From contig CADBRR010000003.1 in NCBI GenBank assembly GCA_902797145.1, forward strand, positions 1 to 35,450: a stretch of 35,450 bases of DNA. Reading direction: 5' to 3'. The position numbers and the translations under genes are program-made. Shown here in pieces: positions 1-35,450 of the stretch. Within the stretch, counting starts at the first letter, position 1. Every line of letters starts with the position of its first letter. The notes below the pieces were generated by a model. The model saw only the letters and a program-made list of their open reading frames with translations, made no database searches and was not told where the DNA came from. The stretch comes from an uncultured Eubacteriales bacterium (GTDB lineage Bacteria > Bacillota > Clostridia > Christensenellales > CAG-138).

Positions 1-1289
1 AGAACTGTCAACTGTGCAACGTGACGAAGAATCAATGTTGCATCTGCTGCTTCGATAACACCGTTACCATCAACATCGCCCTTCATACCAACAGGTTCTG
101 CTACTTCATAGATTGCATGGATATCTAAATCTTCATGAACATCAGTAAATTCCTTGTCCCAACCCTTGAAGCTATAACCTTCTACACCAGGAACTGAGGG
201 AGCATATGCAGTACCGCCTTCGGGAACTGTCTGTTCAGCAAGGAGTTCATCATTGAAGCCAAAGAACCTTACTTTAAAGAACTTAATTTCTTCCTCATAA
301 ACTGCAACAACTGTTGTGTTATGTGTTACGTTTGTGTATTCGCCTTCCCACTTTACGAACTTATAACCTTCGTGTGTCGGGGGTGTAGGCGGTGTTGCAT
401 CCTTGCCTTCTTCAACTTCTACTACTGCGATTTCTTCGCCTGTAAAGCCATCTTTAAATGTTACTTTATATGTAACAGGCTTTACATCGTTTATCATTTC
501 TGTCGGATAACCTTTCCATGTCGGTGTTGTCCAACCATACGATGCTGAGCCATAATAGTAAATCTTAAAGTTAGCTGCTACTTCGTCAAATACGCCTTCG
601 CCAAATGTCCAAGGTGCGCTGCACTTGAAGTATGCCTTGCTGAGTTTTGAGCAACCCATGAATGCGTTGTTTTTGATTTCTACTACACTCATACCAATTG
701 TAACCTTTTCAAGGTTCTTGCAATTTCTGAATGAGCTAATTCCAATGCTTGTAGTTGCATCGCCAATAATAACTTCTTTAAGATTATTAGCACTTGCAAA
801 AGCAGTATCTCCAATAGCAAAAGCATCAGCAATTGTGAATGTCTTATCTGCCTTGCCTGCCGGATAAACTGCAAGGCTTACTGTTGAGAAAAATTCATCA
901 GGAACGTTTTCGTAAACAACGCCATCTTTTGAGAAATACTTTTCTCCGCCGTCTTCAATATTGATTGCCTTGAGTGACTGAACACCAATAAGCAAATCAA
1001 TACCATATTCTATTGTTGCAGGAAGATTCAAAGTTTCGATTCCATCAACAAAGAACATCATATCAAGACCAACAACAGGCTGACCGCCAAGCTTAGCAGG
1101 AACTTTTACTGTCTTTGAGCTTCCGTTATATGAAGATACAAATGCACCAGTACCCTCTTCGATATAATAATCGAAATCGCCTTCTGTTTCACTAATTCTT
1201 GCACCATAAGCAAAAACTGATGAAAAGCTTGTTAATACCATCATTGCAACCATAATGATTGCAACAAAGCTGTTTCTTTTCTTGTTCAT
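1..1289 (-). CDS. Secreted leucine-rich-repeat protein with InlB-like repeats and dockerin (C-terminus cut by window edge)
   Basis: About 429 residues are visible; the reading frame is open through position 1. It starts at ATG 1287-1289 behind a GAGGAG ribosome binding site. Residues 1-27 form a signal peptide (basic MNKKR, hydrophobic core, ending SVFA). Residues about 50-240 resemble BspA-type LRR_5 repeats (for example FRNCKNLEKVTIG, FMGCSKLSKAYF). Two InlB B-repeat/Flg_new-like modules follow (GYKFVKWEG, GYSFKGWDKEF), then the first calcium loop of a type I dockerin from about residue 404 (GDVDGNGVIEAADATLILRH). Such proteins are exported and usually bind surfaces or partners; the dockerin predicts docking to a cohesin. 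No catalytic domain is seen. The dockerin DNA closely resembles that of the next gene, suggesting duplication. Confidence 0.88.
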   Translation of the reverse strand, partial: MNKKRNSFVAIIMVAMMVLTSFSSVFAYGARISETEGDFDYYIEEGTGAFVSSYNGSSKTVKVPAKLGGQPVVGLDMMFFVDGIETLNLPATIEYGIDLLIGVQSLKAINIEDGGEKYFSKDGVVYENVPDEFFSTVSLAVYPAGKADKTFTIADAFAIGDTAFASANNLKEVIIGDATTSIGISSFRNCKNLEKVTIGMSVVEIKNNAFMGCSKLSKAYFKCSAPWTFGEGVFDEVAANFKIYYYGSASYGWTTPTWKGYPTEMINDVKPVTYKVTFKDGFTGEEIAVVEVEEGKDATPPTPPTHEGYKFVKWEGEYTNVTHNTTVVAVYEEEIKFFKVRFFGFNDELLAEQTVPEGGTAYAPSVPGVEGYSFKGWDKEFTDVHEDLDIHAIYEVAEPVGMKGDVDGNGVIEAADATLILRHVAQLTV

Positions 1290-1320
1290 AGTATTACTCC
1301 TCATTACTTTATTTGATTTG

Positions 1321-1349
1321 ATTTTATCACATTTTTATTATTATGTAAA
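1321..1349 (-). promoter_or_regulatory. Predicted sigma-A promoter of the LRR-dockerin gene
   Basis: The -35 box TTTACA is at 1344-1349 and the -10 box TAAAAT at 1321-1326, with a 17-bp spacer on the minus strand, about 30 bases before the start codon. Confidence 0.6.
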
Positions 1350-1403
1350 TAAAAAAATTCAAATTTTGAAATGCTTTAAATTAACATTCTTTTAGACAAA
1401 TAA

Positions 1404-1427
1404 TGCCACACCCATTCGGATGTGGCA
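1404..1427 (-). terminator. Probable rho-independent terminator after the 223-aa dockerin gene
   Basis: A 7-bp stem (TGCCACA 1404-1410 with TGTGGCA 1421-1427) lies 20 bases past the stop codon. The following T-tract is short and interrupted, so it is a modest terminator. Confidence 0.5.
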
Positions 1428-1447
1428 ATTTGATTTTTACTTTGAAA

Positions 1448-2119
1448 TTAAAACTCTGTGATAAGTCCAGCAACGAATCTCAATACCAATGTTGCATCTG
1501 CTGCTTCAATTTTGTTATTTATATCAACATCAGCATTGATTGCAGCCTGACCTTCAAGAGTATTAAGCTGTGCTACATGACGAAGAATTGCTGTTGCATC
1601 TGCTGCTTCGACTTTTTCATTCAAATCTGCATCACCGAGCAAACCTTCGGGCTTAGCTTCCTCATATACTGTGAAAATCTGCATATGGTGCTTAATTTCA
1701 GCAAATGAAGCTGACCAACCAACAAATACAAGACCTTCATGTTCCTTGGGCTTAGGAGCGATTGCTGCCTGACCTTCAACTACATCCTGGTCTGACAAGA
1801 TTGTACCATCAATGCTGTCTACAAACTGAACATGATAAAGGGTTGTTTCTTCTGAAAGCTGCCATACTGAATGAATGAACAAGTTTGACTGTACATTATG
1901 GAAGTCTTTATCCCAACCCATAAAATCATAACCGATTCTTTCAGGGATTTCAGGTTCTACTGCATCTTCACCTCTAAGTACCTGCTGCTGGCTGAGAACC
2001 CCGCCATCCCAATTGATGAACATTACTGTGAAGTATTCTTCTGCTGCAAATGAAACATTTGCAAAAACAAGCGGCAAAACAAGCATTATCGCCAAAACGA
2101 GTGCAAGTTTCTTTTTCAT
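1448..2119 (-). CDS. Small secreted protein: two InlB-like repeats plus type I dockerin
   Basis: The 223-aa product has a signal peptide (MKKKLALVLAIMLVLPLVF, cleavage near SFAA). Two InlB B-repeat/Flg_new-like modules follow at about residues 28-90 and 93-153 (GYDFMGWDKDF; GLVFVGWSASF). A complete type I dockerin fills residues 162-223 with two calcium-loop repeats (GDADLNEKVEAADATAILRH and ADVDINNKIEAADATLVLRF). There is no enzymatic domain, so it looks like an adaptor or surface-binding subunit displayed through the dockerin. The first loop carries Asn and Lys where Asp-Gly is usual. It has its own promoter and terminator, hence is monocistronic. Family-level calls are firm; the ligand is unknown. 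Confidence 0.85.
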   Translation of the reverse strand: MKKKLALVLAIMLVLPLVFANVSFAAEEYFTVMFINWDGGVLSQQQVLRGEDAVEPEIPERIGYDFMGWDKDFHNVQSNLFIHSVWQLSEETTLYHVQFVDSIDGTILSDQDVVEGQAAIAPKPKEHEGLVFVGWSASFAEIKHHMQIFTVYEEAKPEGLLGDADLNEKVEAADATAILRHVAQLNTLEGQAAINADVDINNKIEAADATLVLRFVAGLITEF

Positions 2120-2161
2120 AATTTTTTATCCTCCCGTTCAAAGATAATTTTTTTCTCTTAT

Positions 2162-2190
2162 ATTTTAACACTCAAATAGCATATTTGCAA
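2162..2190 (-). promoter_or_regulatory. Predicted promoter of the 223-aa dockerin gene
   Basis: TTGCAA (2185-2190), 17-bp spacer, TAAAAT (2162-2167) on the minus strand. A GGGAGG ribosome binding site lies downstream before the ATG. Confidence 0.65.
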
Positions 2191-2277
2191 TACAATTATT
2201 AAATTTTATACTGTAAATTCGTCCCAATTTTGGGTATATTAATGTTATATTTACAAAACTCATTGAAAATAAAAGAA

Positions 2278-2302
2278 AGGACTTCGAACAACTCGAAGTC
2301 CT
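2278..2302 (-). terminator. Terminator directly abutting the tRNA-Arg 3' end
   Basis: A perfect 10-bp stem (2278-2287 with 2293-2302, 5-nt loop) begins at the base after the encoded CCA and is followed by a T-rich tract on the minus strand. Confidence 0.85.
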
Positions 2303-2379
2303 TGGCGCGCCCAGCAGAGATCGAATCCACAACCTTCTGGTCCGTAGCCAGACGCTCTATCCAGTTGAGCTATGGGCGC
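2303..2379 (-). tRNA. tRNA-Arg (anticodon ACG)
   Basis: The 77-nt gene folds as a cloverleaf. The acceptor stem is GCGCCCA with TGGGCGC, followed by discriminator G and an encoded CCA. The anticodon arm is TCTGG-CTACGGA-CCAGA, giving anticodon ACG, and the T-loop contains TTCGATC. An ACG anticodon is normally deaminated to ICG by TadA so that it reads CGU, CGC and CGA. It is a solitary tRNA with its own promoter and terminator. Confidence 0.96.
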
Positions 2380-2409
2380 ATAAACTGTTTAACTCAAACA
2401 GCATATATA

Positions 2410-2438
2410 ATTATATGTGCAAAAATTTGTTTTGTCAA
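2410..2438 (-). promoter_or_regulatory. Consensus promoter of tRNA-Arg
   Basis: Perfect TTGACA (2433-2438), 17-bp spacer and perfect TATAAT (2410-2415) on the minus strand, about 30 bases upstream of the mature tRNA 5' end. Confidence 0.85.
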
Positions 2439-2481
2439 GTGTTTTTTGAAAAAATTTTTATTTTTTTTAATATATTAAAAT

Positions 2482-2505
2482 TGGGGTGCCTTTATTGGCA
2501 CCCCA
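2482..2505 (-). terminator. Terminator of the subtilase gene
   Basis: A 9-bp GC-rich stem (TGGGGTGCC 2482-2490 with GGCACCCCA 2497-2505) is followed on the minus strand by an AT-rich tract starting ATTTTAAT, 28 bases beyond the stop codon. Confidence 0.8.
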
Positions 2506-2532
2506 TGTCGTTACACATTGTAAGCTTTCTAA

Positions 2533-5500
2533 TTAGAATGTAGCAAGCTTAGCAACATAACGGAGAACGAGTGTAGCATCTGCTGAGTCAATAACGCCAT
2601 CAACGTTTACATCTGCTGCCTTCTTCTGAGCTGCGTTGAGGTTTGTAAGCTTTGCAACGTAGCGGAGAATTGTTGTAGCATCTGCTGTATCTGTTACGTT
2701 ATCGCTATTAGCATCGCCAACCATAACGAGTGAATCATGATCAACCGGGAGTCTGAACTGTGCTTCGTTCATTGCATAGTCAGCAATGATTACTCTAACC
2801 TTATCAGCCTTTGTATCACCGAGATTGAACAATTCGTTACAAACTGCGCCTATTTCATTTTCACCAAAGAGACCATGTGCGAGTGTATCGCCTGTTTCAT
2901 AGTCCTGAATTTCAACATATGCAACATAACGATTATCTGTGAACTCAATGCTCATCATAATTTCGCCTTCGGGTGAGAGATAGTAATCACAGTTAAGGAG
3001 GTCAGGCTGTGTATTGTCGATTACAACAGGAACTTCCCAATACGGTCTTGCGTTCTGATCTGCTGTATAATCGGGTGTATCAAGAGTACCTTCTGCACGA
3101 ACATAAATCTTTGTTCCTTCAGGAAGTGCCTTGCTGTTTGCATCCGAACCTCTCCATGTACCAATTGCATCGCCTGATGCACCTGCAGGAATTACATACT
3201 GAGGCGGATCTACATAGAATGACTTACGAACAAATGAATATGAACGTGAATAGTAGATATCACCTGTTTCAGCGTTTCTAATTGTATATGTAAATGTTCT
3301 TGTATTTCTCATAAGACCTGTAAACATAATGTCGATAGCATCAAATCTACCATCCTTGTTTGCAGGTGAGAGTGAAGCTCTATCAATGTTGAACTCGAAG
3401 TCTACTTCATCTTTTTCCAACTGATAGGGGTTAATACCAAGCTTGAAGTATCTTCCTGTGCCTGTGATTGATGAACCAACGATGTTTGAATTAGCTACAC
3501 TACCCATTGTAGTTTCATCATCATAATAGATACCATCGTCAACGATAGGAGCCTGATTCCAGTTGCCATAGAAAGCAATTACAGGAATTGAAAGGTCTAC
3601 GCTGTCTTCTTCAACTGCATTGAGGTATACGAAACCGTCTACATAAATGCCGTTTTCAAAGTATGTATCCATATATTTTTTAGCTTCATCATTGAGCTTT
3701 ACATTTACAACTATCTGCTCTGTAGCACCGGGCTGAACAGTTACTCTGTTGTTAGCCTTATTTGTTGTGATTTCAGCATAGTTTGTAAGATCGTAAGGTG
3801 TTTCACCCATGAAGTATACATCCCAACCGAAAGCATCTTCTGCTTTATAACCAAGAACTGCAAGTTCTGTGAATACCTTTGTCTTAATATCATATGAGAG
3901 AGCCTTATCGCCAAAGTTTACAACATTGAACTTGATTACATATTCGCCTGTCTTTTCCTTGTCACTGCCAAGATTTACAACGGGACGGAAATTGTCATCA
4001 ACTGTAAGGTAAGCACGTGTCATAAGTGCGCCTGAAACGCTGAGCAAACCTGCGCCCTGCTTTCTCGGTGAGTAAGGAATGTCTTCTTCATAGATTGAAG
4101 GAACAGCTGTGCTCATAAGAAGTCTGTTGATAAATTCTGAACGATCGCCATCCTTGATTTCAGGATACTGTTCGTTCATATACTGAGCAAGAACTGCCAT
4201 AGCGCCTGCAACGTGAGGTGTAGCCATTGAAGTACCGCTCATAAGTTCGTACTTGTTTCCATCTACTGCTGAGTAAATATTACCACCAGGACCAGCCATA
4301 TCTGGCTTAAGCTTGAAGTCAGGTGATACGCCCCATGATGAGAAGTCAGTAGGTGTGCCTGCGCCAGTGTTATAAATCCAATCGGGTTCTGACGGAATAG
4401 TGATGACCTTATTGTCTGTTGCTATCATTGCAAGACCTATTGAATTCAATACTGATACAGCGGGAATCGGGAATGATGAAATCTGCATACGGATTGCACC
4501 GGGCTGGTTGTTGTAAACTACAACACCTGCTGCGCCTGCTGCATATGCGTTGTTCATCTTTTCTTCAAATGTAAGTGAACCACGGATAATAAGAGCAAAC
4601 TTACCTGTGAGATCAAGTCCTTCGAAATCTTCGGGAGCGCCGAGACCAGGAACTACAACATATTCATATGACTTACCGCCGAAGTTTGTAAGAGCCATTT
4701 CAGGAGTTACATCAGCTGTTGTATCTTCGTACATATACTTTTCGCCATCTACTTCGAAGTAGATTGAATAAGCCATTGTGTTGTGGATAGCACCAACTGT
4801 AAGTGATGTGGGGTATGATCCTGGTGAACCACCGATAGCGTTATCAATGTCACGTGTTCTATTGAGGTTAAGTCCCCACTCATTATTATAAGCTGCTGAA
4901 TAGTCATTACCCTGTGCAACTGCGAGATCGCAACCTGAAGCACGTACTCTTGCATATACATCGTTAAGGTAATCATCGCCTTCATTTGTGAAGCCTGCAT
5001 TTGAACCAAGGCTCATGTTGATTGAATCAACACCGAGAATCATAGCATCTTCCATAGCTGCAAGGATGTTGGGAGTTGAAGCACCGCCTGAAGCGAATAC
5101 TTTACCTACAACAAGCTGTGCATCGGGAGCAATACCCTTGAAGTCCTTACCGTTATTGCCAAGAACTGTGCCTGCGCAGTGTGAACCGTGTGAGTTACCA
5201 TTTGTGTGGTTTACATCGCAATCGTTCTGTGAATAGTCGAATGCAAACGGAATCTTCTGGCTGATATAAACCTTATCTGTTGTAATTTCTACAGGCCTCT
5301 GCTGAGCCTTAAGGTTACCTTCTTTTACGATTCTATCAACATCATCCCATGAAATTTTGGGTTCGGGAGGCATAACATTAAATGCTTCATGATCAAGGTC
5401 TGCACCTGTATCAATAACGCATGAAACTGTACCCTTACCTGTGTAGCCAAGAGTATTCCATGCGATATCTGCACCTACCATTGATGTGCTGTTACCCATC

Positions 5501-5970
5501 TGAGGTTCGTTATACTCTACTGTTTCGGGCTGATTATAAACAACACCGAGATGAGCCTTCATACCAGGCATATTGTTAATTTTTTCGATGTTCTGATATT
5601 CAGTCTGGAATGCAAAGCCATTAAGAATAACTGTGTAGTTATTGATGATTTCAAAATTTTCACCATTAAAGAGTTCATTTGAAATCTTTTTACGTGCGCT
5701 TTCCTGTTCTACCAAAAGGTTAGCTTCCAACTTTACATCGCCAACGCCATTGACATCAAGCAAAGGTGCGCCTTCGAGTTCAACGATTACATCTACGATA
5801 TCAGTAGGCTTGTAACCATTATCAACCTGAATGATTGTACCAACCGCTTTATTATTTTCGGTTGCTTCTCTTCTTGTTTCATATTCGCTTGCAAATACAG
5901 TTGTGAACGATGTGAGAACCATCATTACAGCAAGAGCAAGTGACAAAACGAGCTTTGAAGTTTTCTTCAT
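2533..5970 (-). CDS. Secreted S8 subtilisin-like serine protease with PA insert and C-terminal dockerin
   Basis: The 1145-aa product has a signal peptide (residues 1-28, ending TVFA) and an I9-like pro-region (about 50-150). The S8 catalytic domain holds Asp187 (VIDTGADLD), His261 (NSHGSHCAGTVLG), oxyanion Asn355 (VAQGND) and Ser581 (MSGTSMATPHVAG). A protease-associated (PA) domain is inserted between the His and Ser motifs (about 430-525), as in lactocepin/C5a-peptidase-like subtilases. Fn3/immunoglobulin-like regions follow (about 650-1070). Residues 1085-1145 are a complete type I dockerin (GDANSDNVTDTADATTILRY; ADVNVDGVIDSADATLVLRY). It should act outside the cell on proteins or peptides and may be tethered through a cohesin. 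It has its own promoter and terminator. The catalytic triad is intact. Confidence 0.95.
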   Translation of the reverse strand: MKKTSKLVLSLALAVMMVLTSFTTVFASEYETRREATENNKAVGTIIQVDNGYKPTDIVDVIVELEGAPLLDVNGVGDVKLEANLLVEQESARKKISNELFNGENFEIINNYTVILNGFAFQTEYQNIEKINNMPGMKAHLGVVYNQPETVEYNEPQMGNSTSMVGADIAWNTLGYTGKGTVSCVIDTGADLDHEAFNVMPPEPKISWDDVDRIVKEGNLKAQQRPVEITTDKVYISQKIPFAFDYSQNDCDVNHTNGNSHGSHCAGTVLGNNGKDFKGIAPDAQLVVGKVFASGGASTPNILAAMEDAMILGVDSINMSLGSNAGFTNEGDDYLNDVYARVRASGCDLAVAQGNDYSAAYNNEWGLNLNRTRDIDNAIGGSPGSYPTSLTVGAIHNTMAYSIYFEVDGEKYMYEDTTADVTPEMALTNFGGKSYEYVVVPGLGAPEDFEGLDLTGKFALIIRGSLTFEEKMNNAYAAGAAGVVVYNNQPGAIRMQISSFPIPAVSVLNSIGLAMIATDNKVITIPSEPDWIYNTGAGTPTDFSSWGVSPDFKLKPDMAGPGGNIYSAVDGNKYELMSGTSMATPHVAGAMAVLAQYMNEQYPEIKDGDRSEFINRLLMSTAVPSIYEEDIPYSPRKQGAGLLSVSGALMTRAYLTVDDNFRPVVNLGSDKEKTGEYVIKFNVVNFGDKALSYDIKTKVFTELAVLGYKAEDAFGWDVYFMGETPYDLTNYAEITTNKANNRVTVQPGATEQIVVNVKLNDEAKKYMDTYFENGIYVDGFVYLNAVEEDSVDLSIPVIAFYGNWNQAPIVDDGIYYDDETTMGSVANSNIVGSSITGTGRYFKLGINPYQLEKDEVDFEFNIDRASLSPANKDGRFDAIDIMFTGLMRNTRTFTYTIRNAETGDIYYSRSYSFVRKSFYVDPPQYVIPAGASGDAIGTWRGSDANSKALPEGTKIYVRAEGTLDTPDYTADQNARPYWEVPVVIDNTQPDLLNCDYYLSPEGEIMMSIEFTDNRYVAYVEIQDYETGDTLAHGLFGENEIGAVCNELFNLGDTKADKVRVIIADYAMNEAQFRLPVDHDSLVMVGDANSDNVTDTADATTILRYVAKLTNLNAAQKKAADVNVDGVIDSADATLVLRYVAKLATF

Positions 5971-6029
5971 ATTGGTTTCATCCTTTCCATTTTTTTTACG
6001 GAAAACATTATAAATTCCGTTATTGTTTA

Positions 6030-6058
6030 ATTATAAAACGAACTTTTTCTTCTGTCAA
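6030..6058 (-). promoter_or_regulatory. Consensus promoter of the subtilase gene
   Basis: TTGACA (6053-6058), 17-bp spacer and TATAAT (6030-6035) on the minus strand, both perfect. The 5' untranslated region is about 55 bases. Confidence 0.8.
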
Positions 6059-6289
6059 TAGATGTATATACAGTTTTTTATGCATTTATTCTTATTTTTC
6101 GTTTTTTATTGCATATAAAAAACTTGTTTTTTGCCTAATTTCAAGACTTTTTGCCGATTATGCCGATTTTTATATGTTACATTTTGGCATATTTTTTCAC
6201 ATTTGTAAACAAAAAATATTTTTTATTTTTACAATATTTTATTTTGTTCTTGTTATGTGATGCTTTACTTAATTTATAATGTGCAAAAA
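6059..6289. other. AT-rich gene-free spacer
   Basis: This stretch between the subtilase promoter and the rplL terminator is very AT-rich with many T/A runs. I see no convincing ORF, repeat or RNA gene in it. Confidence 0.6.
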
Positions 6290-6312
6290 CCGCCGCACAA
6301 AATGTGCGACGG
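6290..6312 (-). terminator. Terminator of the rplJ-rplL operon
   Basis: A 10-bp stem with one mismatch (6290-6299 with 6303-6312, 3-nt loop), then TTTTTGC on the minus strand, 28 bases past the rplL stop. It closes the operon before any rpoB. Confidence 0.85.
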
Positions 6313-6340
6313 ATGACAAGTGACTTCGTTTAAAACAAAA

Positions 6341-6712
6341 TTATTTGATTTCAACTGTAGCGCCAACTTCTTTGAACTGAGCTGCGATCTTTTCAGCATC
6401 TTCCTTTGAAACGCCTTCTTTGATGGGCTTGGGAGCGCCGTCAACGAGTTCCTTAGCTTCTTTGAGGCCGAGACCTGTGATTTCACGAACAACCTTAATA
6501 ACCTTAATCTTTTCTGATCCAACTTCCTTAAGGATTGCATCAAATTCTGTCTTTTCTTCAGCTGCTTCTGCTGCTGCGCTGGGAGCTGCTACTACTGCTG
6601 TAGCTGCTGCTGATACGCCAAATTCGTCTTCGATAGCCTTTACGAGGTCTGCGAGTTCGAGAACTGTCATGCTCTTGAGTTCTTCAATGAATGTTTCTTT
6701 ATTGATAGCCAT
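6341..6712 (-). CDS. rplL: 50S ribosomal protein L7/L12
   Basis: The 123-aa product forms the flexible stalk of the 50S subunit, binding L10 as dimers and recruiting GTPase translation factors. The N-terminal dimerisation domain (about 1-35) is followed by an Ala/Glu-rich hinge (about 36-55). The conserved C-terminal domain contains [20 protein letters not shown] and [19 protein letters not shown]. Length is normal for the family. It starts 55 bases after rplJ behind an AGGAGG-type site and is followed directly by a terminator. The usual next genes rpoB and rpoC are absent. Confidence 0.98.
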
Positions 6713-6767
6713 TTTAAATTTCCTCCTGATATTTTTGAAATTATTTTAAATTTAGATTATGCAACAA

Positions 6768-7277
6768 TTATTCTGCTGCTGGTTCTGATTTCTTTGCGAT
6801 CTGGTCGAGAACGATAGCAAGACCTGAGATAGGTCTCATCATGCTGCCAAGCATCTTTGCGAGCAACTGTTCTCTTGAGGGAAGATCTGCGAGCTTATTC
6901 ATTTCGTCAGCTGTTGAAAGCTTTCCTTCAATAATACCGCCCTTGATTTCACACTTCTTTATATTCTTAACTGTATCCTTAAGGATTTTAGCCGGTGCTA
7001 CTGCATCGTTATAACCGAAAGCGAATGCTGACGGACCTTTGAGCATATGCTCGATTTCCTTATCAACGCCAAGTGATTCTGCTGCACGTGATACAAGTGA
7101 GTTCTTAATAACTACGTATTCTGCACCTGCTTCACGCATCTTTGCACGAAGAGCTGTATCTTCTTCAACTGTAATTCCACGATAATCAAAGAATGTTACT
7201 GACTGTGACTTTTCGATCATAGCCTTGATTTCTTCAACTCTTGCAGCCTTAGCCTCGATGTACTTCATGTTTGCCAT
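6768..7277 (-). CDS. rplJ: 50S ribosomal protein L10
   Basis: The 169-aa product anchors the L7/L12 dimers at the ribosomal stalk base and binds 23S rRNA. Family features include the N-terminal region with FFDYRGITVEE and VIKNSLVSRA, central GPSAFAFGYND, and a C-terminal helix that binds L7/L12. The start at 7277 follows an AAGGAGGTG ribosome binding site. In many bacteria the L10-(L12) complex represses its own mRNA by binding a leader, and such a leader is visible upstream here. Confidence 0.98.
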   Translation of the reverse strand: MANMKYIEAKAARVEEIKAMIEKSQSVTFFDYRGITVEEDTALRAKMREAGAEYVVIKNSLVSRAAESLGVDKEIEHMLKGPSAFAFGYNDAVAPAKILKDTVKNIKKCEIKGGIIEGKLSTADEMNKLADLPSREQLLAKMLGSMMRPISGLAIVLDQIAKKSEPAAE

Positions 7278-7349
7278 GTAGTTTCACCTCCTTGATTTAT
7301 TTATGGATATGAATTCTTGTTTATTGCGATAAAAATCTACTGCAATAGA

Positions 7350-7470
7350 AAGTCCTCTGCCTTTCGAGCAGAGGACGATATCACACTAACATATCAATAC
7401 AAGGTATTTACCTTATTTTTTCTGTCTCGGGTGGATATTTAAGCGGAAACCGCACCAACTGTCTATGGCA
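7350..7470 (-). ncRNA. Ribosomal protein L10 leader
   Basis: The transcript between the promoter at 7488-7516 and rplJ carries the hallmarks of the L10 leader: a GAGACAG element and the GGTGCGGTTTCCGCTTAA region (about 7437-7456). It ends in a strong hairpin next to a short T-tract. L10 leaders bind L10-L12 to control rplJL expression. The assignment is by recalled sequence pattern, and boundaries are approximate. Confidence 0.8.
7352..7376 (-). terminator. Attenuator hairpin in the L10 leader
   Basis: A perfect 9-bp stem (GTCCTCTGC 7352-7360 with GCAGAGGAC 7368-7376) is followed on the minus strand by TTTCTATT. It lies about 75 bases before rplJ, so it probably acts as a regulated terminator, not as an operon end. 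Confidence 0.75.
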
Positions 7471-7487
7471 GTATTCAATTCTTACCT

Positions 7488-7516
7488 ACTATACCACATC
7501 AAAATGCGGTTGTCAA
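7488..7516 (-). promoter_or_regulatory. Promoter of rplJ-rplL
   Basis: TTGACA (7511-7516), 17-bp spacer and TATAGT (7488-7493) on the minus strand, between rplA and the L10 leader. It makes rplJL a separately controlled unit within the ribosomal cluster. Confidence 0.8.
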
Positions 7517-7561
7517 CACTTTTTTCTATATTTATTGGATTAATGCTTGTTAAAATTCAAA

Positions 7562-8251
7562 TTAGAACTTCATGCCGTTGAACTTTACGCCAGGACCCAT
7601 TGTTGTTGATACAACGATGCTCTTGAGGTAAGTTCCCTTAGCTGTTGCAGGCTTTGCCTTGATGATTGCATCCATAAGTGTTGAAAGGTTTTCTTCAATC
7701 TTATCAGCACCGAAGCTTACCTTACCAACGGGGCAGTGTACGATACTTGTCTTGTCAACTCTGTATTCAACCTTACCTGCTTTAATATCAGCAATAGCCT
7801 TTGTAACGTCCATTGTAACTGTACCGCTCTTGGGGTTAGGCATCAAACCCTTCGGACCGAGTACACGACCGATACGGCCAACAACGCCCATCATGTCAGG
7901 TGTTGCTACGCAGACATCGAAATCGAACCAGTTTTCTGTCTGGATCTTCTTTACGAGATCTTCATCGCCTACGTAATCAGCGCCAGCTTCCTGAGCTTCC
8001 TTAGCCTTTTCGCCCTTTGCGAATACGAGTACACGAACCTTTTTACCTGTACCATTGGGCAATACTACTGCGCCACGAACCTGCTGGTCTGCATGACGAG
8101 GGTCAACGCCCAAACGGATTGATACTTCTACTGTTTCATCGAACTTAGCCTTTGCTGTCTTGAGAACTGCTTCGATACCTTCTCTGGGATCGTAAAGCTT
8201 CTGTCTGTCGATCTGCTTAAAGCTGTCCTGATATTTCTTACCATGTTTCAT
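7562..8251 (-). CDS. rplA: 50S ribosomal protein L1
   Basis: The 229-aa product builds the L1 stalk that moves deacylated tRNA at the E site. Recognisable segments include [54 protein letters not shown] and the C-terminal STTMGPGVK. Length is typical. It follows rplK by 72 bases behind an AAGGAGG ribosome binding site. L1 is often the translational repressor of the rplK-rplA mRNA. Confidence 0.98.
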
Positions 8252-8323
8252 ATTTATTTCCTCCTTGTGGTAGTATCGGCATTATGCCTCCCACGTTCTC
8301 TGATAAATCACAATTTGCCTAAA

Positions 8324-8749
8324 TTAGTCTACGACAACAATACCCATGCTACGAGCTGTGCCTGCTATCATGCTCATTGCAGCTTCCACGCTTGCAGCGT
8401 TAAGATCCTTCATCTTCAACTCAGCAATTTCTTTAACCTGAGCCTTTGTGATGTTAGCAACCTTATCTCTGTTGGGTCTGCCTGATGCTGTTTCGATACC
8501 GCAAGTCTTCTTAATAAGAACAGCTGCCGGCGGTGTCTTTGTGATGAAAGAGAATGAACGATCCTGATAAACCGTAATAACAACAGGAATAATAAGACCT
8601 GCCTGTTTTGAAGTACGTTCATTGAACTCTTTGCAGAAGCCCATGATGTTTACGCCGTGCTGACCGAGAGCCGGACCTACAGGTGGTGCAGGTGTAGCTT
8701 TGCCGGCAGGAATCTGCAGCTTAATATAGCCTGTAATCTTTTTAGCCAT
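8324..8749 (-). CDS. rplK: 50S ribosomal protein L11
   Basis: The 141-aa product binds the GTPase-associated 23S rRNA region. Diagnostic segments are the proline-rich N-terminus ([20 protein letters not shown]), [12 protein letters not shown], the PPAAVLIKK rRNA-binding region and the C-terminal [13 protein letters not shown]. Length is normal. It starts behind an AGGAGG site and is followed by rplA, the usual order. Confidence 0.98.
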
Positions 8750-8910
8750 TGATTTAACCTCCTAAAAATAATGTGGTGCGAGCGGGTTCTGATAGTCTCC
8801 TTTTCGCTTTCCTAAGCTGAGAAAATCTCCCTCCCACTATGTCAGTCCCCTTAATTAAGGGATAACAAACATGATTGTAACTTAAAACTTTCTGACCTGA
8901 TTGACCGATA
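8750..8910 (-). other. Structured leader upstream of rplK
   Basis: The 160-base gap between nusG and rplK holds a perfect 14-bp palindrome (CCCTTAATTAAGGG, 8848-8861), a purine-rich GTGGGAGGGAGA stretch and short hairpins before the rplK ribosome binding site. I see no ORF. In other bacteria L1 binds the rplK-rplA leader; that role here is only inference. Confidence 0.4.
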
Positions 8911-9435
8911 TTATTTCATTTTGCGTATTGCCGCATAATCCAAATCGGTCGGTGTATTTCTTCCGAAAATAACTATGTCTATCTTAGCTTTCTGTGCCTT
9001 GTCATCGAGTGAAAGAACCTTGCCTGTGAAGCCATCGAACGGACCTGAAATAATTTCAACCGTTTCGCCAACTTCAACATCGAGCTTGATATTCAATCTT
9101 TCAACGCCCATCTGAACAACTTCTTCATCGGTAAGCGGAGTCGGGTTAGAAGAATCCGCTCCAACGAATCCCGTAACACCTCTTGTATTCCTAACAACGT
9201 ACCATATTTCGGGCGTCTGTATCATCTTAATCATGACATAACCCGGGTAAACCTTGCGCTGAATCCTTTTGCGTTTTCCGTCCTTGACCTCGATAACCTC
9301 TTCAACAGGAAACATTATATCCTGTATCATATCGTGCAAGCCAAGATTTTCGACAGTTTTTGTCAGGTCTTCCTTAACCTTATTTTCATACCCTGAATAG
9401 GTATGAACAACATACCATCTTGCTTCCTCAGTCAT
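8911..9435 (-). CDS. nusG: Transcription antitermination/termination factor NusG
   Basis: The 174-aa product binds RNA polymerase and links transcription to translation or Rho. The N-terminal NGN domain begins with ARWYVVHTYSGYENKVKEDL and contains RKVYPGYVMIKM and TRGVTGFVG. The C-terminal KOW domain (about 118-174) contains GETVEIISGPFDGFTGKVLS. It follows secE by 24 bases, the conserved secE-nusG pair upstream of the L11 genes. Confidence 0.98.
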   Translation of the reverse strand: MTEEARWYVVHTYSGYENKVKEDLTKTVENLGLHDMIQDIMFPVEEVIEVKDGKRKRIQRKVYPGYVMIKMIQTPEIWYVVRNTRGVTGFVGADSSNPTPLTDEEVVQMGVERLNIKLDVEVGETVEIISGPFDGFTGKVLSLDDKAQKAKIDIVIFGRNTPTDLDYAAIRKMK

Positions 9436-9459
9436 AAATTGACAGCTCCATCTGTGCGC

Positions 9460-9741
9460 TTACGCACCGATATTGATGCTTGAGAGCAAGCTGAGACCCT
9501 TGCCGAAGACGAAATCAAGTACGCCAATAACAATAGCAAAGAGTGCAACAACAACTATAACAGTAATTGTTGTGTTCCTCAAATCCTTCGGAGTCGGCCA
9601 TGTAAGTTTTTTTACTTCACTGTAAACATCCTTGCAGTACTTTGCGAATCTCTTGAAGATATTGGGTTTCTTTACTTTTTCCTGCTTCTGTACGTTCTTG
9701 TTTTCTTTCTTTGACAATTCAACATTTTCTTTCTGTGCCAT
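9460..9741 (-). CDS. secE: Preprotein translocase subunit SecE
   Basis: The 93-aa single-span form of SecE is an essential SecYEG channel subunit in the cytoplasmic membrane. Residues 1-30 are highly charged. The conserved amphipathic helix follows (YCKDVYSEVKKLTWPTPKDL), then one transmembrane helix (about 56-80, TTITVIVVVALFAIVIGVLD). It lies between rpmG and nusG, the canonical order. Confidence 0.97.
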   Translation of the reverse strand: MAQKENVELSKKENKNVQKQEKVKKPNIFKRFAKYCKDVYSEVKKLTWPTPKDLRNTTITVIVVVALFAIVIGVLDFVFGKGLSLLSSINIGA

Positions 9742-9785
9742 AATATGCCCCCCTGAACTAATAGTTTCAAGTAATCTTTATCAGA

Positions 9786-9935
9786 TTACTTTGCTTCCCT
9801 ATGAACAGTGTGCTTGCGGCAGAAACGGCAGTACTTGTTGAACTCAAGACGATCAGGGTCGTTTTTCTTATTCTTGAATGTATTGTAGTTTCTCTGCTTA
9901 CATTCTGTGCATGCCAATGTGATTTTAACGCGCAT
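9786..9935 (-). CDS. rpmG: 50S ribosomal protein L33 (zinc-ribbon form)
   Basis: A 49-aa ORF starting at ATG 9933-9935 behind AAGGAGG and stopping at TAA 9786-9788. It begins [19 protein letters not shown] and ends [14 protein letters not shown]. The CxxC pairs (residues 9-12 and 36-39) make it the zinc-binding form of L33. Its place just ahead of secE-nusG is the usual arrangement in Firmicutes. It is first in the operon and has a structured leader. Confidence 0.96.
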
Positions 9936-9964
9936 TATATTATCCTCCTTACTCAATTACCTGC

Positions 9965-10065
9965 CGGTAAGTTCCCATTTACCGACATTCTCAAGCTGAT
10001 TACCTACTGTAGATAATCATTTACTCCAATAAATAACCATAGCAAATAAAGCCCCCTTGCAGGGG
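9965..10065 (-). other. Structured 5' leader of the rpmG-secE-nusG operon
   Basis: Three hairpins lie between promoter and rpmG on the minus strand: CCCCT/AGGGG (10053-10065), a long GATTA...TAATC stem (9998-10018, about 8-10 pairs) and CGGTAA/TTACCG (9965-9984), which ends close to the ribosome binding site. No ORF is present. The first hairpin precedes a short T-rich stretch and might attenuate transcription. Confidence 0.5.
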
Positions 10066-10076
10066 TTTGCCTTATA

Positions 10077-10105
10077 ACTTTAACATATCGAGCGGGAATT
10101 GTCAA
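10077..10105 (-). promoter_or_regulatory. Promoter of the rpmG operon
   Basis: TTGACA (10100-10105), 17-bp spacer and TAAAGT (10077-10082) on the minus strand; perfect -35 and moderate -10. Confidence 0.7.
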
Positions 10106-10161
10106 CTTTTTTTTGAAAATTCCGCTACTTTTTTAAATAATATACTTATTATAACTTTTAA

Positions 10162-10890
10162 TTACAGCCTTACCCTAACCCAGAACCCGGTTCCGTCAAT
10201 GGAACGCACAAATCTTGTGAACCCTGCGCTCATAGCGTGGTTTTTATTTGAAAAAATACCGGGTAACGCTTCTATTATAAACTTATTTTTTCCCCTTGTA
10301 AAGTGTCCAACAAGATAGAACTTGTCGTTTTCCCTGCCATATTCGACCTTTTGCCAGCTCGAACCCGGAAAAACAGACGGAAATGGATTTTTAATATTGT
10401 TGTTGTTTGAACTATTCTTATCATCTTTCTGAACTGTAACTTCCGTATGTCCCTCTTCAATCGTATCTTTAATCGTATCTTCAAGCAAATCTACTTCCTC
10501 TTCAACCTTGTCAGGGAACAGGCTTTCGGCTTTAGATAGAATATCTCCGAGCATTTTAGAATGAACCTCCTTTTCAGGTTCTTCCCCTTTTATTTCATTT
10601 GCTTTTTGGAATAAATCAATCGAGCTATCCCTACGTTTACCGCACATAATAAGCACATCTTCATCAAAAATGAAAACTGCCTCAATTTTTTCAGGAACGA
10701 TATTTTGATTAAACGCAATAGTGAGCGTATTTCCAAGCCTGCCCTTAACCGTTACATCATCAGATACAGCAAAAATAGTTTTTCCTGCAAGAACAGGAGC
10801 ATTTCTTGAAAGAATACGCATTTTATTGCGTTCAATCATCGCTGTTGCAACCATAGAATTACCTTTTAATATAATCATTTTATTATTCAT
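10162..10890 (-). CDS. Hypothetical protein, conserved-looking C-terminal domain
   Basis: 242 aa, start at ATG 10888-10890 behind CCGGAG. I do not recognise a named family. The N-terminal 95 residues look like a compact beta-rich domain (TAMIERNKMRILSRNAPVLA, EAVFIFDEDVLIMCGKRRD). A charged, Glu- and Asn-rich linker follows (about 105-165). The C-terminal domain is aromatic and Gly-rich (FPGSSWQKVEYG, YLVGHFTRG, EALPGIFSNK, GFTRFVRSIDGTGFWVRV), which recalls an uncharacterised clostridial C-terminal domain. There is no signal peptide or membrane segment, so it is probably cytosolic. It is divergent from the NUDIX gene across about 60 bases. Confidence 0.8.
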   Translation of the reverse strand: MNNKMIILKGNSMVATAMIERNKMRILSRNAPVLAGKTIFAVSDDVTVKGRLGNTLTIAFNQNIVPEKIEAVFIFDEDVLIMCGKRRDSSIDLFQKANEIKGEEPEKEVHSKMLGDILSKAESLFPDKVEEEVDLLEDTIKDTIEEGHTEVTVQKDDKNSSNNNNIKNPFPSVFPGSSWQKVEYGRENDKFYLVGHFTRGKNKFIIEALPGIFSNKNHAMSAGFTRFVRSIDGTGFWVRVRL

Positions 10891-10920
10891 TGTACAATTC
10901 TCCGGAATTTATGTTATAAT
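10891..10920 (+). promoter_or_regulatory. Predicted promoter of the NUDIX-trmN6 gene string
   Basis: An extended -10 element TGTTATAAT (10912-10920) has a weak -35 TGTACA (10891-10896) 18 bases upstream. It overlaps the ribosome binding region of the divergent minus gene. Confidence 0.55.
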
Positions 10921-10953
10921 ATAAATAGTATGTTTTTAATTCGGAGGTATTAC

Positions 10954-11706
10954 ATGAAGCTTGATATGAATTCTATTGATGAAAACGGAAAGACTCTTGC
11001 GCAGTTCTTATCCGAATATGATCCTGATAGATATCGTCATCCATCTGTCACAACAGATATAGTAGTTTTTACAATGGTTGAAAGAGAAGGCGGATACGAC
11101 CTTGCAGTAATGCTTATAAAGAGAAGAAATCATCCGTTCGTTGGCGGCTGGGCATTGCCGGGCGGTTTTGTAGAATTTGATGAAGAAGTTCTTGACGGCG
11201 CAAAGCGTGAACTTAAAGAAGAAACAGGCGCTGACAACATAATTCTTCGTGAAATTGGTACGTTCAGCAAAGTTGACAGAGATCCACGCACGAGAATCAT
11301 AACAGTAGGTCATTACGGATTTGCACCAATAGGCACGCTTGATGTAAAAGCTGGCGATGATGCATCAGATGCAAAACTTTTCTCGATAGGAATCGACCTT
11401 GTTTCATGCTGTGCATCAGCGGAAGTTTATAATATCGAGCTTGTATCGGATATATTCCTTTCTGTTCGTTCAAAGCTTCGTTTTGACGAATTTGGCTGGT
11501 ATACGGAGAATATAGAAGAAGGAAGCCTTGCATCGGATCATTCTCAAATACTTTTTACTGCAATATATAACGCATTTTTAATGCCAAGAAAACGCCTTGC
11601 AAGATTATTATCAGGCGGAAGGCAAGAAATTGAAGACGATATTATTGAAGCACTTGATAGAACATTCGAGTGTTTCCCCTATAGACTTAACAGAATCGAG
11701 GACTGA
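10954..11706 (+). CDS. NUDIX hydrolase
   Basis: A 250-aa protein. The start at ATG 10954 is chosen over an in-frame ATG at 10930 because GGAGG lies 6 bases before it. The Nudix box spans residues 71-93 and fits GX5EX7REUXEEXGU: Gly71, Glu77, Arg85-Glu86-Leu87, Glu89-Glu90, Gly92. The preceding PFVGGWALPGG matches ADP-ribose/NAD-type Nudix enzymes. The family cleaves nucleoside diphosphates linked to another moiety using Mg2+ or Mn2+. The C-terminal 100 residues are not recognised. It heads a tightly packed string with a Nif11-like protein and a tRNA methyltransferase. Confidence 0.9.
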   Translation: MKLDMNSIDENGKTLAQFLSEYDPDRYRHPSVTTDIVVFTMVEREGGYDLAVMLIKRRNHPFVGGWALPGGFVEFDEEVLDGAKRELKEETGADNIILREIGTFSKVDRDPRTRIITVGHYGFAPIGTLDVKAGDDASDAKLFSIGIDLVSCCASAEVYNIELVSDIFLSVRSKLRFDEFGWYTENIEEGSLASDHSQILFTAIYNAFLMPRKRLARLLSGGRQEIEDDIIEALDRTFECFPYRLNRIED

Positions 11707-11708
11707 AT

Positions 11709-11975
11709 ATGAACGAACTTATGCTTGAATTGCTCAGGAAAGCGAGAAGTGACGAATCGCTTAAGCAAAAGCTTATCGACACGCAGAATAGCGCAGAACC
11801 TATGGCTGAATTTTGCCGTATAGCAACTGAGGCAGGCTTTGAAATGACGGTTGGCGACCTGCTCGGATTCGGTCAGGAATACAGCGACAATATGCTTAAA
11901 AGCTGTAATGGTGGCGCAACTTATCCGTTTGATTATCTTGATGATGCGTACGATATGTTCTTTGCTGCATTATGA
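11709..11975 (+). CDS. Nif11-like domain small protein
   Basis: The 88-aa protein starts 2 bases after the NUDIX stop, and its TGA overlaps the ATG of the next gene (ATGA), suggesting translational coupling. Residues 1-55 resemble the Nif11 / Nif11-like leader family: an amphipathic helix (LLRKARSDESLKQKLIDT) followed by EFCRIATEAGFEMTVGDLLGF. A double Gly occurs at SCNGGA (residues 65-70), then an acidic aromatic tail rich in Tyr, Phe and Asp. Nif11-like leaders often precede RiPP cores, but no maturation enzyme or peptidase-transporter is nearby. A non-RiPP role is therefore equally possible. Confidence 0.75.
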   Translation: MNELMLELLRKARSDESLKQKLIDTQNSAEPMAEFCRIATEAGFEMTVGDLLGFGQEYSDNMLKSCNGGATYPFDYLDDAYDMFFAAL

Positions 11976-12691
11976 TAAAGAGCGGTGAAATTATAGAGGA
12001 TTTGCAATATAAAGGGCTTAAAATACTGAGGCGAAGCGATAAATTCAGTTTTGGAACGGATGCTGTTTTGCTCGCTTCGTTCGTGCGTTGTTATTCAAAA
12101 AACAGGGTTGCAGATTTAGGAACAGGCACAGGAATATTGCCAATACTTGTAAACGGCAGGACAGGCGCATATGTTGATGCGTACGAGATACAGCAGGAAC
12201 TTTGTGATATGGCGGAGCGTTCCGTTATTATGAACGGTCAGGACAAAATTCGCATAATCAAACAGGATATAAGAACGCTTAAAAGACCTAATATTCCTTA
12301 TGATGCAGTAATGTGCAACCCACCATATTATAAATCCGGCGAAAGAAGTGAAAACGATAGTCGAGCCATAAGCATACATCAGGATACTTGTTCAACAGAT
12401 GATGTTGCAAGGGCAACAAGCATTATTCTTAAAAGTGGCGGAAATGCTTTTATAGTGTATCCTGCGACATCGTTTTTAGATATCATAGAAGCTTTCAGGA
12501 AGCATTCGCTTGAATTAAAGAGAATAAGGAGCGTATGTTCTGTAAGAGGTAAAGCTCCATACCTTATGCTTATGGAGTTTAAAAAGGATGCAAAAAGCGG
12601 ACTTATATGGGAGAACGAGCTTGTAATAAACGAAGAAAACGGCAATATGAGTGAAGAAGCAAAAAGGATTTATCACATATGTGAAGATTGA
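11972..12691 (+). CDS. trmN6: tRNA1(Val) (adenine(37)-N6)-methyltransferase-like protein
   Basis: A 239-aa class I SAM-dependent methyltransferase. Motif I is VADLGTGTGILPIL (residues 46-59), and the N6-adenine catalytic motif is NPPY (residues 116-119). The N-terminus (FSFGTDAVLLASFV) is typical of the TrmN6/YfiC group, which methylates A37 of tRNA-Val in E. coli. Substrate in Clostridia is inferred. It overlaps the Nif11-like gene by four bases and is followed by rsmI after 20 bases, a pairing common in Firmicutes. Confidence 0.9.
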   Translation: MIKSGEIIEDLQYKGLKILRRSDKFSFGTDAVLLASFVRCYSKNRVADLGTGTGILPILVNGRTGAYVDAYEIQQELCDMAERSVIMNGQDKIRIIKQDIRTLKRPNIPYDAVMCNPPYYKSGERSENDSRAISIHQDTCSTDDVARATSIILKSGGNAFIVYPATSFLDIIEAFRKHSLELKRIRSVCSVRGKAPYLMLMEFKKDAKSGLIWENELVINEENGNMSEEAKRIYHICED

Positions 12692-12711
12692 TTAATTGAA
12701 ACGAGGTAAAT

Positions 12712-13542
12712 ATGATTGAAAATAAACTATATCTCTGTGCAACACCCATAGGCAACCTTGAAGATATAACGCTCAGGGTATTGAGGGTATTAAATGAAGT
12801 TGACTTCATATATTGTGAAGATACCAGACATACGCTTGGACTTCTCAATCACTTTGAAATCAAGAAACCGCTTATAAGCTGCCACGAACATAACGAGCTT
12901 ACACGAGCGCAGGAGGTTATAGATAAAATCAATTCGGGCAGCAGCATAGCGTTCGTATCAGATGCAGGAATGCCTGCAATTTCAGACCCCGGCGCAAGGC
13001 TTGTAACTGCTTGCATAGAAAGCAATGTTCCATTTGAAGTTTTGCCGGGCGCATCGGCAGTTTTACTAAGCGCAATATATTCGGGGCTTGATTGTAACGA
13101 ATTTATGTTTATAGGTTTCTTATCACGCATAAAAAAGGAGCGAAACGAGAAGCTTAAAGAGCTAAAAAATGCAAAGCAGACGATAATTTTCTATGAAAGT
13201 CCTTTGCGTGTAAAATCAACACTTTCCGATTTATACGATGCTTTCGGGGATAGACGCTGCGCAGTTGTAAGGGAACTTACAAAACTGCACGAGCAAGCTG
13301 TTCGTGGAACAATAAGCGAGCTTATTGAGCGTTACAAGGACGAACCGCCTCGTGGCGAATGCGTTATCGTGCTCGAAGGCGCAAAGGAAGTTATAGAAAA
13401 AAACGAACAGGGCATTGAAGAAATAATTAAAAATATGCTCGAAAGTGGAATGAGTGCAAAGGATGCCGCAAAGGAAGCCGCATCAATAATGAATGTTTCA
13501 AAGAACGAAGCATATAAAATAGCCCTTGAATTAAAAGCGTAA
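12712..13542 (+). CDS. rsmI: 16S rRNA (cytidine(1402)-2'-O)-methyltransferase
   Basis: The 276-aa product 2'-O-methylates C1402 in the 16S rRNA decoding centre using SAM. Family signatures are LYLCATPIGNLEDITLRVL, DFIYCEDTRHTLGLLNH, FVSDAGMPAISDPGARLV and EVLPGASAVLLSAIYSGL. The C-terminal part (about 230-276) resembles the usual helical extension (AKDAAKEAASIMNVSKNEAY). It starts behind an ACGAGGT ribosome binding site, 20 bases after trmN6. Confidence 0.97.
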   Translation: MIENKLYLCATPIGNLEDITLRVLRVLNEVDFIYCEDTRHTLGLLNHFEIKKPLISCHEHNELTRAQEVIDKINSGSSIAFVSDAGMPAISDPGARLVTACIESNVPFEVLPGASAVLLSAIYSGLDCNEFMFIGFLSRIKKERNEKLKELKNAKQTIIFYESPLRVKSTLSDLYDAFGDRRCAVVRELTKLHEQAVRGTISELIERYKDEPPRGECVIVLEGAKEVIEKNEQGIEEIIKNMLESGMSAKDAAKEAASIMNVSKNEAYKIALELKA

Positions 13543-13564
13543 AAAAATAAATTCTATAAATAAT

Positions 13565-13612
13565 AAATTCATCATATGATTTCCAAGAGGAGTGATTTTA
13601 TATGATGAATTT
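13565..13612 (+). promoter_or_regulatory. Hairpin sequestering the spmA start codons
   Basis: Perfect 13-bp inverted repeat: AAATTCATCATAT at 13565-13577 and ATATGATGAATTT at 13600-13612. The right arm contains both ATGs of spmA (13602 and 13605). The GAGGAG ribosome binding site (13587-13592) lies in the 22-nt loop. A T-run (13610-13615) follows, so the same structure could act as a weak terminator. Confidence 0.65.
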
Positions 13613-14165
13613 TTTATGGGCAGGAATGATAATAATTTCTATAATTTCATCGCTTTCAATCGGAGACGGTGACGGAATAATAAACGCAATGACGCAGGGA
13701 GCATTAGACAGCGTAACGCTAATAATTCAGCTTGCAGGATCATATATGCTGTGGATGGGGCTTGTAAACATTGCAAAAGAAGCAGGGCTTATGGAAAAAC
13801 TTGCAAACATAATGAAAAAGCCATTGAGTAAACTTTTCCCCGATTCACGTTCTGCGGTTGCGCCAATAACGCTGAATCTAACAGCAAACTTCCTTGGCAT
13901 AAGCTCTGCCGCAACACCGTTCGGGCTTGAAGCTATACAGGAACTTCAAAAATCAAACATTGATAAAACGACAGCAAGCGATGATATGTGTATGTTCATA
14001 TGCTTGAACGCATCTGCTATAGAGCTTCTGCCGACTACTGTTATGTCGTTGAGGGCAGCGAGCGGTTCAAATCAACCGCAAAGCATAATTTTACCTGTAT
14101 TTGTTTCATCAATTGCATCGTTTTTGTGTGCAATGATACTATGTAAGGTATTAAGGAAGCGATGA
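13602..14165 (+). CDS. spmA: Spore maturation protein A (nucleoside recognition/Gate domain)
   Basis: A 187-aa integral membrane protein. The family signature region includes KLANIMKKPLSKLFP, ITLNLTANFLGISSAATPFG and CLNASAIELLPTTVMSLR; several hydrophobic helices span the length. In Bacillus and Clostridium SpmA with SpmB is needed for spore-core dehydration. The stop overlaps the spmB ATG by four bases (ATGA). Its ribosome binding site sits in the loop of a strong hairpin that pairs the start codon, unusual for an operon gene. Confidence 0.95.
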   Translation: MMNFLWAGMIIISIISSLSIGDGDGIINAMTQGALDSVTLIIQLAGSYMLWMGLVNIAKEAGLMEKLANIMKKPLSKLFPDSRSAVAPITLNLTANFLGISSAATPFGLEAIQELQKSNIDKTTASDDMCMFICLNASAIELLPTTVMSLRAASGSNQPQSIILPVFVSSIASFLCAMILCKVLRKR

Positions 14166-14674
14166 GCTATTTTTTACCAATACTTATTGCTCTGCTAATC
14201 ATTTATGCGCTAATTAAAAAAGTAAATGTTTATTCTGCCTTCGTTCGTGGCGCAGGGAACGCATTGCCTGTATTAAAGGAAATAACTCCGCTCATATGCG
14301 CAATAATGATTTCATTAAGCCTTTTAAGAAGTTCAGGTGCACTTGAAATAATTACGAATATATTATCTCCACTACTTAACACGCTCGGTATAGATAAAGA
14401 AATAGCACCTTTATTTATATTAAGACCATTTTCAGGAAGCGCATCGCTTGCATTGTTAAGCGATATATTCAGTCATTATGGTGTTGATACGTTTATCGGT
14501 TTTTTGTCGTCAATAATGATGGGGTCAACAGAAACTATATTTTACACAATAGCATTGTACTTTGGCGCAGCAGGAATTAAAAAAACACGTTATGCCGTCC
14601 CGGTCGCCTTGATTAGCAGTATTGTAGGCGTGTATGTTGCAGTTATTGTAGCAAAATATTTGTTTTATAAGTAA
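14162..14674 (+). CDS. spmB: Spore maturation protein B
   Basis: A 170-aa integral membrane partner of SpmA with the same Gate-type fold. Recognisable segments are FVRGAGNALPVLKEITPLIC, LFILRPFSGSASLALLSDIF and the Ser/Thr-rich MMGSTETIFYTIALYFGA. The gene is coupled to spmA by overlapping stop and start. Presence of both genes suggests an endospore former or recent descendant of one. Confidence 0.95.
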   Translation: MSYFLPILIALLIIYALIKKVNVYSAFVRGAGNALPVLKEITPLICAIMISLSLLRSSGALEIITNILSPLLNTLGIDKEIAPLFILRPFSGSASLALLSDIFSHYGVDTFIGFLSSIMMGSTETIFYTIALYFGAAGIKKTRYAVPVALISSIVGVYVAVIVAKYLFYK

Positions 14675-14677
14675 TGT

Positions 14678-14706
14678 TTGCATTTTTCTGTGATGTGTGG
14701 TATACT
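14678..14706 (+). promoter_or_regulatory. Promoter of comB
   Basis: TTGCAT (14678-14683), 17-bp spacer and TATACT (14701-14706), then AAGGAGG ahead of ATG 14736. Confidence 0.65.
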
Positions 14707-14735
14707 TTGTAAAATAATATTTTTAAGGAGGCAAT

Positions 14736-15452
14736 ATGCAGGTCGATGTAGTTTTGAAAAACAGCAAGCTGCTTGATAACCGCCTTGCAGGAAGTACTGT
14801 TATTGTAATTGATGTGCTGAGGGCAACTTCTGCTATAATATGGGCAGTTAGGAATGGCGCATCGCAGGTAATACCGACAAAAGAACCGGGTGAGGCGACT
14901 GATATTGCAGGCAGGCTCGGCATAAAGGATTGCGTTTTGGCAGGTGAAAGGGGCGGAATAAGAATTTCGGGATTTCAGCTTGGTAATTCGCCTCTTGAGT
15001 TTACCGAAGATGTTGTAAAGAATAAATCCGTAGTTATAAGTACTACAAACGGAACGAACACTATAACAAACGTTCGCAACGCATCAACGCTGCTCATTGG
15101 TGCAATAATAAACAGAACAGCAGTTGCAAAAAAGGCTGTGGAATCCGGTGGTGACATAATTATAGTTTGTTCTGGAACTGATGGTAACGTGTCGGCAGAC
15201 GATATGTGCGCAGCAGGTTCAATCCTCGCAGTTTTGAAAACGCTGCTCCCTGAAGATACATTCTATACGGATTCAGCGCTCGTGTGCGAAAGGTTGTTTG
15301 AGGATCACATAAACGGAACGTTTGATATAGCGGATATTTATCACTATAAAAGGCTTAAAAAGTTAGGATTTGTCGATGACCTCAAATTCTGCTTTGAACT
15401 CGATAAAACAGACGTTGTTCCATATTATAGCAACGGAATAATAAAAGGATAA
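14736..15452 (+). CDS. comB: ComB-family 2-phosphosulfolactate phosphatase
   Basis: A 238-aa protein with ComB signatures: VIVIDVLRATSAIIWAVRNG (about 22-41), CVLAGERGGIRISGFQLGNS, VVISTTNGTNTITN and VCSGTDGNVSADDMCAAG. In methanogens ComB removes phosphate from 2-phosphosulfolactate in coenzyme M synthesis. Homologues are frequent in Clostridia, where the physiological role is unclear. No other coenzyme M or sulfolactate gene is visible nearby. It has its own promoter, and its stop codon lies inside the stem of a terminator. Confidence 0.9.
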   Translation: MQVDVVLKNSKLLDNRLAGSTVIVIDVLRATSAIIWAVRNGASQVIPTKEPGEATDIAGRLGIKDCVLAGERGGIRISGFQLGNSPLEFTEDVVKNKSVVISTTNGTNTITNVRNASTLLIGAIINRTAVAKKAVESGGDIIIVCSGTDGNVSADDMCAAGSILAVLKTLLPEDTFYTDSALVCERLFEDHINGTFDIADIYHYKRLKKLGFVDDLKFCFELDKTDVVPYYSNGIIKG

Positions 15453-15469
15453 GGCGTTTTGCCTTATCC
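15447..15469. terminator. Bidirectional terminator between convergent comB and the DUF815-like gene
   Basis: A 9-bp stem (GGATAAGGC 15447-15455 with GCCTTATCC 15461-15469) is followed on plus by ATTTTTTA and on minus by TTTTATT. It includes the comB stop codon. Confidence 0.85.
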
Positions 15470-15482
15470 CATTTTTTACAAT

Positions 15483-16538
15483 TTATTTATCGAACACGAT
15501 TTTTTGCGTAAAAAGCCTTCCGTAATATTTTTGCGAACCGGCAGCATAAATCACGAAATTCTTTTCAAACTCGTCCATAAATGCAAGAGTTGATTCAAGA
15601 GTTCTAAACATATTATCTGATAAATCTGCATTATCAATATATATTATGAACTTGTACGGTTGAACGCTTATCTCATCAATAACATCAATTATATTTCCAA
15701 GATATTTCCCGTCAAAAACGACAACACGGGCATCTTTAATTTCGTTTGCAATAAGCGCAATCTGCCTGCTTTTTGCAAACGCATCATCGCCCAATAAAAG
15801 AACGTTCTCTATCTCGCCATCTTTTATGAACGAGTTTGCAAGCTCGTAAAGCCTTGCGTTCTCATCATCGTACATATAATCCGCTGAAACTCTGCCAAGT
15901 CTAAGCGGTTCAATGCCATCTTCACCATAGGAGAAAATTCTGTGCCTTATGAATTTGCCCGAACCACATTTATCGTATAATGCCCTTAACAGCTTTATGT
16001 TATCGCCCCAAGACTCATTGTTCATAAACGCAATATATGTATCGTTGAACACGGAATCGGTTGCATAATCGGTCAAAAACCGATTGGATTCATAATAATC
16101 TAACGATTGAAGGTCAGGAATTTCATAATCATCATCATTAAACCTTGAAAACCAGTAATCAATAACATCGTCATCAAAGAGGCACATCTGTGATAGAAAA
16201 TCCATATCACGCATCATAGCATCTTCGAGCGCACCGTCATTTTGAGCGATAAGCGCAGAGCGTGAGAAAATGTTATCGCTTTCGAGAAGCTCGAAAAGTA
16301 TGTAATCTTTCCACAAATTACCGGAATTTTTCCTTGATGGGGACTCTATGAGCATTTTGGTTAAACGGTGATATTGCTTTATAGCCTCATCTGAATTACC
16401 GTTTTCAATAACATCTGCAAGGCATCTAAATTCTTTGAGCGGACCGAAATCCAGCATATATGAAAATATGCACAGGCTCGATGAAATATCCTTAAAAGCC
16501 TTCGTAGTATAATCTTCAATATCTTTCTTGTAACTCAT
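15483..16538 (-). CDS. DUF815-like AAA+ protein with altered Walker motifs
   Basis: A 351-aa protein. Residues 75-120 (WKDYILFELLESDNIFSRSA, AMMRDMDFLSQM) and 208-345 resemble the DUF815 family of predicted AAA+ ATPases. The position equivalent to Walker A reads GDDAFAKS (250-257), keeping Gly, Lys and Ser but with Ala replacing the second Gly. The Walker B position reads FIIYIDNADL (Asp302, Asn303), with Asn where Asp/Glu is expected. It may bind nucleotide weakly or lack hydrolysis. It is third in an operon, 19 bases after an ABC permease, hinting at a regulatory role for that transporter. The assignment is by recalled family pattern. Confidence 0.7.
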   Translation of the reverse strand: MSYKKDIEDYTTKAFKDISSSLCIFSYMLDFGPLKEFRCLADVIENGNSDEAIKQYHRLTKMLIESPSRKNSGNLWKDYILFELLESDNIFSRSALIAQNDGALEDAMMRDMDFLSQMCLFDDDVIDYWFSRFNDDDYEIPDLQSLDYYESNRFLTDYATDSVFNDTYIAFMNNESWGDNIKLLRALYDKCGSGKFIRHRIFSYGEDGIEPLRLGRVSADYMYDDENARLYELANSFIKDGEIENVLLLGDDAFAKSRQIALIANEIKDARVVVFDGKYLGNIIDVIDEISVQPYKFIIYIDNADLSDNMFRTLESTLAFMDEFEKNFVIYAAGSQKYYGRLFTQKIVFDK

Positions 16539-16557
16539 ATAGTCTCCCTATGACAAA

Positions 16558-19500
16558 TTAGTGTTCCCTTGTAGATAAAATTTTTAGTACGTTTACCCTA
16601 TTCATAATTGAAACCGCAATCATACAGCCTACAGCATAGCATACAAAATATCCTAAAACTGCTATAATCTGCATACTTGTAAGCGTTCCGTATATTATTA
16701 TACCTATTATAACACCGAGTGCGCTTCCAATCAAGCACAATATCATCTGTTCAAAGAAAAACATTATAAATGTCTTTATCTTACCCGAACCGAGCGAACG
16801 CATAACTGCAAGCTCTGCCTTTCTCGTTCTCGTGAGCAGGTATGATGAAACAAATCCGATTATAACGGTCAGCGCATAAATTACAGGGCTTAACGTGTTC
16901 ATATAATCAACGTGCTTTGAAATGTTGTTTACGCTCGAAGCAAGACCTCCGTCATTTATCGCAATATAGCGAACCTGCCTTAAATCGCTGCTGTAACCCA
17001 ATTCGTCAAGCTTATCCTTGAACTTGTTAATCTCTCTATTGTCGTTGAGCTCGAACATAGCCGATGAATATGCAGGAACGAATACAGAATATTCAAATTC
17101 TTCACCGGTCCATTCATCTGTATGCTTCATTTTAACTTCAGCAGTTTCAAACCATTCTACATTGTAATTTGCATATTGTGACGACCAGCCTGCGGCATAT
17201 TGGAATAATCTATTACCTGTTGCAAGCGGAGCATAAATGTTCATATTTCCACTTTCGCTCTTATAGCTACCTGCAATCTTGATTCTAAAGAAATATTCTC
17301 CATATCCCTTGGGAATAATATCACTTCCCCTGCCTATCCAACTCGGCTGGAATTTAATAGAATCAAGCACTATTTCATCGCCGTAATTGAGTTCATATCT
17401 TCTCATAAGCAGGTCGGGAACAATACAGATGTTATCGTTTCCTAAAAACATCGACTCATCAAAACCATCTGCATACGTAACTTCAAGCGGAGCCCTGTTA
17501 AGCCTTTCGGGGTTATATTGCAGGCTGTCAATGAACATTATGTCGCTGAGCTTTGAATTTACAAGCGACTTTGTAATAACCTTTATTTCATCTCGTCCGG
17601 GATTAGCAAGTTCATTTAATTCATGGTCATAAACGTTAAATTCCGTTTCGTTATCGCCCTTATAAACACCCTTGTAAATATATTTGTAGCTCTTCATAAG
17701 GTGCGTTGCGCTAACAAATCCGCTTTCTTGTATATCATTAATGCTCGTTGCAGGTATACTCAACCCTGTTGTGAGCTTGCCCGAATAGTTAGTGAAATAA
17801 ATCATTACATTTGCATTTTTGTATATATCGTCAATCTGCTTTAAATACCCCGATTGAATGCCAAAGAACACTACCATAAACACAACAAGTACGAGCGATA
17901 CCATAGGCACAATAAAGCTCTTTGCACCGTTTCTCCATATCGAAATGAACGATTGACGGAAAGCCCTTGAAAGTGCTGTCATACGTTCTGAAAGCGTCAT
18001 ACGCTTTTCTCTGCCCTGAACAAGTATTTTCCTTGCGCTGATGAGCGAGAATATAATCGCAAGCGCTATAATGCTTAATGCAACATATGCCATAATCAAA
18101 ATCGGCGTTTCAAATCGTGGTGATTCAGGTTCAACAGTAGAACCGATATATAAATCGCTGTATCTTAAATCTGCACCGCCTTTTGAAAGCGCATTCTGAT
18201 AAACCATATCAGTTATTTCGTCAGATGTAAATATTCCAACTCCAAATCCAATGCAGGCAGAAATTACAGTAATAACGAGTACGCCTATAAGCAAATATCG
18301 CCTCGTTTCAGACTTTGTCGTACCGAGAATACGCATAGTCCTTACGCTCTGCTTCTGCTTAGCTATAAACATATATGCAAATAACACGAGTATTGCAACC
18401 GTGCTTAATGCACAAATCGCAGATATGAGAACTGCTGTTTCCCTCATCGAATTGAGCGTACCTGCAAGCTGGGCATAACCTCCGTCATAAACTGAAATTC
18501 GCATAGCTTCAGGAAGTTTATCCCTTATATGAGCAAAATACTCTTCAGCCGTTCCGTTTTTAAGTGTTATGTTTGCAATATTATATGAAATAACAGGATC
18601 AGTATCGTCCATCCATTCAGCTTTGGGGATATAAACATCAATTTCCTCTATCCTCGTTGACTTATATATTCCAACTATCTCGTATTCAGCTTCTTCTAAA
18701 TAGCCCGTCCCGTAAGTATAACTCTGTTCCATCATCGACCAGTACTCGCTGCCTTTGCGAAGCCTTAAAGTTATCTTGTCGCCAATACCAACTTTGAGCC
18801 TTTTTGCAACTGCATTGTTTATTATTACAGACTTTTTGCCGGAACTATATTCTTCTTGAGTAAACTCCCTGCCTTCTTGAATTATATAATCCTTATGCTC
18901 AAATTTAGAAACAGTATTGAGGTCGTTTACAGCGTAAACCCTCAATGAATTATTTACTTCTTCATATTCCTTTGCAGCCTTTTCAAATGACTCGTTAAAG
19001 TAAAAGTCTGATTGATGAGCTTTGTTTATAAGCTCTTCAGTATCGAGATGTCGAACATATTCGGGAAGATAATCGTTTCTATCAGCATCATGGCCCCAAT
19101 AATAACCCGATACAGCGAGTGTTTGATAAAATGTTTCATACCTATCGTCCTGTCCCCATGTAAACGGCTTTATAAAGAATGTCGGCGCACTCTTTGTATC
19201 GTTCATTTCACCATTTGCAATATATGTACAGTTATTTTCGAGGGTAAATGCGTAATTGCCATTCAAATGGTAAGGATCATCGCCTATATCAACCCTTGGT
19301 ACAAAAACCCTTATAACCATTCCTTTATCAAACTTCTTTGCGTTCTTATATGTATAAATAGGATTTATAACCTTTGCAAGTCCATAAAATACATAATCTT
19401 CATAGCCATTGTCGCAGAACTCAAGCCCCTGAGGAACAGCATTTTCATAATCGTATACAGTTACCATTTGGAACGCAAGAACGAGTTTATTTGCGTAAGG

Positions 19501-19860
19501 CGAATCAAGCTTATATTTGTCATTCGGAACAAAATCGTCAATTCTGCCCGAAAAAGCCTCGAACCTATCTATGTTTTCAACATATTCTTCATTTTCAAAC
19601 ACGGAATAGTCAAAGTCTTTCATCGCAATAGCGAAGTTAGGATCATACATACCTATTTCATCAGGATAGGTCGCGCCAACATATTCTATGTTTGCAATAG
19701 TTTTATATCTCTCGTCTGCCTCCTTGAGCGTTTGAACGGAACTTCCCCATATGCCGACCGATAAGCACATAAAGGCAGTAATAATTATTATCAGCATAGA
19801 AAAAAGTGTCGTTTTACCGGGCGTTCTCACTATGCTTTTTATACTGTTCTTGAAAATCAT
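16558..19860 (-). CDS. ABC transporter permease, FtsX/MacB type, two permease halves
   Basis: A 1100-aa protein. The start at ATG 19858-19860 is preferred (AAAGGAG upstream, 4 bases after the ATPase stop) over one 36 bases upstream inside that gene. It has two FtsX-like halves, each a single helix, a large extracellular domain and a three-helix bundle. Helices lie near residues 18-40, 480-510, 530-555, 600-625, 660-685, 975-1000, 1030-1055 and 1065-1090. The cytoplasmic motifs VRTMRILGTTKSETRR and LAVMRSLGSGKIKTF are typical of these permeases. The family moves lipids, peptides or lipoproteins, or works by mechanotransmission; the substrate here is unknown. Confidence 0.92.
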   Translation of the reverse strand: MIFKNSIKSIVRTPGKTTLFSMLIIIITAFMCLSVGIWGSSVQTLKEADERYKTIANIEYVGATYPDEIGMYDPNFAIAMKDFDYSVFENEEYVENIDRFEAFSGRIDDFVPNDKYKLDSPYANKLVLAFQMVTVYDYENAVPQGLEFCDNGYEDYVFYGLAKVINPIYTYKNAKKFDKGMVIRVFVPRVDIGDDPYHLNGNYAFTLENNCTYIANGEMNDTKSAPTFFIKPFTWGQDDRYETFYQTLAVSGYYWGHDADRNDYLPEYVRHLDTEELINKAHQSDFYFNESFEKAAKEYEEVNNSLRVYAVNDLNTVSKFEHKDYIIQEGREFTQEEYSSGKKSVIINNAVAKRLKVGIGDKITLRLRKGSEYWSMMEQSYTYGTGYLEEAEYEIVGIYKSTRIEEIDVYIPKAEWMDDTDPVISYNIANITLKNGTAEEYFAHIRDKLPEAMRISVYDGGYAQLAGTLNSMRETAVLISAICALSTVAILVLFAYMFIAKQKQSVRTMRILGTTKSETRRYLLIGVLVITVISACIGFGVGIFTSDEITDMVYQNALSKGGADLRYSDLYIGSTVEPESPRFETPILIMAYVALSIIALAIIFSLISARKILVQGREKRMTLSERMTALSRAFRQSFISIWRNGAKSFIVPMVSLVLVVFMVVFFGIQSGYLKQIDDIYKNANVMIYFTNYSGKLTTGLSIPATSINDIQESGFVSATHLMKSYKYIYKGVYKGDNETEFNVYDHELNELANPGRDEIKVITKSLVNSKLSDIMFIDSLQYNPERLNRAPLEVTYADGFDESMFLGNDNICIVPDLLMRRYELNYGDEIVLDSIKFQPSWIGRGSDIIPKGYGEYFFRIKIAGSYKSESGNMNIYAPLATGNRLFQYAAGWSSQYANYNVEWFETAEVKMKHTDEWTGEEFEYSVFVPAYSSAMFELNDNREINKFKDKLDELGYSSDLRQVRYIAINDGGLASSVNNISKHVDYMNTLSPVIYALTVIIGFVSSYLLTRTRKAELAVMRSLGSGKIKTFIMFFFEQMILCLIGSALGVIIGIIIYGTLTSMQIIAVLGYFVCYAVGCMIAVSIMNRVNVLKILSTREH

Positions 19861-19864
19861 ATAA

Positions 19865-20542
19865 TCATTGCTCCTTTTCGAGCGTAAGCACACCATCGCT
19901 CATTTTATAAACGACATCCGATTCATCTGCAATAGAATTATCATGAGTTACGATTATAACACAGTATTTTTTATCGTGCGCAAGCTCTTTCAATATTTTT
20001 ATAACGTTTCTGCCGTTTTCAGTATCGAGATTGCCTGTCGGTTCGTCAGCAAGGATTATTCTCGTGTTAGATGCAAGCGCCCTTGCAATGGCTACTCGCT
20101 GCTGTTCGCCACCGCTCATCATCGTAGGATAACGGTTGCGTATAGATTCGGGAAGACCTACGCTTTCAATCATATCCTCAGCCTGCTTGCGTGCATTTTT
20201 CGATTTTTCGCCATGCATTTCGATAGGATACATAACGTTTTCTACCGCTGTAAGCAAAGGCAAAAGATTAAAGCTCTGATAAATTACAGCAACATCATCA
20301 CGCCTATATCTGTCACGATTAAGCTTTGCTGTGCTTTCGCCATTGAATAGTACATCGCCCGTTGTCGGCAAATCAAGCCCTGCAAGCAATGAAAGCATAG
20401 TTGTTTTACCGCTTCCGCTCTTACCGATTATCGCATAAATCTTGCCTGTTTCAAAATCGCATGAAACATTCTTAAGCGCATATGTTATCTGATACCTGTT
20501 CCTGTAATTGTAGGAAACATTGTCAAGCGTTAGTATTCCCAT
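19865..20542 (-). CDS. ABC transporter ATP-binding protein (MacB/LolD family)
   Basis: A 225-aa nucleotide-binding protein. Walker A is GKSGSGKT (residues 40-47); then come the Q-loop ([12 protein letters not shown]), the signature [17 protein letters not shown] and Walker [13 protein letters not shown]. The H-loop is VIIVTHD. The insert [15 protein letters not shown] is typical of LolD/MacB-type ATPases that partner FtsX-like permeases. It is the first gene of the operon, with its own promoter 50 bases upstream and an AGGAGG ribosome binding site. Confidence 0.96.
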
Positions 20543-20592
20543 AATCTATTATTCCTCCTGATAAAAGTTTCATTTTTAATTAGTTTAATTTA

Positions 20593-20621
20593 ATTCTACA
20601 AGTTAAACAATTTAAAGTCAA
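20593..20621 (-). promoter_or_regulatory. Promoter of the ABC transporter operon
   Basis: TTGACT (20616-20621), 17-bp spacer and TAGAAT (20593-20598) on the minus strand. Confidence 0.65.
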
Positions 20622-20656
20622 TAATTTGTGCATTTTGTTAAAACAAATTTTACATA

Positions 20657-21340
20657 TTATTCTTCCGGTATGTCGTTCGTCCCTAAAATCGTCACTATTA
20701 TAACATCACCGTCATCAACATAAACAACATTAAAAAGATATTTGTCAACTTTCTCCTTATCTGCATCAGGTTCTAAATATAATTCAACTGAGTTTTGCGC
20801 TATTGAAATTTTATAAGATTCTATTCCCATTGAATGTAAAGCCTTTTCGTTGTCAGCAATCTTCAAATACATTGCTTTTAGCTCCATATATGAATTTTCA
20901 CACGGGAAGAACGTCATATGTTTAACATCACAAATGTGCGCATATTCAAGTGAAGTCGCCCTGTTTTCTTCCGTATTTTCAACGAGCCCACACTTGATTT
21001 CATCGTTTTTTTCATCATATGTACAACCACCGAACCACGTGTAATCGTTCTTTGCCATAAGGTTTGTTATCTGCGCTGCCTGTTGCCTTTTTTTGCCAAT
21101 ATTTATTGAACTCATTTTTTCCGACCCGGAATTACCATCAGAACCATCATTTTTTATAAGCCATGAACCACCTACCGAAATCAACAATACAGCAATAACC
21201 GCACACGCAGCAACTATTCCATATCGCAATATATTCATATGAATTTTTGAGTTAGAATTATATTCTTCTGCTTCGCAAATCAAATCATCGCTTAAATCGC
21301 CAATTGCTTCCGATAACTTATCTTTTTTTGATTTGTTCAT
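20657..21340 (-). CDS. Putative membrane anti-sigma factor
   Basis: A 227-aa protein with a cytosolic N-terminus (about 1-36, KLSEAIGDLSDDLICEAEEY), one transmembrane helix (about 38-62, YGIVAACAVIAVLLISVGGS) and an extracytoplasmic domain. The topology and the four-base overlap with the upstream ECF sigma gene support an anti-sigma role. No zinc-finger HxxxCxxC motif is present, so it is not a ZAS-type anti-sigma. The extracellular part (about 95-227) is not recognised and may be a sensor domain. Confidence 0.7.
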   Translation of the reverse strand: MNKSKKDKLSEAIGDLSDDLICEAEEYNSNSKIHMNILRYGIVAACAVIAVLLISVGGSWLIKNDGSDGNSGSEKMSSINIGKKRQQAAQITNLMAKNDYTWFGGCTYDEKNDEIKCGLVENTEENRATSLEYAHICDVKHMTFFPCENSYMELKAMYLKIADNEKALHSMGIESYKISIAQNSVELYLEPDADKEKVDKYLFNVVYVDDGDVIIVTILGTNDIPEE

Positions 21341-21894
21341 ATAGTATAACCTCTTTCTTCAAGATATTTTTTAAGCCCATTGCGTAGCCTTACGAGCCTG
21401 ACCGATATGGTTTTTACACTTAAGCCAACCCTTTTACCAATCTCATCATAGCTATCTAAAAACCAATACCGCCTCACGAATATCACCCTGTTTTCCTTGC
21501 TTTGGAGTGATAAAAATTCCTCAATAATGTTTGTTAGTTCCTTTGATGAAATAATATGTTCAATGTTCGTTTCATCAGGTATAATTTCCGAAATTTCATC
21601 AAGCGATATTGAATAGTTGCTCTTGCGTTTTAATGCAGAATTGTTTTTGTATTTATTGAGTGAAATATTCCTTGCAATCCTGCACGCATAGGAAAAAAGA
21701 TTTTCAGGTCTTTCAGGCGGAATATTGTTCCATAACGCAAGATATGTATCAGATGCGCATTCTCCTGCATCTTCGTGCGAGCCTGTAATGTTGTACGCTA
21801 TAGACTCAAACAGCCTTCCATACTTGTTTTTTATCTCATTTATTCCTTCTTCGTCACGGTTAAACAGCAATTCTATTATAATTTCATCATGCAC
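21337..21894 (-). CDS. RNA polymerase sigma factor, sigma-70/ECF type
   Basis: A 185-aa protein. Region 2 includes YGRLFESIAYNITGSHEDAG, ECASDTYLALWNNIPPERP and FSYACRIARNISLNKYK. Region 4 (about 130-180) has the helix-turn-helix DSYDEIGKRVGLSVKTISVR and LVRLRNGLKKYLEERG. The middle segment is longer than in minimal ECF factors but contains no region 3. It should direct a small regulon, held in check by the membrane protein encoded next. The start at 21894 has a GAGGGAG site upstream. Confidence 0.93.
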   Translation of the reverse strand: MHDEIIIELLFNRDEEGINEIKNKYGRLFESIAYNITGSHEDAGECASDTYLALWNNIPPERPENLFSYACRIARNISLNKYKNNSALKRKSNYSISLDEISEIIPDETNIEHIISSKELTNIIEEFLSLQSKENRVIFVRRYWFLDSYDEIGKRVGLSVKTISVRLVRLRNGLKKYLEERGYTI

Positions 21895-21921
21895 AAAATC
21901 ACACTCCCTCTTTTCCCCTCA

Positions 21922-21960
21922 ATTATATACTACAAAATAAGTTAGGAAAACTACAAAATA
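21922..21960. repeat. Two 11-bp direct repeats in a divergent promoter region
   Basis: ACTACAAAATA occurs at 21929-21939 and 21950-21960, exactly 21 bases apart. A minus-strand TATAAT (21922-21927) sits beside the first copy, and the plus-strand -35 (21961) abuts the second. The arrangement suggests a shared regulator site. Confidence 0.55.
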
Positions 21961-21989
21961 TTGCAAAAAATAAAACTATGGCTTATAAT
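21961..21989 (+). promoter_or_regulatory. Promoter of the 22021-23587 gene pair
   Basis: TTGCAA (21961-21966), 17-bp spacer and TATAAT (21984-21989). A GAGGGG ribosome binding site follows before ATG 22021, giving a leader of about 25 bases. Confidence 0.75.
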
Positions 21990-22020
21990 TATATAAAATC
22001 AATATTGAGGGGATAAAATA

Positions 22021-22935
22021 ATGTTTGGTTTTAAAAAGAAAGATGAAGATAACGGTATAATAATCCTTAACAAAACAAGGCCTAATGAATGCGGCGGAAC
22101 CGATGCAACGCTCGATACGAAAGCTCCAACTCAGATTTTATCAAACGAAATGATATTGTTTAACGTAACATCAAAGTTAGGATTTATTATAAACGAACCG
22201 ATGAACAGATTTGATTTTATATCCGCTTTCGCAATACCGGCAAAAAGTGGTACATTCTTGTTTTTAGAAATAAGAGGCAACGAAAGTTTTCAAAAATGGG
22301 CACTAGTTAAAAATGATATATTTGCTGAACTCGCAGCGCTTGTAAATTCGCACGAAATCGCAAAGAACAATGGGCTTTGCGCTAAAACGCACGGACTTCC
22401 AGATAACTTTGGTGGAACAATAGATATAACATATGCAAGCGGGGAAAAGATTTATATAAGCGATAATCGTGCGCCGATAATAGGTATTGAAACAGCAAAC
22501 GAAATTTTAAAAATATTTACATCGGCTATGAACAATGAATGTGTAAGTTTGCCCGATATATCGACTTTAAAGCAAATTCGATTTTATGAATACACAAAGG
22601 AAGACGATTATTCGGAGGCTGTTTTAACAATATTAGATGATGGAACAGGCATAAATAAAAAGCGTGCGCAGTACGAAGATGCGCAAATTTTTGAAAGTGA
22701 ATCTCAAGTTGATAAAGAAACTATTGATGCAATAAAGAAAAATATATCAAACTGCGGTATGCTTGCGTGGGAAAATATCCCTGTATTGAGGAAAAAATCT
22801 TTTGGCAGTAGTAAGACCGAAACATTCATTTTTGACGGTGACATAGCTATCGAAATTACAGAGCATATTGATTTACCGTATCAGATAAGCAGAGGCTTTT
22901 TCAATATCGAGCTTGAATTGACGACAAAACATTGA
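22021..22935 (+). CDS. Hypothetical protein (304 aa)
   Basis: I do not recognise a family. There is no signal peptide or membrane helix. Residues 1-35 are polar and probably disordered, then an alpha/beta protein follows. One segment (GTIDITYASGEKIYISDNRA, about 141-160) looks like a beta-hairpin, and a helical stretch follows (NEILKIFTSAMNNE). The last 60 residues are again beta-rich. It has its own promoter, facing a sigma/anti-sigma pair, and is followed 13 bases later by another unknown gene, so the two likely form an operon. Confidence 0.8.
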   Translation: MFGFKKKDEDNGIIILNKTRPNECGGTDATLDTKAPTQILSNEMILFNVTSKLGFIINEPMNRFDFISAFAIPAKSGTFLFLEIRGNESFQKWALVKNDIFAELAALVNSHEIAKNNGLCAKTHGLPDNFGGTIDITYASGEKIYISDNRAPIIGIETANEILKIFTSAMNNECVSLPDISTLKQIRFYEYTKEDDYSEAVLTILDDGTGINKKRAQYEDAQIFESESQVDKETIDAIKKNISNCGMLAWENIPVLRKKSFGSSKTETFIFDGDIAIEITEHIDLPYQISRGFFNIELELTTKH

Positions 22936-22948
22936 AAGCAGGTGCAAT

Positions 22949-23587
22949 ATGTTATTTAAATCTAAATCAATAAGCGAACTTAACGGGGCATGGGAAGAAC
23001 CCGGAGTTATAGGGAGAAGAATAGAGATAGACTCGGATAAAATAGTCATTTTATGGAGGGGTTCGCCGGTGCTTGAAACAAAGTTCAGGTCTGTTAAAAG
23101 GGAAGATTATTCTACGCTTTATCTTCAGCAAAACGGGCTTCGTTATAAGAATGCTAATTATGAATATGCCCAAATTAAGGAAATTAAATTTATAAATGAT
23201 ACGCTTGAAATAAAGGAGCAGTTTCCAATTTCAGGCGAATCAAAAGCGACATTGAAAAAGACAAGCAATACCCGTTATGGAGATTACGATATAGACGATA
23301 GCATTTTAGAGGAAATAAAAGGCATATGGAAAAGCCAAGACGGTTATTTTGAAATTAAAATAAATAATGACGAACTTTCGTTAAATGGCAAAAAGACAAA
23401 TATCCACATTCTAAGATCAAGAAGTGAATATGAGCCTTCAAACCGCTATATAATTGCAGATGTCGATCCTTCGGTCGATGGTTTTCAGGGATTCACACGA
23501 TTTATATACGAAAATGGAATTTTATCAACAACAATGATAGTTTTAGATGCAGGGACTATTGAATATATATTTCAAAAAGTAAAATAA
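22949..23587 (+). CDS. Hypothetical beta-rich protein (212 aa)
   Basis: No family is recognised. It is mostly beta and may contain two related halves, each opening with a GxW motif: LNGAWEEPGVIGRRIEIDSD (about 10-29) and IKGIWKSQDGYFEIKINND (about 123-141). That pattern recalls lipocalin-like or small beta-barrel domains, but this is inference. No signal peptide or membrane helix is present. The start is behind CAGGTG, 13 bases after the upstream gene, and a strong terminator follows. Confidence 0.8.
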   Translation: MLFKSKSISELNGAWEEPGVIGRRIEIDSDKIVILWRGSPVLETKFRSVKREDYSTLYLQQNGLRYKNANYEYAQIKEIKFINDTLEIKEQFPISGESKATLKKTSNTRYGDYDIDDSILEEIKGIWKSQDGYFEIKINNDELSLNGKKTNIHILRSRSEYEPSNRYIIADVDPSVDGFQGFTRFIYENGILSTTMIVLDAGTIEYIFQKVK

Positions 23588-23595
23588 AACAAAAT

Positions 23596-23629
23596 TGCCT
23601 TGAATCGGTTCTTTGTCCGATTCAAGGCA
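23596..23629. terminator. Strong bidirectional terminator
   Basis: A perfect 13-bp stem (23596-23608 with 23617-23629, 8-nt loop) lies between convergent genes. It is followed by TTATTTATATT on plus and TTTTGTTTTATTTT on minus. Confidence 0.92.
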
Positions 23630-23638
23630 TTATTTATA

Positions 23639-24154
23639 TTATTTCAAGTTTTTTTCTGCCCATGAAGCTATTGTTTTTTCAGATTTTGCAGCATCAGCGC
23701 CATGAATTGCAAGACCTTCGCCTACTTGAGCGCCCTTGCAGTATTTTTTAAGCGCCTGCGGTGCGCCTGCAATACCGCTTCCCTCGTGCGTCATTACAGG
23801 AAAAACGTTCTTGCCTGTAAAATCGAGCTTTTCAAGCTGTGTGAATATAGCGCAAGGATATGTTCCCCACCAGCACGGACCTGCAACAACGATGTTATCA
23901 TATCCGCTTATGTCTGTTAAACATTCTTTGATTTCAGGTCTTGCGTTTTCACGAAGCTCTGCCTTTGCTTCCTCTATGCAGGTCATATAGCTTTTTGAAT
24001 ATTCCTTTACTGTTTCAACCTCGAATAAATCAGCGCCAACAGCATTCTTTATGTATTCTGCTACAATCTCAGTGTTTCCCTTTGAAAGATTTTTTAAACC
24101 ACCGTTTACGTAATTTTCACCCTCGCGTGAATAATAAATAACAAGATTCTTCAT
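23639..24154 (-). CDS. Flavodoxin-family protein
   Basis: A 171-aa FMN-binding protein. The N-terminal strand and phosphate loop are VIYYSREGENYVNGGLKNLS (about 4-23). A middle segment is YDNIVVAGPCWWGTYPCAIF, and the third loop region is VFPVMTHEGSGIAGAPQAL. The pattern fits Flavodoxin_4 proteins. It could supply electrons to a reductase or act as a flavodoxin-like oxidoreductase; partners are unknown. The ribosome binding site is TAGGAGGA, 12 bases after the TetR stop, so it is cotranscribed with the regulator. Confidence 0.9.
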   Translation of the reverse strand: MKNLVIYYSREGENYVNGGLKNLSKGNTEIVAEYIKNAVGADLFEVETVKEYSKSYMTCIEEAKAELRENARPEIKECLTDISGYDNIVVAGPCWWGTYPCAIFTQLEKLDFTGKNVFPVMTHEGSGIAGAPQALKKYCKGAQVGEGLAIHGADAAKSEKTIASWAEKNLK

Positions 24155-24165
24155 TGTTTTTCCTC

Positions 24166-24741
24166 CTATATAGATAATATTCCATGTATTCCGTCACACG
24201 TTAATTTGTCGGAAAGCTCGATAAGTTTGTCAACTTCCACTTGCTTTCCAGCCTCTACCCAGTGACGATATATATTTACATTTATTGAATTTATGTGTTC
24301 AATAAGAATGCCTCTTGTAAATTCATCAAGCTTTTGATACGCTTGCGATTTTGCCCACGTTTCTGATGTGACTCTATTTATCATCTTCTGCCTTATATAA
24401 TCATAACTTCCGCTTGAACAAGTTATTTTCTCATAAGCAAGCCCTTGAGAACAGGAATAGAGAAAGAACTCACGATTTACTTTTCTTATCTCATCGGGCA
24501 ACTTGAAATCCTTTATTTTTTCAATGTATGCTGATGAAATCTCCATTTGAAGCTCCGCAAGCAAATCATCAAGCGTTGGATAATAATGATAGAACGTCTT
24601 TTTGTTCACCCTTGCCATATCGCATAGTTCCTTGACCGTTATCTTCTCATAATCCTTTTCACATATGAGCTTTTCAAACGTTCCCTTTATGGCTTCTATC
24701 GTTTTTATTACCCTTAAATCCTCTTTTCCTGTCAATAACAT
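24166..24741 (-). CDS. TetR-family transcriptional regulator
   Basis: A 191-aa protein with an N-terminal TetR helix-turn-helix: KTIEAIKGTFEKLICEKDYE, ITVKELCDMARVNKKTFYHY, YPTLDDLLAEL (about 13-68). The C-terminal helical domain (about 70-191) would bind a ligand; its family resembles TetR_C domains of clostridial regulators. A perfect palindrome just downstream of its own promoter indicates autorepression. It probably also controls the flavodoxin behind it and perhaps the reductase genes ahead of it. Confidence 0.93.
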   Translation of the reverse strand: MLLTGKEDLRVIKTIEAIKGTFEKLICEKDYEKITVKELCDMARVNKKTFYHYYPTLDDLLAELQMEISSAYIEKIKDFKLPDEIRKVNREFFLYSCSQGLAYEKITCSSGSYDYIRQKMINRVTSETWAKSQAYQKLDEFTRGILIEHINSINVNIYRHWVEAGKQVEVDKLIELSDKLTCDGIHGILSI

Positions 24742-24767
24742 ATCAATTTATTCCTTTTTTGAATTAA

Positions 24768-24781
24768 GTAACTTGAGTTAC
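24768..24781. promoter_or_regulatory. Candidate TetR operator
   Basis: The perfect palindrome GTAACT-TG-AGTTAC starts at the base next to the -10 box of the tetR promoter. A single GTAACT half-site recurs at 26131-26136 upstream of the aldo/keto reductase gene. Confidence 0.7.
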
Positions 24782-24810
24782 ATTTTAGCATATTTAAAAC
24801 TATAATTCAA
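24782..24810 (-). promoter_or_regulatory. Promoter of tetR-flavodoxin
   Basis: TTGAAT (24805-24810), 17-bp spacer and TAAAAT (24782-24787) on the minus strand. The -35 overlaps the end of the upstream SnoaL-like gene. Confidence 0.65.
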
Positions 24811-25175
24811 TAAGTCGATGCTTTGCTAAAAGTCAAAAGCCACACACCATTTTCTTTGCGAAGCTTAAAGTCGCCCTGTAATCTCCAACTGCTTTTGCCT
24901 CCACCATAAACAGCTGCAACAACTTTACTTCTTCCTATCATTTTTGCAGTATCGCCCGATACATTCACTATAATTTCATCATGCTTTACTGAATAATAAT
25001 TGAGTTCACCCGATTTTACCGACTCAAAAAAGTCCTGCTTTTTCTGCCTTAATCCTGTCATATGGCAAAGCTCATAATCATCAGCCATTATCTTATCAAG
25101 GCCTTTAATATCCTTGTTAATCATATACTGCCAATAATCCTTGTAAAGCTGTTGTATTTGTTCAATGTCCGTCAT
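24807..25175 (-). CDS. SnoaL/NTF2-like protein (DUF4440-like)
   Basis: A 122-aa single-domain NTF2-like fold. Helices occupy about 1-50 (IEQIQQLYKDYWQYMINKDI, LDKIMADDYELCHMTG). A curved sheet follows (HDEIIVNVSGDTAKMIGRSK, WRLQGDFKLRKENGVWLLTF). Such proteins are often small-molecule isomerases or binding subunits; no firm catalytic residue is visible. It begins two bases after the aldo/keto reductase stop, so the two are translated from one mRNA. Confidence 0.88.
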   Translation of the reverse strand: MTDIEQIQQLYKDYWQYMINKDIKGLDKIMADDYELCHMTGLRQKKQDFFESVKSGELNYYSVKHDEIIVNVSGDTAKMIGRSKVVAAVYGGGKSSWRLQGDFKLRKENGVWLLTFSKASTY

Positions 25176-25177
25176 AA

Positions 25178-26020
25178 TTATTTTCTCTCATATTGAGGTT
25201 TCCATGCAGCGAACTGCACAAGCTGTGAATCTGTTCTGTGATAATAACGAACGCCCTTGTCAAGCTTTGCAATTTCCGCCATATCATCATCTGAAAGCTT
25301 GAAATCAAGTATATCAAGATTATCCTTTATATGTTCAACATTCTTGCTGCCGGGAATTACAACAAAACCCATTTGTGTATGCCAGCGAAGAATTATCTGT
25401 GCAGGCGACTTGCCATACTTTTCGCCAAGCTTCTTGAAAATTTCTTCATTTATAAGCGTTTTATCGCCATGACCGAGCGGATACCATGCCATAAGCTTTA
25501 TTCCGTACTTATCAAGCGTCTTGCGAAGCTCTTTCTGTGTAAAATACGGATGCGCTTCAACCTGAATGAACTGCGGTACTATTTCCCACTTTTGTTCAAG
25601 ATTTTCAATATATTTGCCTTCAAAATTCGATATTCCTATAGCCTTTGCTTTGCCCTCTTTGTATGCTTTCTCAAGCAGTCTGTATCCTGCAATATAATTT
25701 CCTGCCGGCTGGTGAATATAAAGTAAATCAACATAATCAACTCCGAGCCTTTCGAGCGTTTCATCAACTGCGTTTTCGTTTTCGTATTCGCTCGGCCACA
25801 GCTTAGTTGAAAGGAAAATCTTTTCACGCTCAACGCCGCTTGATTTTATTCCACGACCAACCGCACGTTCATTGACATAAGCTGCGGCAGTATCAATAAG
25901 CGTGTAGCCCATTTTAAGCGCTTCACGAACGCTGTTTTCTGCATCAGCAGGTGAAAGCATAAATGTTCCTATTCCGATAAGCGGACAATCCATACCATTG
26001 TTGAGAATTATCTTTTCCAT
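25178..26020 (-). CDS. Aldo/keto reductase
   Basis: A 280-aa cytosolic NADPH-dependent reductase of carbonyl compounds. The catalytic tetrad is visible as Asp43 (LIDTAAAYVNE), Tyr48, Lys73 (LSTKLWPSEY) and His103 (LLYIHQPAGNY). The cofactor region includes VVIPGSKNVEHIKDNLDILD (about 236-255), typical of AKR5-like bacterial enzymes. It is the first gene of the cassette, with its own promoter, and shares a transcript with the SnoaL-like gene. Confidence 0.95.
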   Translation of the reverse strand: MEKIILNNGMDCPLIGIGTFMLSPADAENSVREALKMGYTLIDTAAAYVNERAVGRGIKSSGVEREKIFLSTKLWPSEYENENAVDETLERLGVDYVDLLYIHQPAGNYIAGYRLLEKAYKEGKAKAIGISNFEGKYIENLEQKWEIVPQFIQVEAHPYFTQKELRKTLDKYGIKLMAWYPLGHGDKTLINEEIFKKLGEKYGKSPAQIILRWHTQMGFVVIPGSKNVEHIKDNLDILDFKLSDDDMAEIAKLDKGVRYYHRTDSQLVQFAAWKPQYERK

Positions 26021-26073
26021 AACTTAACCTCCCTATACGGCTTATTCGCCTGTAGTTTCTTATTTCTGCTTTT

Positions 26074-26101
26074 ATTATATAATATTTTTATAACTATTCA
26101 A
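26074..26101 (-). promoter_or_regulatory. Promoter of the aldo/keto reductase gene
   Basis: TTGAAT (26096-26101), 16-bp spacer and TATAAT (26074-26079) on the minus strand. Confidence 0.6.
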
Positions 26102-26171
26102 TGGACATTTTGGGGTTTTGAGTGAGATAAGTAACTACTTTTTAAAATTCGTTGCTTTACTTAATAAAAAT

Positions 26172-26192
26172 TCCCCCGACAAAATCGGGGGA
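26172..26192 (-). terminator. Terminator of the 377-aa dockerin gene
   Basis: An 8-bp stem (TCCCCCGA 26172-26179 with TCGGGGGA 26185-26192) with T-tract AATTTTTATT on the minus strand, 23 bases past the stop. Confidence 0.9.
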
Positions 26193-26215
26193 TAAATCGT
26201 TATTTGAAATACTAT

Positions 26216-27349
26216 TTATTCTTCAATGCCTGCAACTGCTCTTAATATATATGATGCATCGAGCGTATTAACAACTCCATCACCATTTATATCTGCTGCA
26301 TTTATCTGTGAATCATCAAGCGTTGAAAGTTCAGCCATGTAGCGGAGAATTTCAGTAGCATCGTCAGTATCTACAATTCCGTCACCGTCTGCATCGCCTT
26401 TCAAAACAGATTCGATAGGCTTTCTTGATGTAGAAATTTCTGATTCTTCATATATAACGATTATGCTCGTTCCGTCTTCACTAATTTCAAAGCCTGTTAT
26501 AACATAACCTTCATGTACGGGAAGAATAGGTCCTTCAAACTGTGCGCCAACGATTGTGAAAATATCGAATGTGCCAATAACTTCACCTGTAAGTCCATCA
26601 ATGAATGTCATCGGGATTGAAATTGCAAAATCCTGCAACATAGAAACGTCCATATATATTGAAGTAATTATAATTTCTCTGTTTTCATCATCAATTTCAA
26701 AATTCCAACCCATGAACGCATAACCTTCATATTCCTTAGGCTCTGGGAACATAAGCTCTGCCATATCATCAAATTCATAGCGTGAAATAACTTCGCCTGT
26801 CAATCCGTCAACAAATACCATTGAATAGAAATCATCTTCGCTTACGCTTTCTTCGGGCTCTTCAATTTCGATATACCTTGCGATAAGCACTATTTCGTTT
26901 TCGCTCGATTCGCCAAACTCAAAGCCTATAAAAATATATCCTTCGTGTTCGGGAATTTCAGGAATTTCAACATCCATAAAGTTGAAAAGGTCAAATTCAA
27001 TAGCTGCAAACTGTTCGCCTGTTACAGAGTCAACAAGCTTTACGCTGAATTTTGCTGTAAGTCCATCAATACAACTTTCATCAATATAATCTGCTATGAA
27101 TACGATTTCGCCTGTTTCATCATCAATATAACCGTCCCAGCCAAAGAACATAAATCCTTCATGCTCAGGAACTTCAGGGAACATCTGCTCGGTTATATCG
27201 TCAAGATTATCAACTTCAATTTCTGAGATAATCTCATAGGTAACTCCGTCAACAAAAATAACCTTGTATCCACCTTCTGCAAAAACAGCAAGTGGACACA
27301 TCATAGCAACCATGATAAGTGATAAAATAATAGCAACTGCTTTTTTCAT
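26216..27349 (-). CDS. Secreted four-repeat protein with C-terminal type I dockerin
   Basis: A 377-aa protein with a signal peptide (residues 1-24, ending AVFA). Four related modules follow at about 27-90, 98-165, 172-235 and 243-305. They have the pattern FVDGLTGEVIS...FPE...HEGY.F.GW/GF, resembling InlB B-repeat/Flg_new domains but extended. A complete dockerin spans residues 318-377 (GDADGDGIVDTDDATEILRY; AADINGDGVVNTLDASYILR). The protein is very acidic with many Glu and Asp. There is no enzymatic domain, so it is likely a binding or spacer subunit attached through the dockerin. It is monocistronic. Confidence 0.88.
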   Translation of the reverse strand: MKKAVAIILSLIMVAMMCPLAVFAEGGYKVIFVDGVTYEIISEIEVDNLDDITEQMFPEVPEHEGFMFFGWDGYIDDETGEIVFIADYIDESCIDGLTAKFSVKLVDSVTGEQFAAIEFDLFNFMDVEIPEIPEHEGYIFIGFEFGESSENEIVLIARYIEIEEPEESVSEDDFYSMVFVDGLTGEVISRYEFDDMAELMFPEPKEYEGYAFMGWNFEIDDENREIIITSIYMDVSMLQDFAISIPMTFIDGLTGEVIGTFDIFTIVGAQFEGPILPVHEGYVITGFEISEDGTSIIVIYEESEISTSRKPIESVLKGDADGDGIVDTDDATEILRYMAELSTLDDSQINAADINGDGVVNTLDASYILRAVAGIEE

Positions 27350-27383
27350 TTTTCATTACCTCCACTTTTATTTTTCTATTTTA

Positions 27384-27412
27384 ATTATAAAACTTAATTT
27401 ATAAAAATTCAA
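27384..27412 (-). promoter_or_regulatory. Promoter of the 377-aa dockerin gene
   Basis: TTGAAT (27407-27412), 17-bp spacer and TATAAT (27384-27389) on the minus strand, then a GTGGAGG ribosome binding site. Confidence 0.7.
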
Positions 27413-27451
27413 CTTTTTTGTAAAATATATTATTTTTAGCAAAAAAATAAA

Positions 27452-27475
27452 AGCTGTGGCACTATACGCACAGCT
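27452..27475 (-). terminator. Terminator of the DtxR-family gene
   Basis: A 7-bp stem (AGCTGTG 27452-27458 with CACAGCT 27469-27475) is followed by TTTATTTTTTTG on the minus strand. Confidence 0.85.
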
Positions 27476-27491
27476 AAATTTAAAATTATAT

Positions 27492-27857
27492 TTATTTTGA
27501 AGCACATTCTTTCTTTATAGCTTCAAACGATTCATCCGAAATATCATGCTCTATCTTGCAAGCATCTTCTGATGCAATTTCTCTATCAACGCCAAGCTTA
27601 ACAAGGTATTCAGTCAAAACCCTATGTCGCTCATATATCTTATTTGCGATAGCAGCACCCGATTCGGTAAGCGTAATATGCCCATTATATTCTACATGGA
27701 CATAACCACCGCTTTTGAGAATTCCAATAGCACGACTAACGCTCGGTTTTGAATAACCCATATAATTGCTTACATCAATAGCCCTGACTTCGCTGCTCTT
27801 TTTCGAAAGTATAAGTATCGTTTCAAGATACATTTCACCGGATTCCTGTAAATGCAT
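27492..27857 (-). CDS. DtxR-family metal-dependent transcriptional regulator, iron-type ligands
   Basis: The 121-aa two-domain form lacks the SH3-like third domain of DtxR. The winged helix covers about 6-65 (GEMYLETILILSKKSSEVRA, YSKPSVSRAIGILKSGGYV). The metal/dimer domain holds His78 (YERHRVL), Cys100, Glu103 and His104 (DACKIEHDIS), with Met9 in the first helix. Met, Cys, Glu and His match the Fe(II) DtxR/IdeR ligands; manganese MntR has Asp and Glu at the Met and Cys sites. The short length is MntR-like. It probably represses metal uptake genes. No metal transporter lies in the window. Confidence 0.9.
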   Translation of the reverse strand: MHLQESGEMYLETILILSKKSSEVRAIDVSNYMGYSKPSVSRAIGILKSGGYVHVEYNGHITLTESGAAIANKIYERHRVLTEYLVKLGVDREIASEDACKIEHDISDESFEAIKKECASK

Positions 27858-27886
27858 GGAATACCCCCTAAAAACTTATTTTAATT

Positions 27887-27915
27887 ATTTTAACATAATA
27901 AAAATGTTTTTGCAA
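27887..27915 (-). promoter_or_regulatory. Promoter of the DtxR-family gene
   Basis: TTGCAA (27910-27915), 17-bp spacer and TAAAAT (27887-27892) on the minus strand. Confidence 0.65.
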
Positions 27916-27941
27916 CCTAACAAATTATTTAAATCATATTT

Positions 27942-29042
27942 TTAAACGTTTTTGGGTTCAATTCTCAAATCCTTTTCTCTAAAAACCTCGATATATGATT
28001 TTATGAATACTTTTACCATTTCAAAAATAATTCGCCTGTCGCCGCTTTCTATCTCGTTATACTTCTTAATAATCTTAGGAATGCTCGAAGCTGGCGATTT
28101 GGAAATCTGTGAAAAATGCTCGGCATCAGTATTATAAATAAGCTCAAAAACAATATCTACAAACAATTTTCGCTGTTCGCTTGTCGTTTTTTCAAGCCAT
28201 ACGGAAAGCGTATCTGTTATAATCTCGCTCTTGTTCGTATTGCGTTCAAGCTTTACAGGCTTGTCACGAACAATCTGCCACGAATAAATATCGTGCTGAT
28301 AAATTCCCTTTTCAATGCTCAAACATACGCTCGTGCGTTCCTTATGTTCAAGAACCCTGCCAATTACAGAATCCTGCGGAATTATAGTGTTTGTTCTTGA
28401 AATAATATCCGCATCGTAATATTTTTCTATCATAGAATTGCTAAATCCCGGACCGTCATAATTCGTAACGCTTACAATTCGTTTTTTAATATAATCATTT
28501 ACTGTAACCGCTGCATAAATTGCAACGCAACCGCCCTTTGAATGACCGGCAAGCATAAGCTTTTTATCGGGATACTTATTCGCTATCATTTCAAGATATT
28601 CTTTGCCTGCAATCTGACACGGAACGCTATCCATAAATGCCATATTAAAATCTTCTTTCCAACCGTTTATCGTACTGTCGGTTCCCATATATGATATAAA
28701 CAAAGTATCGGGCAAAATGTGTATGGTTACTGCCGCAAATTGCTTTTCGCTTTCCTTTTCGTTTTCGTTTACATAGTCCGTAAGGCGAATAGAGCTAAAT
28801 CGCTTGCTTTCGCCTAAATTCCTTATTAACTCGCTGTCGCCTGTATAGAGAAAATCTTTTTCCTCAACATTTTTCATACGCTCTGCGCAGTCAAACAATG
28901 TTTCATTATCTTTAATATTTATTAAATCAAATCTCAAATATGAAATTCTCGCAAGTATCATATTGTCTACTTCGTTGAGTGGAAACTCATCGGATATGCT
29001 TATATCGCCTCGCCATATCAAATAATCGTTAATGTTTGCCAT
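27942..29042 (-). CDS. DUF2974 (Mbeg1-like) alpha/beta hydrolase
   Basis: A 366-aa protein. The start at ATG 29040-29042 is favoured (AAGGA nine bases upstream) over an in-frame ATG at 29060. The lipase-like nucleophile elbow is LAGHSKGGCVA, with Ser168 the predicted nucleophile. The upstream FISYMGTDSTINGWKEDFNM matches the DUF2974 family, whose members resemble class 3 lipases. It lacks a signal peptide and is probably cytosolic or membrane-associated; the substrate is unknown. The C-terminal 100 residues are helical and lysine-rich. Confidence 0.85.
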   Translation of the reverse strand: MANINDYLIWRGDISISDEFPLNEVDNMILARISYLRFDLINIKDNETLFDCAERMKNVEEKDFLYTGDSELIRNLGESKRFSSIRLTDYVNENEKESEKQFAAVTIHILPDTLFISYMGTDSTINGWKEDFNMAFMDSVPCQIAGKEYLEMIANKYPDKKLMLAGHSKGGCVAIYAAVTVNDYIKKRIVSVTNYDGPGFSNSMIEKYYDADIISRTNTIIPQDSVIGRVLEHKERTSVCLSIEKGIYQHDIYSWQIVRDKPVKLERNTNKSEIITDTLSVWLEKTTSEQRKLFVDIVFELIYNTDAEHFSQISKSPASSIPKIIKKYNEIESGDRRIIFEMVKVFIKSYIEVFREKDLRIEPKNV

Positions 29043-29072
29043 AATCTTTTTCCTTACCATTCATTTTTATTC

Positions 29073-29101
29073 ATTATAAATTAAATTGGGATAAATTTCA
29101 A
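29073..29101 (-). promoter_or_regulatory. Promoter of the DUF2974 gene
   Basis: TTGAAA (29096-29101), 17-bp spacer and TATAAT (29073-29078) on the minus strand. Confidence 0.7.
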
Positions 29102-29119
29102 CTGCACAATAAATAAATC

Positions 29120-29148
29120 TTTTATATACAAAAATTATGTGTTACAAT
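29120..29148 (+). promoter_or_regulatory. Weak promoter of the M32 peptidase gene
   Basis: An extended -10 TGTTACAAT (29140-29148) has only a poor -35 at about 29120-29125. GAAAGGA follows before ATG 29179. Confidence 0.45.
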
Positions 29149-29178
29149 ATATGTAATAATTATGAAAGGATAATATGT

Positions 29179-30684
29179 ATGACAAACACAGAGAAGATAA
29201 ACAGACTTTTTGAAATAATGAACGAGCGTGACGCATATATGCGCACACTTGGCAAGCTCAGTTTCGATATGCAATGCACAGCTCCGGAAGAGGGAATGGA
29301 ACGTGCAGGCGAGGATATGGCAGTATTAGGTCAGCAGCTTTATAAAATTGTACATTCAGAAGAATATGAAAGGCTTATCGTTGAGCTTCACGAAAATGAT
29401 GACGGACTTACTGACCTTCAAAAAAAGGTTATTGAACACGCATATGATGCTTATAGCAAGACGAAAAATATAACCCCTGAATTTGCTTATGAAATGGATA
29501 TGGTAAGCAATCAGGCTTATGCAAAGTGGCTCGAAGCAAAGAGTAAAAACGATTTTTCCATTTTCCGTGACAGCTTTGAAAAGATTATCGAAAACACACG
29601 CAAATCAATAGATTTAAGGGAAGAAAAGAAAGCTACATATTACGATTCGTGCCTTGATGATTTTGAAAAAGGCGGAAATCAGCAGCAGCTCGATAAATTT
29701 TTTGATTCGCTCAAAGAACGCATAGTTCCGCTCATGAACAAAATTGTAAAAGAAGGAAAACCTATTCGTGAGGATTTCCTTACAAGACTTTGCCCTATTC
29801 CACAGCAAGAGGAGTTTTCAAAATACCTTATGGAAGCTGAGGGCTTGAGAAAGACTGCAACCGTCCTTATGACGAGCGAGCATCCGTTTACAACGAATTT
29901 CGGACCTAAGGATGTAAGAATTACAACACACTATTTTGAAGATAACTTTATTTCAAATATTTTCTCAACAATGCACGAGGGCGGTCATGCTCTGTTTATG
30001 CAGAATGAACCCGATGAGTTTTATGCGCAGCACGCAGATAACGCAATGAGTAACGCTATGCACGAATGTATTTCAAGATTTTATGAAAATATAATCGGCA
30101 GAAGTGAAGCGTTCATACATTTTATATATCCCGAATTGCAGAGAATAAGCGGTGATATTTTTTCAGATGTTTCAGAGCGTGAGCTTTACGAAGCAGTAAA
30201 CATCGCAAGACCAAGCCTCATAAGAACAGAAGCAGACGAACTCACATATTGCTTACACATTCTTGTAAGGTATGAGCTTGAAAAAGCTTTCATAAACGGT
30301 GAAATTACAGTTGATGAAGTTCCTGCGCTTTGGAATAAAAAGTATAAGGAATATCTCGGTATTGATGTTCCAAGCGACAGCGAAGGCTGTTTGCAGGATG
30401 TGCATTGGGCAAGCAGTTATGGTTATTTCCCGTCATATGCACTTGGTAACGCATACGGCGTGCAGATTTTGAGAACAATGGAAAAGGAATTTGACGTGTT
30501 CGGCGAAGTAAGAAACGGAAATCTTATAAAGATTCTCGATTGGCTGAAAAACCATGTTTTCAACTGCGCATCTGTTATGGACCCCGATGAATGGATAAAT
30601 CATATTACGGGCGAAAGCCTCAATGTTGATTATTATCTCGATTATCTCGAAGAAAAATATTCAACACTTTATGGGTTGAAATAA
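29179..30684 (+). CDS. M32-family metallocarboxypeptidase (Taq type)
   Basis: A 501-aa protein of normal family length. The start at ATG 29179 follows GAAAGGA by 8 bases; an in-frame ATG at 29137 has no ribosome binding site. The zinc motif HEGGH is at residues 266-270 (STMHEGGHALFMQN), and the third ligand is Glu296 in the MHECISRFYEN motif. Other M32 marks are VRITTHYFEDNF, IARPSLIRTEADELTYCLHI and a C-terminal DVHWASSYGYFPSYALGNAY. It is a cytosolic enzyme removing C-terminal residues from peptides. A Fic gene begins five bases later. Confidence 0.97.
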   Translation: MTNTEKINRLFEIMNERDAYMRTLGKLSFDMQCTAPEEGMERAGEDMAVLGQQLYKIVHSEEYERLIVELHENDDGLTDLQKKVIEHAYDAYSKTKNITPEFAYEMDMVSNQAYAKWLEAKSKNDFSIFRDSFEKIIENTRKSIDLREEKKATYYDSCLDDFEKGGNQQQLDKFFDSLKERIVPLMNKIVKEGKPIREDFLTRLCPIPQQEEFSKYLMEAEGLRKTATVLMTSEHPFTTNFGPKDVRITTHYFEDNFISNIFSTMHEGGHALFMQNEPDEFYAQHADNAMSNAMHECISRFYENIIGRSEAFIHFIYPELQRISGDIFSDVSERELYEAVNIARPSLIRTEADELTYCLHILVRYELEKAFINGEITVDEVPALWNKKYKEYLGIDVPSDSEGCLQDVHWASSYGYFPSYALGNAYGVQILRTMEKEFDVFGEVRNGNLIKILDWLKNHVFNCASVMDPDEWINHITGESLNVDYYLDYLEEKYSTLYGLK

Positions 30685-30689
30685 TTGTT

Positions 30690-31289
30690 ATGCTTGAAAA
30701 TAAACTCAACATTGAAAATCCGTCAGAATTAGCAAAAATGGAAGAGCTTATAAGCAAGAAAAAAGCTGTTGAAATGTTTGAAACAGGTTATCTCGATAAT
30801 CTAAGCGGAACTTGCGAAACGCTGTTTAAGATACATAAATATCTTTTTGAGGATATATACGAGTTTGCTGGAAAGTTGCGAACTGTGAATATAGCAAAAG
30901 GCAATTTCAGGTTTGCTCCGCTTATGTATCTTAAAGCATCGCTTAATAATATAGAGAAAATGCCACAATCAACATTTGATGAGATTATCGAGAAATATGT
31001 TGAAATGAATATTGCTCACCCATTTCGTGAGGGAAACGGTCGAAGTATGCGAATATGGCTCGATAATATCCTGAAAACCGAGCTTTCACTTGTGATTGAT
31101 TGGAGCAAGGTCGATAAAGAAGATTACCTGCGAGCAATGGAACGAAGTCCTGTTCGTGATATTGAGATAAAACATTTTTTGCGTCAAGCGCTAACTGATA
31201 GGATAACTGACCGTAATTTATATGTTGAGGGGATTGATACAAGTTATTATTATGAGGGTTATCAATCGTTTGAAACAAGTAAGCTGTAA
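30690..31289 (+). CDS. fic: Class III Fic-domain protein (predicted AMP transferase)
   Basis: A 199-aa protein. The Fic motif HPFREGNGRSMR (residues 110-121) is complete, with catalytic His110, Glu114, Asn116 and Arg residues. The flap region is KGNFRFAPLMYL (about 70-81). The C-terminus has SYYYEG (185-190), fitting the inhibitory motif [S/T]xxxE[G/N] of class III Fic proteins, with Glu189 as inhibitory glutamate. It strongly resembles the Neisseria meningitidis NmFic type. Class III enzymes AMPylate targets and are self-inhibited. No antitoxin gene adjoins it. There is no good ribosome binding site, so coupling to the upstream peptidase gene is likely. Confidence 0.95.
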   Translation: MLENKLNIENPSELAKMEELISKKKAVEMFETGYLDNLSGTCETLFKIHKYLFEDIYEFAGKLRTVNIAKGNFRFAPLMYLKASLNNIEKMPQSTFDEIIEKYVEMNIAHPFREGNGRSMRIWLDNILKTELSLVIDWSKVDKEDYLRAMERSPVRDIEIKHFLRQALTDRITDRNLYVEGIDTSYYYEGYQSFETSKL

Positions 31290-31293
31290 AAAA

Positions 31294-31319
31294 TTATCCC
31301 CGATGCGAGTCGGGGATAA
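31294..31319. terminator. Bidirectional terminator after fic and the small ORF
   Basis: A 10-bp stem (31294-31303 with 31310-31319) is followed by AATTTATTTTTTA on plus and TTTTTTAC on minus. Confidence 0.88.
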
Positions 31320-31322
31320 AAT

Positions 31323-31469
31323 TTATTTTTTATTTTCTCTATACTTTTTTGTTTCTATGACAATTCTGTTATTTTCTCTGTCGATGTTGTAATTTGTATT
31401 GCCATATGAATTATCCATTCTTATAAAAAAGTTAAAAGCGGTTATAACAAAGCATATTGTCCTGCGCAC
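31323..31469 (-). CDS. Small ORF, 48 aa, GTG start
   Basis: It starts at GTG 31467-31469, seven bases after a strong GGGGAGG ribosome binding site, and stops at TAA 31323-31325. The product has a hydrophobic N-terminal half (RRTICFVITAFNFFIR) and a polar charged C-terminal half (NSYGNTNYNIDRENNRIVIE then TKKYRENKK). It is followed by a terminator with six T residues on its strand. I do not recognise it. It might be a small membrane-interacting protein. Coding is supported by signal placement but not by homology. Confidence 0.55.
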   Translation of the reverse strand: MRRTICFVITAFNFFIRMDNSYGNTNYNIDRENNRIVIETKKYRENKK

Positions 31470-31538
31470 AAGCGATCCTCCCCTCTAAACCTTTATATAA
31501 ATATAGACGAAAAAAAGTTTAAAAGGTTGCGCACAATT

Positions 31539-32225
31539 TCAATTTCTTTGTCTTTTTCGCATTCTCTGCCAATTTATGAACCCATAAATATCATTTACAA
31601 GGAACACAACAAAGCAAATAACCATAGACAAATAATTTATATTTTCAAGCGAAGCAAGCACCCACAGAACGATAAGTACAATATCATTAAGCGCATAAGC
31701 GACCGCATAGAAGGGACTTCTGCACGCAACCATATACGCAGCAGCGAAACTTGTTATAACAGAAAGTGTGCTAAATAGGAGGTTAGGCGTATTAAAAAAA
31801 TTTAGCACAAAATAGAAAATAATAGTTACAATAACTCCCAGCACAAACATAATGCAAATTTTCTTTTTTGTAAGCGTACTTACTTCTACTTCATTCGTAT
31901 CTTTAAACGGATGTTTGAGCCACTCTATAAGCGAAACAACCGCCATAGGAAGCGACATAAACACATAGGTTGCAAACTCACCATAATAATGGAAAGTCAA
32001 AGAAACAATCCCATACATAAGCGCAAAAATTATCATTAGCATTTGACCTAAAGCAAGGCCCTTTGCATTGAACACGAGCGCAGTTACGCCTATAATTGAT
32101 GCTATTATCGAAAACAAATCGTTTGCGCCTGAAATTATGTTTGAAAATATAACAACAGCAAGTGATGAAGCAAGCAATATTTTTTCAAACATATCAAATT
32201 CTTTAAACCCTAAAAATATCTTCAT
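31539..32225 (-). CDS. pnuC: PnuC-family transporter (nicotinamide riboside or related vitamin precursor)
   Basis: A 228-aa integral membrane protein with about seven to eight hydrophobic helices. The C-terminal family signature is FYAVAYALNDIVLIVLWVLA and FLVNDIYGFINWQRM (about 210-224), with conserved Asn-Asp pairs and Trp. PnuC proteins facilitate diffusion of vitamin-like nucleosides; relatives carry riboflavin (RibM/PnuX) or thiamine (PnuT). The substrate is not certain from sequence. It has its own promoter inside the end of the acyltransferase gene and a structured leader with a terminator, which suggests regulated expression. Confidence 0.9.
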   Translation of the reverse strand: MKIFLGFKEFDMFEKILLASSLAVVIFSNIISGANDLFSIIASIIGVTALVFNAKGLALGQMLMIIFALMYGIVSLTFHYYGEFATYVFMSLPMAVVSLIEWLKHPFKDTNEVEVSTLTKKKICIMFVLGVIVTIIFYFVLNFFNTPNLLFSTLSVITSFAAAYMVACRSPFYAVAYALNDIVLIVLWVLASLENINYLSMVICFVVFLVNDIYGFINWQRMRKRQRN

Positions 32226-32244
32226 TATGTTACCTCACAAAAAA

Positions 32245-32326
32245 ACATTCACAACACATCTTCAAATCTTTTCGATTTGACCTAACAACGTGTACGTGAA
32301 TGTATCCATTCTTTCCCCGGTGGGAA
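32245..32326 (-). promoter_or_regulatory. Attenuator-like leader of pnuC (possible riboswitch)
   Basis: On the minus strand: a 5' hairpin TTCCC/GGGAA (32313-32326), then an alternative hairpin GAATG-GATA-CATTC (32298-32311). An intrinsic terminator follows (ACATTCAC 32296-32303 with GTGAATGT 32245-32252, inner TCAAATC/GATTTGA stem at 32262-32280, then seven T). Hairpin two and the terminator share CATTC and cannot form together. I do not recognise a known riboswitch class. Confidence 0.65.
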
Positions 32327-32345
32327 TTATTAAATTATAAGTCAA

Positions 32346-32374
32346 AGTTTAACATAATTACTCCGATTTGTCAA
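32346..32374 (-). promoter_or_regulatory. Promoter of pnuC
   Basis: TTGACA (32369-32374), 17-bp spacer and TAAACT (32346-32351) on the minus strand, giving a leader of about 115 bases. Confidence 0.7.
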
Positions 32375-33146
32375 TATACCTTATATATTCGATATTTTCT
32401 TCGCTTTGAGAAACGCTAACCATAAAATCATACACCCTGTTTCGTATTTCCTCTTGCGCTTCGTGAATTGGAAGGCTATTGTCGATATACATAGGTTCTG
32501 AAATAGTAACAGTCATTGCAGGTCGTTTAAAGAAAAGCCTTTTTCTATATGTCGTAACCATTGCAACAACAGGTGCGTTTTCCTTGACAGGATATTTAAA
32601 AGAAGTTGACTTAAAAGGTCTTATCCCCGTATAAAATGGCCATATATGCGCTTCGGGGAATACCGCAATGCAGGCATTTTCTTGAAATCGAGTTGAAATA
32701 GCATCGAGGAATTTTTTCATACCGCTAAGCTTTGTTGGAATAGGTATAACTCCGAGCATAGTAACTATATTTTTGAGGCAAGGAAGCGATACAGCATCAG
32801 CGTTTGCTAATATATATGCACGCTTTGGAAATGCTGCCATTGATGGAAGGTAGGCATCCAACATTTGAGTATGGTTCCCATAGAGATAGTATCCCGACTT
32901 TCTAAGCTTTTTAAGAGCTTTTCTGTTTTTGAATTTAAGCCCCAATATGATTTTGCACATAAGATATACAAGCGGAACAGCAATAACATAATAAACAATG
33001 TCGGCAACTATGTTCCACAGCTTCGATTTATGGACGAATTTGAAATTCTCATCAACGTCTTTTTTCTTTATCGAATTGCCCGCAAAATCATCATTTAACA
33101 AATCCGAATAATATATAACCTTTTCAGCATTTTTTCTTTTCTTCAT
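32358..33146 (-). CDS. Lysophospholipid acyltransferase (PlsC family)
   Basis: A 262-aa protein. Block I is GNHTQMLDAYL with His92 and Asp97 of the HX4D active site. Block III is IAVFPEAHIWPFYTGIRPFK, matching the FPEGT-type substrate site. A hydrophobic segment (about 45-70) suggests membrane association at the inner leaflet. It would acylate lysophosphatidate or a related acceptor. It overlaps the preceding glycosyltransferase gene by 23 bases, suggesting coupled expression and a shared membrane-lipid role. Confidence 0.9.
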   Translation of the reverse strand: MKKRKNAEKVIYYSDLLNDDFAGNSIKKKDVDENFKFVHKSKLWNIVADIVYYVIAVPLVYLMCKIILGLKFKNRKALKKLRKSGYYLYGNHTQMLDAYLPSMAAFPKRAYILANADAVSLPCLKNIVTMLGVIPIPTKLSGMKKFLDAISTRFQENACIAVFPEAHIWPFYTGIRPFKSTSFKYPVKENAPVVAMVTTYRKRLFFKRPAMTVTISEPMYIDNSLPIHEAQEEIRNRVYDFMVSVSQSEENIEYIRYIDKSE

Positions 33147-34257
33147 ATGTCCTTAATATCATTTCCTCCATTTTGTCCATGCACAAATCAAAATCAAACT
33201 GTTTTGAATAATTGGAATACTTTTTTGAGTATTCTTCTCGCATAGAATCATTTTCAAGCCATAAATCAAGTTTTTCGGCAAGATTTTTACTATCGTTATA
33301 ATGAAATAAATTCATTTCATCGAGTGCAAAATATCTCGTTGCGCTTCGTGGCGAATCCGCAATCAATGGAACTTTTCCGCACGCAATAGCTTCAAGGCAC
33401 GCAATAGCCTCTATCTCGATTTCAGCAGGGTGAACATATAAATCCGCCTCGTTTATAACATCTATAAGCTCTACTCTTGAATAGAATTTCATTATGGGCA
33501 TAATAATGCCACGCTTTTTAGCATATGATTTTAATTCATTCTCAAGCGGACCTGCCCCTGCAAAAATAAGCTGTATTCTGTCCTTATACTTTGATTTTGA
33601 AACAGCATCTATTAAAACCTTATGTGACTTTTCTTTGCTGTATCTGCCGATAAACAAAACTTTGAAAACATCACTATTCTTGCTTACAGTATGTGGTTTA
33701 AATTCCTTGCAGACACCGTTTGAAATAACCTCATGCGGAGTATTTCCTACTATTTTCTCGAACACATCGCAAATAAACTGCGTTGGATAATGTACGCAAT
33801 CACAATATCTATACAAACGCTTGTTTATAACCTTATATGCAATTTTGTTTGCAAGCGAAAAGTTTTTCATTTTTATATGGCTTGTAATGTTCTCTGCCTG
33901 ACAATGGAAACCTGCTGTAAGTGAAATTCCATGCTCCTTTGCATATCTTGCGCTCGCCTTTCCAAGCGAGAACGGTAACATAACATGGATGTGATCTATT
34001 CCATCAAATGCTTTTTCAAGCACTTTCATATCCGCTTTTGCAGGAACAACACCGTTTTTAGAAACATAGCCATTTATCGGTCCGAAATTATATCGTGGTA
34101 CAATAAAAAAGCCTGCCTCGCCTGCTCTCTCGGCATCGGGACAAACTATACGAACTTCATGACCTTTCGCTTTAAGCGACCTAATAAGATTCATTGATGC
34201 TATTGTCGTTCCGTTATTCTCTTTTCCAAGTACATCACATACGATTGCTATTTTCAT
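33124..34257 (-). CDS. Glycosyltransferase family 4, diacylglycerol glucosyltransferase-like
   Basis: A 377-aa GT-B protein. The start at ATG 34255-34257 is chosen because GGGAG lies six bases upstream; longer in-frame starts lack one. The N-terminal domain begins MKIAIVCDVLGKENNGTT. The C-terminal nucleotide-sugar domain has VLFIGRYSKEKSHKVLIDAV and the EX7E motif EIEAIACLE followed by ACGKVPLIADS. Family relatives transfer glucose to diacylglycerol in Firmicutes. Pairing with a PlsC-type acyltransferase supports glycolipid synthesis; the exact acceptor is inferred. Confidence 0.88.
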   Translation of the reverse strand: MKIAIVCDVLGKENNGTTIASMNLIRSLKAKGHEVRIVCPDAERAGEAGFFIVPRYNFGPINGYVSKNGVVPAKADMKVLEKAFDGIDHIHVMLPFSLGKASARYAKEHGISLTAGFHCQAENITSHIKMKNFSLANKIAYKVINKRLYRYCDCVHYPTQFICDVFEKIVGNTPHEVISNGVCKEFKPHTVSKNSDVFKVLFIGRYSKEKSHKVLIDAVSKSKYKDRIQLIFAGAGPLENELKSYAKKRGIIMPIMKFYSRVELIDVINEADLYVHPAEIEIEAIACLEAIACGKVPLIADSPRSATRYFALDEMNLFHYNDSKNLAEKLDLWLENDSMREEYSKKYSNYSKQFDFDLCMDKMEEMILRTYEEKKKC

Positions 34258-34285
34258 AACAAACTCCCAATAAAATGATATAGAC

Positions 34286-34314
34286 ATTTTACCATAATAT
34301 TTACCATAATACAA
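34286..34314 (-). promoter_or_regulatory. Promoter of the glycosyltransferase-acyltransferase pair, with tandem repeat
   Basis: TAAAAT (34286-34291) with weak TTGTAT (34309-34314), 17-bp spacer, on the minus strand. The spacer lies inside two tandem copies of TTTACCATAATA (34288-34299 and 34300-34311). Confidence 0.5.
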
Positions 34315-34346
34315 CAAAATATGCAATCATATATAAAAACAAAAAA

Positions 34347-34365
34347 GGCAGGAACTTGCCCTGCC
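34347..34365 (-). terminator. Terminator of the lipoprotein gene
   Basis: A 6-bp stem GGCAGG (34347-34352) with CCTGCC (34360-34365), followed by six T on the minus strand. Confidence 0.85.
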
Positions 34366-34384
34366 CGAAAAATTACATTTTTAA

Positions 34385-35227
34385 TTAGCCGTCTATGTCG
34401 TTATCAACGTCATCACCCTGAAGTTCGCTTATATCGACATATTCATCAAGGTTTTCGGGAACGTCAACTGTTACATTCTGACCCGGATTTACATATTCTG
34501 CACTTACTTTAACATTCATTGAAGTTGTCATATCCTGGATAAGAACGTCATCATCTTCTGAATGAACAGTAATATCCATTTTAAATGACATATCATATGA
34601 CTTAATGTATCCGTCCTTTGTAACTACGATTGTTACATTGATATCGCTTACCTTAACTTCTGTATTTGCTGTTGCTGATTCTTCGCCATCTTCATTGTTG
34701 TTTGACAACTTATCTGAAAGGTCCTTGAATACCTTTGAGAATGTTTCTTCATCAAGAATAAATGAAACTGTGCTTGTTCCGTCTTCATTCTTTACAATTT
34801 CAACTTCCTTAAGAATTTCTTCAGGGAGTTCCTTTACAACATCGTTTGTCTGGTCGATAAGGTCATATGTTTCAGCGCCTTCTTCTTCAAGTGAAGCCTT
34901 TGCTTTCTTATCCATAACATCAAGGTATGCTGTTACGCCATCTGTGTAGATTTTGTAAGAAAGCTCTGTGTCAAACATAGTTGTTTTCATTGTGCCGCTT
35001 GCAATCGGCTTGCCTGACTGGATTCCTGATGCCTTAACATTATAAGTTGTGGGCATTTTCATATTCTGACCTAAAAAATCCATTTCAATTTCTGTCGTCA
35101 TGTTCATTTCATAGCTATCAAGCTTGTTTGTCTTGTCAACAGCGTTCTTGATAAGCTGGTATGATGTAAGTGCCTTACATCCTGCAAATGCAAAAAGCAT
35201 TGTAAGCACGAGCGCACTTACCATCAA
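34385..35227 (-). CDS. Lipoprotein of unknown function with signal peptide out of frame
   Basis: The continuous frame gives about 279 aa from ATG 35222-35224 (TTG at 35225-35227 is also possible). It opens MVSALVLTMLFAFAGC, with a lipobox but no basic residues. An ATG at 35254-35256, behind AGAGGT, would encode MKNIKKSFRY and then stops. Adding one A to the six-A run at 35239-35244 would join the frames as MKNIKKIVSLLMVSALVLTM, a normal lipoprotein signal. The mature part is acidic, beta-rich and repetitive (ASGTMKTTMFDTELSYKIYT, GVTAYLDVMDKKAK), resembling DUF6612-type lipoproteins, though I am unsure. Function is unknown. Confidence 0.8.
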   Translation of the reverse strand: MMVSALVLTMLFAFAGCKALTSYQLIKNAVDKTNKLDSYEMNMTTEIEMDFLGQNMKMPTTYNVKASGIQSGKPIASGTMKTTMFDTELSYKIYTDGVTAYLDVMDKKAKASLEEEGAETYDLIDQTNDVVKELPEEILKEVEIVKNEDGTSTVSFILDEETFSKVFKDLSDKLSNNNEDGEESATANTEVKVSDINVTIVVTKDGYIKSYDMSFKMDITVHSEDDDVLIQDMTTSMNVKVSAEYVNPGQNVTVDVPENLDEYVDISELQGDDVDNDIDG

Positions 35228-35238
35228 TAACGAAACGA

Positions 35239-35244
35239 TTTTTT
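35239..35244 (-). other. Six-A run with probable one-base deletion
   Basis: Six A residues on the minus strand break the frame between the translation start at 35256 and the lipoprotein body. Seven A would restore a canonical signal peptide. It may be a sequencing or assembly error, or slippage. Confidence 0.75.
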
Positions 35245-35298
35245 GATGTTTTTCATTTTTGTTCTACCTCTCAATTTTTATTGACTTTTGTCATATTT

Positions 35299-35327
35299 AG
35301 TATAACATAATCAAATTTCTATTGCAA
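35299..35327 (-). promoter_or_regulatory. Promoter of the lipoprotein gene
   Basis: TTGCAA (35322-35327), 17-bp spacer and TATACT (35299-35304) on the minus strand. Confidence 0.75.
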
Positions 35328-35341
35328 CTGTTTTTATTTCG

Positions 35342-35370
35342 TTCAAAAAAATCAAATGTAACGTTACAAT
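35342..35370 (+). promoter_or_regulatory. Possible promoter of a plus-strand gene beyond the window
   Basis: TTCAAA (35342-35347), 17-bp spacer and TACAAT (35365-35370). A ribosome binding site AGGAG occupies the last five bases (35446-35450), so a start codon should follow just outside. Confidence 0.5.
35357..35368. promoter_or_regulatory. LacI-family-like operator
   Basis: The perfect palindrome TGTAACGTTACA has the central CG typical of LacI-family operators. It overlaps the -10 of the plus-strand promoter, the position expected for a repressor. Confidence 0.55.
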
Positions 35371-35450
35371 AGATGTGAGACTGAAAAGGGTAGAAAAAAG
35401 CGGTTGAGTTTGTTAGAATAAAGTTACCACACAAAAACCAACAAAAGGAG

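Follow-up and report, generated by a model that had tools for sequence, protein, structure and literature searches.

What does the RNA leader in front of this pnuC gene sense, and what does the transporter encoded behind it carry? The window, a stretch of 35,450 nucleotides from an uncultured Eubacteriales bacterium, has the leader on its minus strand, flanked by an acyltransferase-like gene (stop at 32358) on one side and by pnuC (start at 32225) on the other. The initial annotation proposed that the leader is riboswitch-like and that it could sense the transported vitamin precursor. Our analysis supports the first proposal and not the second. We consider it quite probable that this is a guanidine-IV (GGAM-1/mepA) riboswitch, which acts through transcription termination on the PnuC-family transporter gene behind it, and that this PnuC most likely releases guanidinium or a close derivative. 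The features on which we base this view are listed here.

32346..32374, minus strand: possible promoter, TTGACA and TAAACT separated by 17 nt, with an extended TG
32339..32334, minus strand: TATAAT, an alternative -10 element (motif scan)
32333..32226, minus strand: leader upstream of pnuC, with hairpins P1 and P2 and a terminator
32326..32313, minus strand: P1 hairpin, UUCCC-ACCG-GGGAA (99.3% of P1 cells paired in 89 leaders)
32321..32319, minus strand: ACC in the P1 loop, 5ʹ half of the kissing pair
32311..32298, minus strand: P2 hairpin, GAAUG-GAUA-CAUUC, a candidate antiterminator
32302..32246, minus strand: terminator hairpin (P3) with a conserved internal loop, GUUAGGUC..GAA (fold and covariation)
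32280..32282, minus strand: GGU in the loop of the terminator, 3ʹ partner of ACC in the kissing pair (covariation)
32263..32279, minus strand: extra apical hairpin, CAAAUC-GAAAA-GAUUUG, in place of the usual 3-nt loop
32245..32239, minus strand: U-run (seven U) of the intrinsic terminator
32236..32233, minus strand: ribosome binding site, GAGG, with the terminator U-run just upstream
32225, minus strand: ATG start codon of pnuC
31539..32225, minus strand: pnuC-family transporter gene, 228 aa, “Y-ND” subfamily (PF04973, E 2e-31; TIGR01528 above cut-off)

The promoter call is weak, since two sites were found where 1.6 are expected by chance. The folds and coordinates agree with the earlier description of mutually exclusive hairpins, and of a 5ʹ TTCCC/GGGAA hairpin, before pnuC. 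As also described, the terminator ends just before the ribosome binding site and shares an arm with the GAATG-GATA-CATTC hairpin: CAUUC is both the 3ʹ arm of P2 and the 5ʹ arm of the terminator. P1 and P2 together are the fold of a transcript cut at 77 nt, and P1 with the terminator is the best fold of a longer one. Calculated without the kissing pair or a ligand, the terminator fold (-27.3 kcal/mol) is favored over the P2 fold (-21.4 kcal/mol) by about 6 kcal/mol. The fold z-score relative to chance is -3.1 for the leader, and -3.9 without its tail. Three features were absent from the earlier description: the terminator loop GUUAGGUC..GAAG, which is conserved, the kissing pair that this loop forms with that of P1, and the apical hairpin.

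The leader is a conserved RNA that recurs across many genera. The same leader precedes PnuC relatives of ~50% identity in other genera, and covariation among related pnuC leaders, which the initial annotation had named as a check, is strong. For 14 leaders, 95.9% of cells are paired, and 16 of the 25 pairs vary on both sides; for 89 leaders, the corresponding values are 97.3% and 20 of 25. None of 500 shuffles was as good in either case, and slid controls for the 89-leader alignment were 31–48% paired. The terminator loop is near-invariant (GUUAGGUC UUN GAAG), and its GGU pairs with the ACC of the P1 loop (98.8% paired in the 89 leaders, with two-sided changes in two of the three pairs). Most copies have ACC:GGU; many copies upstream of MATE, GAP and SugE genes have GCC:GGC, and one MATE copy has GUC:GAC. 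A covariance model was run on sampled genomes: of 396 from the order, 84 have the motif, and these represent 53 of 143 genera; of 391 from the class, 74 have it. The motif is present in Clostridia and in other Bacillota. The window's own genome has one copy. The covariation and this distribution in many genera bear out a riboswitch-like leader.

To which class does this RNA belong? No Rfam 15 family scored above its gathering threshold for the leader or its relatives, in line with the earlier statement that this is not a TPP, FMN or preQ1 riboswitch. E-value thresholds were also tried, and the only matches to the leader were snoRNAs, which we take to be chance. Published guanidine-IV riboswitches have two hairpins that interact through a kissing loop, and the 3ʹ hairpin is a Rho-independent terminator; reported key positions are the pairs A29-U72 and C30-G71 and the conserved G77 in Clostridium botulinum, and the conserved G66, U67 and G72 in L. 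lactis (PMC7736828, PMC11611296). The leaders described here share the two hairpins, the ACC:GGU kissing loop, the terminator as second hairpin, and the occurrence in Bacillota. Mapped by the published numbering rather than by sequences, the key nucleotides correspond to ACC:GGU and to the G that follows the U at a distance of five bases. This GU-4 nt-G spacing is kept in nearly all relatives; in the window copy the conserved G is present but is set apart by a 12-nt hairpin. Furthermore, the published C. botulinum rescue mutant A29G/U72C, which has GCC:GGC, is a natural variant among our leaders. The match to guanidine-IV rests on positions numbered in the text of the papers together with gene context. 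Since the leader matches a known class, the very finding that the initial annotation had named as speaking against novelty, it is not a new class.

The gene context points the same way. Among 160 copies of the motif, the gene behind it encodes PnuC in 113 cases, MATE in 28 and SMR/SugE in four, the rest being others; 80 further loci gave 58, 11 and one (SMR), respectively. These linked genes agree with the published list for guanidine-IV, which comprises SugE, MATE and PnuC (PMC7736828, PMC11611296). It is the combination of PnuC, MATE, SMR/SugE, SfLAP and NimIJ-like genes behind one RNA that pointed to guanidine-IV. That PnuC is a guanidine-IV target is already known: Lenkeit 2020, by the authors of the class, reported PnuC and MATE among its targets and proposed them to be guanidine exporters (PMC7736828). 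Guanidine-IV is an ON switch (Lenkeit 2020), with an affinity for guanidine of about 0.2 mM (PMC7736828, PMC11611296). The ligand of the copies described here is most likely guanidine, and regulation is most likely ON, by antitermination. Because the leader is a copy of a guanidine-sensing class, the pnuC gene behind it is more likely to act on guanidine than to take up a vitamin, despite its label as a vitamin B3 transporter.

Could the pnuC-linked leaders instead be a specificity variant of the guanidine-IV fold that senses another guanidine-like or amine-like compound? There is a precedent in Gd4v, an orphan variant of this fold; in Gd4v the D1 position is never G, and an apical hairpin, D2, is present (PMC9788692). 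The same 2022 paper reported the apical hairpin to be absent from sugE-linked guanidine-IV RNAs, and Gd4v to be mostly linked to the PRK07324 transaminase and not to SugE (PMC9788692). The window copy resembles Gd4v in its overall fold and in its D2-like apical hairpin, a 12-nt insertion that sets it apart from published guanidine-IV RNAs, and the pnuC leaders have a P2 hairpin of their own and a dedicated PnuC subfamily. However, the apical stem (UCAAAUC-GAAAA-GAUUUGA instead of a triloop) is found in the window copy only, one of the 160 copies compared, and is missing from its relatives. No transaminase gene was seen downstream among the 240 loci examined, whereas linkage to SugE is present, and the main text on Gd4v makes no mention of PnuC (PMC9788692). 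Moreover, the core of the pnuC leaders, CGUUAGGUCUUAG, is the same in the two sugE-linked leaders L257 (Lentilactobacillus diolivorans, of the Lactobacillus group) and L182. We therefore regard a specificity variant as unlikely. An argument for a distinct ligand that equated G62 of L. lactis with D1, where pnuC leaders have U, was dropped, because sugE-linked leaders have the same U. At the candidate D1 positions, the window copy is identical to its sugE-linked relatives. We keep the window copy in guanidine-IV because it shares with its relatives both the kissing pair and the remaining near-invariant loop positions. Nonetheless, since the published contrast was drawn on sugE-linked RNAs, the apical hairpin lowers the certainty of the ligand for the window copy, although not for the branch.

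A second alternative is that the leader is an NAD+ or nicotinamide riboside riboswitch, similar to NAD+-II, that serves vitamin B3 uptake. Two observations make this worth considering: nicotinamide riboside transport is the annotated function of pnuC, and a pnuC-linked riboswitch of this kind exists, since NAD+-II is found in pnuC leaders of Streptococcus, where it forms a pseudoknot with the ribosome binding site and binds NAD+, NMN and NR (PMC7749635, PMC8632094). The likeness is one of location before pnuC genes; the architecture differs, since the leaders described here have a terminator and covarying kissing loops within the leader. In addition, the same RNA precedes MATE, SugE, SfLAP and NimIJ-like genes, and a full-length NadR-like gene is present in only three of 30 motif-bearing genomes. 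The proteins argue in the same direction. The window PnuC belongs to the same family as Neisseria mucosa PnuC (PDB 4QTN), which it matches over its whole length (E 1.7e-16). Two tryptophans of 4QTN, W182 and W185, form a WxxW pattern that we take to be the signature for nicotinamide riboside binding. In riboswitch-linked PnuCs they are replaced by A/S/G and by Y (rarely F), respectively, the window protein having A and Y; likewise, V188, N189 and S221 of 4QTN are replaced by N188, D189 and, nearly always, D221. On the basis of gene context, RNA architecture and these residues we reject sensing of NAD+ or of a vitamin precursor, and we judge an NAD+ or nicotinamide riboside riboswitch to be very improbable. 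The vitamin precursor proposed for this leader is probably the wrong ligand, on two counts: the RNA matches guanidine-IV, with the same core before SugE and MATE genes, and the Trp pair that marks the nicotinamide riboside transporter is missing from the PnuC subfamily linked to it.

How closely are the RNA and this PnuC subfamily associated? All 163 motif-linked PnuCs that we compared are of the “Y-ND” type, and none has WxxW. The motif accompanies 69 of the 150 PnuC genes listed in the order. Among 60 motif-less PnuCs that were fetched, 25 are of the WxxW type and 29 of the “Y-ND” type; the motif was found with none of the 25 WxxW-type PnuCs (Fisher p 2e-11), so that it is strictly linked to one PnuC subfamily. 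The 29 motif-less PnuCs of the “Y-ND” type are a point against our main reading. The subfamily is defined by its residue pattern, since the PnuC tree gives the split no strong support (0.44). From these residues, we read riboswitch-linked PnuC as a putative branch not devoted to nicotinamide riboside, in which the new acidic residues may serve a cation such as guanidinium. A consideration against guanidinium export is that a facilitator with the PnuC/SWEET fold would not pump uphill.

In the window's genome, we found no match to the NadR kinase and no full NadR, and NAPRTase is present. This genome therefore would not have to rely on nicotinamide riboside. nadA is also absent, which, taken alone, favors none of the explanations. 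Elsewhere, at two motif-less loci (L338 and L337, in genomes G339 and G045), a WxxW-type pnuC adjoins a NadR-like gene, as would be expected of a pair that salvages nicotinamide riboside. Genomes of genus g44 (G186, G313, G333, G441 and others) have motif-less pnuC-like frames of 420–550 aa, which are perhaps fusions.

The remaining alternatives can be dealt with briefly. An ordinary attenuator or plain intrinsic terminator without a ligand would account for the typical terminator, but one would not expect it to keep unpaired nucleotides almost unchanged, to have kissing loops that covary or to precede several genes that are unrelated to each other, so that this is a still poorer candidate than an NAD+ riboswitch. 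A chance structure in an AT-rich leader, the poorest candidate of all, could be entertained on a z-score near -3, which alone is modest, and is already refuted by the covariation and by the recurrence in the sampled genomes of order and class.

If the leader is a guanidine-IV riboswitch, as we favor, what is the significance of P2? The pnuC-linked branch differs from published guanidine-IV RNAs in having a conserved P2 hairpin that uses the 5ʹ arm of the terminator. In pnuC leaders, the 5ʹ arm of P2 matches the 5ʹ arm of the leader's own terminator at 85%, as compared to 78.3 ± 0.7% when arms are dealt among sequences (0 of 1000 as high). MATE leaders have no such excess (56.8% versus 56.1% dealt), and they lack the conservation and covariation that P2 has in the pnuC branch. 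This pattern of sequence conservation suggests that P2 is a competing antiterminator arm in the pnuC branch. We propose that, without ligand, the full terminator would form and transcription would stop before pnuC. Guanidinium bound at the kissing loops would lock P1 to the upper part of the terminator hairpin; P2 would then hold the lower 5ʹ arm of the terminator, and RNA polymerase would read through into pnuC. PnuC would in turn most likely let guanidinium or a close derivative leave the cell. The authors of the 2020 study described the ON mechanism as unclear, with an aptamer that includes the terminator stem (PMC7736828). For the pnuC branch, P2 would give a specific answer to the question they raised, namely how ligand binding can prevent termination when the aptamer itself contains the terminator stem. 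More tentatively, the pnuC branch could be a variant in which P2 is a true antiterminator and an acidic-pocket PnuC that once took up vitamin B3 now releases guanidinium or a gut-relevant derivative, and in which RNAs that have gained an apical hairpin, like the window copy, could be evolving toward a different ligand; we see this combined reading as possible, and as falling somewhat short of probable. In the guanidine-IV papers that we consulted, we found no statement on P2 conservation in pnuC leaders or on the split in PnuC residues.

The RNA is not flagged by Rfam 15, yet it occurs in about one fifth of the sampled genomes of the order and class. Since it is common but unflagged, many pnuC genes have probably been misread as genes for vitamin B3 uptake. 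The PnuC residue pattern provides a simple test for proteins to recheck as guanidinium transporters.

Other genes behind the motif are also of interest. NimIJ-like proteins with a pyridoxamine-oxidase fold are encoded directly behind it at three loci (L158, L160 and L250), including one in Selenomonas ruminantium, and are possible candidates for a new guanidine-linked enzyme. Membrane proteins of the SfLAP family (PF11139) follow it at L112, L098 and L106; SfLAP is a possible further family of guanidine exporters. At one locus (L363, G176:C314) the riboswitch lies between a tandem pair of pnuC genes. We also considered whether PnuC replaces SugE, given that SMR genes are absent from 29 of 30 motif-bearing genomes, the sole match being a 306-aa frame. 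This idea was rejected: motif-less genomes of the order also lack SMR genes, so their absence is not specific.

Two further RNA elements lie on the minus strand of the window: a known regulatory RNA, the ribosomal protein L10 leader (RF00557, 67 bits), at 7337-7486, and a tRNA-Arg (anticodon ACG) at 2303-2379.
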